From assembly GCA_016841445.1 (NCBI GenBank), contig JAENZD010000001.1, forward strand, positions 992,001 to 1,056,000: 64,000 nucleotides of DNA, read 5' to 3'. Below, one piece after another: positions 1 to 64,000 of the stretch (within the stretch, counting starts at the first letter, position 1; each line of letters opens with the position of its first letter). The notes beneath the pieces were generated by a model that worked only from the letters and a program-made list of their open reading frames with translations, did no database searches and was not told where the DNA came from. Source of the DNA: Anaerolineaceae bacterium (GTDB lineage: Bacteria; Chloroflexota; Anaerolineae; Anaerolineales; Anaerolineaceae). Made by a program: the position numbers and the translations under genes.

Positions 1-1
1 A

Positions 2-361
2 TTTGGTCTCTTATATGATATGGGACATATGCCTTTGCTTGATGAAGAACCAGAATTCGCACTATCCACACTGCACGAATATCTCGCTGAGGTCCATTTA
101 GGGAATTGCGTAAAAATACTCGGTTCACCGATTTATGGCGATAAACACCCATGTTTCGGGTATGCAGGAGGTGTAAATGACACTCCTGAATTGGTGAGGT
201 TTATCCAGGCGTTATTTGAAACAGGGTATCTGGATAACAGCAAATTGGATAAACCACTTCCATGGGTGGGGTTTGAAGTCCGGCCTCATCAAGCACAAAG
301 CAGCTTGGAAATTTTAAAAAATATTAAAAGCACATGGATAGATGCGTGGTCGCAACTTTGA
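2..361 (+). CDS. Sugar phosphate isomerase/epimerase-like TIM-barrel protein, C-terminal part
   Basis: The frame is open from the left edge (the first residues read FGLLYDMGHMPL), so the true start lies outside the window and only about 119 C-terminal residues are visible. The stretch HEYLAEVHLGNCV followed by GYAGGVNDTPELVRFIQALFETGYL and WVGFEVRP resembles the last strands of xylose-isomerase-like (AP endonuclease family 2) barrels, which isomerise or epimerise sugars and sugar acids through a divalent metal. The His and Glu positions fit metal ligands, but the rest of the site is missing. It ends 21 bases before the transketolase gene, so the two are probably cotranscribed. A hydroxypyruvate isomerase or tagatose/psicose epimerase-like role is possible; the substrate cannot be told. 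The Met at base 20 is internal, not the start. Confidence 0.6.
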   Translation, partial: FGLLYDMGHMPLLDEEPEFALSTLHEYLAEVHLGNCVKILGSPIYGDKHPCFGYAGGVNDTPELVRFIQALFETGYLDNSKLDKPLPWVGFEVRPHQAQSSLEILKNIKSTWIDAWSQL

Positions 362-382
362 AGATAATTTATAAGGAGAATT

Positions 383-2734
383 ATGTCAAGTCTTAATCCA
401 AATGCTGAGGAGAACCTTTCAGCTTTACGTGAGAATTTTCCCTATTGGGAAAAAACCAAAGATCTGATTGATCAGTTGATTGATATTATTTTAAATTACC
501 GCCAAAGCGGGCATCCAGGAGGATCACGTTCAAAAGTCCATGCCTTATTGTCATTGCTTTTGAGTGGTGTTATGCGATGGGATATTCGTAATCCAGAAAA
601 AAAATTTGCTGATCGCTTTGTTCTAGTTGGCGGACATACTGTTCCTCTAATCTACTGCACATTGGCCGTTCTCAATGAAGCTTTAAAAATAAAATATAAT
701 CAAACCGGTGATGAGCGCTATCATGATCTGAACCCGCGTGAACGTATTTTATACTGGGAGGACCTTCTCAATTTCCGAGAGCGTCATGGCCTTTCAGGGC
801 ATGCTGAAATGGAAGGCAAGACCTTGTTTCTTAAATTTAATACTGGTCCCTCAGGCCATGGAGCTCCTGCGGCAGCAGGAGAAGCATTAGCACTAAAACG
901 CGCTGGGGCTGGTTCAGTCAAGGTTTTTGCATTTGATGGTGAAGGGGGATTTACTACGGGGGCTGTACAGGAAACCCTTAACTCAGCATATGGGCTTGCA
1001 CTGGATAACTTATATTTTGTCCTTGATTGGAACGATTATGGCATTGATAGTCATACGGTGAGTTCTGTCGTTTATGGTGATCCAAAAACGTGGTTTTCAA
1101 GCCATGGTTGGCAAGTGTTTGGAACCGAAGACGGCAGCGAGTGGGAACCTGTCACATCTACATATCTAGCTGCCGTTAACTTAGAGAATCCATCAGACAA
1201 ACCTATCGGCCTCTGGTTTAAAACACGTAAGGGAAGGGCATATCTTAAATATGATTATGCATCTCATGGTTCACCACATGCGATGAACAGTGATTTGTTT
1301 TGGGAGACGAAACAGGAATTTTCTAATAAGTATGAGGCTGAATTTGCGAATTTCAATGGTCCAGCACCTAAAGATAAAAAAGCTTTGCGGGATGAATTTT
1401 CGGCAAACCTTAAGGCTGTTATCGAAGTTCTTCATCAAGATCAGGAATTAGTTGACTATTTGGCAAAAACACTTGTCAACATTGGAGAAAGTGTTCCGGA
1501 GAAATTGCCGGATTTTATCATTGGAACAAAAGGGAATCCATATAAGGATGACAGGCTGTATGACTACAAAAATTATCCTGTGGAGATGTATGCCTCTCCA
1601 GGAGATAAGGTAGCTAATAGGACTGCACTTCGAAAATGGGGTGCGTGGATTAATGCATTTGGCGCTGTAGAATATGGAAGACCATTGTTCCTGGTTGCGT
1701 CTGCGGATTTAGCTGGCTCAACGAATCTCAGCGGGTTTGGAGAGGGTTTTGGTGATTTTCCCGGATATGGTTGGTATAAAAGATCGGGGAGTCAGGATGG
1801 CGTTATTCTTCCCCAGGAAATCACTGAGTTTGCCAATTCCGGTATTATGACTGGTTTGGCAACTGTAAATTTTGCTGAAAAACCAGAGGAAGAATACGAT
1901 GGATTTTATGGCGCATGCTCAACATATGGATCTTTTTCGTACCTAAAATATGGTATGTTCCGCCTATTCAGCCAGTTGTGCCAGGATACACAAATAAAAT
2001 TAGGGAAAGTTATTTGGATCGCTGGACACTCAGGCCCCGAGACTGCAGATGATAGCCGCACCCACTTTGGAATTTTTTCACCCGGTGTTACACAACTCTT
2101 CCCTAAAGGGAAAGTTATTAACCTCTATCCCTGGGAATACAACGAAGTCCCTGTTCTGCTGGGTGAAGCGTTAAGTAAAGATATTCCATTGATAGCCCTA
2201 CATCTCACACGGCCCCCAATCGAAATCCCAGACCGGCAAAAACTCGGTATACCCTCACATTATGAAGCTGCAAAAGGGGCATATATTGTGCGTGATTATC
2301 AATCCGGTCTGACGAAGCAGGGTGCTTTCATTGTCCAGGGGACAAGCGCGATGGCATCGATCGTCAAATTGCTTCCTGTTTTGGATGAGCAAAATCTGAA
2401 CATTAAGATAATTTGTGCGACAAGCCCTCAATTATTCGATATGCAGTCACCCGAATATCAATACAAAGTACTTACTAACGCCGATCGAATCAATTCAACG
2501 GTCATCACAACCCAGGCAAAAATGCTGATGCAGGATTGGATATTCACGGAGATGTCTGAGAAATATGCAATATCTTCAGATTGGGATGATCGCTGGCGGA
2601 CAGGTGGCAGGCTGGAGGATGTGATTGAAGAAGCGCATCTTTCTCCAGATTGGGTATTGGATGGAATCAAGCGGTTTGCTGGTGATCGCGATCTCCGCTT
2701 AAGTGGATTAAGAGAGGCTTTGGATCAGGTTTAA
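383..2734 (+). CDS. Transketolase-family thiamine diphosphate enzyme, long atypical form
   Basis: The product (783 aa) is expected to transfer two-carbon ketol units between sugar phosphates using thiamine diphosphate and magnesium in the cytoplasm. Near residues 40-50 it has the N-terminal RQSGHPGGSRSK motif; the cofactor-binding stretch FAFDGEGGFTTGAVQE with a following WNDYGID matches the GDGxxxEG...N site. The pyrimidine domain has SADLAGSTNLSGF, and EITEFANSGI stands where classical enzymes have VREFGM, keeping the Glu. It is about 120 residues longer than typical bacterial transketolases. The ATG at 383 follows a good AAGGAGA Shine-Dalgarno. Neighbours are a TIM-barrel isomerase and a NagB-like gene, so the enzyme probably serves a dedicated sugar pathway rather than the housekeeping pentose cycle. 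Phosphoketolase was considered, but the motifs fit transketolase better. Confidence 0.85.
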   Translation: MSSLNPNAEENLSALRENFPYWEKTKDLIDQLIDIILNYRQSGHPGGSRSKVHALLSLLLSGVMRWDIRNPEKKFADRFVLVGGHTVPLIYCTLAVLNEALKIKYNQTGDERYHDLNPRERILYWEDLLNFRERHGLSGHAEMEGKTLFLKFNTGPSGHGAPAAAGEALALKRAGAGSVKVFAFDGEGGFTTGAVQETLNSAYGLALDNLYFVLDWNDYGIDSHTVSSVVYGDPKTWFSSHGWQVFGTEDGSEWEPVTSTYLAAVNLENPSDKPIGLWFKTRKGRAYLKYDYASHGSPHAMNSDLFWETKQEFSNKYEAEFANFNGPAPKDKKALRDEFSANLKAVIEVLHQDQELVDYLAKTLVNIGESVPEKLPDFIIGTKGNPYKDDRLYDYKNYPVEMYASPGDKVANRTALRKWGAWINAFGAVEYGRPLFLVASADLAGSTNLSGFGEGFGDFPGYGWYKRSGSQDGVILPQEITEFANSGIMTGLATVNFAEKPEEEYDGFYGACSTYGSFSYLKYGMFRLFSQLCQDTQIKLGKVIWIAGHSGPETADDSRTHFGIFSPGVTQLFPKGKVINLYPWEYNEVPVLLGEALSKDIPLIALHLTRPPIEIPDRQKLGIPSHYEAAKGAYIVRDYQSGLTKQGAFIVQGTSAMASIVKLLPVLDEQNLNIKIICATSPQLFDMQSPEYQYKVLTNADRINSTVITTQAKMLMQDWIFTEMSEKYAISSDWDDRWRTGGRLEDVIEEAHLSPDWVLDGIKRFAGDRDLRLSGLREALDQV

Positions 2735-2815
2735 TTAAGCAGATTCTATAAAGAAAAATATTAACTGACTTTCTAATTGAAAAAGTCCTTAGGTTAGAAG
2801 CATAAGGAGAGAATT

Positions 2816-3589
2816 TTGAAGGAAAAAATGTCTACAAAGGTTGACAAGCTGGATGTTGATGTTTATGAAACACGTGAAGAAATGGGAAAGGCTGCTGCTC
2901 GGGATGCTGAGCGGCGGATCAACCATTTTATTACCGAATACGGTGAGGCGACAATCGTTTTTGCAGCAGCGCCATCACAAAACGACATGCTCGCAGCGCT
3001 TAAAGAAACCAATGTTGATTGGACAAAAGTCAGGGCGCTCCATATGGATGAGTATATGGGTCTCCCGGTAGACCATCCTGCTGGTTTCGGCAACTTTCTC
3101 AAGAGGGTTATCTTTGATGCACTGCCTTTCAAAGAAATACACTATCTTTACGACCAGAATTTAGAACCTGAAGAAATCTGCGACCGTTATTCAGAACTGC
3201 TAGAGGAATTTCCGCCAGATCTGATATTGTTAGGTGTTGGAGAAAATGGTCATTTAGCCTTTAATGATCCAGCTGTCGCTGATTTTAACGACCCATTGGC
3301 AGTCAAGATTGTGGAGCTTGATGAAGTTTGTCGAACCCAGCAAGTTAATGATGGTTGTTTTGCAGATCTGTCTGAGGTTCCTGAGAAAGCAATTACGATC
3401 ACATTGAGCGCGATCATGAATGCTAAAGAGACGATCTGCGTGGTTCCAGGAGAACTTAAAGCCCCAGCCATTGATAGAATGCTTAATGGTGGAATACAGA
3501 CCGAATGCCCTGCAAGCATATTAAGAACGCATGAGCGTTCGAGTCTGTATCTTGATGCAGATAGCGCAAAAATAGCTTTAAATCTTTAA
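2816..3589 (+). CDS. nagB: Glucosamine-6-phosphate deaminase family protein
   Basis: NagB-type enzymes convert glucosamine 6-phosphate to fructose 6-phosphate and ammonia in the cytosol. The 257-residue product has the family signatures ALHMDEYMGLP (catalytic Asp region) and LLGVGENGHLAFNDP (active-site His), then TECPASILRTH near the end. The start chosen is the TTG at 2816 because AAGGAG at 2804-2809 lies six bases upstream; the ATG at 2828 would put it 18 bases away. The gene sits between transketolase and a mannonate-type SDR, with no nagA or amino-sugar transporter in view, so the true substrate may be another amino sugar phosphate or a keto sugar phosphate. A six-pair hairpin with a T run follows immediately. 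Confidence 0.82.
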   Translation: MKEKMSTKVDKLDVDVYETREEMGKAAARDAERRINHFITEYGEATIVFAAAPSQNDMLAALKETNVDWTKVRALHMDEYMGLPVDHPAGFGNFLKRVIFDALPFKEIHYLYDQNLEPEEICDRYSELLEEFPPDLILLGVGENGHLAFNDPAVADFNDPLAVKIVELDEVCRTQQVNDGCFADLSEVPEKAITITLSAIMNAKETICVVPGELKAPAIDRMLNGGIQTECPASILRTHERSSLYLDADSAKIALNL

Positions 3590-3590
3590 C

Positions 3591-3612
3591 ATCAGCAAAC
3601 GCTGATTTTTTA
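3591..3612 (+). terminator. Short intrinsic terminator or attenuator after nagB-like gene
   Basis: ATCAGC at 3591-3596 pairs with GCTGAT at 3601-3606 across a four-base loop and is followed by a run of T. The stem is only six pairs, so partial termination between the nagB-like gene and the downstream SDR is as likely as a complete stop. Confidence 0.5.
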
Positions 3613-3698
3613 AGAATTTATTTATAATAAAAGTATAAGAAATTGAGAACCAAGATTATTTATCTTGAGAAATCAATAATTACGCTAAGGAGAGATTG

Positions 3699-4511
3699 AT
3701 GGCTCAATTCGATATCAGCGGGAAAGTAGCGGTTATTACTGGAGGGGCGGGGGTATTATGCAGTACGATGGCTGAAAAACTTGCAGAAGTAGGGGTAAAA
3801 GTTGCCATATTGGATATTGCCCAGGACAAGGCGGAAGATGTCGCTGAAAAGATTAAATTAAATGGGGGAGAAGCCATTGGCGTCGGTGTAGATGTCCTTA
3901 ACAAGGAGAGCTTAACTAAAGCCAGAGATAGTGTGATCAAGAAATTTGGACGTATTGATATCCTGATCAATGGTGCTGGTGGAAATAAAGCTGCAGCAAC
4001 AACCAGTCCGGATTTATCTTTTTTTGATCTTCCTCAAGAAGCGATGAAATGGGTTTTTGATCTAAATTTAATGGGTACAATTCTTCCAACCCAAGTTTTT
4101 GGAAAGGTTCTGTCAGAACAGAAAAGTGGAACAGTTATCAATATTTCATCTATGGCAGCTTTTATTCCATTAACCAATACAATTGCGTACAGTGCGGCAA
4201 AAGCTGCAATTACTAACTTTACACAATGGATGAGTGTCTATTTTTGTTTAGAAAACTCACCCTCAATCCGGGTGAATGCAATTGCACCAGGATTCCTTCT
4301 TACACAACAAAATAAATATTTGTTAGAAGACGAATCTGGAAATGCAACCAAACGTGGTCAGAGGATCATCGATCAGACACCAATGCGAAGATACGGGAAA
4401 CCCGATGAACTGGTCGGGGCGGTTATCTTCTTGTGTTCTGATGCGGCCAGTTTTATTACCGGGGTAGTACTGCCAATTGACGGTGGATTTAATGCCTACT
4501 CCGGGGTGTGA
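3699..4511 (+). CDS. SDR-family D-mannonate oxidoreductase-like enzyme
   Basis: This classical short-chain dehydrogenase (270 aa) probably interconverts a keto sugar acid and its alcohol with NAD(P)H, for example D-fructuronate and D-mannonate. The cofactor motif is TGGAGVLCS near residue 15, followed by an Asp-ending strand (AILD) that suggests NAD preference. NGAGGNKAAATT, the Ser in NISSMAAF, and YSAAK complete the catalytic set. NGAGGN and the later GFLLTQQNKYLL are typical of the SDR type of mannonate oxidoreductase. The ATG at 3699 is preferred over the overlapping TTG at 3696 because AAGGAG sits about seven bases upstream. The 2-keto-3-deoxygluconate kinase later in the cluster agrees with a hexuronate or related pathway, but no mannonate dehydratase is visible. 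Confidence 0.78.
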   Translation: MAQFDISGKVAVITGGAGVLCSTMAEKLAEVGVKVAILDIAQDKAEDVAEKIKLNGGEAIGVGVDVLNKESLTKARDSVIKKFGRIDILINGAGGNKAAATTSPDLSFFDLPQEAMKWVFDLNLMGTILPTQVFGKVLSEQKSGTVINISSMAAFIPLTNTIAYSAAKAAITNFTQWMSVYFCLENSPSIRVNAIAPGFLLTQQNKYLLEDESGNATKRGQRIIDQTPMRRYGKPDELVGAVIFLCSDAASFITGVVLPIDGGFNAYSGV

Positions 4512-4559
4512 GCAGTGCGGTAAATGCGTTATATTTCAAGCAGGTCCCAACAGCGTGGT

Positions 4560-4592
4560 CTGATTTATTCATTTTTTGGTGAAATAAATCAG
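4560..4592 (+). other. Intergenic hairpin upstream of Gfo/Idh gene
   Basis: CTGATTTATT at 4560-4569 can pair with AATAAATCAG at 4583-4592. No T run follows, so this is not a standard terminator. It may be an mRNA processing or stabilising structure between two genes of the cluster, or an operator; the sequence does not decide. Confidence 0.35.
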
Positions 4593-4658
4593 TTATAAAG
4601 GTGAAGATCATTTCAAAAACTACGAATGGAATATTACAATCATTAAGGAGATATTACG

Positions 4659-5729
4659 ATGCGCAAATTGCGAGTTTTGATCATGGGGGCCGCTTTTTCA
4701 GCTGATTTACACATTGATGCTTATTTAAGATTGAAAGATCGAGTTGAAATTGTTGGTATTGTTGATAGAGCAGCAGATCGGATTGAGACATTAGCAACGC
4801 GATATGGATTAACCGATTTTAAATCTTACAGTGATATTGATGAGGCAATTGCTGATGCAGATTGTGACCTTGTGGATGTATGCATGCCTAATTTTCTCCA
4901 TCATAAGGTTACCGTTGCTGCTTTAAAAAAAGGGCGCGATGTGATTGTCGAAAAGCCATTCGCAACAACAGTCGCTGATGGGAGAGAAATGGTTGAGACA
5001 GCTCAACGTTTAGGAAAGCACATTTATTATGCTGAGGATTGGTTGGGTTGCCCAGCCTTGAGAAAAGCACTTGAGCTTGTAGAAAGCGGTGCAATTGGTG
5101 AATTGAAGTTTGTCCGTGCGCGCGAGTGCCACAGCGGTTCCCACAGTCCCTTTGCACAAACCATTGAATACTGCGGTGGGGGATCGATGATCCATCTTGG
5201 CATTCATCCCGTTGGTTTCATGCTGGCGATGAAAAATAATCGGTGGACTGAGTTGGTCGCCATGACATCCGGCGGTGGTGAAAGTAACCTCGTGCATAAA
5301 GGCATGGAAGGTGAAGATTGGGCTGGTGCATTGATGCGGTTTGAGGATGGAACAACAGCTGTGCTTGAAGCTAATTACGTTAGCGCTGGTGGCATGGAAG
5401 ATGTGATCGCGTTTTATGGTACCCAAGGTTGTTTGCATGTTGATTTGACATTCTCAAGCCCGATTAAAGCATTCAGCATTCCAGGTTTTGATTATACAGT
5501 CGAAAAAGCAGAAATTACAACGGGCTGGTCGAATCCTGCTGTTGATGAAAAGTTCAATCTTGGCTATGTTTCTGAGATCACGCACTTCGTTGATTGTGCA
5601 TTGAAGGGTGTGGATGCGAATGTTGGTTTGCGGGGTGTTGATGGATTAGAAGCTTTGGAAGTTGTCAATTTAATTTATCAATCAGCAAAAGAAGGGGTAG
5701 CAATTAAGAATAAGAAGTTAGGAGCATAA
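4659..5729 (+). CDS. Gfo/Idh/MocA family NAD(P)-dependent oxidoreductase
   Basis: The 356-residue product has an N-terminal Rossmann fold (LIMGAAFSADLHIDAY, with an Asp at the end of the second strand, IVDRAADR) and the family motif VEKPFATT at about residue 95-102. A C-terminal substrate domain follows, with GGGSMIHLGIHPVGF, whose His is a likely catalytic residue. Such enzymes oxidise or reduce cyclic polyols and sugars, commonly myo-inositol, glucose or galactose derivatives. AAGGAG lies seven bases before the ATG. It ends four bases before the next gene, so translation of the two is probably linked. The substrate cannot be assigned; partnership with the flavoprotein downstream suggests both act on the same compound or exchange reducing equivalents. 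Confidence 0.82.
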   Translation: MRKLRVLIMGAAFSADLHIDAYLRLKDRVEIVGIVDRAADRIETLATRYGLTDFKSYSDIDEAIADADCDLVDVCMPNFLHHKVTVAALKKGRDVIVEKPFATTVADGREMVETAQRLGKHIYYAEDWLGCPALRKALELVESGAIGELKFVRARECHSGSHSPFAQTIEYCGGGSMIHLGIHPVGFMLAMKNNRWTELVAMTSGGGESNLVHKGMEGEDWAGALMRFEDGTTAVLEANYVSAGGMEDVIAFYGTQGCLHVDLTFSSPIKAFSIPGFDYTVEKAEITTGWSNPAVDEKFNLGYVSEITHFVDCALKGVDANVGLRGVDGLEALEVVNLIYQSAKEGVAIKNKKLGA

Positions 5730-5733
5730 AGAG

Positions 5734-8334
5734 ATGTCAGAAGATATCCGAATTCCAGTAAAACTTGGTAATGTAACATTTAAGAATCCGTTTTATGTAG
5801 CTTCTGGACCCACTGCAAAATCTGTCAGTCAGTTACTTCGTATAGAAGAGACAGGCTGGGCGGCAGCAATCATGAAACTTTCGATTGATCCAGTGCCGTA
5901 TATCAACAAGCGACCGCGCTATGGGCTTTTCCCACAACATCAAGCCCTTGCATTCACTGCAGAACGGCGGCTAACAATGGCTGAGGGATTAAAAGTTATC
6001 GAGGAAGCCAAACCGAAACTGCATGACCTTCTCGTAATTCCCAATATCACCTATGCTGGTGATGACGATGTTGCGGGTTGGGTCAGGATGGCAAAGCGGT
6101 TTGAAGATGCGGGCGCTGATGCCATTGAGCTTAATATGTGCTGCCCGAATATGTCTTACAATCTGCAGGTGACCAGCGGGGGCAAAGCAAAACTCACCAA
6201 GGAAACAGGGGCAAGCATGGGGCAGCACCCGAACCTGGCAGCAGCAATCATCGCAGGTATCAAAGAAGCAATTAGCATCCCCTTGATTGCCAAATTAACC
6301 CCTGAACGCGGAAATATCGCTCAGCTTGCGACTACTGCTACACAGGCAGGCGCAGACGCGGTCAGTTCAAATGGTAACCGTTTGGGTATTCCCCCGATTA
6401 ATATTGAAGATCCAGAAAAGGCTTGCTACCATCTCCAGGAAGAAATCAGCATGAGCTGCTACGCTAGCAAGTGGCTAAAACCCCTGGCACAGCGGGATGT
6501 ATATGAGATCCGTAAAGTAAACGGCCCAGATATTTTCATTCTGGCAAATGGCGGTATCACCAATTGGCGCGATGCGGTCGAAATGATCATGGCTGGTGGC
6601 AGTCTGATTGGTGTTTGTTCTGAGACATTGATCAGTGGTTTTGATATTGTCAGGCCGATGATCAAAGGCTTGAAGGATTATATGGATGCCCATGGATATG
6701 AGAGTCTGGATGGATTCAGGAGCCAAATTGTCTCAGAGGTTAAAACAGCTACCGAATTAACATTATATGGCGGGTACGCTCGAATTAAAGAGCCAAATCT
6801 TTCTGCACCATGTAAAATTGCTTGCCCACATCAAGTTCCAGTTCAGGCATACGTTCAAAAGGTAGCAAAAGGCGAGTACCGAGATGCTTTCGACTTGATC
6901 ACAGGAAAAAACCCCTTACAGAACATTTGTGGGTTGGTCTGCAACCATCAATGTGAAGATGTCTGTACACGTGGTCAGCAAGGACGACCTATTCAGATCA
7001 GAGACATTAAACGCTTTGTCCTGGAATATGGACGAGCTCAGGGATGGGACGAAAAGGGAAAGAATTCTGACCGAACTGGACACACGGTGGCGGTTGTGGG
7101 TTCTGGACCTGCAGGCTTAACCTGTGCTGCGACATTAAATAAGGCAGGATATGAAGTCACAATCTTTGAGAAGGAACAAGAAACCGGTGGAATGATGCGG
7201 TACGGTATTCCAGCTTTCCGGATTTCCCGCCAGCGACTCGATGAAGAGATTTCTCGGATCCTCGAGAAAGGTATCACGCTGGAAACTGGAAAAGCGCTGG
7301 GGAAAGACTTCACAATTGAAAGCCTGAAGAAGGACGGTTACGAGAGTGTTTTCATCGGTATCGGTGCACAGACAAGCGAAGCCTTTGGCGTTCCTGGAGA
7401 AAATGCAGACGGTGTCGTTACGGCACAAAAGCTATTAATTGAGGTAAGTGATAGTGGAAAATCTAGTATTGGCAAGGCCGTGGTTGTATGCGGTGATACG
7501 TATGCCGCCTCAGATTCAGCGAGAACTGCTTTGAGATTAGGTGCGGAAAAAGTTGTCCTGGCATACACATCAGTGCCAGAGGCAAAATCCGCATTATTTG
7601 AAACTTACCAGGATGCTAAAGCTGAAGGTGCTCAACTCCTTGACGGTGTAGAACTGAAGAAAATTCACGATAGCAATGGTCATGTGACAGGTGTTGAGCT
7701 GGTGAATGCCATTGGTGTTTCGCTAAATGTGGATTGTGATATGGTAATACTGGCTGGCAAGATGAATGCCGAGACAGAAGGACTTGATGGAATAACCTCA
7801 GATGGCCATATTTCAGTTGACAGAAAGACTGGAATGACATCAAAAGCAGGTGTTTTTGCTGGTGGGGATGCAACACGCCAGGGCACCATCATTTCCGCGA
7901 TTGCAGCAGGTGAGAAAGCAGCCGTTTCCATTGACCACTACATAATGAAAGAAAATGCGACGCTGGAATATGATCCCAGGCTTGTCAGGGTCGATACAGA
8001 ATCTGTCTTGCAGCGAGCCGGATATTTGAAAGAGACGCTGAAACCAGCGGAAACCGTTACAGCTTCTCCTGGAGACCGGGTTAAGAATTTTGAGACTTAT
8101 GAAAGAGTATTGACAGAGGAAGAAGCTGTTGCAGAGGCACAAAGGTGCTTGAACTGCGGATGTGGTGAGGGCTGCCAGCTTTGCAAGACGATCTGCTGTG
8201 AATTTGCTGTAGATATTGTTTCTCCGGACGTCCTCGAAATCAATGAAGAATTGTGTGTCGCCTGCGGTATGTGTTACTTGCGGTGCCCAACAAAGAACAT
8301 TGAAATGGTCAACACAGGCTTGATCGCAGATTAA
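5734..8334 (+). CDS. Fused dihydroorotate/dihydropyrimidine dehydrogenase-like and GltD-like Fe-S flavoprotein
   Basis: This 866-residue protein has four parts. Residues 1-330 form a dihydroorotate dehydrogenase-like FMN barrel (NPFYVASGPT, ELNMCCPNMSYN with adjacent Cys, AKLTPE, LANGGITNWRDAV). Residues 345-440 are a cysteine-rich Fer4_20 region (CKIACPHQVPVQAY, CGLVCNHQCEDVC). Residues 445-765 form a GltD-like FAD/NAD(P) unit (VAVVGSGPAGLTCA, FAGGDATRQGT), whose second dinucleotide motif is unusual (VVVCGDTYAASDSAR). The end has ferredoxin-like cysteines (CLNCGCGEGCQLC, CVACGMCYLRCP). Mammalian dihydropyrimidine dehydrogenase has the same modules with the FMN barrel after the GltD part, so the order here is permuted. 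Pyrimidine reduction is possible, but the sugar-acid neighbours argue for another substrate. It is probably cytoplasmic. Confidence 0.8.
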   Translation: MSEDIRIPVKLGNVTFKNPFYVASGPTAKSVSQLLRIEETGWAAAIMKLSIDPVPYINKRPRYGLFPQHQALAFTAERRLTMAEGLKVIEEAKPKLHDLLVIPNITYAGDDDVAGWVRMAKRFEDAGADAIELNMCCPNMSYNLQVTSGGKAKLTKETGASMGQHPNLAAAIIAGIKEAISIPLIAKLTPERGNIAQLATTATQAGADAVSSNGNRLGIPPINIEDPEKACYHLQEEISMSCYASKWLKPLAQRDVYEIRKVNGPDIFILANGGITNWRDAVEMIMAGGSLIGVCSETLISGFDIVRPMIKGLKDYMDAHGYESLDGFRSQIVSEVKTATELTLYGGYARIKEPNLSAPCKIACPHQVPVQAYVQKVAKGEYRDAFDLITGKNPLQNICGLVCNHQCEDVCTRGQQGRPIQIRDIKRFVLEYGRAQGWDEKGKNSDRTGHTVAVVGSGPAGLTCAATLNKAGYEVTIFEKEQETGGMMRYGIPAFRISRQRLDEEISRILEKGITLETGKALGKDFTIESLKKDGYESVFIGIGAQTSEAFGVPGENADGVVTAQKLLIEVSDSGKSSIGKAVVVCGDTYAASDSARTALRLGAEKVVLAYTSVPEAKSALFETYQDAKAEGAQLLDGVELKKIHDSNGHVTGVELVNAIGVSLNVDCDMVILAGKMNAETEGLDGITSDGHISVDRKTGMTSKAGVFAGGDATRQGTIISAIAAGEKAAVSIDHYIMKENATLEYDPRLVRVDTESVLQRAGYLKETLKPAETVTASPGDRVKNFETYERVLTEEEAVAEAQRCLNCGCGEGCQLCKTICCEFAVDIVSPDVLEINEELCVACGMCYLRCPTKNIEMVNTGLIAD

Positions 8335-8366
8335 GAAGTTGGTCACTCAATAACCGGGAACAAGAG

Positions 8367-8403
8367 CGACGCCAATCCTTGTTTACATGGATTGGCGTCG
8401 TTT
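8367..8403 (+). terminator. Intrinsic terminator-like hairpin after the fused flavoprotein
   Basis: A perfect 12-pair stem, CGACGCCAATCC at 8367-8378 with GGATTGGCGTCG at 8389-8400, has a 10-base loop. Only three T follow, so it may act as an attenuator or 3' stabiliser before the kinase gene rather than as a full stop. Confidence 0.6.
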
Positions 8404-8481
8404 ACCCACGAATGACCCATCAATCAGCATCATAATGGGAATGAGTATAACGGAGTGGTCGTAAAGAAAAGGATTTAGAAT

Positions 8482-9507
8482 ATGAAAGTCATCACATTTG
8501 GTGAAATCATGCTGCGTCTCAAATCGCCAGGGCAAACACGTCTTTTTCAGACACCTGAGTTAGAAGCAACATTTGGCGGAGGTGAAGGAAATGTTGCAAT
8601 ATCCCTAGCTAATTACGGGATGGATGCAGGCTTTATTACTGTATTGCCAGGTAACAAAATAGGTGATGCATGCCTGCAGGAAATTCGCAAATATGGGGTA
8701 GATGTCAACAAGGTAACGCGTGGTCCTGGGCGTATGGGTATCTATTTTCTGGAAGGTGGCGCAAACCAACTGCCAAGCAATGTCATCTATGACCGTTCTG
8801 ATTCTGCCATAGCGCTCGCAAAACCAGGTGACATCGATTGGGATGAAGGATTCACCGATGCAGGCTGGTTTCACATCACAGGGATCACCCCTGCAATTTC
8901 TGAAAATACAATGAGACTTTCGATGGAAGCTGTTAAAGCTGCAAAAAAGCACCATTTGACTGTTTCCTGCGATTTGAATTATCGCAAAAAATTATGGAAA
9001 TACGGCAAGTCTGCCCCGGAGGTCATGAAAGAACTGATCAAGTTTGTAGACGTTATGATTGCTAACGAGGAAGATTGCCAGAAATCCTTGGGGATTTCTG
9101 CGGATGTGGATGTGGAGAGCGGCGAGCTGGATACTAACAAGTATGAAGCATTGTCAAACGCTGTCCTTAAGGTATATGAAAACATCAAAATGATTGCAAT
9201 CACATTACGTGAGAGCATCAGCGCAGATCACAATAATTGGGCTGCTTGTTTAAACACCCGTGAGAAATTCTACTTGAGTCGTAAGTACGCTATCACTGAC
9301 ATCGTTGATAGGGTTGGCGGTGGAGATTCTTTTGCGGGTGGGTTGATTTATGGTCTAAATCATTATGATGATGAAAAAGATGCTCTTGAGTTTGCAGTGG
9401 CGGCATCCTGCCTTAAACACTCAATTAATGGTGATTTTAACCGGGTGAGTTTGGATGAGGTTGAGAAACTCATGGGTGGTGATGCTTCCGGGCGGGTTCA
9501 GCGCTAA
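8482..9507 (+). CDS. kdgK: 2-keto-3-deoxygluconate kinase (PfkB family)
   Basis: The 341-residue product is a ribokinase-family sugar kinase. It begins with [14 protein letters not shown], has the [15 protein letters not shown] substrate-binding stretch near residue 34, and carries the PfkB C-terminal signature [15 protein letters not shown] with the catalytic Asp around residue 280. KdgK phosphorylates 2-keto-3-deoxygluconate with ATP before aldol cleavage to pyruvate and glyceraldehyde 3-phosphate. The start follows AAAGGA with suitable spacing. As last gene of the cluster, just before a strong terminator, it suggests that upstream enzymes deliver a hexonate or hexuronate-derived keto acid. 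No KDPG aldolase is in view. Other PfkB substrates such as fructose cannot be excluded. Confidence 0.8.
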
Positions 9508-9530
9508 TAAAAATACAAATATTATTGAGA

Positions 9531-9569
9531 AACCCACTGCTAGAAAATAAAAATCGCAGTGGGTTTTTT
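9531..9569 (+). terminator. Strong intrinsic terminator closing the sugar-acid cluster
   Basis: AACCCACTGC at 9531-9540 pairs perfectly with GCAGTGGGTT at 9556-9565 and is followed by a T run. It separates the plus-strand cluster from the convergent ABC exporter genes. Confidence 0.88.
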
Positions 9570-9607
9570 CTAGTTGATCACTGAGGCGCAAAATGAAATA
9601 GTATTAA

Positions 9608-10282
9608 TTATCTTCGTTCTAAATATAATTCACCGCTGTTCATATGATACACAATATCCATCCTGGGAAGAACACTCAGATCATGGGTGGCAATGATCAC
9701 ACAGTAGCCATCTTTGTGGGCAAGATTGACAAGGATATCGATAATATTAACGCTGTTTTCCTCATCTAAATTTCCGGTCGGTTCATCCGCGAGGAGTAGT
9801 TTTGAATCCATTGACATAGCTCGCGCGATCCCCACGCGCTGCTGTTCACCCCCCGATAGCATATTCGGGAATCTATCGAGAACGGATTCTGGCAGCGCAA
9901 CACGTTCAACCAGTTGCCTTGCGCGCTCTCGTGCTTTTTTCCCTTTAAATCCGCGGAGTTCCATTGGGAAGGTAATATTTTCGGATACAGTCAATAATGG
10001 AAGAAGACGAAAACTCTGATAGATCATCGCTGCGCATTCTCGACGATAATTTGAGAGATCCATCTCAGAAATGGATTGACCTTCGAACATCACCTTACCT
10101 GAAAGAGGTAGATCCAAACCAGCAAGAAGGGAAAGAAGGGTGCTTTTGCCGCTGCCGGATTTTCCAACAATGGCGTAAACTTTGCCCTGCTCAAAGCTGC
10201 AATTAACTTGCTTTATTGCGTCGACTTGTTGAAATTTATTTTTATAACTGTATGAGACATCATTTAATTCGAGTATATTCAC
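9608..10282 (-). CDS. ABC exporter ATP-binding subunit, LolD/MacB-like
   Basis: This 224-residue ATPase has Walker A GKSGSGKST near residue 40, signature LSGGEQQRVGIARAM near 145, Walker B LLLADEPTGNLDEEN, and a switch His in ATHDLS. The size and the EPTGNLD motif place it with ATPases that drive FtsX-type permeases (LolD, MacB, YknY, FtsE). It lies 10 bases downstream of a large permease with two FtsX regions, and the two form a complete transporter that probably extrudes lipoproteins, peptides or lipids, or works as a mechanotransducer. No membrane-fusion partner is nearby. Confidence 0.88.
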   Translation of the reverse strand: MNILELNDVSYSYKNKFQQVDAIKQVNCSFEQGKVYAIVGKSGSGKSTLLSLLAGLDLPLSGKVMFEGQSISEMDLSNYRRECAAMIYQSFRLLPLLTVSENITFPMELRGFKGKKARERARQLVERVALPESVLDRFPNMLSGGEQQRVGIARAMSMDSKLLLADEPTGNLDEENSVNIIDILVNLAHKDGYCVIIATHDLSVLPRMDIVYHMNSGELYLERR

Positions 10283-10292
10283 CTATATCTCC

Positions 10293-13200
10293 TCATTCTC
10301 TATCCAGGAGGATTGTTAGAACATTGCTGTGATTCATGATCATGATCGAAATTGCTGAACCCAGGAAGAAACAAATTGCAAACCCTGCAGCAAATTCCAA
10401 ATGAAGTAGTGTTATATTTTCCCAGATAAAGTGCCAAAGGAGAAAACCAACACTGATGCCGAAGATACAGAGAACAATTTGTTCCAAAAAGAAGCTGAAA
10501 AATGTTCTGATCCGGGTCGAACCCAAACCACGATGTATCGCAAACTCGCCCTTCCGATGTACCACGAGCAAGTAAGATGCTGTGATCGCGATGATCCCGA
10601 CCAGGACATACAAGAATGGATAAAGGAAGTTGATATATTGAATTTGCTGTGTGATGCTTGCAATTGTACTGTTAAATGTTGAATCTTTGATCACAATGAA
10701 TTCACGGATAGATCCAGCTTCTCTTACCTGTGAAAATCCATAATTAATCAGATAATCCTTGAATTGAGCCAGGTCATGTGAGTCTTTGAGTGTAAAGTTT
10801 GCACTCTGAAACGAAGTATCTAACATTATTTGAACATAACCCTCGTAACTGACCGTATCCGGATTGTTCTCAGCAAAGTTTAACGCGCTCTTCTCAGGAT
10901 CCCAGATTATATTCGTGTCAAAGATTGAAGATAATGGTAAATAAATTGTGTCTGCGGCACCTTGTTTTTCAAACGTCCCAATGACACGTACATCCATCGA
11001 AGTATAAACCTGTAAGCCGTCTTCAGGATTTCTTGTGATTCCATTATTGATAAGTTGAATCGTATCACCAAATTGAATGTTTTGTTCCTCCATCAAAGAA
11101 GAGGTGATGATACAAGAAAGTTCCTCCATGTCATTTGTTGATATTGATAAGAAGGTCTCGTCATAACCTTCCATAAAGTTCATGACAAGCGTATCTGCGA
11201 AATAAAATTCAGGTGATGTTCGAATGTTGTTGGTAAAGACCATGTCTGGTCCACGTTCAATTGAAGCCTCGATTGATTCACGTAAAAAGGAATTTCTTGG
11301 AACATACAGTGGTTCAAGTGGGTTTTTAGTTCCATCCGCATACCGGCTGACCCCGTGGTACAGGTAAGATAGGTTTCTTGATATGGATAATGAGTCCTGA
11401 AAGTCAGCAGAATAGAAATTTCGGAGATTGTAGGCACTCAGAACAAGATTGCCAATCTGCTTGCCATTGATATCCGTGAAATACCCTTCAATGGTTGTAT
11501 TACTGGTAATATCTTCAATTTGTTCTGAATAGCGTATTGCTGTGCTCGATAAATTACCAAGAAAGATTACGATAGCTGTTGCCAAAAAGGGTACAACCAG
11601 GCTGCGCGTGCCACCACGACAAATGGATAGAAGAGCAAACTTTCCACTTCCACCAGTTAGGTGGGATGTTTTATGTTCTCGCTTCGGACCACTGGAAAGG
11701 CTCTTGATTTGTTTATTGCTTTGAAAAGTGCCTATTGTGAAGAAAAGACAGGTTACGATAACAAATAAAAATAAGATGGCAGCTACATATAAAAATAAGT
11801 GCAATGTCAGGTTTGGCATGAATTCAAGCGTTTTGGATACGGTCAGGTTGCCATTGCTATAACGAGCGTCGATGAGGCTAAAATTATCAGTGCTTTGTGC
11901 AACCCAGGATATGACCTGATCGTGTAGTTTATAACCAGCATATGCGCCTGCAGATATTGCGACAAGTGCAATCAATCCGGCACTAAAGAGAAAGTAAGTT
12001 ATGATGCGGCTTTTACCAGCACCAAGTTTGAGCATGGTTTCACTCGTTTCACGCTGCCTGTAAATATATAAAAATCCAAACAGGATCGTCACAGCGATAT
12101 CAACAACCAAACAGACAATAGCCACAATTTGTGAGGTTCTTAAAATGGTTTGATAGGGGATAGCTGTTGATGAATAACCCTCGTCATAGATTTCGAGCTG
12201 TAAGCGGTTGGTCATAAAAGGATCAGTTCGTATGTAAAAATCCAAGGCTTTTTCATTGTCCAGAACGGCAAAACCGACCGTATATCCCACTGGAAATTGT
12301 GAATAAGGAACACCGGAAGATTGGGGGACATAGACATACCAGCTTTTATCATTGATCGTATTTATTATGCCAATAACAGTGAATTCGTCCTGAAATGAAA
12401 AACCATCTTCGACCCAATAACTGTTATAGATCCCCGGGACATTAGAGACCGAAGCTGAAAGATCAATATGATCACCAATACCAACCTCAAGCCGCTTTGC
12501 CATCAGGTCAGAAATGACAGCAACTTTCTCTCCATTAAGATATTCAGCCTCAGTGAAGGTTCTGCCATCTACGAAGTATAACTCTTGTTCATGAAAGGGA
12601 AGAAGTGCCATCAAGTTGTTTGTGCCATTGATCAGAACACTGTTATTGATTACATGAAGGGAATCAGCCACTTGGAGTAGTATTGATTTCTCAGGAAGTG
12701 TGTAGAAATCCTCTTCATTTTCTGCGGTAATATCAAGTATTCTGATTACTTTTTTCCCATATGAATCAGATATCGATTGTTCAAAAGGAGATACGCCCAG
12801 ACGGTAAATTGGAGATCGACCGTGATAAACTTCTCCAAGAACCAGATAAAAATGATTTGGTTCAAAAGAACCAAATTCTTCATCAATGTATATCTTTTTA
12901 TTTTTATTAATGATCGAAGAATATAATGTTTTATACACAACTGCAGTATAAAACTGATCTTCTTCTGAATAGACAACGCTCCCTACGACGAACACCGATA
13001 ATGATTTCATTGGCATAAATGCGTCAGACCGCCAAAATCCATCTACATATCCAAAGGATCGGGAAGGTGTCTCCCACATGAGGGTTGCTTCATCTTTGGC
13101 AATAAAGGAAGGATCAAATGATTGTAAGGCTTCAGCCATTGCTGGTTCATAATTCGTGTCTCCAGGGTATTCAGTTCCCCTATATTCGACAACACCGATA

Positions 13201-13361
13201 GTGGTGTAGTATTCATCACAATCATCCAGAAATTGTTCTACGGCGACCCAAACACTCATTGCCAGGCTGAGTGCGAGGGTCAGGGCAAAAATGAGAATTG
13301 AAAAAAGGGCGGTTTTCCCGATTGACCGGTAGATGCTTTTGAGGCTGTTACGAAATATCAT
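10293..13361 (-). CDS. Large FtsX/MacB-like ABC permease
   Basis: The 1022-residue membrane protein starts with a transmembrane segment (about residues 17-38, ALFSILIFALTLALSLAM), followed by a long extracytoplasmic domain. Around residues 410-570 comes a group of three membrane segments of the FtsX type, then a second membrane anchor near 615 (FLATAIVIFLGN), a second extracytoplasmic domain, and a last three-segment FtsX group near 900-1010. This duplicated layout is that of fused exporters in Gram-positive and Chloroflexota genomes. Its cognate ATPase is the next gene. The cargo cannot be inferred; lipoprotein release or antimicrobial peptide handling are common roles of the family. Confidence 0.8.
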   Translation of the reverse strand: MIFRNSLKSIYRSIGKTALFSILIFALTLALSLAMSVWVAVEQFLDDCDEYYTTIGVVEYRGTEYPGDTNYEPAMAEALQSFDPSFIAKDEATLMWETPSRSFGYVDGFWRSDAFMPMKSLSVFVVGSVVYSEEDQFYTAVVYKTLYSSIINKNKKIYIDEEFGSFEPNHFYLVLGEVYHGRSPIYRLGVSPFEQSISDSYGKKVIRILDITAENEEDFYTLPEKSILLQVADSLHVINNSVLINGTNNLMALLPFHEQELYFVDGRTFTEAEYLNGEKVAVISDLMAKRLEVGIGDHIDLSASVSNVPGIYNSYWVEDGFSFQDEFTVIGIINTINDKSWYVYVPQSSGVPYSQFPVGYTVGFAVLDNEKALDFYIRTDPFMTNRLQLEIYDEGYSSTAIPYQTILRTSQIVAIVCLVVDIAVTILFGFLYIYRQRETSETMLKLGAGKSRIITYFLFSAGLIALVAISAGAYAGYKLHDQVISWVAQSTDNFSLIDARYSNGNLTVSKTLEFMPNLTLHLFLYVAAILFLFVIVTCLFFTIGTFQSNKQIKSLSSGPKREHKTSHLTGGSGKFALLSICRGGTRSLVVPFLATAIVIFLGNLSSTAIRYSEQIEDITSNTTIEGYFTDINGKQIGNLVLSAYNLRNFYSADFQDSLSISRNLSYLYHGVSRYADGTKNPLEPLYVPRNSFLRESIEASIERGPDMVFTNNIRTSPEFYFADTLVMNFMEGYDETFLSISTNDMEELSCIITSSLMEEQNIQFGDTIQLINNGITRNPEDGLQVYTSMDVRVIGTFEKQGAADTIYLPLSSIFDTNIIWDPEKSALNFAENNPDTVSYEGYVQIMLDTSFQSANFTLKDSHDLAQFKDYLINYGFSQVREAGSIREFIVIKDSTFNSTIASITQQIQYINFLYPFLYVLVGIIAITASYLLVVHRKGEFAIHRGLGSTRIRTFFSFFLEQIVLCIFGISVGFLLWHFIWENITLLHLEFAAGFAICFFLGSAISIMIMNHSNVLTILLDRE

Positions 13362-13680
13362 TGCTTTACCTACGTTTATAGATTATTTACCCAGCATGAG
13401 GTTTTGGATTTATTTGATTATATATTTAATCCATAACCTCATCCGTTTATTTTACAACGATTTATCCTAACGTCAGGGTGGGAAACCGTCAAGGTACTTC
13501 TGTATTATTTCTTTGTTATCGAAGATTTCAAGCACTAGTAAAGAATGCAGTTTGGCATATATTCCTGATTTTCTCCGCAACCAAGTTATTTAGGATTTTT
13601 GAAAGTCTCATTAATCTTTTAGAAATGATAACCAATTTTAGGTTTTCTTTTCGCTGAACGCTACAAAGTGTTCGAACTTA
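13362..13680. other. Intergenic stretch with no recognised gene
   Basis: No coding frame or RNA gene is apparent between the exporter permease start and the tRNA-derived repeat array. The part next to 13361 should hold the promoter for the leftward exporter genes, but no convincing -35/-10 pair was found. At 13650-13680 there is a weak echo of the adjacent repeat (GTTCGAA-like sequence on the minus strand). Confidence 0.4.
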
Positions 13681-13944
13681 CAAAAAAGTTCACTTTAAGG
13701 GCGACCTTTGATTATTAGAAGCGGGGCTTGGACATTGTCCCCTTCTGCAACTTTCAGGCGTGCTTCCCGAGGGATTCGAACCAAACAAAAAAAGGCCACT
13801 TTTCAGAAGTGACCTCTAGTAGCGGGGCTCTGCGAAGCGTTCGAACCAAACAAAAAAGGCCACTTTTCAGAAGTGACCTTTAGTAGTGGGGCTTTGCGAA
13901 GCGTTCAAACCAAATGAAAAACCACCTTTTCAGGTGGTTTCTAG
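13681..13944 (-). repeat. Decaying tandem array of tRNA-Met 3' ends plus terminator hairpins
   Basis: Read leftward from the tRNA, the region repeats a unit made of a tRNA T-arm/acceptor-like piece (GTTCGAA ... GCCCCGCTACTA) and a hairpin with T run. The hairpin starts recur near 13922, 13860 and 13796 (spacing 62-64 bases). A more degenerate copy near 13690 is separated by an extra insert of roughly 40 bases. Copies two and three share GGTCACTTCTGAAAAGTGG and the GCTTCGCA block, so they are closer to each other than to the functional gene. No copy keeps an anticodon arm. It looks like local duplication of the tRNA end or leftovers of past tRNA-targeted insertions. Confidence 0.75.
13917..13940 (-). 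terminator. Terminator of the initiator tRNA gene
   Basis: On the minus strand, AAACCACC pairs with GGTGGTTT across TGAAAA and runs into T residues directly after the tRNA 3' end. Two further hairpins of the same kind (near 13853-13880 and 13788-13815) act as back-up terminators within the repeat array. Confidence 0.75.
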
Positions 13945-14016
<72 letters not shown>

Positions 14017-14027
14017 TCAAGATAAGC

Positions 14028-14056
14028 ATTTTATTGTATAAAATCTGCTTTGTCAA
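14028..14056 (-). promoter_or_regulatory. Sigma-70-type promoter of initiator tRNA
   Basis: On the minus strand, TTGACA (14051-14056) and TAAAAT (14028-14033) are separated by 17 bases. The expected start is a few bases before the tRNA 5' end, giving almost no leader. Confidence 0.8.
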
Positions 14057-14097
14057 GCAAAAGGTTCTTTCCGAAAGGCAATACCTGTAATAACCGA

Positions 14098-14934
14098 TCA
14101 GGGTAGACTCTCCAGCGGTGAGGGGGTTGCCGTCTTATTGGGATAACCTTTTTCTATCATCCATTCACAGACAATCTGGCCTCCATGAGGATCACGAATT
14201 GGAACCTTATCTTCCATTGGAAGGCCGTTGTAACCCCAGAAATACCCAAAAGGACCGGCTAACTGCTCTCGGGCGTCTATCGAGAGTTCCCGGTCACCGA
14301 TGCCAATGGCATGGATGTGGGGTGGGGAACCTGGATAAAGTTCATCAAAATCACGGAACCAGGCAGCAAACCCCGCTAAGCGCAGTGCCTGGACCAGGTT
14401 TGGGATATCTCTGTACAGGATATCATATGTCCCTGGTGACATCACCGAAAGGTCAACAGCCCCGCCGCCAGCATGCGTTCCGAAACTAGCATCAACATTC
14501 TCTGTGTAGGAACCCTGGGTGATGGCATCCCCGGTAATGTCGATTTCGCCGCCGTACAGGGACTGGGCATAAGCCAGCATTTCAAATGTTCGCTGGTTCA
14601 ATAGGTGTTCGTTGATTCTAATTTGAGAATAGTCTTCAGAAGGGGCCAGACATCCTGTTTTTTCTTCAAAGAAAGGTGATTCAGTGCTGTTAGGGGTCAG
14701 GTTGTGTTCATTTGTTTTTGAAAAAACGATCTCAGCCAGGAGTGTCGTTGGTGTCGCTTCAGCTGTGACCGATGAGAAGGAGGGGGTGTCTGACATTTTT
14801 TTATCTGGATTTGTCACACTGCATCCACTATTTAGTAGTAACACCAAAAGAAGAAAAATTCCCAAACAAAAAACATATTTGGGATAATTTCGTATAGAAT
14901 AATATTGTTTGTGTGAGGCATTTAAGTTATTCAT
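14098..14934 (-). CDS. Exported lipoprotein with M15-like (VanY/DD-peptidase fold) domain
   Basis: The ATG at 14934 is chosen over the upstream TTG at 14967. The 278-residue product then has a short basic start, a hydrophobic stretch and a lipobox (LNSGC) with Cys38, so it is probably anchored on the outer face of the membrane. A Ser/Thr-rich spacer leads to a globular domain carrying GTHAGGGAVDLS (His154, Asp161) and PPHIHAIG (His206, His208). The H-x6-D ... H-x-H arrangement is that of zinc M15 peptidases such as VanY, which trim peptidoglycan stem peptides. A wall-remodelling role is inferred only from this pattern. It stands alone between tRNA-Met and the divergent tat genes. Confidence 0.62.
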   Translation of the reverse strand: MNNLNASHKQYYSIRNYPKYVFCLGIFLLLVLLLNSGCSVTNPDKKMSDTPSFSSVTAEATPTTLLAEIVFSKTNEHNLTPNSTESPFFEEKTGCLAPSEDYSQIRINEHLLNQRTFEMLAYAQSLYGGEIDITGDAITQGSYTENVDASFGTHAGGGAVDLSVMSPGTYDILYRDIPNLVQALRLAGFAAWFRDFDELYPGSPPHIHAIGIGDRELSIDAREQLAGPFGYFWGYNGLPMEDKVPIRDPHGGQIVCEWMIEKGYPNKTATPSPLESLP

Positions 14935-15206
14935 GAGCTCTAATTGTGATTTCGATGGATTGAACAATAAAATAGTCGATTTATTGTGTGGGTATTATAT
15001 CCGATTTGAAGCTTATCAGATCTGGTTATGATATGGAGCATGTTGTTACATTTTTAACAGGGAGTGCTTTTGAGTATTAGGGGATAAGTGTATTATTCCT
15101 GAACATTTTACAGGTTGGTTACTTTATTAGACGTTTTGATTGAGGTATGATGCATTATTGATTATGATACAAAAAAGATTGAATATTTATTGCGGCTAGA
15201 GAGCTG

Positions 15207-15926
15207 ATGGTAAAAAAGACAGATGAAATGACCATATGGCAGCACCTGAGTGACCTCCGAAAGCGGTTATTTTATGCATTGATCGGTCTGGTCATTGGGG
15301 TTGTTATCAGCGGTATATTTGCCAATACAATTTTGGATATCCTTGCTAATCCTGTTGGCGGTTTAGAAAATTTGCTTTCCCTTCAAGTCACTGAAAATTT
15401 TAGCGTATTTTTTCGGGTGACCCTTCTAGGCGGATTTATCCTGGCTTTCCCATTCATATTATTCCAGGTTTATCTTTTTGTCTCCCCTGGACTGAAGAAA
15501 AAAGAACGCAGGTGGGTACTGACAGCGGTACCGTTTGCTACATTATTATTTGTCGCCGGAGCATTATTTGCTTTCCTTGTGATGCTTCCACCTGCTATTG
15601 GTTTCTTAGTCCAATTTTCTGGCCCAGAAGTCTTGCCGAGGTGGAAAGATTACGTCGATTTCATCACCAGCCTTGTTTTTTGGATTGGTATCAGTTTTGA
15701 AACGCCGCTTTTAATGTTTATTTTGGCGAAAATAGGTATTATTGATGCAAAAGGATTGATAAAACAATGGCGAATTGCAATGATCATCATTGCTGTGGTT
15801 GCAGCAGTCGCAACGCCCACACCGGATCCGCTCAATATGGCGATCCTGATGGCGCCATTGTTAGTCCTCTACCTGTTAGGTATACTTTTAGCAGCGTTAG
15901 CTAGAGGTAAGAAAAGAAAGGAGTAG
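15207..15926 (+). CDS. tatC: Sec-independent protein translocase TatC
   Basis: TatC is the membrane receptor for twin-arginine signal peptides and forms the core of the Tat translocase. The 239-residue protein has the cytoplasmic N-terminal motif MTIWQHLSDLRKRL, with the conserved Glu of other TatC proteins replaced by Gln, and about six hydrophobic segments. FSVFFRVTLLGGFILAFPF and the later TPTPDPLNMAI match the conserved loops and the fifth-helix region. It is followed four bases later by tatA and then by a TatB-like gene. The order C-A-B is the reverse of the familiar ABC order. Confidence 0.92.
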   Translation: MVKKTDEMTIWQHLSDLRKRLFYALIGLVIGVVISGIFANTILDILANPVGGLENLLSLQVTENFSVFFRVTLLGGFILAFPFILFQVYLFVSPGLKKKERRWVLTAVPFATLLFVAGALFAFLVMLPPAIGFLVQFSGPEVLPRWKDYVDFITSLVFWIGISFETPLLMFILAKIGIIDAKGLIKQWRIAMIIIAVVAAVATPTPDPLNMAILMAPLLVLYLLGILLAALARGKKRKE

Positions 15927-15929
15927 GTT

Positions 15930-16127
15930 ATGCCAAAGTGGATCGGATGGCCTGAGTTAATCGTTTTATTAGTGATTGTTGTGCTTGTTTTTGGCGTAGG
16001 ACGGATAAGTAAGATTTCGGGTGAAATTGGATCAGGGATAAAAGCCTTCAAGGATGGTTTATCTGGCCGCGATAAAGATAATGAATCTGAGAAAGAAGAT
16101 GAATCATCTGATGAGTTGAAGGAATAA
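15930..16127 (+). CDS. tatA: Twin-arginine translocase subunit TatA
   Basis: This 65-residue protein has one N-terminal membrane helix (WPELIVLLVIVVLVFGVGRI), an amphipathic helix beginning SGEIGSGIKAFKDGL, and a charged acidic tail. This is the standard TatA design; TatA oligomers form the passage for folded proteins. A phenylalanine-glycine hinge (VFG) is present. AAAGGAG overlaps the end of tatC and gives tight coupling. Confidence 0.88.
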   Translation: MPKWIGWPELIVLLVIVVLVFGVGRISKISGEIGSGIKAFKDGLSGRDKDNESEKEDESSDELKE

Positions 16128-16145
16128 CGATTTCTTGATCTTGTC

Positions 16146-16541
16146 ATGAAAATACTCAATGTAGGTGCGCTGGAATTAGTCTTCATTTTCCTGCTTGCTT
16201 TTCTTGTTTTAGGCCCAAAGAAAGCTGTAGCAACTGCGGGAGATGTTGGGCGCTGGATCAAGAAACTTGTCAGTTCAAAATTTTGGAGCGACCTGGTTTC
16301 CACGTCTAAACAGATCCAGGAACTCCCCCAGAAAATGATGGATGATGCTGAAATACAAAATACACTCAAGAATTTGGAGCATTCAGCGAATGAAATTAAA
16401 AGCTCAATAAAGGAAACGGAAAAAATAGCGGTTGTTGAATCAGGTGAACCGGAAAAGACAATTGGGCTAGCTCACCATACTCCCCCTGAAACTCTCGAAT
16501 CAAAGCAAGATAATAAATTAAACGACCCCAGTGAAAGCTGA
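16146..16541 (+). CDS. TatB-like twin-arginine translocase subunit
   Basis: The 131-residue product starts with a short membrane helix (LELVFIFLLAFLVLGPKK) and the LGP hinge, then an amphipathic helix (VATAGDVGRWIKKL) and a long charged, partly helical tail. The length and the Glu at the start of the helix fit TatB rather than TatA; TatB works with TatC in signal-peptide recognition. It lies 18 bases after tatA in the same direction. Its 3' end lies within a terminator hairpin shared with the convergent flavoprotein gene. Confidence 0.75.
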   Translation: MKILNVGALELVFIFLLAFLVLGPKKAVATAGDVGRWIKKLVSSKFWSDLVSTSKQIQELPQKMMDDAEIQNTLKNLEHSANEIKSSIKETEKIAVVESGEPEKTIGLAHHTPPETLESKQDNKLNDPSES

Positions 16542-16550
16542 GGTCGTTTT
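16521..16550 (+). terminator. Intrinsic terminator of tat genes
   Basis: AACGACC at 16521-16527 pairs with GGTCGTT at 16542-16548, with an inner CAG/CTG, followed by T residues. It overlaps the last codons of the TatB-like gene and could also serve the convergent gene. Confidence 0.78.
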
Positions 16551-16571
16551 TCTTTTCTCCTTTTTAGCAAT

Positions 16572-17768
16572 CTAATCTTCTGTAAACATCCCTTGTAATT
16601 CTGATACCTGAAACGTTTTCTCACTTTTTATGAGCTCACGTCCCTGGTCAACTTTCCCCCACAGGTTCCAAAAGATCAATCCTCTGACTTTGTTTCCATC
16701 CAGGTAAAAGATCGTACCCTTCTTATACGTTTCAATCCAATCCTCAAATATCTCAAAGTTTTTATTCAGCTCACCCACTGCTTCATAGCCCAAGTCGAAT
16801 AGATCAGAATAAAAAAATGGGAAATGGGTATATTCTTCCATATTGCCTGCCATGTTCAATCCAGCACGCATGCCCATTTTATTAGCATTATCCTCGTGTT
16901 CGACCCTGACTCGCTTTCCAAGAACCACATTCCTAAAATCGCTCACATCTCCAGCAGCAAAGATATTGGGATCATTTGTCATTAAATATTTGTTGACCAG
17001 AATGCCATCATCGGTCTCAAGCCCGGCATCTACGGCCAATTGGATGTTCGGTTTGATTCCAATCCCAACGATTACAGCATCAAAAATATCTTCAGAAACA
17101 TCGTTAGTTTCTATATTTTTAAACTTGACCTGATATTGATCTTCTTTTTTAGTAATTGTCTCAACGAGGAAACCGCTATTTACAACCACACCTTTATCTC
17201 GATAATATTCGTTTAGAGATAAAGAAAGGTCATCTGGGAATTGCAGTCCAGAAATACCAACTTCCGGGAAGATCATGGTTACATTTTTATCTTGCTTTGT
17301 TAATGCTGCAGTGATCTCTGACCCGATAAAACCTGCTCCAATTACACAGACATTTTCTTTCTCAGTGATCAGGTCTTTTAACTTATGGTAGTCTTTACGA
17401 GTGCGATAATAGATTACGCCATCCGGAGAATTTGGCAACTGGATGGGTTCACCCCCGGTTGCCAGGAGGAGTTTCTGATAGGTATATTCCTCTCCTTCTT
17501 CAGTGATGATGACTTTTGATCCCAGATTGATTTTTTCAACCGTTGTCTCAAGATAAAGATCGACATTGTATTGGTCCATCGGGCGCATGATATCTTCAAT
17601 GTCTTTCCCATTCCACAACCCTTTCGTAAGAGGCGGCCGGTTGTAGGGCTCAAAAGGCTCTTTGCTGAACATCGCAATTGAACCTTGCTTGTCTTCCTGT
17701 CGGATGCCCATGACGGCTGCAGAACCTGTCATCCCACCGCCGATTATGATGTATTGATAACTTCTCAA
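16572..17768 (-). CDS. FAD-dependent pyridine nucleotide-disulfide family oxidoreductase (AIF/ferredoxin reductase-like)
   Basis: The 398-residue flavoprotein has two dinucleotide-binding folds: FAD at the N-terminus (YIIIGGGMTGSAAVMGIR) and NAD(P)H near residue 145 (VCVIGAGFIGSEITAAL). The FAD ribityl motif IFAAGDVSDF appears near 270. There is no CxxxxC redox disulfide, so it is closer to rubredoxin/ferredoxin reductases and apoptosis-inducing-factor-like proteins than to thioredoxin reductase. The start is a TTG at 17768 with AGGAGG five bases upstream. No rubredoxin or ferredoxin partner gene is adjacent. A role in electron transfer to a rubredoxin during oxygen or peroxide detoxification is plausible but not shown. 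Confidence 0.75.
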   Translation of the reverse strand: MRSYQYIIIGGGMTGSAAVMGIRQEDKQGSIAMFSKEPFEPYNRPPLTKGLWNGKDIEDIMRPMDQYNVDLYLETTVEKINLGSKVIITEEGEEYTYQKLLLATGGEPIQLPNSPDGVIYYRTRKDYHKLKDLITEKENVCVIGAGFIGSEITAALTKQDKNVTMIFPEVGISGLQFPDDLSLSLNEYYRDKGVVVNSGFLVETITKKEDQYQVKFKNIETNDVSEDIFDAVIVGIGIKPNIQLAVDAGLETDDGILVNKYLMTNDPNIFAAGDVSDFRNVVLGKRVRVEHEDNANKMGMRAGLNMAGNMEEYTHFPFFYSDLFDLGYEAVGELNKNFEIFEDWIETYKKGTIFYLDGNKVRGLIFWNLWGKVDQGRELIKSEKTFQVSELQGMFTED

Positions 17769-17876
17769 TTTATCCTCCTTTTACATTAACAATATTTATT
17801 ATATTAATGATACCTTCCGATCAAACGCTTTGAAAAATGTTGTAAAAGGTAATAATGATTTCAGTGGACATTATCT

Positions 17877-18929
17877 TCAAACAGACGATACCCGGTTATC
17901 GGCTATTTTGTAATGAATTCCGGGCAGATCCTTTAAGTGAGATGCTGCTGCCTCAGGGGTGATGTCGCGTTGGGGCATAGCGAGCATTTCATAACCCACC
18001 ATGAACTTTCGCACAGTTGCGGATCTCAGTAGGGGTGGGTAGAAATGAGCGTGAAGAACCCATTCGGGATGACTTCCCTGATCGTTGGGAGCCTGGTGAA
18101 TGCCCATAGAGTAAGGGAAGGATGTTTTGAAAAGATTGTCGAACCTGATGGTAATTTCCCGGTAAATCTCTGCTAAGGAGGAGATTTCGTTTGCTGATAA
18201 TTGATCCAAGTATGCCACAGGTCTATGTGCGGTAATGAGTACTTCAAACGGCCAAATCGCCCAAAATGGAACCACAACCGTGAAATGATTGTTGGATGCG
18301 ATCACACGGTTTTTTTGTTTAAGTTCCTCTTTGATATATTCGATCAGCAAAGGTTTGCCATTTTCGCTGTAATAGTTTGTTTGTGACTGTATTTCAGAAA
18401 GCGGTTCATTGGGGATCTGTGATTGTGACCAAATTTGGCTGTGCGGGTGCGGGTTAGAGCAGCCCATTTGAGATCCCTTATTCTCGAAGACCTGAACATA
18501 GAAGATGCCCTCAGTATTAAATAGGTCAACGGTTTCCCTGGTCCATGTATCAATGACGTCTTCCACCTGGGTTTGATTTAATTCGGGCAAGGTCTGGCTG
18601 TGATGAGGGGAAAAACAGACCACACGACAGATTCCTTCTTCTGGCATAGATCTAAACAAAGGATGATCAGTCTGTTGGCGAGGATGTTCGGTTTCTTGTG
18701 TTAGAGCCGGGAAATCATTATCAAAAACATAAGTCTTTTTGTAAACGGGATTGATAATTCCATTAGCCCTTGTATTACCGGGGCAGAGATAGCAAGCGGG
18801 ATCATACGCCGGGAGATCCTCTGGCGAAACCTCTTCGGTTTCTCCTTGCCAGGGGCGTGTTGTGCGGTTTGGCGAAACCAATACCCATTGGTCTGTCAAT
18901 GGATTGTATCTACGGTGAGTCAGGTTCAC
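17877..18929 (-). CDS. galT: Galactose-1-phosphate uridylyltransferase
   Basis: GalT exchanges UMP between UDP-glucose and galactose 1-phosphate in the Leloir pathway. The 350-residue protein has the active-site stretch GCSNPHPHSQIWS with the nucleophilic His, a metal-binding CYLCPGN near residue 40, and the C-terminal HAHFYPPLLRS. The length matches the bacterial GalT family. It starts with GTG at 18929, behind GAGGA at a four-base distance. galK is divergent on the other side of a 197-base intergenic region, so both may be controlled from there. No galE is visible nearby. Confidence 0.93.
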   Translation of the reverse strand: MNLTHRRYNPLTDQWVLVSPNRTTRPWQGETEEVSPEDLPAYDPACYLCPGNTRANGIINPVYKKTYVFDNDFPALTQETEHPRQQTDHPLFRSMPEEGICRVVCFSPHHSQTLPELNQTQVEDVIDTWTRETVDLFNTEGIFYVQVFENKGSQMGCSNPHPHSQIWSQSQIPNEPLSEIQSQTNYYSENGKPLLIEYIKEELKQKNRVIASNNHFTVVVPFWAIWPFEVLITAHRPVAYLDQLSANEISSLAEIYREITIRFDNLFKTSFPYSMGIHQAPNDQGSHPEWVLHAHFYPPLLRSATVRKFMVGYEMLAMPQRDITPEAAASHLKDLPGIHYKIADNRVSSV

Positions 18930-18966
18930 TTTTCCTCGCTTGATAAAGAATAAGCAATTACAATCT

Positions 18967-18972
18967 ATTATA
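18967..18972 (-). promoter_or_regulatory. Probable -10 element for galT
   Basis: TATAAT on the minus strand at 18967-18972 lies about 38 bases before the GTG start of galT. The upstream -35 is poor (TTTCCA at 15-base spacing), so use of an activator or another start is possible. Confidence 0.4.
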
Positions 18973-19126
18973 ATGTCAGTTTTTGACTGGAAACAAGCAA
19001 GAGATATCTTCAGGATGATATAATTTCTAAAGGATTTGCTAAGGGTTATTTTAATTTATCATTCTTACCAATGATCATTTCAACTGGAGATGATTTACCT
19101 GATTTAATAACGGAGAGGTAATAAGA

Positions 19127-20281
19127 ATGCAGAAACAGAAAGATAAGCTAACGACTGTAACAATCAAATCCCCTGGACGGGTTAATTTATTGGGAGAACA
19201 TGTCGATTATAACGGAGGGATCGTCTTACCAGTAGCGATTGATCGCCATGTCAGGCTAACTGCACGAGCTATTAATGAACCAATCATCCAATTAAACGCA
19301 GTTGATTTAAATTCAACCGTCAGTATACCCATCAGGAATCTTCAAAAGAAATGTGATGAGAATGGAGCCCAGCTTCCCACCTATGCCCTTTATCCAGCTG
19401 GCGTGGCCTGGGCATTACAACAAAATGACCTCGATATTTGTGGTATTGATGCGGTTTATACCTCGAATATCCCAATAGGTGCGGGTCTAAGCTCTTCTGC
19501 AGCTGTTGAGTTGGCATTTGCGTTAGCCTGGAAAGCACTTGTAGGTTGGAAATTAGACCGTATGGATCTCGCTAGGGTTTGCCAGCAGGCTGAAAATAAA
19601 TATGTTGGCGTAAATTCAGGATTAATGGACCAATTTGCATGCGCTTTCGGGGAAAAAGATCGTGCCCTTTACCTTGATACCGTTAGTTTTGAGTGGAAAA
19701 CACTTCCGCTTCCTCAGGGCGTGGCTATTGTGATCGCTGACTCAGGGGTGAGGCATTCATTGGCCGGATCTGAATACAATGAAAGGCGTAAGGATTGTGA
19801 GGAAGCAGTAAAAATACTGCAGTGCTACCTGCCCAATATACAAAATTTACGTGATGTTAGCATAAACCAGTTGAGATCATACGAAAAACATCTCGGTGCA
19901 AGACAGCAAAAACGGGCGCGTTATGTTGTGGAGGAAATTGATCGTGTATTTCGTGCGGTTGATTATTTGAATACCGGGGATTTGAGGTCTTTTGGGTATC
20001 TGATGTTCGAATGCCATGCGGGTTTGCGAGATCTTTATGAAGTTAGCTGCGAAGAATTGGATATATTGGTTGGTTTGGCTTCAAGACAAGAAGGTTGTTA
20101 TGGGTCTCGCCTGACGGGTGCCGGCTTTGGTGGGTGTACTGTCAATCTTGTCAAAGAAACTCACGCAGAATCTTTCATATCAACCGTTAGCCACGAATTC
20201 AAAAAAGCGACTGGTTATAACATTGACATTTACTTATGTCATGCTTCCAATGGTGTACATAGTGTTGAGAGAGAAGTATAA
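19127..20281 (+). CDS. galK: Galactokinase
   Basis: GalK phosphorylates galactose at C1 with ATP. The 384-residue GHMP kinase shows all three family motifs: GRVNLLGEHVDYNGG near residue 17, GAGLSSSAAVELA near residue 122 (the phosphate loop), and LTGAGFGGCTVNLV near residue 335. The catalytic Asp is in NSGLMDQFAC. The ATG follows GAGAGG with eight bases of spacing. With divergent galT it completes conversion of galactose to UDP-galactose, which suits the beta-galactosidase and galactanase genes that follow. Confidence 0.94.
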   Translation: MQKQKDKLTTVTIKSPGRVNLLGEHVDYNGGIVLPVAIDRHVRLTARAINEPIIQLNAVDLNSTVSIPIRNLQKKCDENGAQLPTYALYPAGVAWALQQNDLDICGIDAVYTSNIPIGAGLSSSAAVELAFALAWKALVGWKLDRMDLARVCQQAENKYVGVNSGLMDQFACAFGEKDRALYLDTVSFEWKTLPLPQGVAIVIADSGVRHSLAGSEYNERRKDCEEAVKILQCYLPNIQNLRDVSINQLRSYEKHLGARQQKRARYVVEEIDRVFRAVDYLNTGDLRSFGYLMFECHAGLRDLYEVSCEELDILVGLASRQEGCYGSRLTGAGFGGCTVNLVKETHAESFISTVSHEFKKATGYNIDIYLCHASNGVHSVEREV

Positions 20282-20339
20282 ATTCTCCCTACCAAAAAAT
20301 TAACCAAAAAAATATTTTCCAGAATTTATGAAGATCTTG

Positions 20340-21254
20340 CTATGAGTTCTTGTGATTAACAATGATGAGCAAGGATTTGGGGTTAATTTTTACTTCAATA
20401 GGGGTTTTATTGATGACGTCTCCATCTGCTTGAACAGGTGTTATTTTTCTTGATTCAATCCGACAGTAATTGTTGAACGTAATTTGCTTGATGCCAGATT
20501 TATTTTTTTCCTTTTGACTGAAAAGCGAAATGATCATTTTAAATAAATCCATTAAGTTTTTTGCGCGCAAAATTAGGATATTAAGTTTTCCATCATCGAA
20601 GGCAATATCATCTGGCCACTTAAGATTAGGCAGTCCCATCGATCTACCATTCGTGATCAGAACCTCCGTTGCCAAGTAAGAAGCACTTTGATGGTCATAT
20701 TCAAGGTAATACCGGTGCAATTGCAGCCCAAGAGCTTGTTTATAGAATTCCACAAGATACGCAAAAAATCCCAATCGCTTTTTATTATCTTGGCAGGTAT
20801 TGGCCATGAGGGTAGGTGTGACTCCGACGCTGACATTTGAAATGTAATTACGATCTCCAACTAAATACATTGTGTCTATTGTGGATAGCCCGTGATCTGT
20901 AGATGTAATTAAAGCCAGCGCTTTTTCAAGGTGCAGGGGAATCCCAAGCGTCTTTGCGACGACATTGCCTGTCCCCAAAGGTAGTATTCCTAAAGTTTTA
21001 TCCGTGTTTACGAGCGGATCACTCACAAAAGAAACGGTGCCATCTCCCCCTGCAGCGATGAACAAATCGTATCCTTGCGAGATCCTATCCGCAACTATTT
21101 CTTGGATCTCGCTTTGCGGTTTTGGAACATTAATAATTTCAAGATTAATATGATGATTGGCGAAATGCTCCTGGATCATTGATAAAGTATGTCCAGTTTT
21201 TACTTGCCCAGCTTGTTTATTGAAAAATAAAATCGCTTTTGAGTGCTTGATCAT
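20340..21254 (-). CDS. Diacylglycerol kinase catalytic-domain lipid kinase (YegS/DgkB-like)
   Basis: The product (304 aa from the ATG at 21254, which has AGGA seven bases upstream; a TTG at 21293 would add 13 residues) begins KAILFFNKQAGQ and contains the family signature AAGGDGTVSFVSDPL near residue 65. It then has LGILPLGTGNVVAKTLGI, where the GTGN motif binds ATP. DgkB-like enzymes phosphorylate diacylglycerol, and YegS acts on phosphatidylglycerol; both work at the inner membrane face. It lies between galK and the GH2 gene but is unlikely to be part of sugar metabolism. It is convergent with galK, with no clear terminator in the 58-base gap. Confidence 0.85.
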   Translation of the reverse strand: MIKHSKAILFFNKQAGQVKTGHTLSMIQEHFANHHINLEIINVPKPQSEIQEIVADRISQGYDLFIAAGGDGTVSFVSDPLVNTDKTLGILPLGTGNVVAKTLGIPLHLEKALALITSTDHGLSTIDTMYLVGDRNYISNVSVGVTPTLMANTCQDNKKRLGFFAYLVEFYKQALGLQLHRYYLEYDHQSASYLATEVLITNGRSMGLPNLKWPDDIAFDDGKLNILILRAKNLMDLFKMIISLFSQKEKNKSGIKQITFNNYCRIESRKITPVQADGDVINKTPIEVKINPKSLLIIVNHKNS

Positions 21255-21449
21255 TTTGAATCCTGTTACTCTAAAGAATTGACTATCTTTCAATCAGTAA
21301 TGAAATATAAGGGATAAAAGAAAAATCATTGATAAATGAGAACAGGAAATCAAATTTCCTAACTAACATCATTATATGATAAGAATCAGGCTGAATGGTA
21401 ATAAATTTTTGAAGTTCCGTTCATAACATGATAATTAGCATTTCCAAAA

Positions 21450-23627
21450 TTAATTCTCCCTGATAATATCGAGTTTTACATCTGAAGGTGGTAAACCATC
21501 TGCAAATCCATGAATTGTGACAGTACCCGTTTCCATTCGAGCTTTAATGAATATTGCAGCCTGACCTCCAAATAATGGATATGGGTTTTCACCAATAATA
21601 TCTGCTGGTCCTTCTATCTTGAAATTTACAATTTTCGAAACATAAGGTAATAGATTTCCAAAATCATCAATGATCCTGAAAGCTAAACGCGTCATGTCTG
21701 CCCCGTTAGCGATCAGGGTAGCAGAATATAGTTGCAGGTCCAGGGCTTTCGGTAACCGGTTGCTGGGGATGGTTTGTTGAGCCACCACCTTGTTTTCAAT
21801 ATAACCTTTAAAATGTAGATCGTAGAATTCTCTTTGTCCCCATGCATTATATTTATCTAATCCACTGATGATAAAGGGCGGATGTAAAAGGTGTGGGTAG
21901 GTTTTGTGATCAGGCGCATATCGTCCAAGATTGATTTCTCCAAAAATAACCTCGATTTCTTCACAGTTACTGAAGATGGTCAATGGAGATGAGCCGCCAC
22001 CATTTCGGTCTCCCATCGTCCAATGGGTTGCTGCATGTAATACGATTTCTTTTTGAGGAGGTTGCTGGCTTTGATAGAAATACGCTGCCCATTTTGGCAA
22101 GCGAAAAATATCCATAGTCCCATGGTAACAAACCCGATCTCCAGAGCCAAATTCAATATGCGTTGCATAATCAAATGCACACCAACCAATTGCCCCTGTG
22201 ATATCTTGATGGCCGAGCTGCTCATCATGGATACGGGCGTGCAGGAGGGCATGGTCGATAAGCCTTTTTTCGTGATCCCACACTTTAGTCGGATACATAT
22301 GCCCGGCAAATTCAGTTACCAAATGAGGTTTTTGAGGTGGTTTTTTTATTGACCCAGAAAAATCGTTGTATGTGTATACATCCTCTAAAAGATTGCTGCC
22401 CAGGAAATTACGAACACCTCCTGTCTGCCGGGTCGGGTCGAGGCGATGGGCTAAAGCGTTCGTTTGTGTATAAAAATCATTATCATCCATTGATTCATTA
22501 ATGCGCGTCCCCCATAAGATGATCGAAGGGTGATTTCTATCTCTTAAAATGAATGCTTTTAATTCGTTGAGGCTGATTTTCTGCCACTGTTCATCTCCGA
22601 TATGTTGCCAGCCGGTGATCTCTTCAAAGACCAGCAAACCAATTTCATCACAGCGATTCAGGAAGTGTGGTGACTGCGGGTAGTGAGAGGTCCGAACGAT
22701 ATTGCAAGCCAATTCTTGTTTAAGTATTTCTGCATCTTGCTCCTGTAATCGTTTTGGGGCAGCAGCCCCTAAATAAGGATAGGTTTGGTGCCGGTTGAGA
22801 CCAAACAATTGGATCCGTTCCCCATTTAAGTAAAATCCACCATCAGTTCGAAATTCTGCAGTGCGAAAACCAAACCGTTCCACGACCGTATCTATCAGTT
22901 TGTTTTCCGCAAAGAGAGAAATTGACATGGAATATAAGTTTGGGTTATCTAAATCCCACAAAGAGATATGCGGGAGGCTATCGAAGTGTAGTGAACAGGA
23001 ATCTTCATCAACTAATGATTTTGATTTAGCAATGGGACATTTTTCTTGATCCAGCAGTACCGCTTCTAGTGAGAGATCTGACGAGGCCTTGCTGAGGCCG
23101 ACTACACATTTGAGTTGGGGATTATTCAGAACATCAAATGTTAGGATGAAGACATTGTTAATATGAACTAAATTTACTATCCTGAGATGAACATCTCTAT
23201 AGATCCCGCCATATGTCAAATAGTCAACGAGGTGTCCAAAAGGAGGAATATCCTTTCTCTCATTAGAATCGACGATGAGATCAAGAACATTATCGCTATT
23301 TTGAAGGCCAGGGGTTAAGTTTACGGAAAATGGCCGGTAACCGCCCAAATTTTCGTATAGTAATTCGCGATTTAAGAAAACCTTGCATGCAACCATCACA
23401 CCATCAAAGTCGAGAAATACCTGCTCATCCTGTATTTCTTTTTGATAAAAGAAATGCTTTCGGTAATGAGAGATAAATTGATAATCAAGATTATCGTTAT
23501 TGGAATGCGGAAATAACTTGTTTGAATGGGGGAGGGTTACAGATTCAAATGTGTCATCAGGTTCAGCTAAACCCAAATGTATAGGAGAATAAAGCCACCC
23601 GCTGTTAAAATTAATAGATTTTCTCAT
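21450..23627 (-). CDS. Glycoside hydrolase family 2 enzyme, probable beta-galactosidase
   Basis: The protein (725 aa from the ATG at 23627; a TTG at 23651 would add eight residues) has the GH2 layout. An N-terminal jelly-roll sugar-binding domain (HYRKHFFYQKEI, VFLNRELLYENLGGYRPF) is followed by an immunoglobulin-like domain and a catalytic barrel. The barrel has LFGLNRHQTYPYLG, the acid/base Glu378 in TRINESMDD and the probable nucleophile Glu439 in HLVTEFAGHM. No signal peptide is present, so it acts on imported oligosaccharides. The gene is divergent from the galactan transporter operon, with galT/galK beyond, which favours beta-galactosidase. Beta-glucuronidase or other GH2 specificities remain possible. 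Confidence 0.83.
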   Translation of the reverse strand: MRKSINFNSGWLYSPIHLGLAEPDDTFESVTLPHSNKLFPHSNNDNLDYQFISHYRKHFFYQKEIQDEQVFLDFDGVMVACKVFLNRELLYENLGGYRPFSVNLTPGLQNSDNVLDLIVDSNERKDIPPFGHLVDYLTYGGIYRDVHLRIVNLVHINNVFILTFDVLNNPQLKCVVGLSKASSDLSLEAVLLDQEKCPIAKSKSLVDEDSCSLHFDSLPHISLWDLDNPNLYSMSISLFAENKLIDTVVERFGFRTAEFRTDGGFYLNGERIQLFGLNRHQTYPYLGAAAPKRLQEQDAEILKQELACNIVRTSHYPQSPHFLNRCDEIGLLVFEEITGWQHIGDEQWQKISLNELKAFILRDRNHPSIILWGTRINESMDDNDFYTQTNALAHRLDPTRQTGGVRNFLGSNLLEDVYTYNDFSGSIKKPPQKPHLVTEFAGHMYPTKVWDHEKRLIDHALLHARIHDEQLGHQDITGAIGWCAFDYATHIEFGSGDRVCYHGTMDIFRLPKWAAYFYQSQQPPQKEIVLHAATHWTMGDRNGGGSSPLTIFSNCEEIEVIFGEINLGRYAPDHKTYPHLLHPPFIISGLDKYNAWGQREFYDLHFKGYIENKVVAQQTIPSNRLPKALDLQLYSATLIANGADMTRLAFRIIDDFGNLLPYVSKIVNFKIEGPADIIGENPYPLFGGQAAIFIKARMETGTVTIHGFADGLPPSDVKLDIIREN

Positions 23628-23669
23628 TTTATTCGCGATTCCTTGTTTCAATGGTTGCTAATGAAAATA

Positions 23670-23699
23670 AATATATTGTCGCTTAAAAACTCTGTCTAA
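23670..23699 (-). promoter_or_regulatory. Possible promoter for the GH2 gene
   Basis: On the minus strand, TTAGAC (23694-23699) and TATATT (23670-23675) are separated by 18 bases, about 40 bases before the GH2 start. It is an imperfect match. Confidence 0.42.
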
Positions 23700-23790
23700 T
23701 AGCTAATTTTCATTGGAGATGTTGACTTGCAGGAACGAAGTGTATTTTGCATACTAATTTTACAAATTGTTAATATAATCTTTACGTAGC

Positions 23791-23840
23791 TTGACTTTTG
23801 TTTACCTCGTATTTATAATTCAAGCAGTATTGACTGTCAA
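23791..23840 (+). promoter_or_regulatory. Consensus promoter of the galactan transport operon, with short inverted repeat
   Basis: TTGACT (23791-23796) and TATAAT (23814-23819) are separated by exactly 17 bases. TTGAC-T-GTCAA at 23830-23840, just past the expected start site, is a small inverted repeat that could be an operator half-site pair. The leader to the binding-protein start is about 140 bases. Confidence 0.78.
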
Positions 23841-23968
23841 CTTTTTATAAGGACCAAAAGGAACCAGTTCAATATTGAAGGTCTTTATGTCAAATATTGG
23901 AAGATCTTTGAAAAATGTTTAGGTTTTTCAATATATCAACTATATCATTTAATGATTGGAGGAGTAGG

Positions 23969-25588
23969 ATGAAAAGTAAATTGTTAAAGGTTCTTGTTTT
24001 GGTCCTGGTACTTGTATTAGCATTGAGTGCTTGTGCACCAGAAACAGAGGAACCAGAAATGGATGTCGAGGAGACTGAAGAAATCGTCGAAGAAACCGAA
24101 GAGGCCATGGAAACCGAAGAGGTCATGGAGACCGAAGAAGTTGAAATGACTGAAGAAGTTGTTGAACCAATTGCTACGTTGACGATTTGGGCAGATGACA
24201 CAAGAACCCCTATCTTAGCGGATCTGGCGGATGATTTCCTGGCGGAATACAACGTTGAGGTTGTTGTTCAGGACCTGGGCGTTGTGCAGGATATTCGTGC
24301 CCAAGCGATCATCGCTATTCCAGCTGGAGAAGGCCCTGATATTTACATCGGTGTGCATGACTGGCTCGGTGCGCTGATTGACAGCGGCCTGGTGGCACCT
24401 ATTGACCTGGGTGATAAGGCAGATGAGTTTGTTGGTTCTGCGTTGGACGCATTCACATTCACAGATGGTCTACTCTACGGGGTGCCCTATGCAACAGAAA
24501 ACTTAGGATTCTTTTACAATACAGACCTTGTAGCGGAACCACCAACGACCTGGGATGAAGTTATGGAAATTGGGCAGACCTTGCAAGACGAAGGTACCGT
24601 TACATATGCTTTAGCTATTGGCGGCGATGCGGGATACAACGCATACCCAATCTGGGACGCTTTTGGCGGTTATGTCTTTGGTCAGGATGAAAACGGTCTT
24701 TGGAATGTCGATGACATTGGTTTGAACAAAGAAGGTTATGTGGCAGGCGTTCAATTCGTGGTGGATGCTATCGACGCAGGTCTGATGCCTGAGACCACCG
24801 ATTACGAAGCTGCGCATGCTATGTTCGAAACCAGCGAGATTCCATTCCTGATGGCTGGCCCATGGGCTTTGGATCGGATTCGCAACTCTGGTGTTCCTTA
24901 TGCAGTTGCTCCATTCTTCCCGGATGAAGGCGGCCCGTTCTCTGGTGTTCAGGGATTCTTTGTCAATCCTTACAGCGAAAATGTTGCACTTGCAACAGCA
25001 TTCCTGACTGAATTTGTTGCCACTCAGGAAACAATGACTCAATTGCAAACAGCTGGCAATAGGCCTTCTGCCCTCACCTCCGCATTAGCTGTTATGGAAG
25101 ATGAAGACCTGAAAGCAATGGGAGAAGCGGGTGTTAATGCAGTACCAATGCCTAATGTGACTGAAATGGGTTCTGTATGGGGTGCCTGGAACAGCGCACT
25201 AACAATTGCGTTTACTGGTGAACTACCTCCTCAGGAAGCGATGGATGATGCAGTGAGCCAAATCAACGATTTGCTGAAAGGCGCTTTAGCTGGTATGGTC
25301 AACCTGCCCGGCAGTTACCAGGACCAAGCGGGATGTGGCGCAGCATGGGATCCGGCATGTGAAGCAACAGCAATGGTCGAAGGTGAAGATGGCTTGTATA
25401 CCTTAACTGTTGATCTGGCTGCTGGAGATTACGAGTTCAAGGTTGCTTTGGATGGCGATTGGACCGTGAACTACGGATCAGATGGTGCACAGGACGGACC
25501 GAACTATGCGCTTAGCTTAGAATCCGACAGCACTGTTACCTTTGTCTATGATCCAGATACGCAACTGGTAACGACAACGATAGAGTAA
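23969..25588 (+). CDS. CUT1 sugar-binding lipoprotein with C-terminal X25-like module
   Basis: This 539-residue solute-binding protein delivers oligosaccharides to the permeases encoded next. The start is the ATG at 23969, with GGAGGAG five bases upstream. The signal ends in a lipobox (LSAC, Cys22). Residues 30-65 are an acidic tether of repeated ETEE blocks. The MalE-like domain spans about 68-440 (TLTIWADD..., EGPDIYIGVHDW, PFLMAGPWALDRI). Residues 449-539 form an extra beta module with GCGAAWDPACEAT, DYEFKVALDGDW and TVTFVYD, like the X25 modules of pullulanases. Context (GH53, GH2, galK/galT) points to galacto-oligosaccharides, as for GanS. The sequence type and the X25 module would also suit maltodextrins, so the ligand is open. 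Confidence 0.85.
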   Translation: MKSKLLKVLVLVLVLVLALSACAPETEEPEMDVEETEEIVEETEEAMETEEVMETEEVEMTEEVVEPIATLTIWADDTRTPILADLADDFLAEYNVEVVVQDLGVVQDIRAQAIIAIPAGEGPDIYIGVHDWLGALIDSGLVAPIDLGDKADEFVGSALDAFTFTDGLLYGVPYATENLGFFYNTDLVAEPPTTWDEVMEIGQTLQDEGTVTYALAIGGDAGYNAYPIWDAFGGYVFGQDENGLWNVDDIGLNKEGYVAGVQFVVDAIDAGLMPETTDYEAAHAMFETSEIPFLMAGPWALDRIRNSGVPYAVAPFFPDEGGPFSGVQGFFVNPYSENVALATAFLTEFVATQETMTQLQTAGNRPSALTSALAVMEDEDLKAMGEAGVNAVPMPNVTEMGSVWGAWNSALTIAFTGELPPQEAMDDAVSQINDLLKGALAGMVNLPGSYQDQAGCGAAWDPACEATAMVEGEDGLYTLTVDLAAGDYEFKVALDGDWTVNYGSDGAQDGPNYALSLESDSTVTFVYDPDTQLVTTTIE

Positions 25589-25605
25589 TTTGAAGGTTAA
25601 GTAAT

Positions 25606-25636
25606 GAAGGCTGGGTGCATAACCCAGCCTTCTTTA
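25606..25636 (+). terminator. Hairpin between binding protein and permease genes
   Basis: GAAGGCTGGGT at 25606-25616 pairs perfectly with ACCCAGCCTTC at 25622-25632 across a five-base loop, followed by TTTA. It probably lets most transcripts end after the binding-protein gene, so that less permease than binding protein is made. Confidence 0.78.
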
Positions 25637-25661
25637 ATATAAATTGTAGGGAGGTGCAATA

Positions 25662-27266
25662 TTGTCAACTCTCGCCCCCAATTTGACCCGAGGAACGAAA
25701 AAGAATAAAGGGAAATACTTATTTTTACAAATCCTCAAAGTAGCAATTTTAATCCTTGCTGATGCAGCGATTGGATGGTTTCTGAGCCAATTGATTTCCA
25801 ATGGTTTTTATCCATTTTCGATAGCGATATTCATCATTGCAGTTGCAGTTAATATTATCTTGCTGGTCAAAAAACTATTCCCTCTTCGCTGGGCTGTCAC
25901 TGGATTGGTGTTAATGGGATTGTTCACGATCTACCCGATCCTATTTACTGTTTGGGTATCATTTACGAATTATGGGGAAGGACATCTCGTTACGAAACAG
26001 CAAGCAATGGATCAAATACTCGCACGAAAATATCTTCCTGAAGAAGGTGCGGCATATGAATACACTGCTTTTAAGTCCGCTGATGGAGATTTTGCTCTTT
26101 GGCTGATCAACCCGGATGGCGATGGCTTTCTCGCAAAACCTGGTGAACCGCTATCCCAACTCCAGGAAGGTGAGGCAGGTGTTGGAACGATAAATGCTGA
26201 TGGGATTCCGGAGTCGATAGAAGGATATAAAAAGCTGAGTATATTTGAAGCACTTGCTGATCAAAATTTACCAGAGATTCAATTTGGAACAGCAGATGAG
26301 GCAATACAAATTAGGAAAGAAAAACCTGGAGAAGCAGCACAGCTTGTTCCCAAGTATGAATATGATCCTGATATGGACGTCGTGGTCGACTTGGAAACTG
26401 GTGTTGTGTACCAGAACCTGCGGGGTGATTTTGTTTCTTCATCAGGGCAGGAGCTTAAGCCCGGGTTCTCAGCGACAATTGGATTGACAAACTTCAAGCG
26501 GTTTTTCACAAGTCCTGCTTTACGGGGACCTTTACTGCGGATAGTGACCTGGAACTTCTCGTTTGCTATCTTAAGTCTTCTGCTGAATTTTGCGTTAGGT
26601 TTATTTATCGCTGTCCTTTATAATGAACCCGGTTTTCCATTAAAGAAACTTATCCAAACGCTGCTGATTATTCCTTATACTATTCCAGCTTTGCTCACGA
26701 TCCTGGTATGGCGAGGGATGCTAAACCCTGAAGTGGGTGTTATATCTGAAACATTGAAGGCTTTGTTTGGGTGGGCGCCAAGATGGTTTTCTGACCAATG
26801 GTGGGCAAAAGTAGCGATCCTGTTGATCAATTTATGGCTAAGTTACCCCTATTTTATGCTTGTTTGCAGCGGATCTTTGCAATCAATTTCTCATGACTAC
26901 TATGATGCTGCAGAGGTTGATGGTGCGAGTGGATGGCAGCGATTTTGGCACATTACGATGCCATTATTGCTTGTTGCGGTTGGGCCATTATTGATCTCTT
27001 CTTTTGTGTTCAACTTTAACAATTTTAATTTGATCTATATTTTCAACGGCGGTAATCCACCGATTGCCGGTTCTCCAACCCCAGCTGGCCATACGGACAT
27101 CCTGATCAGCTATGTCTACAACCTGGCTTACGCAGGACAAGAAGGCGGTATGGATTATGGTTTTGCAGCTGCCATTACGATTGTGATCTTTTTCATTGTC
27201 GGCACGATCACACTGCTCCAATTCCGATTTACAGGCATGTGGGAGGAAGTGAGTGAAAATGTCTAA
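25662..27266 (+). CDS. ABC sugar permease, MalF/GanP-like
   Basis: This 534-residue membrane component starts with TTG at 25662, behind a GGGAGGTG Shine-Dalgarno. Three hydrophobic segments lie in the first 110 residues. A periplasm-side loop of about 160 residues follows (roughly 110-268), like the P2 loop of MalF, and then the six-helix transport core. The EAA loop that docks the ATPase is EVDGASGWQRFWHITMPLL near residue 415. GanP of bacilli has a shorter loop. With the next gene it forms the heterodimeric channel. No ATPase gene accompanies it, so a shared MsmX/MalK-type ATPase elsewhere is expected. Confidence 0.88.
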   Translation: MSTLAPNLTRGTKKNKGKYLFLQILKVAILILADAAIGWFLSQLISNGFYPFSIAIFIIAVAVNIILLVKKLFPLRWAVTGLVLMGLFTIYPILFTVWVSFTNYGEGHLVTKQQAMDQILARKYLPEEGAAYEYTAFKSADGDFALWLINPDGDGFLAKPGEPLSQLQEGEAGVGTINADGIPESIEGYKKLSIFEALADQNLPEIQFGTADEAIQIRKEKPGEAAQLVPKYEYDPDMDVVVDLETGVVYQNLRGDFVSSSGQELKPGFSATIGLTNFKRFFTSPALRGPLLRIVTWNFSFAILSLLLNFALGLFIAVLYNEPGFPLKKLIQTLLIIPYTIPALLTILVWRGMLNPEVGVISETLKALFGWAPRWFSDQWWAKVAILLINLWLSYPYFMLVCSGSLQSISHDYYDAAEVDGASGWQRFWHITMPLLLVAVGPLLISSFVFNFNNFNLIYIFNGGNPPIAGSPTPAGHTDILISYVYNLAYAGQEGGMDYGFAAAITIVIFFIVGTITLLQFRFTGMWEEVSENV

Positions 27267-28149
27267 TAAACAAAAAAGAACTCAAAAACACGCATCAAAG
27301 AGTTTGAGCCGGAAAGCAAGCATAGGGTTTAGACTACTCATTGCATTGGTGCTCATCATTTTCGCTATTTTCCCGATTTTATGGGTTGTTTCTGCATCAT
27401 TCAACCCCACAGGTTCCTTAGCTACACAAAAATTAATACCCAGGAATCCTGGTTTGGGAAATTATCGGGAACTAATGGCAGGTGAATATCCATTTTGGCG
27501 CTGGTTTGGTAATTCAGTTTATATTTCAGCGATCTCTGCTGTTGGGTCACTTGCTATAACAACTGTTGCAGCCTACGGGTTCTCACGATTTCGCTACCGC
27601 GGTAGAAAAACAATGCTAAAAGCTATCTTCCTGATCCAGGTATTTCCAACACTGTTAGCGCTGGTGGCCACATTTTTGATGATTTCCCAGATTGGTGAGG
27701 TAATTCCTGCGCTCGGTTTAGGAACACATGCAGCATTAATCCTGATCTATCTCGGTGGGTCAATGGGTATCAACATCTGGTTGATGAAGGGTTATATTGA
27801 TACGATTCCAAGGGATATTGATGAATCTGCAATGGTAGAAGGGGCATCAAGCTGGAAGATTTTTACTAAGCTGATTTTACCCTTGCTCCGACCCATTTTG
27901 ATTGTAATTGCGATCATTAACTATATTGGCACATATGGTGAGTTCATTTTGGCAAGCCTTCTCTTGAAAGACGCTCAGAAGTATACACTGATGGTCGGAC
28001 TTCAACGATTTGCTGCTGCACAGATGGATCAACGATGGGGTGTATTTGCAGCGGGTGCATTAATTGGCGGTCTGCCTATTATGATCATTTACCTTATTCT
28101 TCAAGATCAGATTATTGGTGGACTAACGGTTGGCGCTGTCAAAGGTTAA
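27253..28149 (+). CDS. ABC sugar permease, MalG/GanQ-like
   Basis: This 298-residue protein has six membrane helices and the EAA motif MVEGASSWKIFTKLILPL near residue 195. The gene overlaps the end of the MalF-like gene. GTG at 27253 is six bases after GGAGG; the ATG at 27259 is an equally possible start, two residues later. It pairs with the MalF-like subunit to move oligosaccharides inward. The GH53 gene begins four bases after its stop, showing that the enzyme and the transporter are one operon. Confidence 0.88.
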   Translation: MKMSNKQKRTQKHASKSLSRKASIGFRLLIALVLIIFAIFPILWVVSASFNPTGSLATQKLIPRNPGLGNYRELMAGEYPFWRWFGNSVYISAISAVGSLAITTVAAYGFSRFRYRGRKTMLKAIFLIQVFPTLLALVATFLMISQIGEVIPALGLGTHAALILIYLGGSMGINIWLMKGYIDTIPRDIDESAMVEGASSWKIFTKLILPLLRPILIVIAIINYIGTYGEFILASLLLKDAQKYTLMVGLQRFAAAQMDQRWGVFAAGALIGGLPIMIIYLILQDQIIGGLTVGAVKG

Positions 28150-28152
28150 TGA

Positions 28153-29964
28153 ATGAAGAAAGATAAGAAGAAAATTTTTGCTTATGTTTTCCTGGGGTTG
28201 GTGATGATCTTATCGATCAGCTGCCAACCCCAGGCTGTTTCAGAGACAGCAACCAACAGTCCCACTCAAACTGTGCTCGAACCTGCGGCGACACTAACGC
28301 CAACTTTAGTTCCAACAATGATCGTTGAAGAAGTTGAATCTTTTTACTTTGGGGTTGACCTGTCTTATGTCAACGAAATGGATGACTGTGGGGGTGTTTA
28401 CAATGTGAACGGTGAACCGCAGGATGCCTTTGCCATTTTCAGCGATCATGGGGCAAATTTAGTTCGAGCGCGGTTATGGGTTAATCCCGATTGGACTGAT
28501 TATAGCACATTGGATGATGTCGCTCGAACTTTTGACCGTGCTCAAAAAGCCGGTATGCATACGCTATTGGCAATGCATTACTCAGACGATTGGGCGGACC
28601 CGGGGAAGCAGACAATTCCTGAATCCTGGGAGGACTATTCCGAAGAGAAATTACCAGACGTGGTGTATCAATACACATTTGATGTCATTAGTGAGCTTAA
28701 CGAGAAAGGCGTACTGCCTGATTTTGTGCAGGTTGGCAATGAAATCAACTCGGGTTTGATAAAGCGGCTTACTGTGGGACTGGATTGGCCCAGAGACGCA
28801 AAATTAATCAATACTGGCATTCAAGCAATCAGGGATTTTGAAAAAGAACACAATATAAGAGTGCAAATTGTTCTTCATGTTGCACAACCTGAAAATGCAG
28901 GCTGGTGGTTTAGAGAAGCATCGGCAAGCGGGGTCAATGATTTCGACGTGATTGGTCTTTCTTATTATCCCCAGTGGAGCAGTTTCAGGCCGGGTGATGT
29001 TGGCCCCCATGTAGCATACCTCAAGCAGGAATTTGACAAGGAAGTCATGATCGTGGAGACGGCTTATCCTTGGACGCTGGATCAGGTAAGCGAATCGGCT
29101 GACGCGATCCTGATTCAAGGCATCAGGGGCTATACCCTCACCATCGAAGGTCAGCGGCAGTTTATGATCGATTTAACCCAAAGCCTGATCAGCAACGGTG
29201 GTTTAGGCGTTGCATATTGGGAACCCGCGTGGATATCTACGGATTGTTATACACGATGGGGCCAGGGGTCCCATTGGGAAAATGCTACTTTTTTTGATTT
29301 TCTGAATAACAATGAACTCCATGCAGGTATTGATTTTCTTAACTTTGATTACATCTATCCGATTAGCGGTGTCGATGGGATTATCGATGAATCATATGGG
29401 TCGCCAATTCTTGTTGACGAATCTGGTGATAATTTTGACAGTGTTCCCCACCTGGATTTACTGGATCTCTTTTTAAAAAATGACGATGAATTTCTCAATT
29501 TAGGATTAACGATTGCAGGTGATATATTTACAAATCCATGGGGTGCCTACCTGGTCTACATTGACACGACCTATGATGACCGGGGAGCGAAAATTGATGT
29601 TGATAAGCGCCCAATCACCGTAGCAGCTCCCTATTTCCCTGAATATCGCCTGGACGTAGACTATTCGATTCTCAAAGGTACCGTCAGCGGATCGTATAAT
29701 CTATATTTTTGGGATGGAGAGGAATGGCAAACATTAGCATTTGTTGGTGGAGCGGGGGTTGTCAGTGGAGAACTTTCGACAGTAGAACTAAAATTTCAGA
29801 ACTCGATGCTGGGTAACGCTGAATTTATCAATGTTGCTGTTGTCAGTGTTGGTCGCGGCAGAGTACACTCGGCTGGAGATATTTTGGGAATCAATACTTC
29901 AATAACGGATTGGGAAGAAGCAGTGGTTTTGGATACATTTGTAAGATATGATATTTTTGAATAG
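28153..29964 (+). CDS. GH53 endo-beta-1,4-galactanase lipoprotein with C-terminal extra domain
   Basis: GH53 enzymes cut beta-1,4-galactan side chains of pectin. The 603-residue protein has a signal with lipobox-like ILSISC (Cys24), so it is probably tethered outside the cell. The catalytic domain spans about residues 55-400: FYFGVDLSYVNEMDD, ANLVRARLWVNP, the acid/base Glu197 in QVGNEI and the nucleophile Glu302 in MIVETAYPW. The last 190 residues (from about 415) form a beta-rich module with SYGSPILVDESGD and GAYLVYIDTTYDDRGAKIDV. It is not part of the GH53 fold and may bind substrate. It is the last gene of the operon and supplies galacto-oligosaccharides to the transporter upstream. Confidence 0.9.
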   Translation: MKKDKKKIFAYVFLGLVMILSISCQPQAVSETATNSPTQTVLEPAATLTPTLVPTMIVEEVESFYFGVDLSYVNEMDDCGGVYNVNGEPQDAFAIFSDHGANLVRARLWVNPDWTDYSTLDDVARTFDRAQKAGMHTLLAMHYSDDWADPGKQTIPESWEDYSEEKLPDVVYQYTFDVISELNEKGVLPDFVQVGNEINSGLIKRLTVGLDWPRDAKLINTGIQAIRDFEKEHNIRVQIVLHVAQPENAGWWFREASASGVNDFDVIGLSYYPQWSSFRPGDVGPHVAYLKQEFDKEVMIVETAYPWTLDQVSESADAILIQGIRGYTLTIEGQRQFMIDLTQSLISNGGLGVAYWEPAWISTDCYTRWGQGSHWENATFFDFLNNNELHAGIDFLNFDYIYPISGVDGIIDESYGSPILVDESGDNFDSVPHLDLLDLFLKNDDEFLNLGLTIAGDIFTNPWGAYLVYIDTTYDDRGAKIDVDKRPITVAAPYFPEYRLDVDYSILKGTVSGSYNLYFWDGEEWQTLAFVGGAGVVSGELSTVELKFQNSMLGNAEFINVAVVSVGRGRVHSAGDILGINTSITDWEEAVVLDTFVRYDIFE

Positions 29965-30020
29965 AGGAGATTGAAAATTACCTGAACACCTGCTTTTCCT
30001 AAACGAGAAATTTGATTTGG

Positions 30021-30048
30021 ACCGCACCCAAAATCTGGGTGCGGTTTT
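30021..30048 (+). terminator. Strong terminator after the GH53 gene
   Basis: ACCGCACCCA at 30021-30030 pairs perfectly with TGGGTGCGGT at 30036-30045 and is followed by TTT. It separates the galactan operon from the convergent GH31 gene and could work in both directions. Confidence 0.85.
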
Positions 30049-30056
30049 GTCTATTT

Positions 30057-32540
30057 TTATAAATGTAAAATTTTATTTACGAGCGATTGATAGGCAGTAT
30101 CAGGATCATCTGAGATCTTTAACCTTTGTTTTCCCATCAAGGTCTCTGCCAGTGCCAGTAAGTGAGAATGTTTCATCCGGTCTGCGTACGGAACCAACAG
30201 AAGGGGATTTAGCACCAGATCATTCAACTGGATGGCCAGCTGTTGCTTGGTATAGGAATTCAATTTGAACACCTTTAGCATTGTGTTGATGTTGTCATAT
30301 CGGAGATCTTTCCGATAAAAGCCTGGTTCGCTGGCAATAATTTCGATGGATAATTCTGAAGACGACGCGTAAGGAAGATTCTTGACCACAAGTTGGTGTT
30401 TGTCCTTGTTGTATTCATAGGATCCAGAGAATTCATGGCCGTCAACTTCTGTTTTTAGGGATTCCGGTGGGAGAAGAGCGTGGAAAATAACACTGCAGGT
30501 GCGTTCAGGGGGCAGGAAAGAGGAATCACCTGAAATGGGTCTTATAAGAAATTGCGTTTTGTTTTCATGCTGGATCTGACTCATTTCCCTCGTGGCATAG
30601 ATTCCATGCTTATAATCGTTTGTCTCGCCATCATCCTCATAGAATTGATAGGTGTTGTCTGCGCCAGGGAAAACATGGATTGTTAACGACTTGGGCAAAT
30701 CTACGCTATTTGTCCCAGTTGATGCAGCAAGCGGGACTATTGCGCCTGCTTTTGCGAAAACCGGAATTTGATCTAATCCTCCATAAAAGGCATACCAGCC
30801 ACCGCCCTCATAATACTCACCAATTGTGAAATCGAACCAGTCTCCCTCCGGCAGCCAAATGACCTGACGGCTCAAGCGCGTTTCCGGATCGCGAGGGGTT
30901 GTGAATGGACAGGCAATTAGCTCACTGCCAAAGGTGTATTCATTTGGATACTGGTAGGCATCAATTTCATCAGGATGGATGTGATACATCGGACGAATAG
31001 GCAAAATGCCATTTTTATAATTCTGCCATGCAGCCGTATAAATGTATGGAATAAGAGCGTGACGAAGTTGGAACGCCGCAGAAGCATATGCTTCTGTTTG
31101 GGCATCAAAACCCCAGGGACGTCTTTCATGGTAGGGATTGTTTGTTGAGTGGACCCTGAGGATGGGACTGAAAACACCATACTGAACCCACCGCAGATAG
31201 AGCTCTGCTTCCTCAATCCCGCCCATATGACCACCGATATCGTGACTCCACCATCCGTATCCCACATTGGCTGCTGTCGCTGTGAAATAGGGCAGGAACT
31301 GAAGCATTTCCCATGTCACCATCGTATCACCTGAAAATCCTATCGGGTAGCGGTGACTGCCTAATCCGGCGTACCGTGAAAAAATGAAAGGACGCTTTTC
31401 CCCATTACGGGCGATGTCATAAAAATGAAGATGGTTCAACCAGTACAGAGGATCTAATGCTTCAATCTCTGTTTTAGTTCCCTGCTGCCAGTCAATCCAC
31501 CAAAAATCGACTCCCATCTCTTCAAGTGGATGGTGGAGGATATTGAAATAAGCATCAGAAAAATCAGGATCAGAGATTTGGAAGGGGACTGGCTCTTCTG
31601 ATAATGGATCCATATTTAATTGTTCAGCCATGGCTTTATACTGCATTTCATGTGGATAGACACCGGCTGCAGGATGCAAATTGAGCGCTTTTTTCAATCC
31701 CCTATTATTTAATTCGTCAAGGAATTTCTTTGGCTCAGGAAACATTTTCGGGTTCCAGGTGTACCCGGTCCATCCTGAGCTTTCGTTGCCTGTTTCCACA
31801 ATATGCCAGTCCATATCTATAATACAGACCGATAATGGCACCTGGCGCTCAGAAAAATCATCCATTAGAGCAATTAATTCCTCCTGGGTATAAGGCCAGT
31901 AGCGGCTCCACCAGTTTCCCAATGTAAATCGGGGGAGGAGGGGAACCTGCCCCGATATCTTTTGGAAATCCTGAACACAGGCGGTGAAATCCCTTCCGTA
32001 CCCAAAGAAGTACAGGTCTTTTGCTGCAGGGTGGGCATTACGCGGTACCAACCAACCATCTTCTCTGAATACCAGCGAATGGCTGTCATCCACAACAGAC
32101 CAACCTGTGCTTGAGACCAGTCCTGGATCGAGGGAAATCGCTCCGTTGACATTGTCAAGGGTACGAACTGTGCCACCCAGGTTGGTATTGTTCTCTTGTC
32201 CATAATGCCAAATAAAACCTGATTTTTTCAATTGAATTTGAAGGTCATGAAAGGAATGCACAGACCTTTCGACATCACAAGTCAGGTTCAGATGTGAAGT
32301 TTGGATAGTAACTTTGTCTTTTGTTTCAGACTTCGTATAGCTGACCGCTGCTTGCTTGCGATACCAAAATACCTGTGACGCTCTGTCCTCAAAATTCTCA
32401 GTTGGATTGAATTCCATCCGGATCAACCTGGGGGTTAGAACAGTGAACCGCAGGGGGCCAACCTGGATGATCGAATCGTGATTAGCTTTTGGGGTGAAAT
32501 CGGTGTAGAGGGATAATGACATATGACCTCGAGATTTCAT
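30057..32540 (-). CDS. Glycoside hydrolase family 31 enzyme, probable alpha-glucosidase
   Basis: The 827-residue protein has an N-terminal beta-sandwich (IIQVGPLRFTVLTPRLIRMEF), a catalytic barrel starting near residue 195 (GNWWSRYWPYTQEEL, VCIIDMDWH), and C-terminal beta domains. The nucleophile is probably the Asp at about 347 in WWIDWQQG; the acid/base is the Asp near 404 in GFSGDTMVTW. The last 100 residues look helical and are not typical of the family. No signal peptide is seen, so it is cytoplasmic. It is divergent from the alpha-glucoside transporter genes, which supports an alpha-glucosidase, though alpha-xylosidase or transglucosylase activity cannot be excluded. A second ATG at 32522 follows GAGGT and could be the true start. 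Confidence 0.85.
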   Translation of the reverse strand: MKSRGHMSLSLYTDFTPKANHDSIIQVGPLRFTVLTPRLIRMEFNPTENFEDRASQVFWYRKQAAVSYTKSETKDKVTIQTSHLNLTCDVERSVHSFHDLQIQLKKSGFIWHYGQENNTNLGGTVRTLDNVNGAISLDPGLVSSTGWSVVDDSHSLVFREDGWLVPRNAHPAAKDLYFFGYGRDFTACVQDFQKISGQVPLLPRFTLGNWWSRYWPYTQEELIALMDDFSERQVPLSVCIIDMDWHIVETGNESSGWTGYTWNPKMFPEPKKFLDELNNRGLKKALNLHPAAGVYPHEMQYKAMAEQLNMDPLSEEPVPFQISDPDFSDAYFNILHHPLEEMGVDFWWIDWQQGTKTEIEALDPLYWLNHLHFYDIARNGEKRPFIFSRYAGLGSHRYPIGFSGDTMVTWEMLQFLPYFTATAANVGYGWWSHDIGGHMGGIEEAELYLRWVQYGVFSPILRVHSTNNPYHERRPWGFDAQTEAYASAAFQLRHALIPYIYTAAWQNYKNGILPIRPMYHIHPDEIDAYQYPNEYTFGSELIACPFTTPRDPETRLSRQVIWLPEGDWFDFTIGEYYEGGGWYAFYGGLDQIPVFAKAGAIVPLAASTGTNSVDLPKSLTIHVFPGADNTYQFYEDDGETNDYKHGIYATREMSQIQHENKTQFLIRPISGDSSFLPPERTCSVIFHALLPPESLKTEVDGHEFSGSYEYNKDKHQLVVKNLPYASSSELSIEIIASEPGFYRKDLRYDNINTMLKVFKLNSYTKQQLAIQLNDLVLNPLLLVPYADRMKHSHLLALAETLMGKQRLKISDDPDTAYQSLVNKILHL

Positions 32541-32807
32541 TGTATCTATAAACTTTACTCTTATTTTATCAGGAAGAATGAACTTTTTTCCTCTTCTGAA
32601 GGAGAAACCTATTAAAAAAAGGAAAGTAAATATAATTTAGTGTGGTGATTTAAATTTCATAGAAAACTGAAACACATTTGAGAGAGGGTATCATTAAGGG
32701 TAATCATAGAGGGCAACTTATATTAATAGAGCTTTAACAAAAAATGAAAGGATTCATTGAATAGCGTAATGAATTGTGAATAATTTTGCATAATAACAAA
32801 AAGCCGT

Positions 32808-32837
32808 TTGACAATTAGTATTCGTGTGAATTATAAT
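32808..32837 (+). promoter_or_regulatory. Upstream promoter P1 of the alpha-glucoside operon
   Basis: TTGACA (32808-32813) and TATAAT (32832-32837) are separated by 18 bases. Both hexamers are perfect, so this should be a strong promoter. It lies 38 bases upstream of a second promoter. Confidence 0.75.
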
Positions 32838-32845
32838 TATTTTTG

Positions 32846-32874
32846 TTGATAGTTTCTAGAATTTATTGTATAAT
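32846..32874 (+). promoter_or_regulatory. Downstream promoter P2 of the alpha-glucoside operon
   Basis: TTGATA (32846-32851) and TATAAT (32869-32874) have the ideal 17-base spacing. The expected start site falls inside the palindromic operator that follows. The leader to the aglE-like start would be about 210 bases. Confidence 0.75.
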
Positions 32875-32875
32875 A

Positions 32876-32899
32876 TTTTATGGAAGTGCTTCCATAAAA
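32876..32899 (+). promoter_or_regulatory. LacI/GalR-type palindromic operator
   Basis: An 11-base arm, TTTTATGGAAG, is perfectly mirrored around a central TG by CTTCCATAAAA. The core TGGAAGTGCTTCCA is close to sites bound by LacI-family repressors of sugar genes. It begins one base after the -10 of P2, so binding would block initiation at P2 and elongation from P1. No LacI-family gene is present in the window. Confidence 0.75.
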
Positions 32900-33000
32900 G
32901 CAGTTTTATTAATAGATTGATAAAAGATTATTAAATTATGATTTCTGATAATTGTATTGATGATGATCAGCTTGACTTTAAAACGGTAGCTTAAAAGGAG

Positions 33001-33093
33001 GTGAAGTTATCGAAGGATGTGCAGACAAGAAACAAATTTAGTTCCTTATTTAACTCTCTATACACAATCTCGGAGGAGAAAAATTTAAAATGA
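33001..33093 (+). other. Possible 30-codon leader frame ahead of the aglE-like gene
   Basis: The leader has a very strong Shine-Dalgarno-like AAAAGGAGGTGA at 32994-33005 with no well-placed start. A frame opening at GTG 33001 runs 30 codons, and its TGA overlaps the ATG of the binding protein (ATGA), an arrangement seen in coupled translation. The Shine-Dalgarno abuts this GTG too closely for efficient use. A second frame from ATG 33017 has 23 codons. I have no homology support. Confidence 0.2.
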
Positions 33094-34541
33094 AAAAGAA
33101 ACTATTATTACTTTCTGTATTGGTGATCTTCTCGTTGGTTCTTGGAGCCTGCGCGCCAAAAGAAACCGAACCAGTTGTTGAAGAGACCGAAGAAATGGTC
33201 GAAGAAACTGAAGAAATGGTGGAAGAAACAGAAGAAGTTGTTGTGGAAGAAACAGAGGAAGTTGTTGTTGAAGAGACAGAAGAAGTGATTGAAGCACTTC
33301 CACAAGGACAAGAACTCGCGAATGCTTATGCTGGGATGTATGATGGCACAGTTGTTACCATGGCTGGGCCTTTTACGGACCAGGATGAAGTGATCTTCAA
33401 TGATTCTATTGCACCATTTGAGGAAGCGACTGGTATTGATATCCAATATGAAGGCTCGAAGGAATTCGAAGCGAACATCAACATCCGTCTTGACGGTGGC
33501 GATAGGCCAGATATTGTTGACTATCCCCAACCTGGTCTTCTCTTGTATGCTGTTGAAAAAGGGTATGCCATTGATATGAATACCTTGATAAATCCTGATT
33601 GGATCAAGGAGAACTACAGTGAAGGCTTACAGAAATTAGCCACGATGGAAGGCCCTGATGGGCCCATTGCTGCTGGTATTTGGGCACGGGCAAATGGTAA
33701 ATCCTTTGTATTCTATCCAAAAGCAAAATTTGAAGAATATGGTTATGTTGTTCCAACCACCTGGGAAGAAATGATGGATTTGACAGCGGAAATTGCTGCG
33801 GATGGTGACACTCCCTGGTGCATTGGTATTGAATCCGGTGCCGCCACTGGCTGGACCATGACCGACTGGATTGAGGATGTTCTATTACGCGTTGCGCCAC
33901 CAGAGGATTACGATGCCTGGATTACAGGTGATCTTCCCTTTGATTCACCACAGGTCAACTTAGCGCTGGATTATATTGAAGAGATCTGGTTCAATGACGA
34001 TTATGTCTATGGCGGTCGTGGGGCTATCCCAACGATTTCGTTTGGTGATGCTCCATTACCTATGTTTGAAGATCCGCCGCAATGCTGGTTCAATCGTCAG
34101 GGTAACTTTGTGACCTCATTCTTCCCAGAAGAATTGGTTGCTGGTGTGGATTATGACTTCTTCTACTTCCCACCAATAGATGAGGAATATGGAAAGCCTG
34201 TGTTGGGTGCTGGTGATATTTATGGTGTATTTGCTGACCGCCCAGAAGTTCGTGCTGTGATCCAATACTTCTCAACAGGTGAATCCTTAAAACTTTGGGT
34301 TGAGCAAGGTGGCGCAATTCTGACTCATAATGATGCGAGCTTAGACTGGTATTCAGACCCTGTCACACGCGGTGTTGCCGAAACCCTGCGTAACGCAACC
34401 ACCTTCCGTTTTGATGCTTCGGATCTGATGCCCGGTTCAGTAGGTGCTGGGACATTCTGGAAGTATATGACAGATTACGTCAGCGGAACAATCACACGAG
34501 AAGAGGCTTTGCAACAAATTGATGCTTCATGGCCTGAGTAG
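33090..34541 (+). CDS. Alpha-glucoside-type ABC solute-binding lipoprotein (AglE-like)
   Basis: This 483-residue lipoprotein has a signal ending LGAC (Cys21). Residues 25-67 are an acidic tether of VEETEE-like repeats. A binding domain follows, with VVTMAGPFTDQDEVIFND, FEANINIRLDGGDRPDIV, and W and Y-rich stretches further on. The VTMAGPFTD-type start and the two permeases that follow match the AglEFG alpha-glucoside group of CUT1 transporters (sucrose, trehalose, maltose and related sugars). The start ATG at 33090 has GGAGGAG 11 bases upstream, slightly far. The gene is preceded by tandem promoters with a LacI-type operator. The exact sugar is not determined. Confidence 0.82.
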   Translation: MKKKLLLLSVLVIFSLVLGACAPKETEPVVEETEEMVEETEEMVEETEEVVVEETEEVVVEETEEVIEALPQGQELANAYAGMYDGTVVTMAGPFTDQDEVIFNDSIAPFEEATGIDIQYEGSKEFEANINIRLDGGDRPDIVDYPQPGLLLYAVEKGYAIDMNTLINPDWIKENYSEGLQKLATMEGPDGPIAAGIWARANGKSFVFYPKAKFEEYGYVVPTTWEEMMDLTAEIAADGDTPWCIGIESGAATGWTMTDWIEDVLLRVAPPEDYDAWITGDLPFDSPQVNLALDYIEEIWFNDDYVYGGRGAIPTISFGDAPLPMFEDPPQCWFNRQGNFVTSFFPEELVAGVDYDFFYFPPIDEEYGKPVLGAGDIYGVFADRPEVRAVIQYFSTGESLKLWVEQGGAILTHNDASLDWYSDPVTRGVAETLRNATTFRFDASDLMPGSVGAGTFWKYMTDYVSGTITREEALQQIDASWPE

Positions 34542-34654
34542 TAAATTGGCATTTGCTCTAGCCTAATAAAAATAGCAATATCTTGTTCTATTTTTCCTGA
34601 TCAATTTTAGCGGGAAAGTATAGGAAAGAAGAGGTTGCTAATCTGTAAAAAGGG

Positions 34655-34690
34655 TGACGGGCAGGGCTATTCAAAACCTGCCCGTCATTC
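34655..34690 (+). terminator. Hairpin between AglE-like and AglF-like genes
   Basis: TGACGGGCAGG at 34655-34665 pairs perfectly with CCTGCCCGTCA at 34677-34687, followed by a weak T-rich stretch. As in the galactan operon, it sits between the binding protein and the first permease. It should lower permease expression or protect the upstream mRNA. Confidence 0.68.
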
Positions 34691-34715
34691 AATCTTGTTT
34701 AAGTTGGAGGTGACA

Positions 34716-35840
34716 ATGGTACCTGCAAAAAACACCAAACCGAATAAGAGCGGGATTATTGGATGGTTCAGCTCAACTATCGGGCAAATTCTGATCTCTT
34801 TATTTATTCCCTCAATAACTTTCATTGTGCTCTGGCAAGGATATCTATTTTTACAAAGAGCAAAAGCGCCTCAGATCGTGCAAGTGGTCGTAGCAATTAT
34901 TTGGGGTGTTGGCGGGGTCGCATTGTTGTATGTTGTTGCTAATTGGTTGGTTCTCAAACTACCGAAAACCTGGTCAAAACGTTTACAACCTTTCGTATTT
35001 GTTGGTCCTGCGGTTGCAATAATGGGTTGGTTTTTAGCAGTTCCGGCGATACGTTCATTAGTATCCAGTTTTAGGGATCGGCTTGGAGATGGCTGGGTTT
35101 GGTTTGATAATTATATTTATGCATTCACGGACCCGCGAATGTTGGAAACATTCCGTAATAACCTGTTGTGGTTGGTATTTGGCACGTCATTCAGTGTGGG
35201 AATGGGTCTTCTCATCGCAGTTCTAGCAGATCGTTCAAAAGCGGAAGTCTTATATAAATCAATCATATTTACACCCATGGCAATTTCCTTTGTGGGTGCT
35301 GGTGTGATATGGAAGTTTATATATACCTATAAAGGGATCGGGGCTAACATTCAAGAAATCGGTTTACTCAACGCAATTGTCTCTGGATTGGGTGGAACTC
35401 CACAACCCTGGTTGAGCTTGTCGCCATGGAACAATTTTTTCCTGATTATTATCATGGTCTGGCTCCAAACAGGATACGCAATGGTGATCCTATCCTCTGC
35501 AATTAAAGGCGTTCCTGCTGAACTTCTGGAGGCTGCCCGGATAGATGGCGCTTCTGAGGCACGTGCGTTCTTCAACATCACAATTCCGTATATCAAAGGT
35601 ACGATCATCACCGTGGTGACAACCATTGTCATATTCAGCTTAAAGACATTTGATATCGTCCGGGTGATGACTGGGGGTAACAATGGCACGAATGTGATTG
35701 CCAACGAGTTTTATCTTCAAAGCTTTACTTACACCAATAAGGGACGTGCATCCGCAATTGCCATCGTACTCCTGCTTTTAGTAACGCCTATTATCATTAA
35801 CAATTTACGTCAGTTCAATAAAGATAGGAAGGGATTCTAA
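34716..35840 (+). CDS. ABC sugar permease, AglF-like
   Basis: The start chosen is the ATG at 34716 behind GGAGGTGA (34706-34713). An upstream ATG at 34635 would lie before the hairpin and has no ribosome site. The 374-residue product has two N-terminal hydrophobic segments (residues about 20-40 and 55-80) ahead of the six-helix core, and the EAA motif AARIDGASEARAFFNITIP near residue 275. This extended N-terminus is normal for AglF-type subunits. It overlaps the AglG-like start by one base, ensuring equal synthesis of both channel halves. Confidence 0.85.
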   Translation: MVPAKNTKPNKSGIIGWFSSTIGQILISLFIPSITFIVLWQGYLFLQRAKAPQIVQVVVAIIWGVGGVALLYVVANWLVLKLPKTWSKRLQPFVFVGPAVAIMGWFLAVPAIRSLVSSFRDRLGDGWVWFDNYIYAFTDPRMLETFRNNLLWLVFGTSFSVGMGLLIAVLADRSKAEVLYKSIIFTPMAISFVGAGVIWKFIYTYKGIGANIQEIGLLNAIVSGLGGTPQPWLSLSPWNNFFLIIIMVWLQTGYAMVILSSAIKGVPAELLEAARIDGASEARAFFNITIPYIKGTIITVVTTIVIFSLKTFDIVRVMTGGNNGTNVIANEFYLQSFTYTNKGRASAIAIVLLLLVTPIIINNLRQFNKDRKGF

Positions 35841-37072
35841 TGGCTCAAAGTGCGAAATCCCAAAAGAAATCACAAAGTCTTGTTGTAAATCTTGTTTTGA
35901 TACTCATTTGTATTATCTGGTTGGTTCCCATATTTGGGATTCTGATCACATCATTTCGGCAGAGTACTGATATTTTCAATAGTGGATGGTGGACTGTTTT
36001 TCCTCATAAAGAACAGGTCACAACAACAGAAATTAAATTAACTACAGATGTAGCGGACCTTAAAGCAATTGCTGATAGTGGTAGTCAAATCAGCATTTCC
36101 CCTGAAACGGCTGAGTTTATTGGGCTTCAAATTGAAGAGGAAATGCCAACGGAAGAGGAAATTGCAGCAGGGGCAGAGATCCCTACTTATGATGCCGAAA
36201 CGGTTGATGGTGTTTCAGCAACCTTTGACGAATTTGTGCAAGGTGTTGAGCTGGATGATGGCCGTTTAATTCGATGGTCAGGCAGTAATATCAGGGGGCG
36301 TACATTGACCTTGTCTGACAATCGTTTGGTTTGGTTTGATACGGATCTGACAATCAAGAATTATAAAGATGTGATTGGGGGCAAAACCGTTACTTATAAA
36401 GATGGGCAAGGACAAACCATCACAAGGATCGGCAATAACCTTGGTGGTGCATTCTTGAATTCGCTGGCAGTATCAATCCCTGGTACGATCATCCCGATCC
36501 TTATTGCAGCTTTTGCGGCCTTTGGCTTCGCCTGGCTGAATTTCCCGGGGCGCAATATTCTGTTTACGATCATTGTTGCCTTACTGGTTGTTCCTTTGCA
36601 GATTGCTTTAGTTCCAATCTTGCAGGATTATGTTGCTTTGGGTTTGAATGGCACTTTCCTGGGGATATGGCTGGCACACGCTGGATTCGGATTACCATTA
36701 GCGACCTATCTGCTCTTTAATTACATCAGTACCTTACCAAGAGAGTTACTTGAATCAGCCTACATTGACGGCGCTTCAAACTTCACCATATTTATTCGGC
36801 TGATCCTTCCCCTTTCTGTACCTGCATTGGCATCTTTCGCCATTTTCCAATTCCTTTGGTTATGGAATGATTACCTGGTTGCATTGGTGTTCCTGGGAGA
36901 GAAGAACAAAACTGTTACCATTGCGGTAGCTGAAATGGTGGGCGAAAAAGGTCAGGACTGGCATTTGATGACTTCAGCAGCTTTTGTCAGCATGGTCTTA
37001 CCTTTGGTGGTATTCCTTGCATTGCAGCGTTATTTCGTACGCGGTTTGATGGCTGGTTCTGTCAAAGGATAA
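35840..37072 (+). CDS. ABC sugar permease with large extracytoplasmic insert, AglG-like
   Basis: This 410-residue protein is about 110 residues longer than MalG. After the first membrane helix (residues 15-35) an insert of about 150 residues, rich in Glu and Thr (EEEMPTEEEIAAGAEIP), precedes the second helix near residue 205. AglG proteins are known for this type of insert. The EAA motif is SAYIDGASNFTIFIRLILP near residue 305. The terminator at 37098 ends the operon. As in the galactan operon, no ATP-binding subunit is encoded nearby. Confidence 0.85.
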   Translation: MAQSAKSQKKSQSLVVNLVLILICIIWLVPIFGILITSFRQSTDIFNSGWWTVFPHKEQVTTTEIKLTTDVADLKAIADSGSQISISPETAEFIGLQIEEEMPTEEEIAAGAEIPTYDAETVDGVSATFDEFVQGVELDDGRLIRWSGSNIRGRTLTLSDNRLVWFDTDLTIKNYKDVIGGKTVTYKDGQGQTITRIGNNLGGAFLNSLAVSIPGTIIPILIAAFAAFGFAWLNFPGRNILFTIIVALLVVPLQIALVPILQDYVALGLNGTFLGIWLAHAGFGLPLATYLLFNYISTLPRELLESAYIDGASNFTIFIRLILPLSVPALASFAIFQFLWLWNDYLVALVFLGEKNKTVTIAVAEMVGEKGQDWHLMTSAAFVSMVLPLVVFLALQRYFVRGLMAGSVKG

Positions 37073-37097
37073 TTTAAATCACAAAAAATTATTTGAG

Positions 37098-37134
37098 CAG
37101 ACCGGTAAGCATTTGACTTAACGGTCTGTTCTTT
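37098..37134 (+). terminator. Terminator of the alpha-glucoside transport operon
   Basis: CAGACCG at 37098-37104 pairs with CGGTCTG at 37122-37128, with inner TAAG/CTTA pairs and one mismatch, followed by TTCTTT. Confidence 0.62.
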
Positions 37135-37163
37135 GATTTAAAAACCTAAAACACAGTTATAAT
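37133..37163 (+). promoter_or_regulatory. Possible promoter of the MFS gene
   Basis: A perfect TATAAT at 37158-37163 has TTGATT 19 bases upstream. The spacing is long, and the -35 overlaps the tail of the preceding terminator. Confidence 0.4.
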
Positions 37164-37208
37164 AGAGCAGATTAATAGCCTTTCTAATATTGACCGCTAA
37201 GAGACATC

Positions 37209-38567
37209 ATGGCTGAAGAAGCTTTATCCGTTGAAATCGCAAAAGACCAACCTCAAGTGATAAATAAAAAGAAGCAGAAACGACGCACACTCTTTGCCCT
37301 TTCCTTTGGTTACTTTATTGATCAGGGTGAGGGACAAGCGATGTCTGTCCTTTTCCCCACATTACAAACCCTTTGGGGGCTTTCCTACAGCAACTTGGGT
37401 GTGATCAGTACCATCCGCAACCTTTTACAGGCACTATCTTCTCCATTTTGGGGCTATTTATCCGATAAAGTTTCACGAAAAACGGTGATCTTATTTGGAA
37501 CCGGGATTTGGGGAGTTTGGACTGCAGTTGTAGGCTTGACCCAGAATTTTGGACAACTCCTAACCATTCGTGCCATATCAGGGATTGGTTTAGGGTGCTT
37601 AATGCCTGCAACTTTCTCGATCATGTCCGACACTTTCCCGCCCAAGGACCGGGGGAAGGCATTGGGTGTGATGGAAGCCATTGGTGTTTTTGGGATCATC
37701 ATCGCCACAATTGGATTGGGTTATTTGGCAACCCCTCTTCTTTGGCGCTGGGGATACTTCCTGCTGGGTGGTTTCAGTGTTTTGAGCGGTATCCTGGTTT
37801 GGTTCTTGGTTGATGAGCCTGTTCGTGGTGCAGCAGAACCTGAGCTGGCTGGCAAGATCACAAAAGCGGATGCACAAAAATTTGGGCTGAAATTTTCAGA
37901 TCTTCCAAAGGTTTTAAAAATTCCCACGATTTGGGTCGCGATCGGTCAGGGCTTAGCAGGATCTATGCCCTGGGTGGTGATGGCTTCATTCTTGATCACA
38001 TGGCTTAAGAACGATCTGGGTATTCAGGAACAAAATGCGACTTTTGTCTTTGCAGGTATTGTATTGGGAACGGTAATTTCCAACATCATCGGCGGATTCC
38101 TGGGTGATTGGGCGGAGGGAATCAGCCCGAAGTATGGGCGTACAGTGGTTGGACAGGTATCAATCATCAGTGGTATCCCATTAACGTTCGTGCTTTTCAC
38201 CCAAACAGAAAACTGGCCATTATGGGGAATCTTTGTACTCAGCTTTTGCACAGCACTGATGATAAGCTGGCCTGGGAAAGGCGCTAAAGAACCGATGATG
38301 CAAGGGGTTGTCCCACCGGAACTGAGGAGTACGGCATTCTCGATCACCACTTTAATTGAAAGCGGATTTGCTGCTGTTGCTGGGGTAATAGCCGGTACGC
38401 TTGCAGACAGGGTCGGATTAACAAGAGCGCTTGTTTGGACAGTACCTGTACCATGGATATTATGTGCTGCTATTTTCAGTTTGTTTTATATAACCTACCC
38501 AAAGGATTCCCAAAATCTGCGCCAACTAATGGCAAAACGTGCGGAGATGATATCAAATGAAGATTAG
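37209..38567 (+). CDS. Major facilitator superfamily transporter
   Basis: The 452-residue protein has twelve predicted membrane helices after a charged 28-residue N-terminal tail (KKKQKRRT). The loop between helices two and three carries GYLSDKVSRKTV, the typical MFS motif A form, and PPKDRGKALGV follows helix four. Such carriers move sugars, drugs or organic acids using ion gradients. Its location just after the alpha-glucoside operon suggests sugar or metabolite export or import, but the 135-base gap with a terminator and its own -10 indicate a separate transcript. The substrate is unknown. Confidence 0.78.
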   Translation: MAEEALSVEIAKDQPQVINKKKQKRRTLFALSFGYFIDQGEGQAMSVLFPTLQTLWGLSYSNLGVISTIRNLLQALSSPFWGYLSDKVSRKTVILFGTGIWGVWTAVVGLTQNFGQLLTIRAISGIGLGCLMPATFSIMSDTFPPKDRGKALGVMEAIGVFGIIIATIGLGYLATPLLWRWGYFLLGGFSVLSGILVWFLVDEPVRGAAEPELAGKITKADAQKFGLKFSDLPKVLKIPTIWVAIGQGLAGSMPWVVMASFLITWLKNDLGIQEQNATFVFAGIVLGTVISNIIGGFLGDWAEGISPKYGRTVVGQVSIISGIPLTFVLFTQTENWPLWGIFVLSFCTALMISWPGKGAKEPMMQGVVPPELRSTAFSITTLIESGFAAVAGVIAGTLADRVGLTRALVWTVPVPWILCAAIFSLFYITYPKDSQNLRQLMAKRAEMISNED

Positions 38568-38701
38568 GTAGGTGATTGAAATTTAGATAAATTTGATTTG
38601 TAAATTGTCCTATTTCGGATTATTTTTCAAATCAGAATAATGCTAATTTTATTTATAAATTACAGGATTTATTGAGGATTCTTTATATCAATAGATTTGT
38701 G

Positions 38702-41575
38702 TCAGTCATCTTTGGTAATATTCTCAATAACATCGTCTCCCGGCAACCAAACGGTGAAGGTTGCTCCTTTTCCAATCTCGCTTGTTACTGACATTTCTCC
38801 GCCGTGTTCGTGAACAATGCTCTTACTAACAAATAAACCCAATCCTAAACCACCACGTTTTGTACTGTGAAATGCGGCAAATAATTTATCTAACTCATCT
38901 TTAGGGATGCCTTTACCAGAATCTATAAAGGAAACCTTGATACCATTGGGATGAGAGGTTTTGACACACTTAATCTTCAGGGATCCGCCGTCAGGCATGG
39001 CTTCAATAGCATTTAGCACAAGGTTTAAGAATACCTGGTGAATTTGGTCTGATATGAGGGGTATGTTTGGTAATTTTTTATTGGAATTATAAACAATATT
39101 CACATTTTGATCTTGAACCTGTTTCTTGGTCAGGAGTAACACCTTTTTCAATACTTCATTAATATCAGTGGGTGCTTTTACCACTTTCTGTTTCTTACCA
39201 AGGTCATGCAGTCGTTGGATGATCCGGGATGCCCTGATAAGTTCTTCCATGGCAACATCCATTAATTGGGTTGGATTCTTTCCAATTTCCACATTTTCAA
39301 TAGCTAACCCCAAGCAGCCAACAACGGATTGGATGGGATTATTGATTTCATGAGCCAACGAGGCAGCCATACGTCCGATGGTGCTTAATCTCTCGGCGTC
39401 GATTAAGGCTTGTTCTGCGTTTTTCCTATCGGTTGTTTCGTATGCAATATTGAGAATTCCCATCTGATCCTCATCAGGAATTTCGACAGGAAAAAACCAC
39501 CAGGAGAAATATGCCTTTTCGGGAGAATCCCCTAATTTCCGAGTAAGTGTAAACGTATCATCTTCTTGATAATACGGTTTCATTGTCTTCAATGTCACCT
39601 GACATAAAGACAAGAAGTCGGTGTTTTTGTCTTGCCAGATTTGATCCAGTGTCTTTCCAATTAAATGGCTGCCAGGGGCGATGGTATAGTATGTGGGATT
39701 AGCAAATAATACTCTAAAGTCACTGCCACGAATTAACGAGATTGCGACCGGGATATTGTTGATAATGGTTTCCAGTAAACGCCGGTTCATCTCCAGTGCT
39801 TTTTCATGCAATCGCTCATGTTCAATGCCAAAGGTTAAAGGGATCAGGAGTTCTTCAATAATTTCAATTTCAATATTATTGAGAGAACCTCTCTTATTAA
39901 TTCCCAGATTCAATGTGCCCACAAGTTCGTTTTCAATGATAATGGGGTAGAAGGTTAATTGTTGGACCCCTTTTTGATCCAAATATGATTTGTATTCAGA
40001 AGAAACAGGTAATTTTTCCATGGAATTTAAATCCAATGGGTTCCCAGCCAGAAATTTAGCCCTTATCGGCTCCCAAATGGTGGGGTCCAGCATTGGCCAG
40101 ACCTCTTTTTTGTTTTCATCTTTAGGATCGGAAGAAGCTAGAAGAGAAAACTCATCAACCTCATGATTAATTGTTGTTACACTGGCGTAAATGCAATGAG
40201 GTAAGAGTTCAGGAATTCGCTCCACAACAGCCTTAGCTACTGATGATTCTGAATGAGCTGAGAGGATCGCAGCATCAATTTCATTTAGAAAGGCCAATCG
40301 AGCGGAATTAAACTGGAGTTGTTTTTCAACTTTTACCCGTTCAGAGATATCTATCCCAATTCCCACTTGCCGACCATCAGAAATCATAACATTTGCCCAA
40401 CTGGTTATGATCTCCCTGCCATCTTTTGTTACCATTATGATATCCTTGAAGCCTTCCTTCAACGATTGCATGTATTCACCAATGATTTGGCGGTATTCGG
40501 GATCAGGGTAAACCAAATTCATGATATTTGTTTTTTCTGTATCTTCTTTGGTCCAGCCGGTTACACGCTCAAAGTGAGCATTCAGGGTTATTTTTTGAAG
40601 GCGGGGGTCATAGATAGACAGCATGATGGGAATTTTGTCGTAGATCGTTTGGAGTAATAAGCTTTCCTTTTTAAATTGAAATTCAGCTGCTTTAATGGAT
40701 GTAATATCCCGCAAAGTGAGCAAGGTAAAAAGGGATTGACCATTGTTATCTTTTATAGGTATTCCAAAAAAACTGCCGATAAAATGGGTTTTGAGTGTTT
40801 TGTGTTTAATTTCAAGCTCCAGGTCAGCAAATTCATCGCCGTTCAACACTCTTACCAACGGCCACTCGTTAAACGGAACAGGGTTTCCCAATATATCGTT
40901 AACTTCCCAGGACGCTCGATAATCCTCTTTAGAAGTTTCAACCTCGCTAAAATCTGAATACCCCAATAGTTTTAAGGCGGCGGGATTTTCATAGATGATG
41001 TTCCCTTCCAAATCAGCCAAAATCAAACCATCTGACATACATTCGATAATAGCGGCTCCTTTTGAAGCCAGGAGAGTTTCCGTTGGATTCTTACCTGACT
41101 CCTTATTGATTTCGAGCATAACTGCAAGCACACCAATTACCCGGTCATCTGAACTAAAAAGTGGGTTCAATGAAAAACGAGTTGTTTTATAACGGTTACG
41201 GTCTTCATTATTTGGTGGGGTTAGCAAGTTTTGAATTTCTATGGAGTCATGACCTGTTATAACTTTCTTAAATTCTGGATAGAGCTTCTTCCAATTTATT
41301 TCAAAGACTTCCTTAGCCGGTTTTCCAAATAGAAATTGATTTAAGGAAAACAAATTTGACCAGGAACTATTATAGAAATATTTGAGTTCAGTTCCCCAAA
41401 AAAGACAAGACGGGATCTCAGTGTGGAGAATGTTATTCAAGTATATTTGGAGTAGGTCAATGCTAGGGACTGTTGACTCCTTACAGATATTTGACCAATC
41501 AATAGAAGTATACAAGTCAAATAAAGGATGGGATTCTGATATTTGGAGGGAAGGGTATGAAAGTTTGTTTTTCAT
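38702..41575 (-). CDS. Cytoplasmic multi-PAS/GAF sensor histidine kinase
   Basis: The 957-residue protein has no membrane segments. In order: an N-terminal PAS-like region (1-155), a PAS near 170-290 (IIECMSDGLILADLEGNIIY), a PAS near 300-415 (ending VGIGIDISERVKVE), a GAF near 430-590, and a PAS near 600-725. A dimerisation/phosphoacceptor region carries His742 in SLAHEINNP, and the ATPase domain has NLVLNAIEAMPDGG, DSGKGIP and GLGLGLF. It should autophosphorylate in response to internal ligands, perhaps redox or small molecules. There is no response regulator gene on either side, so its partner is elsewhere. Adjacent genes give no hint of its signal. Confidence 0.87.
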   Translation of the reverse strand: MKNKLSYPSLQISESHPLFDLYTSIDWSNICKESTVPSIDLLQIYLNNILHTEIPSCLFWGTELKYFYNSSWSNLFSLNQFLFGKPAKEVFEINWKKLYPEFKKVITGHDSIEIQNLLTPPNNEDRNRYKTTRFSLNPLFSSDDRVIGVLAVMLEINKESGKNPTETLLASKGAAIIECMSDGLILADLEGNIIYENPAALKLLGYSDFSEVETSKEDYRASWEVNDILGNPVPFNEWPLVRVLNGDEFADLELEIKHKTLKTHFIGSFFGIPIKDNNGQSLFTLLTLRDITSIKAAEFQFKKESLLLQTIYDKIPIMLSIYDPRLQKITLNAHFERVTGWTKEDTEKTNIMNLVYPDPEYRQIIGEYMQSLKEGFKDIIMVTKDGREIITSWANVMISDGRQVGIGIDISERVKVEKQLQFNSARLAFLNEIDAAILSAHSESSVAKAVVERIPELLPHCIYASVTTINHEVDEFSLLASSDPKDENKKEVWPMLDPTIWEPIRAKFLAGNPLDLNSMEKLPVSSEYKSYLDQKGVQQLTFYPIIIENELVGTLNLGINKRGSLNNIEIEIIEELLIPLTFGIEHERLHEKALEMNRRLLETIINNIPVAISLIRGSDFRVLFANPTYYTIAPGSHLIGKTLDQIWQDKNTDFLSLCQVTLKTMKPYYQEDDTFTLTRKLGDSPEKAYFSWWFFPVEIPDEDQMGILNIAYETTDRKNAEQALIDAERLSTIGRMAASLAHEINNPIQSVVGCLGLAIENVEIGKNPTQLMDVAMEELIRASRIIQRLHDLGKKQKVVKAPTDINEVLKKVLLLTKKQVQDQNVNIVYNSNKKLPNIPLISDQIHQVFLNLVLNAIEAMPDGGSLKIKCVKTSHPNGIKVSFIDSGKGIPKDELDKLFAAFHSTKRGGLGLGLFVSKSIVHEHGGEMSVTSEIGKGATFTVWLPGDDVIENITKDD

Positions 41576-41768
41576 GATTTATTAAATTTGGTCGGATTTT
41601 ACCTTGCTCCCTATTAATAACCCGGGAAATTAAGTTCAGACCTCTTCCTGAGACGCAGGGAGAACTTAAGACTATTGCTAGGAAATAATATCTAATTAAA
41701 AATTATACCTAACCATAAAGGGAAACACATCAGAGATTTGGTTTATTTTTAGGATTAAACCATTAAAG

Positions 41769-41798
41769 CAAAAAGTGCGAGGATAACCTCGCACTTTT
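41769..41798 (-). terminator. Terminator of tRNA-Asp
   Basis: A perfect 12-pair stem (AAAAGTGCGAGG at 41771-41782 with CCTCGCACTTTT at 41787-41798) has a four-base loop. Read on the minus strand it ends in a T run just after the tRNA. Confidence 0.88.
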
Positions 41799-41800
41799 AG

Positions 41801-41874
41801 CGGGAGCGACGGGATTCGAACCCGCGGTCTCGGCCTTGACAGGGCCGCATGTTAAACCACTACACCACGCCCCC
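41801..41874 (-). tRNA. tRNA-Asp (anticodon GTC)
   Basis: The minus strand gives a 74-base cloverleaf: acceptor GGGGGCG with CGCTCCC (one G-T pair), D arm TGTAGTGGTTTAACA, anticodon loop CTGTCAA, T arm GCGGGTTCGAATCCCGT, and discriminator G73 as required for aspartate. CCA is not encoded. Confidence 0.95.
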
Positions 41875-41885
41875 GAGCGAAAGAT

Positions 41886-41914
41886 ATCTTATCACACCGG
41901 GGTATAAAAGTCAA
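41886..41914 (-). promoter_or_regulatory. Promoter of tRNA-Asp
   Basis: On the minus strand, TTGACT (41909-41914) and TAAGAT (41886-41891) are 17 bases apart, placing the start site a few bases before the tRNA. Confidence 0.78.
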
Positions 41915-41963
41915 GCGTTTTCCGGGAATTTTCCCTCAATAAGATCATATCTGAACAGAATCA

Positions 41964-42422
41964 CTATGCTGGTGTCCATTCTGGCCAATTTGAGGCCCAT
42001 TCAGCCACCTGGGGATCTTTTACCCGGTTGCTGGATGGCAAATAGGGTTTTAGATCCAGGATAGGGGTTTGATCATCTGCATCGATTGACACAATCTCGA
42101 TCTGTCCCAAATCAGCATTAAGGGCGACTATCTTGACCGTTGACAAGCCTATTGGGTTAGGCCGCAATGGGGACCGGCAGGCAAAGACGCCTGACTCAGG
42201 TGCTTCAAAGGGCATTTGATCAAAAATCAATGTTTTTCGGCTCTCCAAATTATCGAAATGACTGAACCACCATATTACTTGAAGATGGCTGAAGCCGTTC
42301 AAATTTTTCAACCCAGATTTATATTCCTGTAGGATGCTTAAAATTTCCTTATTTTCCTTTTTGTGTACAAAACCAATCGGTTTTATTGTATATGTTCTTA
42401 ATTCTTCTTCTCTTGGGGTCAT
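41964..42422 (-). CDS. TrmO/TsaA-like tRNA methyltransferase family protein
   Basis: The 152-residue product matches the TsaA-like beta-barrel family: IKPIGFVHKK at the start, NGFSHLQVIWWFSHFD, GVFACRSPLRPNPIGLSTVK in the core, and DLKPYLPSSNRV near the end. In enterobacteria TrmO methylates the t6A37 base of certain tRNAs using S-adenosylmethionine. The present protein is shorter, lacking much of the C-terminal part, so its target may differ. A strong GGAGGAGGA site precedes the ATG. It stands alone near tRNA-Asp. Confidence 0.78.
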   Translation of the reverse strand: MTPREEELRTYTIKPIGFVHKKENKEILSILQEYKSGLKNLNGFSHLQVIWWFSHFDNLESRKTLIFDQMPFEAPESGVFACRSPLRPNPIGLSTVKIVALNADLGQIEIVSIDADDQTPILDLKPYLPSSNRVKDPQVAEWASNWPEWTPA

Positions 42423-42473
42423 ATTCCTCCTCCAAAATTATTGAACCACAAAATTTTTAGATCTGTTAATGAT

Positions 42474-42860
42474 CTATCTGAATACGGTGAGGTAAATGAT
42501 GATCACGATATCAATAAGCAAACCAATAACACCTTTCTGAATCAACATTGAGAATTTTCCATCCCAAAACATGATAATCACAATACCAGAAAAAATGGCA
42601 GAACCCAGCATGAGGGGCGGCCAGTTTTCGTTATTTAAGAGAAAAATAATACCAGCTAAAACAAAGCCAAATCCAGCAATGGCAAATAGCCATCCAGCGA
42701 TGCTTTTAGCTGCTTGTGCACCGAAGAGTGGGGTTAAGAGCCAGGATTTTCCAGTCTAACCCATATCCGGCTGGAACTGAACCAAATTAAAACTTAAAAC
42801 GACATACCAGGCGTATACCAGGCCATGTAAAATGATGAAAATTCCAATCAACCACTGCAT
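42474..42860 (-). pseudogene. Small membrane protein gene interrupted by an in-frame TAG
   Basis: From the ATG at 42860 (with AAAGGAAG seven bases upstream) the minus strand reads 34 codons, meets TAG at 42756-42758, and then continues in the same frame for 93 codons to a second TAG at 42474-42476. The whole frame encodes hydrophobic helices on both sides of the stop (IGIFIILHGLVYAWYVVL, SIAGWLFAIAGFGFVLAGI, GVIGLLIDIVIIIYL), so the intact protein would have about four membrane segments and 128 residues. A TGG-to-TAG change would restore GWTG. I do not recognise the family. Recent inactivation, readthrough or a sequencing error are the options. Confidence 0.7.
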
Positions 42861-42975
42861 AAACCGCTTCCTTTCTAAAGTAATAATGTTACTATTTAGA
42901 GTATACCAGTGGTGTATTCGGTTTCTGAAACGGAGTTTTTTATTCTATAATATTAATATCTTGGAGAGGAAATAA

Positions 42976-44553
42976 ATGAAAGTTGTCAGTGTAAAGCAAA
43001 TGCAGGCGGTTGAAAGATCTGCTGATGCCGATGGTTTGAGTTATGAGAAGATGATGCGGAATGCTGGTGGGAGTTCAGCAACCTGGCTGCAATCAAATTT
43101 ACCGCTGGGTAAAGGGGTAGTTGGTCTGATAGGGTCAGGAAATAATGGCGGGGATACGATTATTGCCCTTGCATACCTTACACAGCGCGGCATTCGGACC
43201 CTCGGATTTTTGGTTAAACCCAGACCAGATGATCCTCTATTGGATGAATATATTCAATCAGGAGGCAGTATTATCGACATGTCGGAAGGTAAAAACCTTG
43301 ATATGTGCCAGGCATCTCTATTACCCGGTGTTATCATCCTGGATGGCATATTGGGAACAGGCGTAAAACTACCACTTCGAGATCCCTTACGTGAAATTAT
43401 GAGCAAGGTCAAGACGATCATTGAAAAACAGCCCAATGCGTGTGTTGTAGCTATAGATTGCCCATCAGGGCTTGACTGTGACACTGGAGATGTCTCAGAG
43501 GCGACAATAGCAGCAGATGTGACCCTTTGCATGGCGGCGGTCAAACAGGGGCTCCTGAAGCATCCTGGGCGTTCGAAAGTCGGAAAAATTCATCTCATGG
43601 ATATCGGCATAAGGCGCATTTCAGACCACATCCGGGATCAATTGCCAGAGATGATTGATAATGCCTTTGCATCATCTCATATCCTAAATAGGCCGGATGA
43701 TGGCCATAAGGGAACCTTTGGTACCTGCCTGGTCCTGGCTGGCAGCCAGAACTTCACGGGAGCAGCTTATCTTGCAGGAAAAGCTGCGTATCTTGCAGGT
43801 TGTGGGTTGGTGCATATAGCCACGTTGGAAAAGGTCCAGCAAGCGTTGGCAGGAGCGTTGGTTGAGGCAGTCTGGACGATTTTGCCATCATTAAATGGTG
43901 GTTATGATCCTGAAGGAACCGTAAAAATAAAGTCAATTATAAAAAATACTGATTCAATTGTGATAGGTCCGGGGTGGGGTTTGAATAAGGAGAATGCTGC
44001 ATTTTTAGAACGTCTGCTAGCGATTCTCCCGAAAGATATTCCAACCCTGATTGACGCTGATGGGTTGAAACTGCTCAAGCAGATCAAGGATTGGCGAACT
44101 AAACTCCCGGAGAACACCGTCCTGACACCTCATCCTGGAGAGATGTCAGAATTATCTGGAATGGGTATTGATGAAATACAGAATAATCGATGGGAAGTTA
44201 CCCGAAAATATGCAGAGGAGTGGCAAGCCACAGTAGTCTTGAAAGGTGCAGTAACAGTCATGGCTACCCCTGCGGGTGACATCTTCATCAATCCTATCAG
44301 CGATCCATCTCTGGCTACTGCAGGAAGTGGGGATGTTCTCTCTGGTGTGATTGGTGGGTTATTAGCACAAGGTCTGATTATGAGGGATGCAGTTACACTG
44401 GGCACCTGGTTCCATGGACAGGCTGGGAAAATAGCACGAGATAAAACAGGAACTGACGTCAGCGTGACTGCAGTTGAAATTCTAAATTGTCTGGGACCGG
44501 CATTTGCTAAAACAAATGAGACGTCCGTACAGGACGTCTCACCAATTTCTTAA
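42976..44553 (+). CDS. nnrD/nnrE: Bifunctional NAD(P)H-hydrate epimerase and ADP-dependent dehydratase
   Basis: This enzyme repairs hydrated NAD(P)H. The N-terminal half (residues 1-215) is the epimerase, with MKVVSVKQMQAVERSAD, GLIGSGNNGGDTIIA and the Asp in AIDCPSGLDCDTG. The C-terminal half (about 230-500) is the ribokinase-like dehydratase, with HKGTFGTCLVLAGS, VIGPGWGLN, TPHPGEMSEL and the TAGSGDVLSGVIGG catalytic loop. At 525 residues it is the usual fused length. TATAAT at 42946-42951 may be its -10. A nine-pair hairpin (44518-44540) lies within the last codons and may help termination. Confidence 0.92.
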   Translation: MKVVSVKQMQAVERSADADGLSYEKMMRNAGGSSATWLQSNLPLGKGVVGLIGSGNNGGDTIIALAYLTQRGIRTLGFLVKPRPDDPLLDEYIQSGGSIIDMSEGKNLDMCQASLLPGVIILDGILGTGVKLPLRDPLREIMSKVKTIIEKQPNACVVAIDCPSGLDCDTGDVSEATIAADVTLCMAAVKQGLLKHPGRSKVGKIHLMDIGIRRISDHIRDQLPEMIDNAFASSHILNRPDDGHKGTFGTCLVLAGSQNFTGAAYLAGKAAYLAGCGLVHIATLEKVQQALAGALVEAVWTILPSLNGGYDPEGTVKIKSIIKNTDSIVIGPGWGLNKENAAFLERLLAILPKDIPTLIDADGLKLLKQIKDWRTKLPENTVLTPHPGEMSELSGMGIDEIQNNRWEVTRKYAEEWQATVVLKGAVTVMATPAGDIFINPISDPSLATAGSGDVLSGVIGGLLAQGLIMRDAVTLGTWFHGQAGKIARDKTGTDVSVTAVEILNCLGPAFAKTNETSVQDVSPIS

Positions 44554-44586
44554 TTTAGCTAGGTAACGATCACCAAATTTTATGGA

Positions 44587-44606
44587 AAAGCTTATTATTA
44601 AGCTTT
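44587..44606 (-). terminator. Terminator-like hairpin at the end of the YtxH gene
   Basis: AAAGCTTA (44587-44594) pairs with TAAGCTTT (44599-44606). On the minus strand this overlaps the last codons and leads into TTTTCC, a weak T run. Confidence 0.5.
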
Positions 44607-44939
44607 CTTTTCTTTGGGTTTGATCGATTCGGCTAATTTTTCTCGGCTCTGCTCGATTGTCTGAGATCCTTTTTGCTTAAGTTCATCTGCTTTTTCTTTT
44701 GCAAGTTCTGACCACTCAGTGGTCTTTTGTTTTGCCTCTTCCCAGGCTTCTTCTGCACGATGGCGTGCTTCTTCAACGGTCTCCGAGGCACGATCTCGCA
44801 GTTCAATAGCCTTATCTTTTATGAGAGCGCGTGTATCTTCACCGGATTGGGGAGCAAACAATAATGCAACTGCACCACCGGTTAAACCGCCGACCAAAAA
44901 GCCTATTAAGAATGCACCGAAATCATTTTTTTCTGACAT
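44598..44939 (-). CDS. YtxH-domain membrane-associated protein
   Basis: The 113-residue product begins with one glycine-rich membrane helix (FLIGFLVGGLTGGAVALLFAP) directly followed by QSGEDTRALIKDKA. This is the YtxH pattern of small envelope proteins, often induced by general stress in bacilli. The rest is a long charged helix, probably coiled-coil, ending in Lys-rich sequence. It lies upstream of and codirectional with a DUF948-like gene, a pairing common for these two families. The molecular function is not known. Confidence 0.75.
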   Translation of the reverse strand: MSEKNDFGAFLIGFLVGGLTGGAVALLFAPQSGEDTRALIKDKAIELRDRASETVEEARHRAEEAWEEAKQKTTEWSELAKEKADELKQKGSQTIEQSREKLAESIKPKEKKA

Positions 44940-44988
44940 TTACTTTCTCCTTTATTAACTAGTCTTTGAATAATAAAAATTTCCATTA

Positions 44989-45447
44989 CTATTTTTTTGA
45001 TGGTTTTATGATACGTTTAATTTTCGCTGCAAAGGTGTTGACCTTAATAACTGGTTCAGCCAGGTTATCACTGAGAAATTGAACGGTGCCTTTGAGCGTA
45101 TTCACCGTCTCATTAGTGGAATTGATGATGGGCCGAATTTCATTTTGCAATAAATTGATCAATGTTGCTAATTGAATGATCAAGATAACCAATGTTGTCC
45201 CAATGATCAAAGAAACCAATGCAATGAAAATTATAAAAACATCTCGAATTTGTTCTGTAATTGCACTGTTATCTTCATCTAAAAAAAAGATTAATGCCAA
45301 TACTATTAAGGCGATAACAACCAGAATTCCAAGTATTGTCAATACTTTGGGGAGCAACTTCTCTTTATTTTCTTCCTGAGATGAGGCTTCTTTTTGAGAA
45401 TTTTGTTGTTTTTCGATTGCACTGTCGTTCTCAATATTCACGGTCAT
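44989..45447 (-). CDS. Membrane protein with two helices, DUF948-like
   Basis: The product (152 aa from the ATG at 45447; a TTG at 45462 would add five residues) starts with a charged Gln/Glu/Lys-rich tail. Two membrane segments follow (KVLTILGILVVIALIVLALI and FIIFIALVSLIIGTTLVILI), then a helix with NLLQNEIRPIINSTNETVNT. That helix resembles DUF948 proteins, which often accompany YtxH genes. A basic tail ends the protein. The next gene downstream encodes YtxH, so the two may act together at the envelope, but no biochemical role can be given. Confidence 0.6.
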   Translation of the reverse strand: MTVNIENDSAIEKQQNSQKEASSQEENKEKLLPKVLTILGILVVIALIVLALIFFLDEDNSAITEQIRDVFIIFIALVSLIIGTTLVILIIQLATLINLLQNEIRPIINSTNETVNTLKGTVQFLSDNLAEPVIKVNTFAAKIKRIIKPSKK

Positions 45448-45511
45448 GTTGTTATTACCCAATCAATTTGTTTTTTTAATATCATGTAAAGCAAAATTAA
45501 TTATAACGGAT

Positions 45512-46285
45512 TTACTCATCTAATGCCAATTTAATTTCTTCATCCACAAAGGTTTTTTCAGTTGCAAATAAATTAATATCCGAGAATAACCCTTTTTGCT
45601 GAGCAGAGGCATACTGTTGTTTAACCAACTCAAGAATTGCTAAGAAAAGAACGATGGCATCGATTCGATCATACCCTTGCTGGAGCAACCCACGGTAGGT
45701 TAGGTGGCTCTCCGATCTAAGAGATTGGATCAGCTCGCTGATTTTCTTCTTTATGGTTCTACGCGGGATAGCAACGACTGATGTGATTGGTGCTGCATCC
45801 TCTTCATATCGGTAAAGCGATTTGAGAAATTCGACAAGATCATTAATGGTGATGCCATTCAAATCAAGTTCTTCTTCGATCACGGGAGGCGAGGCTAACC
45901 GAATATAAGATCGTTCGCCTTTTTCCTCAAGCGTTTTCAACCATTGGGCTGTCTGCTTAACTTTGCGGTAAATTTTTAGCTGCCTGGCCAAACTTTCAGC
46001 TGGATCTTCTTCGCCTTCTTCACGTTGTGGGGGGCGTGGCAGGAGGGCTTCTGATTTAATTTGAATCAATTTCGCTGCGACGACCATAAATCCGGATACT
46101 TCAACCGCAGTTGTATCCTGCATGCGCTCAAGGTATCTCAGATAGTCATCTGTGACCTTTGCGAGGGATAGGCGAGTGATATCGAGTTCTGCCTTTGTGA
46201 TCAAGTCCAGAAGCAAGTCTAACGGGCCGTCGTAAAGATCAGTGTGAATGGTGTATTCGGAACCTTGCGTATAAATTATTGTCAT
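45512..46285 (-). CDS. scpA: Segregation and condensation protein A
   Basis: ScpA is the kleisin that bridges the two heads of the SMC dimer in chromosome condensation. The 257-residue product has the N-terminal signature HTDLYDGPLDLLLDLITKAE, a central helical region (YLRYLERMQDTTAVEVSGF) and the C-terminal winged-helix part (YDRIDAIVLFLAILELVKQQ). The length fits the family. Its partner smc begins about 900 bases away on the opposite strand. No scpB gene is next to it, although scpA and scpB are usually adjacent. Confidence 0.9.
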   Translation of the reverse strand: MTIIYTQGSEYTIHTDLYDGPLDLLLDLITKAELDITRLSLAKVTDDYLRYLERMQDTTAVEVSGFMVVAAKLIQIKSEALLPRPPQREEGEEDPAESLARQLKIYRKVKQTAQWLKTLEEKGERSYIRLASPPVIEEELDLNGITINDLVEFLKSLYRYEEDAAPITSVVAIPRRTIKKKISELIQSLRSESHLTYRGLLQQGYDRIDAIVLFLAILELVKQQYASAQQKGLFSDINLFATEKTFVDEEIKLALDE

Positions 46286-46341
46286 TTTTCTAGTCCGAGA
46301 GCAATTATACCCCTGATAAGCATAGATACCGACAATTGATT

Positions 46342-46369
46342 TTGAATTTTAGCATTTATCGGTTAAAAT
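46342..46369 (+). promoter_or_regulatory. Promoter of rnc-smc
   Basis: TTGAAT (46342-46347) and TAAAAT (46364-46369) are separated by 16 bases. The leader to the preferred rnc start is about 100 bases. Confidence 0.55.
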
Positions 46370-46475
46370 TTAGTGTTGATATTCAACAGTTATTAATTTC
46401 GATGAACTGTTGATGCGCAAGCTATTAACTAAAGATGGTTGGCGCATCGATAGTTCTGGAGAAAGGTCCAGAACA

Positions 46476-47195
46476 ATGCATGATATGTTTTCAACAGAAA
46501 CGCCTGAGCATTTCGCTAAAAGGATTGGCTTACCATTTTCAAACAGTTTCCTGGTTTCCAGGGCATTAACCCACCGATCTTACCTGAATGAAAATAAAGA
46601 CGCCATTGAGGATAATGAGCGTCTTGAATTTTTAGGGGACGCTGTTTTGGATTTTATTGTCGCTGACTGGTTATACAACCATTATCCGGAAAAACCGGAA
46701 GGAGACCTCACACGGTTGAGAGCTGCGCTGGTTCACACTGATCAGCTGGCAGAATTTGCCAGGATGATCAACATGGGAGACGCTTTAAAATTAGGAAGAG
46801 GTGAGATACAAGCGAGCGGACGAGAGCGTTCAACCCTTCTCTGTGATGCTTTTGAGGCGTTGATTGGTGCAATCTACCTTCAGGGAGGAATTGATGCTGT
46901 CAATAAATTTATGGTTCCGCTGATGGAGGAGGTCGTCGATATTATTTTGCTGAACCATTTGGATGAGGATACGAAAAGCCGTTTACAGGAATGGGCACAG
47001 GGAAATGGATTTGTCTCGCCGAAATATATGTTAATTGATGAAGAAGGACCTGACCATGACAAGAAATTTGTCATGGAAGTCAGGATTGGGAATTCACCTT
47101 ATGGCAGGGGAACAGGCTCAAGCAAGCAATCAGCCGAAAAGGCAGCTGCAAAGGAAGCATTGATTAAAATTGGTATCCTGGAGCGGGTAAATTAA
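46476..47195 (+). CDS. rnc: Ribonuclease III
   Basis: RNase III cuts double-stranded RNA in rRNA and mRNA processing. The catalytic motif ERLEFLGDAVLDFIV and the second acidic site CDAFEALIGAIYLQGG are present. A C-terminal double-stranded-RNA-binding domain follows (LQEWAQGNGFVSPKYML ... SSKQSAEKAAAKEAL). The ATG at 46476 is preferred because GAAAGG lies nine bases upstream and the length (239 aa) is typical. An ATG at 46413 would add 21 residues without a ribosome site. The stop overlaps the smc start by one base. Confidence 0.92.
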   Translation: MHDMFSTETPEHFAKRIGLPFSNSFLVSRALTHRSYLNENKDAIEDNERLEFLGDAVLDFIVADWLYNHYPEKPEGDLTRLRAALVHTDQLAEFARMINMGDALKLGRGEIQASGRERSTLLCDAFEALIGAIYLQGGIDAVNKFMVPLMEEVVDIILLNHLDEDTKSRLQEWAQGNGFVSPKYMLIDEEGPDHDKKFVMEVRIGNSPYGRGTGSSKQSAEKAAAKEALIKIGILERVN

Positions 47196-50100
47196 TGATA
47201 AAACGTTTATCATCGATTGAGCTACAGGGTATTAAGACATTTGCGACATCAACCCGGTTAGAATTTCCCGGACAGATCACTGCCATCGTTGGGCCAAATG
47301 GTTCAGGAAAATCTAATATAGCGGACAGTATCCGTTGGGTTCTCGGTGAACAATCATATTCAGTGCTGCGAGCAAAGCGCACTGAAGATATGATATTTTC
47401 CGGTTCTCAGCAGCGGCCGCGAACTGGGATGGCGTCTACGACAATCACTTTTAACAATGAAGATGGTTGGCTGCCCATTGATTACGCCGAAGTTTCGATT
47501 AGCAGACGAGCCTATCGCGACGGACAAAATGAATACATTTTGAACGGACAAAAAGTCAGGTTGAAAGATGTTTCTGAGCTGCTGTCGCACACAGGCTTGG
47601 CTGAACGAACGTATACCATCATTGGTCAGGGTTTGGTCGATGTTGCACTTGCGCTTAAACCCGATGAACGGCGAAAATTGTTTGAAGAAGCGGCTGGAAT
47701 TGGCCTTTATCAATCCCGGAAAGAAGAATCACAACGAAGGTTAGAGAAAACAAGGAAGAATCTTGATCGGGTTTTGGATATCATGACAGAAATTCGACCC
47801 CGGTTAAGGAGTTTGGAAAAGCAGGCAGCACGTTTTGATGAGTTCCAACGATTGCGAGATGACCTTGAAGAGTTATTAAGGCAATGGTATGGGTATTATT
47901 GGCACCAGAAGCAGCAGGACCTGAAGAATATTCGATCGGATTTTCAGAACCAGGAAAAGAAACTGGCAGACTTTCGTAAGAAGGATTTTGATGTTGAAAG
48001 CCAGGTTGAAGAATCTCGTCAAAAACTGCAAGCTAATCGGAAAAATTTGGAAGACGCACACCGAGAACTATCTGAACTGCACCGCCAGATGCAGCAAGCG
48101 ACCCGTGACTCTGCAATCCTTGAGGAACGGCAGCATTCAAACAATCAACAAAAAAGCAACCTCGAGATTGATATTGCTAACTTGCAGGAAGAAATCGCGG
48201 GTTACAAGCAACAGGAAAAAATTTATACGGAAGAAATAGTTCGCAGGAAAACTGAGGCTGAATCAGCAGTTGATACGTTGTCTAACATTGAACAGAAATT
48301 GGCAGAGATCACTGCGCAAAAAGAAGAATCTGAAGGTCAATTAAGCCGGATCAGGAAAGATCGCATTCGTTTAGAGACTGACCGAGTACAGCAATCAGCC
48401 CGGTTGGAGGAACTTAATAATAGGATACAGGCGTTGACGTCTGAAAATCAAAAGATCGAGGAATCCATCCTGGATTTAAACAAGGAGAGGGATGACATTT
48501 CTTTAGCATTGAAATCTCTAAAAAGTAAGTTCGAGAAAGATCAAAGAATCTTTTTGGAGACAGAAGAACAATTAACGCAATCTTCAAATAAACTTGTTCG
48601 TGAAAAATTAGAAAAAGAAACACTTGATAAGAAGATCAGCGCAAGGGAGACCGAAACCGCAAAATTAAATGCCCAGTTGGAAGTCCTTCATCAAGCCGAG
48701 GCTGCATTGAATGGTTATTCACAGGGTTCTAAGACACTCCTGGACTTTTCAAGAAAGGGCAGGTTACCTGCTGGAATTGAACCCCTCTCAAAATTCCTGT
48801 TGGTTGATGAGTTGTATGAAAAAGCCATAGGCGCTTCACTGGGTGAACTGACGGATTTGCTGATTGTGCCGGAAGCCGGCTCAGATGTCGTTATCGAATT
48901 CTTGGAGAATAAAGATAGTGAACGTGTTGCGTTGGTGTCATTAAAAGACCTCAGCCCAAATAAAAAGCGAAAATCTGTAAATGCTAGCGATGGCTTTATT
49001 GGTTATGCCAATGAGCTTGTTGAAACAAGTCAAACATACAAACCGCTTGTTGACCACTTGTTTTCTCAAATCCTTTTAGTGAAGGATAAAAAAAGCGCAG
49101 AAAGAATTCAATCTCAATTAGAAGGAGATCAAAAAGCTGTTACGTTGAGCGGGTTGGTTTTCCATGCCACAGGCGTGGTTATTTCCGGTCAGAATGCATC
49201 AGGCAAACGGATCGGACGGACGAGACAGACTGGTGAACTGCAGAAAGAGATCGAGAAAGTTTCAGCAAATATCCAGAACCTGAGAAGACAGTCGACAACG
49301 GCTGATGTATCCATAGCAGCACAACAGAAAGAAGTCGAGTCTTTAAAAGAAACCCGTCAACAAGCGCAAATAGACCTTAACAAGTCAGAAGCGGCTTTCC
49401 AAGAGGCAAGTGGGGCGAAGTCACGATTGAACGAGCGTATTTCCTGGCATAATGATCGTTTGGCAGATATTCAGAAAAATCTTACAGCGACGCAGCAGAT
49501 GATCGAAGCCGACCGCGGTGACATTGCAGAAAAAACAAAAAGAATACAAACCCTTCTTGGTGAAGAAAAGATTTTGCAAGAAAAAATTAATGAAATTCCG
49601 GTTTTTGACATACAGCAGGAATTGAACCAATGGCAAACCCATCAAGCGGTGGCAAAAAATGCTTTACTCACCTCACAGCAGCGATTTGAAGACCACCAGG
49701 GACGGTTGTCTGATATGCAGCAACACTTGGAGACTTATCATAAACGTTTAGCAGCAGTGGAAAGTTCTCTCGAAAATATTATTGAGAAGAAAGGGTTGCT
49801 GCGAGATCAAATTCAATTACTTGATCAACGTATAGAGCAGTTGGAACTGGAAAAAATTAAACCTTTGACAGGCACCGGCAGCAACCTGGAACAGCAGCTA
49901 TTGGCATTGGAAAAAAGTGAAGACCAGCAGCACCAGCAAGTCATCATCGCGGAACGTCAATATACCCAATACCAGCTTGAACTTGCTCGGCAGGAAGATC
50001 AGTTAAATAACCTGCGCGAAAAGATTGAAAGCGATTTCGGGCTGGTTTCATTTGAGTATGACCAAAAAATTGATGGACCAAGTCCGTTGCCCTATGGCGA

Positions 50101-50806
50101 TGGTTTGATCGAAGACCTTCCCAGCGTGAAAGAGCTCCCAGAAAGTATTGATGAGGATATTAAACTTCTTAAACGCCAAGTTCGCCGTCTGGGTGCGATC
50201 AACCCGGAAGCCCAACAGGAATATACCGAAGTTAAAGATCGCTATGAATTTCTTACTGAACAAGTCGCTGATCTTGAAAAAGCCAGCGAAGACCTGACAG
50301 AAGTGATCAATGAACTCGACACAATGATGGAACGAGATTTTCTCTCAACGGTTAAAGCTGTGAATAGTGAATTTAGTGTTTATTTCACACGCCTATTTAA
50401 TGGCGGTGAGGCAAAATTGATGTTTTCAGATGAAGAAAACCCTGTCGAGGGAGGTGTTGATATTGAAGCACGCTTACCTGGACGCAGACGGCAGGGTTTA
50501 GCGCTTCTTTCAGGCGGTGAGCGAAGTCTGACCGCAGTAGCGCTTGTTTTTGCACTCCTAAAGGTCTCACCAACACCATTCTGTGTACTGGATGAGGTTG
50601 ATGCAATGTTAGATGAATCCAATGTAGGACGTTTCATAGAGCTTCTGAAAGATCTTGCCCAAAACACCCAATTTGTGATCATTACGCATAATCGGAACAC
50701 TGTCCAGGCGGCGGATGTGATCTATGGTGTCACGATGGGCAGGGATTCAACCAGCCAGATGATCAGCTTAAAATTGGAAGATGTGGATGAGGCTTATCTT
50801 AAATAG
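47195..50806 (+). CDS. smc: Chromosome segregation ATPase SMC
   Basis: SMC dimers entrap DNA for chromosome organisation. The 1203-residue protein has Walker A GPNGSGKSN near residue 31 and QSYSVLRAKRTEDMIFSG. Two long coiled-coil arms (about 170-500 and 670-1010) flank a hinge (YSQGSKTLLDFSRKG to about residue 660). The C-terminal head has LLSGGERSLTAVAL and Walker B PFCVLDEVDAMLDE. The order rnc-smc is shared with many Gram-positive bacteria, but no ftsY follows. scpA on the other strand nearby supplies the kleisin. Confidence 0.95.
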   Translation: MIKRLSSIELQGIKTFATSTRLEFPGQITAIVGPNGSGKSNIADSIRWVLGEQSYSVLRAKRTEDMIFSGSQQRPRTGMASTTITFNNEDGWLPIDYAEVSISRRAYRDGQNEYILNGQKVRLKDVSELLSHTGLAERTYTIIGQGLVDVALALKPDERRKLFEEAAGIGLYQSRKEESQRRLEKTRKNLDRVLDIMTEIRPRLRSLEKQAARFDEFQRLRDDLEELLRQWYGYYWHQKQQDLKNIRSDFQNQEKKLADFRKKDFDVESQVEESRQKLQANRKNLEDAHRELSELHRQMQQATRDSAILEERQHSNNQQKSNLEIDIANLQEEIAGYKQQEKIYTEEIVRRKTEAESAVDTLSNIEQKLAEITAQKEESEGQLSRIRKDRIRLETDRVQQSARLEELNNRIQALTSENQKIEESILDLNKERDDISLALKSLKSKFEKDQRIFLETEEQLTQSSNKLVREKLEKETLDKKISARETETAKLNAQLEVLHQAEAALNGYSQGSKTLLDFSRKGRLPAGIEPLSKFLLVDELYEKAIGASLGELTDLLIVPEAGSDVVIEFLENKDSERVALVSLKDLSPNKKRKSVNASDGFIGYANELVETSQTYKPLVDHLFSQILLVKDKKSAERIQSQLEGDQKAVTLSGLVFHATGVVISGQNASGKRIGRTRQTGELQKEIEKVSANIQNLRRQSTTADVSIAAQQKEVESLKETRQQAQIDLNKSEAAFQEASGAKSRLNERISWHNDRLADIQKNLTATQQMIEADRGDIAEKTKRIQTLLGEEKILQEKINEIPVFDIQQELNQWQTHQAVAKNALLTSQQRFEDHQGRLSDMQQHLETYHKRLAAVESSLENIIEKKGLLRDQIQLLDQRIEQLELEKIKPLTGTGSNLEQQLLALEKSEDQQHQQVIIAERQYTQYQLELARQEDQLNNLREKIESDFGLVSFEYDQKIDGPSPLPYGDGLIEDLPSVKELPESIDEDIKLLKRQVRRLGAINPEAQQEYTEVKDRYEFLTEQVADLEKASEDLTEVINELDTMMERDFLSTVKAVNSEFSVYFTRLFNGGEAKLMFSDEENPVEGGVDIEARLPGRRRQGLALLSGGERSLTAVALVFALLKVSPTPFCVLDEVDAMLDESNVGRFIELLKDLAQNTQFVIITHNRNTVQAADVIYGVTMGRDSTSQMISLKLEDVDEAYLK

Positions 50807-50923
50807 ACCGGCCAATTTCAAAAACAGAATGAAAATTAACCTTCGCCGAAGGTTCCATTTGCCGGTTGCAAGGGAATTTTAACCATTTCATAAAGTGAAA
50901 TTATAAAACATGATGAATATACA

Positions 50924-50949
50924 AAAAAGCGCTCAAAAGAGCGCTTTTT
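50924..50949. terminator. Bidirectional terminator between smc and the parvulin gene
   Basis: AAAAAGCGCTC at 50924-50934 pairs perfectly with GAGCGCTTTTT at 50939-50949 around a four-A loop. The A and T runs on both sides allow termination in both directions. Confidence 0.85.
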
Positions 50950-50975
50950 AGATGACTTATTGTTACCTTTTGTGC

Positions 50976-52361
50976 TTAAGGTGTTGGTGCAGTTTGAATA
51001 AGTGCCTGGTAGATCAGCGATATCAGCTGATCCGGAACTGCCGGTGTAGTGGGAGAGTATTCAGCGTAAGTCTCATAAATCACGATATCGTCCCTTGACG
51101 TTCGAACCTCGGATAACCAATCGGTAAAATAGGATTGTTTTTCTTGCGAAAAAGTATAAGCAGGGATTTGACCTTCCTGCTTTCCAAGTACCTGGATAAG
51201 ATGGTAACCAAATTCCGTTTCAACCGGTTCACTTATTTCACCAATTTCAAGGTTGAAGGCAACTTCAGTAAATTCCGCTACCATTCGATCCCTGTTGAAC
51301 CATCCAAGGTCACCACCTTTAGAACTGTTCGATTCGTCTGTTGAATACTCAGCAGCAAGGGCGGCAAAATCTCCACCTTCATCAAGTAAGTTCAGGATTT
51401 CCAGAGCCTCATCTTCCGTCTCCACTAGGATGTGCCTTGCCCAAATTTTTTCTTCCACCGGTTCCAAATCTTTTGTTACATCTTCCATTAATTTTTCAGC
51501 TAACAAATTCACTTCAACGATTTTACGAAGATCCTCAAGTGTGAAGTTGTATGTTTGATACGATTCTTCAAACGCATCGAGGTTTTCACCATATTCCTGA
51601 GTGGTATATGGGGTGGGGGTTAGCGTAATCGTTGGTTCCGATGTAAGCGTAGGAGGAATGACCTTTGTAGGAGTTTCTGAAGGGGATGCTTCGGCTTGAA
51701 TTTGGGTTTCTTGAACCTCTTCTTCAGAAAGTGTTGCCGTAACATCAGGCGTATCCGTAGGCATCTCGGTTTGGGTGGGCGTTGATGTTGCTGTCACCAG
51801 TGCATATTGGGTCGGCGAGTACGTGGGTGTTGAGAGGATCGTTGCGGTTGGATTTGGCGTAAGCGTACCATTAGGGAAAAAGCCAAATTCTGTTTGTAGC
51901 CTTTGGTCGACTTCTTCCTCACTAACTGTTATCCCTCTTTTTTGGGCTTCTTCTCTGATCAAAATATTATCTATCAAACCATCCAAAACATCTCGGCCAA
52001 AAACATCTGGTTGCGACAGTTCTGTGACAATGGTTTGGGCTGATTGTAAGAAGGATGCCCCCATTTCTCCAAACTGCTGATAATAGGAATAGAATTGATA
52101 AGCCTGGTTTAATGCCTGGACTCGCTCATATTTCACCTGGGTTTCGAATTCCTTTACGCGTATCGTTGTTTCGCCAACTTTGGCGATTGGCGTTCGAGGT
52201 CTGATAATGAGCTGACCAATCAGACCGTAACCAACCAAACCAACGATGGCTACACCAATCACAATTGTGATGATGATAATAATGCGAGTTTGTTTTGCTT
52301 CCCGCTGTTCACGAGCAATGTGTTTCTTTGTTTTTGACTTCCTAATTTGTTTGTCTGCCAT
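50976..52361 (-). CDS. Membrane-anchored parvulin-type peptidyl-prolyl isomerase
   Basis: The 461-residue protein begins with a basic tail and one membrane helix (residues about 27-50, IIIIITIVIGVAIVGLVGYG), placing the rest outside the cytoplasm. A SurA-like helical chaperone region follows (KVGETTIRVKEFETQVKYER). Residues 165-255 are a low-complexity Thr/Pro/Ser linker. The parvulin domain spans about 310-400, with KIWARHILVETEDEA, GGDLGWFNRDRMVAEF and VETEFGYHLIQVLG. It probably assists folding of exported proteins, like PrsA or SurA. The linker inside the chaperone region is long. Confidence 0.85.
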   Translation of the reverse strand: MADKQIRKSKTKKHIAREQREAKQTRIIIIITIVIGVAIVGLVGYGLIGQLIIRPRTPIAKVGETTIRVKEFETQVKYERVQALNQAYQFYSYYQQFGEMGASFLQSAQTIVTELSQPDVFGRDVLDGLIDNILIREEAQKRGITVSEEEVDQRLQTEFGFFPNGTLTPNPTATILSTPTYSPTQYALVTATSTPTQTEMPTDTPDVTATLSEEEVQETQIQAEASPSETPTKVIPPTLTSEPTITLTPTPYTTQEYGENLDAFEESYQTYNFTLEDLRKIVEVNLLAEKLMEDVTKDLEPVEEKIWARHILVETEDEALEILNLLDEGGDFAALAAEYSTDESNSSKGGDLGWFNRDRMVAEFTEVAFNLEIGEISEPVETEFGYHLIQVLGKQEGQIPAYTFSQEKQSYFTDWLSEVRTSRDDIVIYETYAEYSPTTPAVPDQLISLIYQALIQTAPTP

Positions 52362-52394
52362 TATTTAACCTATCTAAATGCAGTATGTTGAAAT

Positions 52395-52637
52395 CTATTT
52401 GCTGTCAAATGGCAACAAAGCAACATGACGTGCGTTTTTAATTGCTTTTGCAACAGCACGTTGATGTTTGGCACAGGCACCGGTTTGGCGGCGAGGCCGA
52501 ATTTTACCAGTGTCATCAATATACCTTTTCAACAGGTTAGAATCTTTATAGTCAATTTTTAGATTTTTATCACTGCAAAATTGGCAAACTTTTGCACGGG
52601 TGTAAAAACGGTTTTCTCTATCTCTATAGTTACTCAT
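52395..52637 (-). CDS. rpsR: Ribosomal protein S18
   Basis: This small-subunit protein (80 aa) binds the platform beside S6. The conserved core [20 protein letters not shown], then [19 protein letters not shown], is present. The N-terminal part has two Cys in KVCQFC, consistent with a zinc-ligand form of S18. It is the last gene of the rpsF-ssb-rpsR operon. No rplI follows, unlike in many bacteria. Confidence 0.95.
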
Positions 52638-52668
52638 TTTATTCTCCTAAAATCATCCATCATGTCGT

Positions 52669-53052
52669 TCAGAATGGATATTCCTCCGCTTCTGAATCTT
52701 CTATTTCATTTTGATTATCGCTATCACCGAGTAGTAGGATATCCCGGGCGACGATTTCAACAGATTTGTGCTGAACACCTTTGTTATCCTCCCAGGAGCG
52801 GGATTGCAGTCGACCTTCTATATAGGCACGACTGCCTTTTTCAAGGTACTGTTTTGAGATTTCAGCCAGCGATCCCCAGGCAACAACGTTAAACCACTCT
52901 GTTTCCGTATGTTTCTCGCCATCAGCGCTTTTCCATGAACGGCTGCAGGCAATTGAGAAGTTCGCAACAGATTTACCGGTGGGTGTGAAACGCATCTCAG
53001 GATCTCTTCCCAGATAACCGATAACCATGACTTTGTTTAATCCGCGAGTCAT
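52669..53052 (-). CDS. ssb: Single-stranded DNA-binding protein
   Basis: SSB coats single-stranded DNA in replication and repair and recruits partners through its acidic C-terminus. The 127-residue protein has the OB fold: NKVMVIGYLGRDPEMRFTP, WFNVVAWGSLAEISKQYL and KGSRAYIEGRLQSRSWED. It ends DSEAEEYPF, matching the acidic tip with terminal Pro-Phe. The tail linker is very short compared with other SSBs. It lies between rpsF and rpsR in the classical order. Confidence 0.94.
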   Translation of the reverse strand: MTRGLNKVMVIGYLGRDPEMRFTPTGKSVANFSIACSRSWKSADGEKHTETEWFNVVAWGSLAEISKQYLEKGSRAYIEGRLQSRSWEDNKGVQHKSVEIVARDILLLGDSDNQNEIEDSEAEEYPF

Positions 53053-53081
53053 TTAACGCTCCCTTCAGTGATATTTATTAG

Positions 53082-53369
53082 CTATGCATCTTTCTTTGTG
53101 ATGATATATCGAAGCACTGGCTCAATATACTTCAAGCTTTGTTTGAGTTCAGTTACATATTCAGGGGTCAGTTCTACTTCCATGTAGACATAATAACCTT
53201 CTCTGAAATCATTGATCTCATAAGCAAGCGCTTTTGAACCCCACAGGTCGGTTTTGAGGATTTGACCCTCATTGTCGCTGATCAAAGACTTAACTCGATC
53301 AATGACACCAGCCGTGGTTTCTTCGTCCAAATCAGGTTGGACAACCAATATACATTCATATTGTCGCAT
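53082..53369 (-). CDS. rpsF: Ribosomal protein S6
   Basis: S6 (95 aa) pairs with S18 on the 30S platform. The start MRQYECILVVQPDLDEE, the central WGSKALAYEINDFREGYYV, and the tail with LKYIEPVLRYIITKKD match the family. The gene is first in the operon, behind a consensus promoter. The leader of about 115 bases is where S6:S18 autoregulatory RNA elements are found in other bacteria; I did not establish such a fold here. Confidence 0.94.
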   Translation of the reverse strand: MRQYECILVVQPDLDEETTAGVIDRVKSLISDNEGQILKTDLWGSKALAYEINDFREGYYVYMEVELTPEYVTELKQSLKYIEPVLRYIITKKDA

Positions 53370-53491
53370 TAGGATACTCCTTTCCTTGGGTTTGCTGTTC
53401 TTGACTATCGTGGATAGCTGATCAGCGGAAAGAAACCGGTATTAAATTTGGCTTCTTCTTGTGTTGTTATAAGTTTTCAACACAGCGAAGA

Positions 53492-53520
53492 AGTATACTC
53501 GAATAATTTCAACAGTGCAA
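53492..53520 (-). promoter_or_regulatory. Promoter of rpsF-ssb-rpsR
   Basis: On the minus strand, TTGCAC (53515-53520) and TATACT (53492-53497) are exactly 17 bases apart, about 115 bases before rpsF. Confidence 0.75.
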
Positions 53521-53529
53521 GTTGGTTTG

Positions 53530-53904
53530 TCAGTCCCGAACTTCTTTATCGATCAAAATTTGTGAAAGAATGAATGACACAACGCTGACGATAAGTGAGC
53601 CGAGCAGTGCTGACCAGAAGTTGTTGACCTTGAAACCGAGATTGAACCAGTTTTGGGTGATTTCTGATGCTAACCAGAAGGTGAGTGCATTGATCACAAA
53701 AATGAACAAGCCCAGTGTGAGCACGATAAAACCGCAAGAGACGACCTTCAGGATTGGCCGGATGATTGCGTTGACCAGACCTAATATCAGCGCCATAATG
53801 GCAAATGCCAGCCATCTGTCACCTGAAACGGTGATTCCGGGAACAACCAGCACAGCAATGTATAGAGAAGCCGCTGTAATTAACCACCTGAGAATGAGTT
53901 TCAT
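53530..53904 (-). CDS. Small four-helix membrane protein (phage holin family 4 / YvlD-like)
   Basis: The 124-residue product has four hydrophobic segments (ILRWLITAASLYIAVLVVPG, WLAFAIMALILGLVNAII, CGFIVLTLGLFIFVINAL, SALLGSLIVSVVSFILSQIL) and the loop PGITVSGDRWLAF. This is the pattern of the widespread YvlD / PF04020 family, which is named after phage holins but is usually a chromosomal envelope-stress protein. There are no phage genes nearby. It is codirectional with the ribosomal operon but ends before that operon's promoter. Confidence 0.8.
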   Translation of the reverse strand: MKLILRWLITAASLYIAVLVVPGITVSGDRWLAFAIMALILGLVNAIIRPILKVVSCGFIVLTLGLFIFVINALTFWLASEITQNWFNLGFKVNNFWSALLGSLIVSVVSFILSQILIDKEVRD

Positions 53905-54019
53905 TTCTTAAACCTTTCTCCATTTTTATCTATTAAATTATATTACCGAATTCTATTCCAAAAACACAACAGTGATTATTCAAATGTCTTATTCGCATGC
54001 GGAAAATTCATCACGGATA

Positions 54020-54061
54020 TGTAAAAATAAAGGAGCCAAAGGGTTTATCGATGGCTCCTTT
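54020..54061 (-). terminator. Terminator of the AraC-type regulator gene
   Basis: AAAGGAGCCA (54029-54038) pairs perfectly with TGGCTCCTTT (54052-54061). Read leftward it runs into TTTATTTTT. Confidence 0.78.
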
Positions 54062-54099
54062 ATTTATTTTTGTTAGTGTTCTGTTGTCAATTTAAAGCA

Positions 54100-55008
54100 T
54101 TATTTGAATTGTTCTCGGACGGGTAGGCCTTCGATATACCCACGCTCGCCAATCGGGGATAATTGGAATCTTGGACCATCTTCAGGTGCCCAATCCCAAC
54201 CAAAATGCTTTGGATTATAACGCTTAATGGCATCCCAGGTGGTGCTAATGGCTTCAGCGAAATCCTCATCTTCGAATGGTTCACTTTGAAAAACCATGTA
54301 TTTGCACGCTGGCAGTTCGATGATTTCAAAACCATCAGGAATTTCCCCGGAAAAATCGAGGGGAACTTCAACCCCCTGGCAATACTCTGACGTTCCTGGT
54401 TTACGAAACTTCTCGGGCAGCCAGACTCCGATTGATTCATTCATTGCACCTTGTATGCTCTCAAGTATGCCCCAAATATCACAGCCGACTTCTTCACAGT
54501 AAGCAAAATAATCTTTGGCCTTAAACCCTCTTTTAAGTATGAATTTTCGATCTGGTCTATTGATCACCTGCGTAAAGATCACGGTACTGTCCATTTTTTG
54601 ATTGCTCCTCTCTAAATATTGGTAGTAATGGCTGATGGGATAATAAGAGAACAGATTCAGGGGCGGGATCCGCTTCCGATATTGTTGAGGCGTTATCGCG
54701 AAAACCCTGGAAAAGGCTTTTGTAAAACCCTCATGGGATCCAAATGCGGATTCCAGTGCGATATCCAGCACACTCATATGAGTATCCCGCAGCATTTTGG
54801 CTGCTTCGGTTAACCTGACCCAGCGAAGGTACTCAAATGGCGTTTTCCCGATCAGTTCGGAAAAAGCCCGCAGCGCATGCCAGGGGGAGTAGTTTGCAGC
54901 CTTTGCCAGCGCCTCAAGGGTTATTTCATCCCGGTAATGCGTCAAAATATAATCCTGCATTCGCTGAACCGCGTTAATTTTTGCCCAGTTGTTCTCCGTC
55001 TCATTCAT
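54100..55008 (-). CDS. AraC-family transcriptional regulator with GyrI-like effector domain
   Basis: In this 302-residue protein the DNA-binding part comes first, with two helix-turn-helix units in residues 10-110 (ITLEALAKAANYSPWHALRAF, then ALESAFGSHEGFTKAFSRVF with PQQYRKR). A GyrI-like/SOUL-type ligand domain follows (about 150-300; ITQVINRPDRKFILKRG, GVEVPLDFSGEIPDGFEII, YMVFQSEPFEDEDFAEAI). This is the Rob/MarA-like class that senses small hydrophobic molecules or drugs. No target gene is adjacent, so it may regulate itself or distant genes. Confidence 0.87.
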   Translation of the reverse strand: MNETENNWAKINAVQRMQDYILTHYRDEITLEALAKAANYSPWHALRAFSELIGKTPFEYLRWVRLTEAAKMLRDTHMSVLDIALESAFGSHEGFTKAFSRVFAITPQQYRKRIPPLNLFSYYPISHYYQYLERSNQKMDSTVIFTQVINRPDRKFILKRGFKAKDYFAYCEEVGCDIWGILESIQGAMNESIGVWLPEKFRKPGTSEYCQGVEVPLDFSGEIPDGFEIIELPACKYMVFQSEPFEDEDFAEAISTTWDAIKRYNPKHFGWDWAPEDGPRFQLSPIGERGYIEGLPVREQFK

Positions 55009-55468
55009 CAGAAATATTCTACTATCCCATATTTATAAATTCTTGACCTGGATTGCTAAGGTGCATCGCACAATTACTTGGCATGTCAAGAAAAATGGCA
55101 ATTTATGGATGCCAGATCATTGTATTACAATTTCTGTCCTTCCTTCTTCAGGATTGTGCTGCCAGAAAAATCAAAGAAGCTTATTAAGACACATCAAAAA
55201 AGTTTGATCTATAATTTTGGGTTAATGCATATCTGTTTGTCGTAAAGACTAAAGTTAAATGCTAATGGACCCATTTTTAAACCGGGGAGATTGCATTCAT
55301 AAGCCTTGACTAAATAAAGCAACTTGATTGGATTAGCTATACACAATGGGTGGAAAATAGTATTAAGGAACCTAAGTTATCCATAAAAAGGGGCTGCTTA
55401 AAATTCAAGGAATGAAAATATTCATTTAAAACATATTGGCTCTTCATGTGCTAATATTGTGAATAGTT
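55009..55468. other. Intergenic stretch with no recognised gene
   Basis: The region between the AraC-type gene and the deoxyribosyltransferase-like gene contains only short frames without ribosome sites or homology that I recognise. The right end lies downstream of the leftward gene at 55469; the left end should hold the AraC gene promoter. I see no RNA gene or clear repeat. Confidence 0.4.
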
Positions 55469-56221
55469 TTATAAGGTGCCGTTATATCTCAACCTTTTGA
55501 TAATCTCATTTAGCTCTTTTGTGGAGAGTAATTGGTAAAAATTACTCCCAAGACTAAGCCTTGCCGCACGATAGACCATCTCTTGATATTCAGAGGGGTA
55601 CGGGGATGGTATAGCAATAACCGCTTCCAACCCTGATATGACTTGCCCGGCAATTTCATCTATGCTCGCCTGCAATGTGCTCATTTCAAATCTCATCAAG
55701 TCCTTAAGCGTTTCTTTTGTCTCGAAATCCTGCCGTTCTTTTGATAGCAGTTCTCCCCAAATTTTAAACGAGTGAACCTGGATTTCTACCGTTCGAGGCC
55801 AGTTCTTAACCATTGAATTGTAGGGTCCACAAGTGCCAATGAATACAACCTGCCGAAAGTCGCAGCGAAGAATGACAGCTGGTTTCCCAAGAAATTTTGC
55901 CATTGCAAATTCCATCACGGTCCCCGAATCCAGTTCAGGGCCGTCAAAGCGCCCAAGCAGAATATCCGCCTTCATTACCTCCAGAAGGTCTGTATTCCTA
56001 ATATGTGCTTCAATATCAGCCCTATTCAATTCTTGCACTTCGCGAGACTGCGGTAGGAAAAGTTGAAATTTCCCATTGGATAATCGCCAAACAGCTTCTT
56101 TGAGAAGAACATTCGTAGCTAACTCATCTTGGGTGAAGAGCCCTCCAGCTGAATAAATAGTGAAAGGTCCAGTTGTACTCTTCTGTGCTGGATTTGATTT
56201 TTCCGGTTTATATATGGACAT
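55469..56221 (-). CDS. Nucleoside 2-deoxyribosyltransferase-like protein
   Basis: The 250-residue product has the Rossmann-like start FTIYSAGGLFTQDELATN, and ADILLGRFDGPELDSGTVME followed by FAMAKFLGKPAVILRCDFR. In nucleoside deoxyribosyltransferases the DGxxxDSGTxxE stretch forms the active site with a catalytic Glu. These enzymes exchange bases on deoxynucleosides or hydrolyse them. The extra C-terminal half (about residues 150-250) is helical and not shared with classical NDT. AAGGAG precedes the ATG. It stands alone, and a defence or salvage role cannot be told from context. Confidence 0.68.
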   Translation of the reverse strand: MSIYKPEKSNPAQKSTTGPFTIYSAGGLFTQDELATNVLLKEAVWRLSNGKFQLFLPQSREVQELNRADIEAHIRNTDLLEVMKADILLGRFDGPELDSGTVMEFAMAKFLGKPAVILRCDFRQVVFIGTCGPYNSMVKNWPRTVEIQVHSFKIWGELLSKERQDFETKETLKDLMRFEMSTLQASIDEIAGQVISGLEAVIAIPSPYPSEYQEMVYRAARLSLGSNFYQLLSTKELNEIIKRLRYNGTL

Positions 56222-56562
56222 TTTTACTCCTTAATTAAAATTGAACATTTCACAATGGACCTATTGGAAAATTAGAAAGTGACCTTTCGTTTTCTGCCTT
56301 TATGAATGTTTTTTGTTTTTGTGTGAAGTAAGTGTTTTGTGGGGTGGGTTGTTGCACTAATGAGAGTCTGGGCTAAAAAATGTCGGTGTTTAGCCTCACC
56401 TAGTTTGCAGCTTTTCTAATTTTCCAATAACAACATCCTATGGTAAGAATTACCTGAAGTAGTTTCTCTTCTAATTTTACAGATGAAGAATTTAGCAATG
56501 CTATTGTAAGTATCAATAAGTGATTATTGTTGGAAATTATAATTCATGAATATTATACTCAG
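56222..56562. other. Intergenic stretch with no recognised gene
   Basis: About 340 bases between the deoxyribosyltransferase-like gene start and tRNA-Arg. No coding frame, clear promoter or repeat was recognised. Part of it must carry the promoter of the leftward gene at 56221 and the 3' trailer of the tRNA. No terminator hairpin for the tRNA is evident. Confidence 0.4.
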
Positions 56563-56636
56563 CGCCCCTGACAGGACTCGAACCTGTAACCGTTGGATTA
56601 GAAGTCCAGTGCTCTGTCCAATTGAGCTACAGGGGC
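56563..56636 (-). tRNA. tRNA-Arg (anticodon TCT)
   Basis: The minus strand folds as a 74-base tRNA: acceptor GCCCCTG with CAGGGGC, D arm TAGCTCAATTGGACAGAGC, anticodon loop CTTCTAA, T arm ACAGGTTCGAGTCCTGT, and discriminator G73. It reads AGA/AGG codons. CCA is not encoded. Confidence 0.95.
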
Positions 56637-56648
56637 GTAATTTGGTTC

Positions 56649-56657
56649 TTTATTATA
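56649..56657 (-). promoter_or_regulatory. Probable promoter of tRNA-Arg
   Basis: TATAAT on the minus strand at 56652-56657 is preceded by TGT (extended -10) and lies about 16 bases upstream of the tRNA. The -35 region is weak. Confidence 0.5.
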
Positions 56658-56666
56658 ACACTTTCA

Positions 56667-57098
56667 TTAATCTAAAACAGGTCGAATTCCCTTATAAACT
56701 CGCACACCTGATAATGTCCGGAGGATAGTAGACGCCGGACGATTTAAAATCTCCCCTAATTCTTCAGGTGTCGTGGGGCGGTTACCATTGGATAATAAAA
56801 TCCTGAAAACCGAATCAACAAGAGCCATGTTTTTACTCACAAACCCCTCTTGTTTTGCACAATGTGTAATCAAAACATGGAGCAAGCCATCGACCCGGGT
56901 GATTTCTGCTGTTTTTGGATCAACCCAATCGATCATTTCATCGTTTTCGATATCTTCGAACATTGTCTTATGTTCGTCGCATAAAAAATCTCTGAGGTAA
57001 ACACGCCAATCACGGTCATGCTTCTGCCACCAATCAAAATCGATTTTAAAGGGAGAGGTCAATTGTGGTTTGATCAGACTTCTTCGCTTTGAATCCAT
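56667..57098 (-). CDS. Conserved hypothetical protein with winged-helix-like C-terminus
   Basis: I do not recognise this 143-residue protein. The N-terminal half is charged with several Trp (FDWWQKHDRDWRVYLRDFL, CDEHKTMFEDIENDEMIDW). The C-terminal 60 residues look like a winged helix: MALVDSVFRILLSNGNRPTT, PEELGEILNRPASTILRTL, then GVRVYKGIRPVLD. It follows the 527-residue gene by 12 bases and has its own GGAGA site, so the two are one operon. A DNA- or RNA-associated role is a guess based on the helix pattern. The length and composition are those of a real gene. Confidence 0.6.
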   Translation of the reverse strand: MDSKRRSLIKPQLTSPFKIDFDWWQKHDRDWRVYLRDFLCDEHKTMFEDIENDEMIDWVDPKTAEITRVDGLLHVLITHCAKQEGFVSKNMALVDSVFRILLSNGNRPTTPEELGEILNRPASTILRTLSGVRVYKGIRPVLD

Positions 57099-57110
57099 TT
57101 GCTAATTCTC

Positions 57111-58694
57111 CTAAGCTCCATTGCTCAAACGAAAATAAAGGTCTCCCACTGCAGTAAAATCAGGGTTTGATAACAACGTGCTGAAGACTGCATCCGGTGG
57201 ACAGCGGCGGACACAGTTAATCGCTGAGTAAAGCTCAACGGCATGCACCTGCCCCTGGGGATTTAACTTCGCTAACTCTCTCATGGTGTTGATCAAAACG
57301 ATTTTGAATGGCAGGGGATTGTTCGCACGTTTGATCCAAAGCTCGTCCAGGGCATCTACAGCAGGCACGGCGATTGACATTCGCTCATTAAAGTCTGCAG
57401 TGATTGTCTGCTTTAATAAGGCAAAGACAACGCCGCCGTCTGCGCCGATCAGGAGAGTCCTGATCCATTCCCGATTTGAACGTTTTTTCTTGGGTTCGAT
57501 CAGTACCTCGCCTGGTTTTTTCCCTCGACGGATGTTGATAATACTGCCAGGCATCAATTCAAGTTCTTCATACCAATCACGGAGTCCATAAACATAGTCA
57601 TATGGGCGTACAACCCAAGCAGAGATCTCATTTTTGTCAGGGTCGATAAGTTTGAATTTTACTCGGGGGGTTTCCAAAGAGGTTGGAAAGAATGGCCGAG
57701 TGTAGGTGGTTAGGGGGAGGCTGCCCACACGCCAATGAGGGTAATTCAAAACAACAGAAACCTCATTCCCGGGAATTTTGCGCATAAAACCGGGTTCGTC
57801 TTCAATCAGCTCATCATCGATTGTCTGCTCTACCCTGAGCATATCCTCTGTCAATATAGAACGATCAAATTCGATGGGTGAATACTTCAAGGCAATCGGC
57901 TTCTCTCGGACATTCTCCGGTTCCAGGCGATTCAGGAACCACTGCAGGACTCCACTGGGACCAACCTCATCAAATCGTGGATCTTCCTGTAAAGCATAAT
58001 TTAGCGAGAATTGAACCAATTCTTCAGGGTCATCGGTTTTAACATCGACCTCTTTGAGCAGGGATTCAACCTCCATGGGTCCGCCCTCGTGCATATCAAG
58101 GACTGCTTCAGCCAGGTTAAGATGACCCACATTGATGTCAATCAAGAGCGATTTCGGGAACCACTTGCCACCCATGCGAACGATATCTTTATTCTCTTCA
58201 AGTTTTGTCTCTAATTTATTTGTTATTTCAGCGCCAAAGCTATCGATTATTTCTTTTTCTTCATCATCCCCTGTATCTTCAGATAATGTTGTCACTTCGT
58301 TCAATGCGTGATTTTCCAGATTTGCGGCAAATTGACGAGTCCGCCCATTTTCAAGATCGACTGTAATGACCTTTAAGGTGGGAAACTCGGGATTCTTTCC
58401 ATCCCGGACATCTTTAACCTCACCGCTGACCCAATTCAGTGCTGGAAATTGAATTTTCTCACCTGGAGTAAATTCTGATTTCGGCAGATAGATATCCCCG
58501 TTTTTTTGCTGTTTTTCCTGCAATTTTAATTTTTCAGATTGAATTCGTTCCGAAATGAGTGCTTCGGCTAATTCTGAAGATGTTAAGGGCGTTTCCTTTT
58601 CAAGTAGAAACGTATATAAAAATTCGATATCCGTTTGATCAATTTCCAGGGATTTCCAGTATGATTCGCTTAATTCGATTTCCACAAAAACCAT
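57111..58694 (-). CDS. Conserved hypothetical protein, multidomain, with helix-turn-helix-like ends
   Basis: This 527-residue protein is not one I can name. It starts with a helical region containing TDIEFLYTFLLEKETPLTSS, then a beta domain (about 65-125; FTPGEKIQFPALNWVSGEVK). An acidic linker and a helix region follow (MRMGGKWFPKSLL-like sequence near 170). A second beta domain lies near 285-410, with SVVLNYPHWRVGSLPL and GLRDWYEELELMPGSIINI. The end is helical and resembles HARE-type winged helices (VHAVELYSAINCVRRCPPDA then VFSTLLSNPDFTAVGDLYF). It is cotranscribed with the 143-residue protein. No catalytic motif was seen. A structural or nucleic-acid-binding role is only inference. Confidence 0.62.
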   Translation of the reverse strand: MVFVEIELSESYWKSLEIDQTDIEFLYTFLLEKETPLTSSELAEALISERIQSEKLKLQEKQQKNGDIYLPKSEFTPGEKIQFPALNWVSGEVKDVRDGKNPEFPTLKVITVDLENGRTRQFAANLENHALNEVTTLSEDTGDDEEKEIIDSFGAEITNKLETKLEENKDIVRMGGKWFPKSLLIDINVGHLNLAEAVLDMHEGGPMEVESLLKEVDVKTDDPEELVQFSLNYALQEDPRFDEVGPSGVLQWFLNRLEPENVREKPIALKYSPIEFDRSILTEDMLRVEQTIDDELIEDEPGFMRKIPGNEVSVVLNYPHWRVGSLPLTTYTRPFFPTSLETPRVKFKLIDPDKNEISAWVVRPYDYVYGLRDWYEELELMPGSIINIRRGKKPGEVLIEPKKKRSNREWIRTLLIGADGGVVFALLKQTITADFNERMSIAVPAVDALDELWIKRANNPLPFKIVLINTMRELAKLNPQGQVHAVELYSAINCVRRCPPDAVFSTLLSNPDFTAVGDLYFRLSNGA

Positions 58695-58807
58695 TTACTC
58701 GCCTCAATAGATTTTTTATTATGATGAATATAACTGATAGCGACTAATGATTATACCCTACTTATGAAATTTCAATATAAAACCAAAAATCAATAAAATA
58801 TTTTCGT

Positions 58808-58816
58808 TGGTATAAT
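58808..58816 (+). promoter_or_regulatory. Extended -10 promoter of the degV-like gene
   Basis: TGG-TATAAT at 58808-58816 forms an extended -10, with the expected start about 30 bases before the ATG at 58851. The -35 match is weak, as is usual for this type. Confidence 0.5.
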
Positions 58817-58850
58817 TTACTGAAAATTTGAATAAATAGAGCGAAAGTTA

Positions 58851-59684
58851 ATGATTAATATTCTTACTGATTCAACGGCAGATATCCCAAAAGAATTTCT
58901 CAAAGCCTACCAGATAGACACAATCCCGATGTATGTTCAAGTTGATGGGAAGATCTATAAAGACAGAGAGGATATCGATGCTGAAATGTTATTTGAAAAA
59001 GTGGAAAAAACCGGGCAGTTCCCAACCACATCGGCGCCATCACCGGACGATTTCCGGAAATTCTTTGACAGGGAATCGCCATCAATCTATATCGGTGTTT
59101 CAAGTAAGCTCTCATCAACATTTCAAAATGCGCAAAACGCTGCCAACGAGTTAAAACGGGCACCTGTTGATTTAATTGATTCTTTGAGTTTCTCTACAGG
59201 GTATGGACAGGTTGTTCTTCAGGCTGCGGCGTGGCGTAATGAAGGGTTGGGGTTTCAAGAATTAGGTCTGCGTATTCGTGATTTGATCGGACGAACCAGA
59301 GGGATTTTTATCCTGGATACGCTGAATTATCTTTATCATGGCGGTCGTTGTTCTGCAGTTGAGCATTTTGTCACAAGTATTTTAAATATTCATCCATTCC
59401 TGAATATCAGGCAAAATGGCACGCTCGGCGTTTTACAGAAAGTTAGAGGATCAAGAATTAAGGCAATTGAAGCTTTATGGAACTACTTCAGGAGTCAAAT
59501 CGACCAGGTTGAATTAAAGCGGATCTTCCTGATGCATATTGACTGCGATGATGAAATTGAATATTTAATAAAAAAGATCAGATCGCTGGAAAAACAAGTC
59601 GAAATAGAGTTAGGGGAAGTCGGATGTGCTTTAGCTTCTCACTCAGGACGAAAACCACTTGGTATCGCCTATTTCGTAAAATGA
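58851..59684 (+). CDS. DegV-family fatty-acid-binding protein
   Basis: DegV proteins bind a fatty acid between two domains; some (FakB) present it to the fatty-acid kinase FakA for membrane lipid synthesis. The 277-residue protein has the family start INILTDSTADIPKE, the Thr/Ser site TTSAPSPDDF, SSKLSSTFQNA near residue 85, and YHGGRCSAVEHF in the second domain. The ATG is weakly supported by a GAAAG sequence. No fakA gene is near. The dgkA gene that follows is also linked to lipids. Confidence 0.88.
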   Translation: MINILTDSTADIPKEFLKAYQIDTIPMYVQVDGKIYKDREDIDAEMLFEKVEKTGQFPTTSAPSPDDFRKFFDRESPSIYIGVSSKLSSTFQNAQNAANELKRAPVDLIDSLSFSTGYGQVVLQAAAWRNEGLGFQELGLRIRDLIGRTRGIFILDTLNYLYHGGRCSAVEHFVTSILNIHPFLNIRQNGTLGVLQKVRGSRIKAIEALWNYFRSQIDQVELKRIFLMHIDCDDEIEYLIKKIRSLEKQVEIELGEVGCALASHSGRKPLGIAYFVK

Positions 59685-59746
59685 ATTTCTGAAAATCATG
59701 AATTTGGAATCAAGAAGCGAATATCAATAAAAAGATTGGAATTTTA

Positions 59747-60142
59747 ATGAAAGATAATTTCATAACTTCAAGAATACAGAGTTTTAGGAATGCCATTGTA
59801 GGTTGGTGGCATGTTATTCGCACTCAAAAGAATGCTTGGATCCATGCAACGGCGACTTTTCTGGTGATCTTGATGGCCATTTGGCTCCAGCTATCGATGC
59901 GAGATGTCGCGGTTTTGATCATAACCATTGCAGTTGTGTGGACAGCTGAATTTTTAAATACAGCATTGGAAATCGTTGTGGATTTGGCAAGTCCTGAGAC
60001 TCATCCATTGGCAAAAGTAGGGAAAGATGTTGGCGCTGCCAGTGTTCTAATTGCTGCCGGATCTGCCGTGGTAGTTGGGATCTTAATCATGGGACCCTCA
60101 TTACTTGAAAAAATAAGAACTATCGTCCGATTGTTTAGCTAA
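59747..60142 (+). CDS. dgkA: Diacylglycerol kinase/undecaprenol kinase (DgkA family)
   Basis: The 131-residue membrane protein has three helices (about residues 32-48, 52-72 and 95-120) and the family signature TAEFLNTALEIVVDL with the catalytic Glu, plus KVGKDVGAASVLIAA. In Gram-positive bacteria this family phosphorylates undecaprenol for cell-wall recycling, and in proteobacteria diacylglycerol. The tandem location after degV suggests a membrane-lipid unit. The ribosome site is weak. Confidence 0.88.
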   Translation: MKDNFITSRIQSFRNAIVGWWHVIRTQKNAWIHATATFLVILMAIWLQLSMRDVAVLIITIAVVWTAEFLNTALEIVVDLASPETHPLAKVGKDVGAASVLIAAGSAVVVGILIMGPSLLEKIRTIVRLFS

Positions 60143-60222
60143 GCGTTTTGTGAATATTAATATAAAAAATATAATATTGGTCTAATATTTTATATAATGT
60201 TAATAGATTAATCTCACACTTG

Positions 60223-60231
60223 TGTTATACT
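60223..60231 (+). promoter_or_regulatory. Extended -10 promoter of trxA
   Basis: TGT-TATACT at 60223-60231 is an extended -10 located about 35 bases before the start of the thioredoxin gene. No good -35 is visible. Confidence 0.48.
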
Positions 60232-60264
60232 GCTTATGTCAAATTTTAATTGAGGAGAAAAGAT

Positions 60265-60621
60265 ATGGTAAGTGAACCAATTCAAGTTACAGATGCTGCT
60301 TTTGAAAAAACAGTGTTGGAATCATCAATTCCAGTTATTGTCGATTTTTGGGCCCCCTGGTGTGGACCCTGCAAAATGGTTGCCCCGATCTTAGACAGGA
60401 TCGCGAAAGAGTATGCCGGACAACTGATCGTTGCCAAGGTGAATACTGATGAAAATGCAGAATGGGCAATGAAATACGGCGTACAGGGTATCCCTACCAT
60501 GCTGCTAATATTTGATGGAAAAATCATCAACCGGCAGGTTGGTGCTTTACCAGAACCTATGCTGCGTGAAATTATTGAGCAGTTTATTGAGATTACGAAA
60601 TCCGAGGAAAAAGAAGGTTAG
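60265..60621 (+). CDS. trxA: Thioredoxin
   Basis: Thioredoxin reduces disulfides in cytosolic proteins. The 118-residue protein has the active site FWAPWCGPCKM with Cys33 and Cys36, the buried Asp in VIVDF, and the cis-Pro in GIPTMLL. The ATG at 60265 is preferred to the TTG at 60250 because GAGGAG (60252-60257) lies seven bases upstream of it. A terminator follows. There is no thioredoxin reductase gene next to it. Confidence 0.94.
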   Translation: MVSEPIQVTDAAFEKTVLESSIPVIVDFWAPWCGPCKMVAPILDRIAKEYAGQLIVAKVNTDENAEWAMKYGVQGIPTMLLIFDGKIINRQVGALPEPMLREIIEQFIEITKSEEKEG

Positions 60622-60651
60622 TATCCCTGTTATTATTAATACGTTAACTTC

Positions 60652-60678
60652 AAAAAGGCGCACCAAATGCGCCTTTTT
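60652..60678. terminator. Bidirectional terminator between trxA and murA
   Basis: AAAAAGGCGCA (60652-60662) pairs perfectly with TGCGCCTTTTT (60668-60678). Flanking A and T runs allow termination of both convergent genes. Confidence 0.88.
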
Positions 60679-60686
60679 GTGTTTTA

Positions 60687-61970
60687 TTAATCTTCCATTC
60701 TTTCAATACTTGCACCAAGCATTTTAAGTTTATGATCGACTTGCTGATAGCCTCTATCGATTTGCCCAACATTACGGATGATGCTTTGACCACTTGCAGA
60801 TAGCGACGCTAAAACAAGTGCCATACCAGCTCGGATATCCGGGCTTTCGAGATATTCACCACTTAATGGGGTAGGTCCTTGTACAATACACCGGTGAGGA
60901 TCACAAAGCACAATTTGAGCGCCCATACCGACTAGTTTGTCTGTGAAGAACATACGTGAAGGATACATCCAATCGTGAAAAAGGACACTGCCCCGCGCTT
61001 GGGTTGCAATCACAATGGCGATGCTCATCAGATCAGAGGGAAAAGCAGGCCAAGGCATGATTTTAATTTCAGGTATGGCATTCCCGAGATCGGGTTTGAT
61101 CGCTAATTCCTGGTCTGAGGGAACGATAAGGTCGTCATTATTCGTTTTCCAATGGACGCCAAGGCGATCCATCACCAACTCGATCATATCAAGTCGGTTG
61201 ATACCCGCATTCTTGATCAAGATAGATCCGTTTGTCACAACTGCTGCACCAATATAACTGACAACTTCCAGATAATCTGGCCCGATTTGGAATTCTCCGC
61301 CATGCAGGGAAGATACACCGGTAATGTGAAGTGTATTGGACCCGATGTTTTCAATTTTTCCACCTAAAATATTCAAGAACTCACACAATTCCTGGATATG
61401 CGGTTCACTGGCAGCATTTCTGATGATAGATTCACCTTTTGCAAGGACACAAGCCATAATTGCATTTTCTGTCGCAGTAACAGACGCCTCATCCAGGAGA
61501 ATCTCAGCACCTGTCAAGTTCCTGGCTGTGAAATGAAATTGGCTGTCAATGAATTCGCTTTCAATCCCAAGGTGAGAGAATGCAAGGATGTGGGTGTCCA
61601 ACCTGCGTCTGCCGATGACATCACCGCCTGGTGGTGGTATTAAAACTTCTCCCACCCGGCTGATGAGAGGCCCGGCCAGAAGGATTGAAGCCCTAATTTG
61701 GCGGCAGAGGTTGGGATCAAGGTCTGTGGGGTGTATATCACTGGCATCGAGTTCATAAGAAGTTTCTGAAATGCGCTTAATTTGCACATTAAGACTTTGT
61801 AGAAGTTTGATCATTGATCTGACATCCAGGATATCTGGCACGTTGTGCAAAACAACGGGTTCTGAAGTCAGTAAACATGCCGCCAGCATTGGCAAAGCAG
61901 CATTTTTATTTCCAGAAGGTGTCATCTCACCGTGTAAAGGGATACCGCCATTAATGATGAATTTTTCCAT
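60687..61970 (-). CDS. murA: UDP-N-acetylglucosamine 1-carboxyvinyltransferase
   Basis: MurA transfers enolpyruvate from PEP to UDP-GlcNAc, the first committed step of peptidoglycan synthesis. The 427-residue protein has the catalytic Lys22 in SGNKNAALPML. The active-site loop is PPPGGDVIGRRRLDTH, with Asp117 where Escherichia coli has Cys115. Enzymes with Asp here are active but not alkylated by fosfomycin, as in mycobacteria and chlamydiae. The ATG at 61970 follows GGAG with five bases of spacing; a farther upstream start would add six residues. It supports a peptidoglycan-containing wall. Confidence 0.92.
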   Translation of the reverse strand: MEKFIINGGIPLHGEMTPSGNKNAALPMLAACLLTSEPVVLHNVPDILDVRSMIKLLQSLNVQIKRISETSYELDASDIHPTDLDPNLCRQIRASILLAGPLISRVGEVLIPPPGGDVIGRRRLDTHILAFSHLGIESEFIDSQFHFTARNLTGAEILLDEASVTATENAIMACVLAKGESIIRNAASEPHIQELCEFLNILGGKIENIGSNTLHITGVSSLHGGEFQIGPDYLEVVSYIGAAVVTNGSILIKNAGINRLDMIELVMDRLGVHWKTNNDDLIVPSDQELAIKPDLGNAIPEIKIMPWPAFPSDLMSIAIVIATQARGSVLFHDWMYPSRMFFTDKLVGMGAQIVLCDPHRCIVQGPTPLSGEYLESPDIRAGMALVLASLSASGQSIIRNVGQIDRGYQQVDHKLKMLGASIERMED

Positions 61971-62232
61971 AGGATCTCCAGTGGTCAATCGGTTCTAATG
62001 ATTAAGTGCTAATATTGCTATTTCTGGTGCGAAAAATTCTCAATGCTTTTCTTTTTGAAGAGATCAAGATCTGCATAAAGGGAACAAACGAAGGATATGA
62101 ATAGTCGCAGATATACTACTTCAGCCCAATTTTAACACTAATTTCTCCTTGATGGTCCATTTATGGCTGGTCCAGTTGAAATTGCTGGCCTTTGGTCTAC
62201 CGCTTGGTATTGCGTCGGAAAGAAACGCATTA

Positions 62233-63792
62233 TTACGCCAATTCAAGGAAGGGCTGGAACTTTGTAAAATTTGCTTCGAAGTCATTTTGCAATGATATGG
62301 CTGTTTTCGTAAAGGATTTTTTATCCTCCCAGGTACTGATGGGCTGCAAGAATTTTCCTGGGATCCCATCGATTTTATCCGGGACTGAGATATTAAATAT
62401 TGGATCTTTGTGAAAAGTAGTAGTGTTATGTTCAGCTGAGAGTGCCCAGCACAGCATCTGCCTTGTATATTTCAGGGGCATTCGGTAGCCAGAATTGTAA
62501 TCGCCACCTGTCCAACCCGTATTGATGAGCCAAACATTACTGTCATGTATTTCCAATTTATTTTTAAGCAAATTCGCATAGATGTTAGGCGTTAATGGAA
62601 TAAATGGTTCTCCAAAACAAGTAGAAAAAGTTGCTTTGGGCATTTGACCTAACCCCCTCTCAGTTCCTGCGACTTTTGATGTGTAACCTGAGAGATAAAA
62701 ATAAACAGCGCTCTCGTGATCCAGTTTGGCTATAGGGGGCATCACGCCAAATGCATCGGCTGTCAGAAGGAAAATATTTGAAGGATGGCCGGTCATACCT
62801 GAGGAGACAATGTCGTCCACAAAGGTAAGTGGGTAGGCAGCGCGGCTGTTTTCTGTATAACGAGCGTCGTCAAAATCAGCCAGATGATCATCAGGTGAGA
62901 CAACTACATTTTCAAGAACAGATCCAAACCGGTTTGAAGCTTTCCATATAACCGGTTCACATTCTTGGCTAAGACGAATTGTTTTGGCGTAGCAGCCACC
63001 TTCAAAGTTGAAAACACCATTTTCTCCCCAGCCGTGTTCATCATCTCCAACGAGTTTTCTATCAGGGGTTGAGGATAATGTGGTTTTGCCGGTGCCCGAT
63101 AACCCAAAAAACAGAGCAACATCACCGCTTGGACCAACATTTGCTGAACAATGCATTGGCAGGACGTTATCGGCAGGTAAGATGGCATTCATCACGGTGA
63201 AAGCAGATTTTTTGATCTCTCCCATATATTTGGACGCAGCTATTAATACAGTCTTCTTTTGTAAATTTATTGCAATCGCTGCTTTTGATTTGACATTATC
63301 AATATTCGGGTTCGCATAAAAATCCGGTGCCACTAATACAGTTAAATCCGGTTTTTGTGAATGTTTTTGACCCGAATAAATAAAAAGGTTTTGTGATGCT
63401 AAAGCTTGCCACGCATATTCCGTCACAATCCGCACAGAGAGGCGGTATGACGGGTCAGCACCGATAAAACAATCGATGATATACAGGTTCCGGTTGCTCA
63501 GGTAAGCTGAAATCCGATTCTGAAGTTTCTCAAAATCTTGTGGAGAAATTATTTTGTTAACCTTACCCCACCATAGGTCGTACCGATATTGATAGTCAAC
63601 GATAAACTTATCATCAGGCGAACGACCTGTATAAGGTGCTGTTATCACTGCGAGCGCGCCATCACTTGTGATGACACCCTCGTTGTTCTGCAGCGCTTCA
63701 GTAACTAACTGGGCTTTGCCTGGATTGTGTTGTATTCGTCCATGATGGACAATCCCCATATTTTCTAACCATTCTACGGTGGTGAGAGCCAT
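62233..63792 (-). CDS. pckA: Phosphoenolpyruvate carboxykinase (ATP)
   Basis: PckA converts oxaloacetate and ATP to PEP, CO2 and ADP, or runs in reverse during fermentation. The 519-residue protein has the kinase loop FFGLSGTGKTTLSS, the metal site GDDEHGWGENGVFNFEGGC, PLTPNIYANLL near residue 400, and the start region VEWLENMGIVHHG. The length is normal for the ATP type. AGGAGGT precedes the ATG. It stands alone with 61989-62232 empty downstream; that gap contains no gene that I recognise. Confidence 0.94.
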   Translation of the reverse strand: MALTTVEWLENMGIVHHGRIQHNPGKAQLVTEALQNNEGVITSDGALAVITAPYTGRSPDDKFIVDYQYRYDLWWGKVNKIISPQDFEKLQNRISAYLSNRNLYIIDCFIGADPSYRLSVRIVTEYAWQALASQNLFIYSGQKHSQKPDLTVLVAPDFYANPNIDNVKSKAAIAINLQKKTVLIAASKYMGEIKKSAFTVMNAILPADNVLPMHCSANVGPSGDVALFFGLSGTGKTTLSSTPDRKLVGDDEHGWGENGVFNFEGGCYAKTIRLSQECEPVIWKASNRFGSVLENVVVSPDDHLADFDDARYTENSRAAYPLTFVDDIVSSGMTGHPSNIFLLTADAFGVMPPIAKLDHESAVYFYLSGYTSKVAGTERGLGQMPKATFSTCFGEPFIPLTPNIYANLLKNKLEIHDSNVWLINTGWTGGDYNSGYRMPLKYTRQMLCWALSAEHNTTTFHKDPIFNISVPDKIDGIPGKFLQPISTWEDKKSFTKTAISLQNDFEANFTKFQPFLELA

Positions 63793-63845
63793 AGAATTTC
63801 TACCTCCTATTAATTTGTTTCGTATTTTGTATAGCAGCGCATTTC

Positions 63846-64000
63846 TTACTGGCCTAAAATTCCCGAATACCAGTATTTGACAACCGCTTCAGCGGGTTTG
63901 TTAGCGATAGATGAGGTCCCATTGTGTTGTTCGATTTTGGGTTCAAATCCTCGTATTGATATGCCGGTTATCCATTCGCGACTTGCGGTAATAGGGAAGA
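63846..64000 (-). CDS. C-terminal fragment of an unidentified protein at the right edge
   Basis: On the minus strand a frame open at the window edge ends with TAA at 63846-63848, giving about 51 residues (beginning FPITASREWITGISIRGFEP and ending AVVKYWYSGILGQ). It has no internal stop, and the composition is protein-like, so it is probably the end of a gene that starts beyond 64000 and lies upstream of pckA in the same direction. The fragment is too short for me to name a family. Confidence 0.5.
   Translation of the reverse strand, partial: FPITASREWITGISIRGFEPKIEQHNGTSSIANKPAEAVVKYWYSGILGQ

Follow-up and report, generated by a model that had tools for sequence, protein, structure and literature searches.

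The window, a stretch of 64,000 nucleotides from an Anaerolineaceae bacterium, contains an open reading frame in which the modules of dihydropyrimidine dehydrogenase (DPD) lie in a single chain among genes for carbohydrate enzymes. This raises the question of which compound such an enzyme would act on and from where it would obtain its electrons. The encoded protein, referred to here as DPDL, is described in Table 1 together with its neighbors.

Table 1. DPDL, its parts, and neighboring genes, in window coordinates
Feature	Position	Strand	Remarks
Transketolase-like protein, 783 aa	383..2734	+	as query, 0 matches at other DPDL loci
NagB-like (Glucosamine_iso) protein	2816..3589	+	below every NCBIfam cut-off
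SDR, D-mannonate oxidoreductase type	3696..4511	+	PRK08277 381.9 bits, cut-off 281
Gfo/Idh/MocA dehydrogenase	4659..5729	+	4 bp upstream of DPDL; most constant partner of the family
DPDL fusion protein, 866 aa	5734..8334	+	FMN barrel, Fer4_20, FAD/NAD(P) unit, C-terminal Fe-S domain
DHOD/DPD-type FMN barrel, aa 5-335	5746..6738	+	DHO_dh 79.9 bits
NMCCPN, residues 134-139	6133..6150	+	Cys137 at the position of DPD Cys671, Cys136 at that of Ser670
Fer4_20, aa 357-437	6802..7044	+	invariant Cys 360, 364, 399, 403, 407, 411; front missing
FAD-binding part a, aa 449-550	7078..7383	+	GSGPAG...FEKE...GGMMRYG
NAD(P)H-binding subdomain, eroded, aa 575-690	7456..7803	+	
CGDTYAASDSAR, residues 586-597	7489..7524	+	family consensus at this place: IGGGFTAVDAAR
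FAD-binding part b, aa 691-740	7804..7953	+	GGDAT present in the window protein
C-terminal Fe-S domain, aa 789-860	8098..8313	+	conserved Cys 805, 808, 810, 814, 817, 821, 841, 844, 847, 851
PfkB kinase	8482..9507	+	closest to KDG kinases; below every NCBIfam cut-off

Module order and related systems

The DPDL frame (5734-8334, forward strand) starts with ATG and contains no internal stop, and many stops are present on the reverse strand in frame 1. The Pfam matches, each above its curated cut-off, follow one another as DHO_dh (residues 9-317), Fer4_20 (358-437), Pyr_redox_2 (451-726), and Fer4 (835-856); together with the frame they confirm the module series given in a preliminary description of this DNA. 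The Fer4_20 match begins at profile position 30 of 113, indicating that the front of this domain is missing, and the predicted structure has a mean pLDDT of 90.2.

The same description set this series against that of mammalian DPD, and the two do differ, since DPDL residues 357-746 correspond to pig DPD 84-517 and residues 6-331 to DPD 532-852. DPDL shares with mammalian DPD and PreT/PreA the types of module, the position of the catalytic Cys, and the fold of the FMN barrel; however, its order is shifted, the uracil contacts are replaced, the NAD(P)H motifs are gone, and the neighbors are different. The order itself had been considered special, a view that was rejected because it is common to the homologues (76 distinct sequences in a full-length alignment) and to E. 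coli YgfK.

YgfK, which reduces yanthine in the reductive pathway of uric acid, carries a flavin module, Fer4_20, an FAD/NAD(P) unit, and C-terminal Fe-S domains in the same one-chain order. The protein has 1032 residues and begins with a part in which Pfam calls no FMN module, followed by Fer4_20, the FAD/NAD(P) unit, and the Fe-S region; passages of PMC12507026 describe an FMN site modeled in the N-terminal part and activity with NAD(P)H. Residues 356-854 of the window protein match YgfK 456-951, DPDL scores 231.9 bits with the YgfK model TIGR03315 (cut-off 835.3), and the N-terminal halves have no detectable relation (hhalign probability 2.2 over 49 columns). YgfK retains GAGNTAMD and YRRSLQEMPA, and the neighbors of YgfK are unlike those of DPDL.

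Analogous to this clade, the clostridial DPD relatives PydAc and UacX combine an FMN barrel with Fe-S domains and have no NAD(P)H site. According to passages of PMC7332683, PydAc has neither an FAD nor an NADPH domain and takes electrons from reduced ferredoxin, also from methyl viologen, and for UacX ferredoxin is only suggested in those of PMC12507026. In these enzymes, whose substrates are uracil and yanthine, either both FAD/NAD(P) domains or that for FAD are absent, while DPDL has the whole module in an eroded form. Precedents are thus YgfK for the order, with NAD(P)H, and PydAc and UacX for a chain without the FAD domain.

The best fold match to the second half of DPDL is found in chains of the electron-bifurcating transhydrogenases NfnABC/StnABC (9bov_A, 8oh5_C, 9n5u_A/9n5v_A), with a Z score of 40.2, an rmsd of 2.5, and 456 aligned residues for 9bov_A against model residues 351-856; the NAD(P) motifs of these chains are intact, and the match excludes the barrel. 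Because DPDL matches the models of dihydropyrimidine dehydrogenase and of glutamate synthase subunits, members of the family probably tend to receive these names in automatic annotation.

Substrate pocket and gene neighborhood

Homologues were found with peptide patterns that include LNMCCPNM, and 149 relatives were confirmed, which speaks against a chance arrangement; the best 80 of 149 loci (identities 43-63%) were used. The alignment, A1, was built without the short or truncated sequences L048, L051, L067, and L089, and L009 and L010, which are identical in sequence, were counted once.

The closest solved barrel is that of pig DPD (91.5 bits), and VIA-align superposed model residues 3-343 on DPD 8f6n_D with a Z score of 37.2, an rmsd of 2.2, and 314 aligned residues. 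The adjacent cysteines of NMCCPN, which had been singled out earlier, are present but are a feature of the family rather than a peculiarity, the second being aligned with the catalytic Cys of DPD; the motif is invariant in all 77 rows, partly by construction, since it lies within a search pattern. None of the search patterns covers residues E77, R79, N104, Y107, S141, N143, E191, N215, R216, and C242, and the family-specific E77, R79, Y107, E191, N215, R216, and C242 are identical in 77/77 rows. N609, N736, and T737 of DPD, which we take to be the uracil-contact residues, are kept in none of the 77 rows (A73, G214, and N215 in the window protein), such that family-specific residues have replaced them.

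Neighboring genes were queried with up to six members per cluster together with the window proteins, with thresholds of E 1e-12 and 45% coverage for a match to be counted. For these counts, L051 and L089 were assigned to the window's clade, L067 to the other loci, and L048 (788 aa, with an eroded motif) was set aside; each cluster was named after scanning one or two of its members with Pfam, and absences are weak since many loci end early. DPDL sits in a conserved sugar-acid-type gene cluster: a Gfo/Idh gene lies immediately upstream at all 30 clade loci, and creatininase-family and NagB-like genes are each present at 27 of the 30. E. coli uricolytic queries returned SsnA, YgeX, YgeY, and XdhD at 0/80 loci, HyuA at 1/80, and YgeW at 2/80, and the homologues are therefore not consistently placed beside hydantoinase or pyrimidine genes. 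The proposal of carbohydrate rather than pyrimidine neighbors thus stands for the conserved sugar-type partners and has to be qualified for some loci outside the clade, where families occur that are also used in nitrogen-ring pathways. Likewise, the changed pocket and the conserved sugar-type neighbors support the part of the earlier proposal that concerned a substrate other than uracil; this substrate may be new.

Within the cluster, the NagB-like and SDR genes are separated by a terminator-like site (3591-3606, forward strand; one of 11 sites, with a chance expectation of 9.1), which leaves a single transcript in doubt, and the promoter and terminator scan gave no excess over shuffles. No ferredoxin gene is among the genes annotated in this analysis. 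The creatininase-family neighbors scored 73.4 and 81.8 bits with the model of IolN (3-dehydro-scyllo-inosose hydrolase; cut-off 245) and were rejected as IolN. Creatininase had no match in the window genome, and the ring-opening partner would hence differ there. In 30 whole genomes, the D-hydantoinase model was matched above its cut-off in 8 and more weakly in 27; all 8 belong to the 18 clade genomes, compared with 0/12 of the others, and in the window genome the match is on contig C6 and DPDL on C3.

These neighbors also bear on a second type of substrate. A nitrogen-containing ring other than uracil could be degraded in a reductive pathway resembling that of uric acid, in which the reductase is followed by a ring-opening amidohydrolase and by removal of carbamoyl or amino groups; creatininase or amidohydrolase, carbamoyltransferase, NagB-like deaminase, and aminotransferase would be the partners, and a sugar-acid-like skeleton would remain. 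The creatininase-family and NagB-like genes would fit this scheme, as would the LIV-type transporter at 11/30 clade loci, the XdhD-like gene upstream of the window's own cluster (locus L090), and, outside the clade, genes for amidohydrolase-3 (10/49 loci), carbamoyltransferase (5/49), and class-III aminotransferase (5/49). Passages of PMC12507026 place UacY, an amidohydrolase-3, and YgeW, of the carbamoyltransferase family, in uric acid pathways. However, the counts obtained with the uricolytic queries and the sugar-type dehydrogenases as the constant partners argue against such a substrate, which we regard as doubtful, though worth keeping in mind.

Erosion of the NAD(P)H site

The preliminary description had noted that the second dinucleotide motif lacks the usual GGGNxAxD pattern; the anomaly is real and reflects a derived loss throughout the window's clade. 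RR[TS]xx[EQ]MP is found in 0/29 clade members compared with 46/48 homologues outside, and the GGG-type motif in 3/29 compared with 46/48. The two outside rows without these motifs are L043 and L053 from Ruminiclostridium cellobioparum, which were labeled canonical although they are partly eroded (VAGNDFTALD, ECTRDEIP). A pseudogene or a sequencing error as the source of CGDTYAASDSAR was rejected, given the open frame and the absence of RR[TS]xx[EQ]MP from a further 28 distinct clade members. The same genome also encodes a relative of the second half, which served as an internal control and retains GGGNTALD and YRRTEHEMPA.

The loss is confined to one part of the protein. Among pairs with barrel identities of 65-75%, identity in the NAD(P) subdomain is 23.7% within the clade (165 pairs) and 57.4% among the others (187 pairs), whereas the C-terminal Fe-S domain reaches 68.3% and 62.4%, respectively. 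The NAD(P) segment has a median length of 111 residues in the clade versus 134 outside, and D712 of GGDAT is missing in 25/29 clade members, although GGDAT stays in the window protein. Scores with the NAD(P)-binding subfamily PRK12771 (cut-off 516) are 417.7 bits for DPDL, 501.1 for the non-clade L016, and 163.9 for the clade member L084. All sixteen Fe-S-type cysteines are kept in 29/29 members, the FMN-barrel and Fe-S modules being intact, and the first FAD motif is near-intact (G456 and G461 in 29/29, G458 and E479 in 28/29).

In a tree of the barrel and Fer4_20 only, the motif loss has one origin, with a clade support of 100/100 and all of 200 bootstrap trees requiring a single change, and the clade is nested in a mostly clostridial group (midpoint root). 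This rebuild gave the same result as the full-protein tree, which rules out circularity. In the window's clade, the NAD(P)H motifs thus disappeared in a single event that spared the Fe-S cysteines.

It is conceivable that the module accepts NADH instead of NADPH through a remodeled site, leaving a pyridine-nucleotide-dependent reductase. GxGxxAx[D/E] is retained in 18/29 clade members, which may still bind NADH weakly or in an altered manner, and the retained first FAD motif and the strands and helices of the NAD(P) subdomain, predicted with high confidence, are consistent with a remodeled site. Nevertheless, we consider a general NADH dependence unlikely, given that the window protein itself reads GDTYAAS at this motif, that RR[TS]xx[EQ]MP is gone from every clade member, and that the segment is shortened, low in identity, and mostly devoid of D712. 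We infer that the FAD/NAD(P) module is largely vestigial and serves now mainly as a scaffold, while its FAD may still work, judging from the first FAD motif.

Proposed reaction and pathway

The reading that we favor, with about even confidence, is that DPDL is a ferredoxin-fed FMN reductase of an unsaturated, carbohydrate-derived ring compound other than uracil, that it shares a pathway with the Gfo/Idh enzyme encoded next to it, and that its FAD/NAD(P) module is largely vestigial; donor, direction, and substrate are all inferred here. Reduced ferredoxin would be the most likely electron donor, with the ferredoxin-like Fe-S domains as the point of entry and the FMN as the next acceptor, which would reduce the ring. 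A ring-opening hydrolase, of the creatininase family in the clade, may draw the reaction on, as is proposed for SsnA with YgfK in passages of PMC12507026. The opened acid would be passed to Ldh2/SDR enzymes, the KDG-type kinase, and KDPG aldolase.

Alternatively, the Gfo/Idh enzyme might deliver a cyclic keto-polyol that the FMN of DPDL oxidizes to an enolized 1,3-diketone for cleavage by the creatininase-family hydrolase, the Fe-S chain passing electrons to ferredoxin or FAD. DHOD-type barrels can run in the dehydrogenase direction, and the IolN model does match the creatininase-family neighbors. This reversal is quite improbable, as those matches remain below the IolN cut-off, the nearest solved barrel belongs to DPD, which reduces, and YgfK and PydAc are likewise reductive. 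A uracil/thymine dihydropyrimidine dehydrogenase lying near sugar genes by chance, suggested by the pig DPD barrel and by 192.9 bits with the PreA model PRK08318, is highly improbable in view of the PreA cut-off of 335, the changed uracil contacts, and the conservation of the gene cluster across phyla; uracil catabolism was judged unlikely from the pocket residues and the neighbors.

A bolder and rather unlikely extension is that DPDL opens an undescribed anaerobic pathway for carbohydrates. Here a cyclic enone would be reduced at the expense of ferredoxin, and this step, rather than a dehydratase, would create the deoxy carbon of a 2-keto-3-deoxy acid; the clade would then be a surviving intermediate, a DPD-type enzyme shifted from NAD(P)H to ferredoxin with its eroded FAD/NAD(P) body kept. 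In the window genome (98.85% complete), the KDG-type kinase is inside the cluster and KDPG aldolase is encoded elsewhere, and UxuA, UxaA-type (PF04295), and IlvD/Edd (PF00920) dehydratases were not matched. The one MR_MLE_C match is weak (36.7 bits) and lies in a frame of 431 residues that is taken to be enolase. The L010 and L036 genomes have the same dehydratase pattern, the completeness figure being given for the window genome only.

DPDL represents a natural experiment in the change of donor of a multi-cofactor flavoenzyme, in which the NAD(P)H motifs were eroded once and the Fe-S chain was retained. Moreover, it points to a conserved gene cluster for a compound that anaerobes use, and no published account of this cluster was found in the open-access literature.

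With regard to occurrence, plasmid records searched at E 1e-100 gave no match, and the cluster is present in the cultured Thermoclostridium caenicola DSM 19027. Its carriers are anaerobes, and gut and sediment samples are named in the record titles.

Architecture, known counterparts and distribution

DPDL, the fusion protein of the window, is real and conserved: its frame is open across all 866 residues and contains, in the order given by the preliminary description, the FMN barrel, Fer4_20, the FAD/NAD(P) unit and the C-terminal Fe-S part. That description had also treated the order as special; it is shifted relative to pig DPD (Fer4_20/FAD half, DPD 84-517; barrel, DPD 532-852) but ordinary, being that of YgfK. 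The interest of DPDL lies instead in the loss of its NAD(P)H motifs and in its conserved gene cluster. An AlphaFold2 model built from a 78-row alignment has a mean pLDDT of 90.2. VIA-align, applied to Foldseek's match list as a re-check rather than a full structure search, superposes the barrel (model 3-343) on DPD 8f6n_D (Z 37.2, rmsd 2.2, 314 aligned) and the second half (351-856) on NfnABC/StnABC chains such as 9bov_A (Z 40.2, rmsd 2.5, 456 aligned), while a few DPD rows, e.g., 1gth_C, cover the barrel and the C-terminal Fe-S part (1-860, 383 aligned). Against the PreA, YgfK and PRK12771 models, DPDL scores below the curated cut-off.

Coordinates of the features discussed
Sequence	Feature	Position	Strand	Remark
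Window	DPDL	5734-8334	+	866 aa
Window	Transketolase-like protein	383-2734	+	783 aa; weak family scores (Transketolase_N 54.8 bits)
Window	Terminator-like site	3591-3606		within the cluster
L090 (own genome, upstream of window)	Co-directional gene run	132-12361		ends at window position 361; runs into the window cluster
L010 (close relative of window)	Tandem pair of creatininase-family genes	5257-7006
L043, L053 (Ruminiclostridium cellobioparum)	Partly eroded NAD(P)H motifs (GNDFTALD, ECTRDEIP)	10001-12601		outside the clade

According to PMC12507026, YgfK turns over yanthine together with SsnA, which opens the ring, and with NAD(P)H, and UacX has no FAD domain, its authors suggesting ferredoxin and describing an assay with reduced methyl viologen. 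PMC7332683 describes PydAc as lacking FAD and NADPH domains and accepting electrons from reduced ferredoxin or methyl viologen, and lists 29 PydA sequences whose polypeptide also includes Pyr_redox_2. The DPDL branch containing the window (the clade) is intermediate: it keeps the FAD/NAD(P) module, as YgfK does, whereas its nucleotide motifs are gone; the module is absent from PydAc and its FAD domain from UacX. We infer the electron donor, reaction direction and substrate of DPDL.

A pattern-based scan of a genome collection confirmed 149 relatives; the best 80 loci of these come from Bacillota, Planctomycetota, Verrucomicrobiota, Bacteroidota, Chloroflexota, Spirochaetota and others, and the alignment comprises 77 distinct rows (the window and 76 homologues). 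Since DPDL is rare in the window's class (2/396 genomes at E 1e-150, its own included; 2/41 at E 1e-100), horizontal transfer is suggested. The window's genome has one full-length copy.

Erosion of the NAD(P)H site

Solved relatives (9bov, 9n5u, 8oh5, 5jca and 4ylf) closely resemble the family consensus at this site, IGGGFTAVDAARTA.RLGA...YRRT.DEMPA; the window has VCGDTYAASDSARTALRLGA...YTSVPEAKS. The abnormal second dinucleotide motif noticed earlier was thus borne out, and the loss is common to 30 rows (29 distinct) and absent from 48. By pattern, RR[TS]xx[EQ]MP occurs in 0/29 clade rows vs 46/48 others, the GGG-type motif in 3/29 vs 46/48, and plain GxGxxAx[D/E] in 18/29 vs 46/48; the median length of the segment is 111 vs 134. 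The second FAD motif is also decaying (D712 in 4/29, including the window, vs 46/48), and the first is nearly complete in the clade (G456 and G461 in 29/29, G458 and E479 in 28/29).

Among pairs whose barrels are 65-75% identical (165 clade, 187 other), the identities, clade vs others, were 60.9 vs 68.2% for Fer4_20, 40.5 vs 57.2% for FAD part a, 23.7 vs 57.4% for the NAD(P) subdomain, 30.6 vs 51.2% for FAD part b, 26.4 vs 37.3% for the linker and 68.3 vs 62.4% for the C-terminal Fe-S part. These values indicate that constraint has relaxed throughout the FAD/NAD(P) module of the clade, above all in its NAD(P) subdomain, with no relaxation in the C-terminal Fe-S part. Sixteen cysteines, predicted from their domain families to be Fe-S cluster ligands, are all kept in 29/29 clade rows and 47/48 others. 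The loss is not genome-wide, since a 754-aa second-half relative in the same genome (L091) has intact GGGNTALD and YRRTEHEMPA.

When the 77-row tree is computed from the barrel and Fer4_20 alone, the clade is supported at 100/100, and all 200 bootstrap trees (100%) explain the motif loss by a single change. With midpoint rooting, a drawing aid only, the clade is nested in a 47-row group (100/100) beside 18 mostly clostridial canonical rows. We read the intact motifs as ancestral, which rests also on those of the solved outside relatives. In L043 and L053, where erosion is partial, the same loss may have begun independently. The homologue L048 (788 aa), which carries the eroded motif TGKGENAFD and was omitted from the tree, could be a clade member or a second loss.

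Substrate pocket and gene neighbourhood

In DPD, uracil is held by residues N609, N736 and T737. The N609 position is A73 in the window (A, C, T, S, V, G or Y across the family) and N736 is G214 (G, A or S), with T737 replaced by N215 and V738 by R216 in every row. The substrate is probably something other than uracil, perhaps a compound with an acid group and hydroxyls. E77, R79, N104, Y107, S141, N143, E191 and C242 are likewise identical in 77/77 rows; since these residues do not differ between the clade and the others, the substrate class of the two groups is probably the same.

Among 30 clade loci (window excluded), Gfo/Idh lies immediately upstream of DPDL in all 30, accompanied by NagB-like (27), creatininase-family (27), Ldh2 (20), SDR (19), malic enzyme (15), LIV-type binding protein (11), KDG-type kinase (8) and KDPG aldolase (7) genes. 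The 49 other loci have Gfo/Idh in 35 (directly adjacent in 28), SDR in 15, D-2-hydroxyacid dehydrogenase in 14, amidohydrolase-3 in 10, KDPG aldolase in 7, creatininase, KDG-type kinase and FGGY kinase in 6 each, carbamoyltransferase and class-III aminotransferase in 5 each, NagB-like in 4, Ldh2 in 3 and LIV in 0. A complete set is seen in T. caenicola (L084), in the order LacI, LivJHM, two ABC ATPases, NagB-like, creatininase, Gfo/Idh, DPDL, SDR, Ldh2, KDPG aldolase and KDG-type kinase. The window cluster, all on the + strand, reads transketolase-like, NagB-like, SDR, Gfo/Idh, DPDL and KDG-type kinase (the last scoring below curated cut-offs); the genes may not share a single transcript, because gaps reach 147 bp and a terminator-like site intervenes. 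As a query, the transketolase-like protein had no match in other DPDL loci.

The neighbours had been described as other than pyrimidine genes. In tblastn searches with E. coli uricolytic proteins (best 80 of 149 loci, E 1e-5), SsnA, YgeX, YgeY and XdhD matched 0/80, HyuA one (L039, 24% identity) and YgeW two (L061 and L063, 23%); YgfK-like second halves other than DPDL appeared in four. The description holds to this extent, and is qualified by the non-clade loci that have amidohydrolase-3, carbamoyltransferase or aminotransferase genes. Such genes also speak against a purely sugar reading, because UacY (amidohydrolase-3) and YgeW (carbamoyltransferase) share the first two families and act in uric acid pathways, according to PMC12507026. 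Four planctomycetal and lentisphaeral loci (L060, L061, L063, L076) have an ornithine-carbamoyltransferase-like gene upstream of DPDL, and L061 has amidohydrolase-2-type genes downstream. A D-hydantoinase model scored above cut-off in 8/30 genomes searched (18/30 clade), all eight from the clade (L010, L036, L039, L040, L047, L051, L089 and the window's genome, where the match lies on another contig, C6).

Upstream genes and sources of a possible 2-keto-3-deoxy acid

As possible sources of such an acid, UxuA was found in 2, UxaA-type in 3 and IlvD/Edd in 4 of eight genomes examined, and none of the three in the window's genome; MR_MLE_C matched 8/8, above cut-off in 6, some of these matches being weak and in enolase-sized frames. 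It is thinkable that the deoxy carbon arises from a reductive step, but other dehydratase families or KduI/KduD routes may supply the acid, and the KDG-type kinase falls short of curated cut-offs.

The L090 run encodes a three-subunit xanthine-dehydrogenase-type enzyme, Cyclase-family (PF04199), HMGL-like and TIM-barrel proteins and a LIV-type transporter, its permeases and ATPases identified by eye; tblastn found an XdhD relative (27%) there. The compound imported may be an N-heterocyclic or molybdenum-enzyme substrate. Creatininase had no match in the window's genome, and our guess is that the L090 Cyclase-family gene might substitute for it, because one family member hydrolyses a C-C ring bond in phloroglucinol degradation, as PMC10470551 describes.
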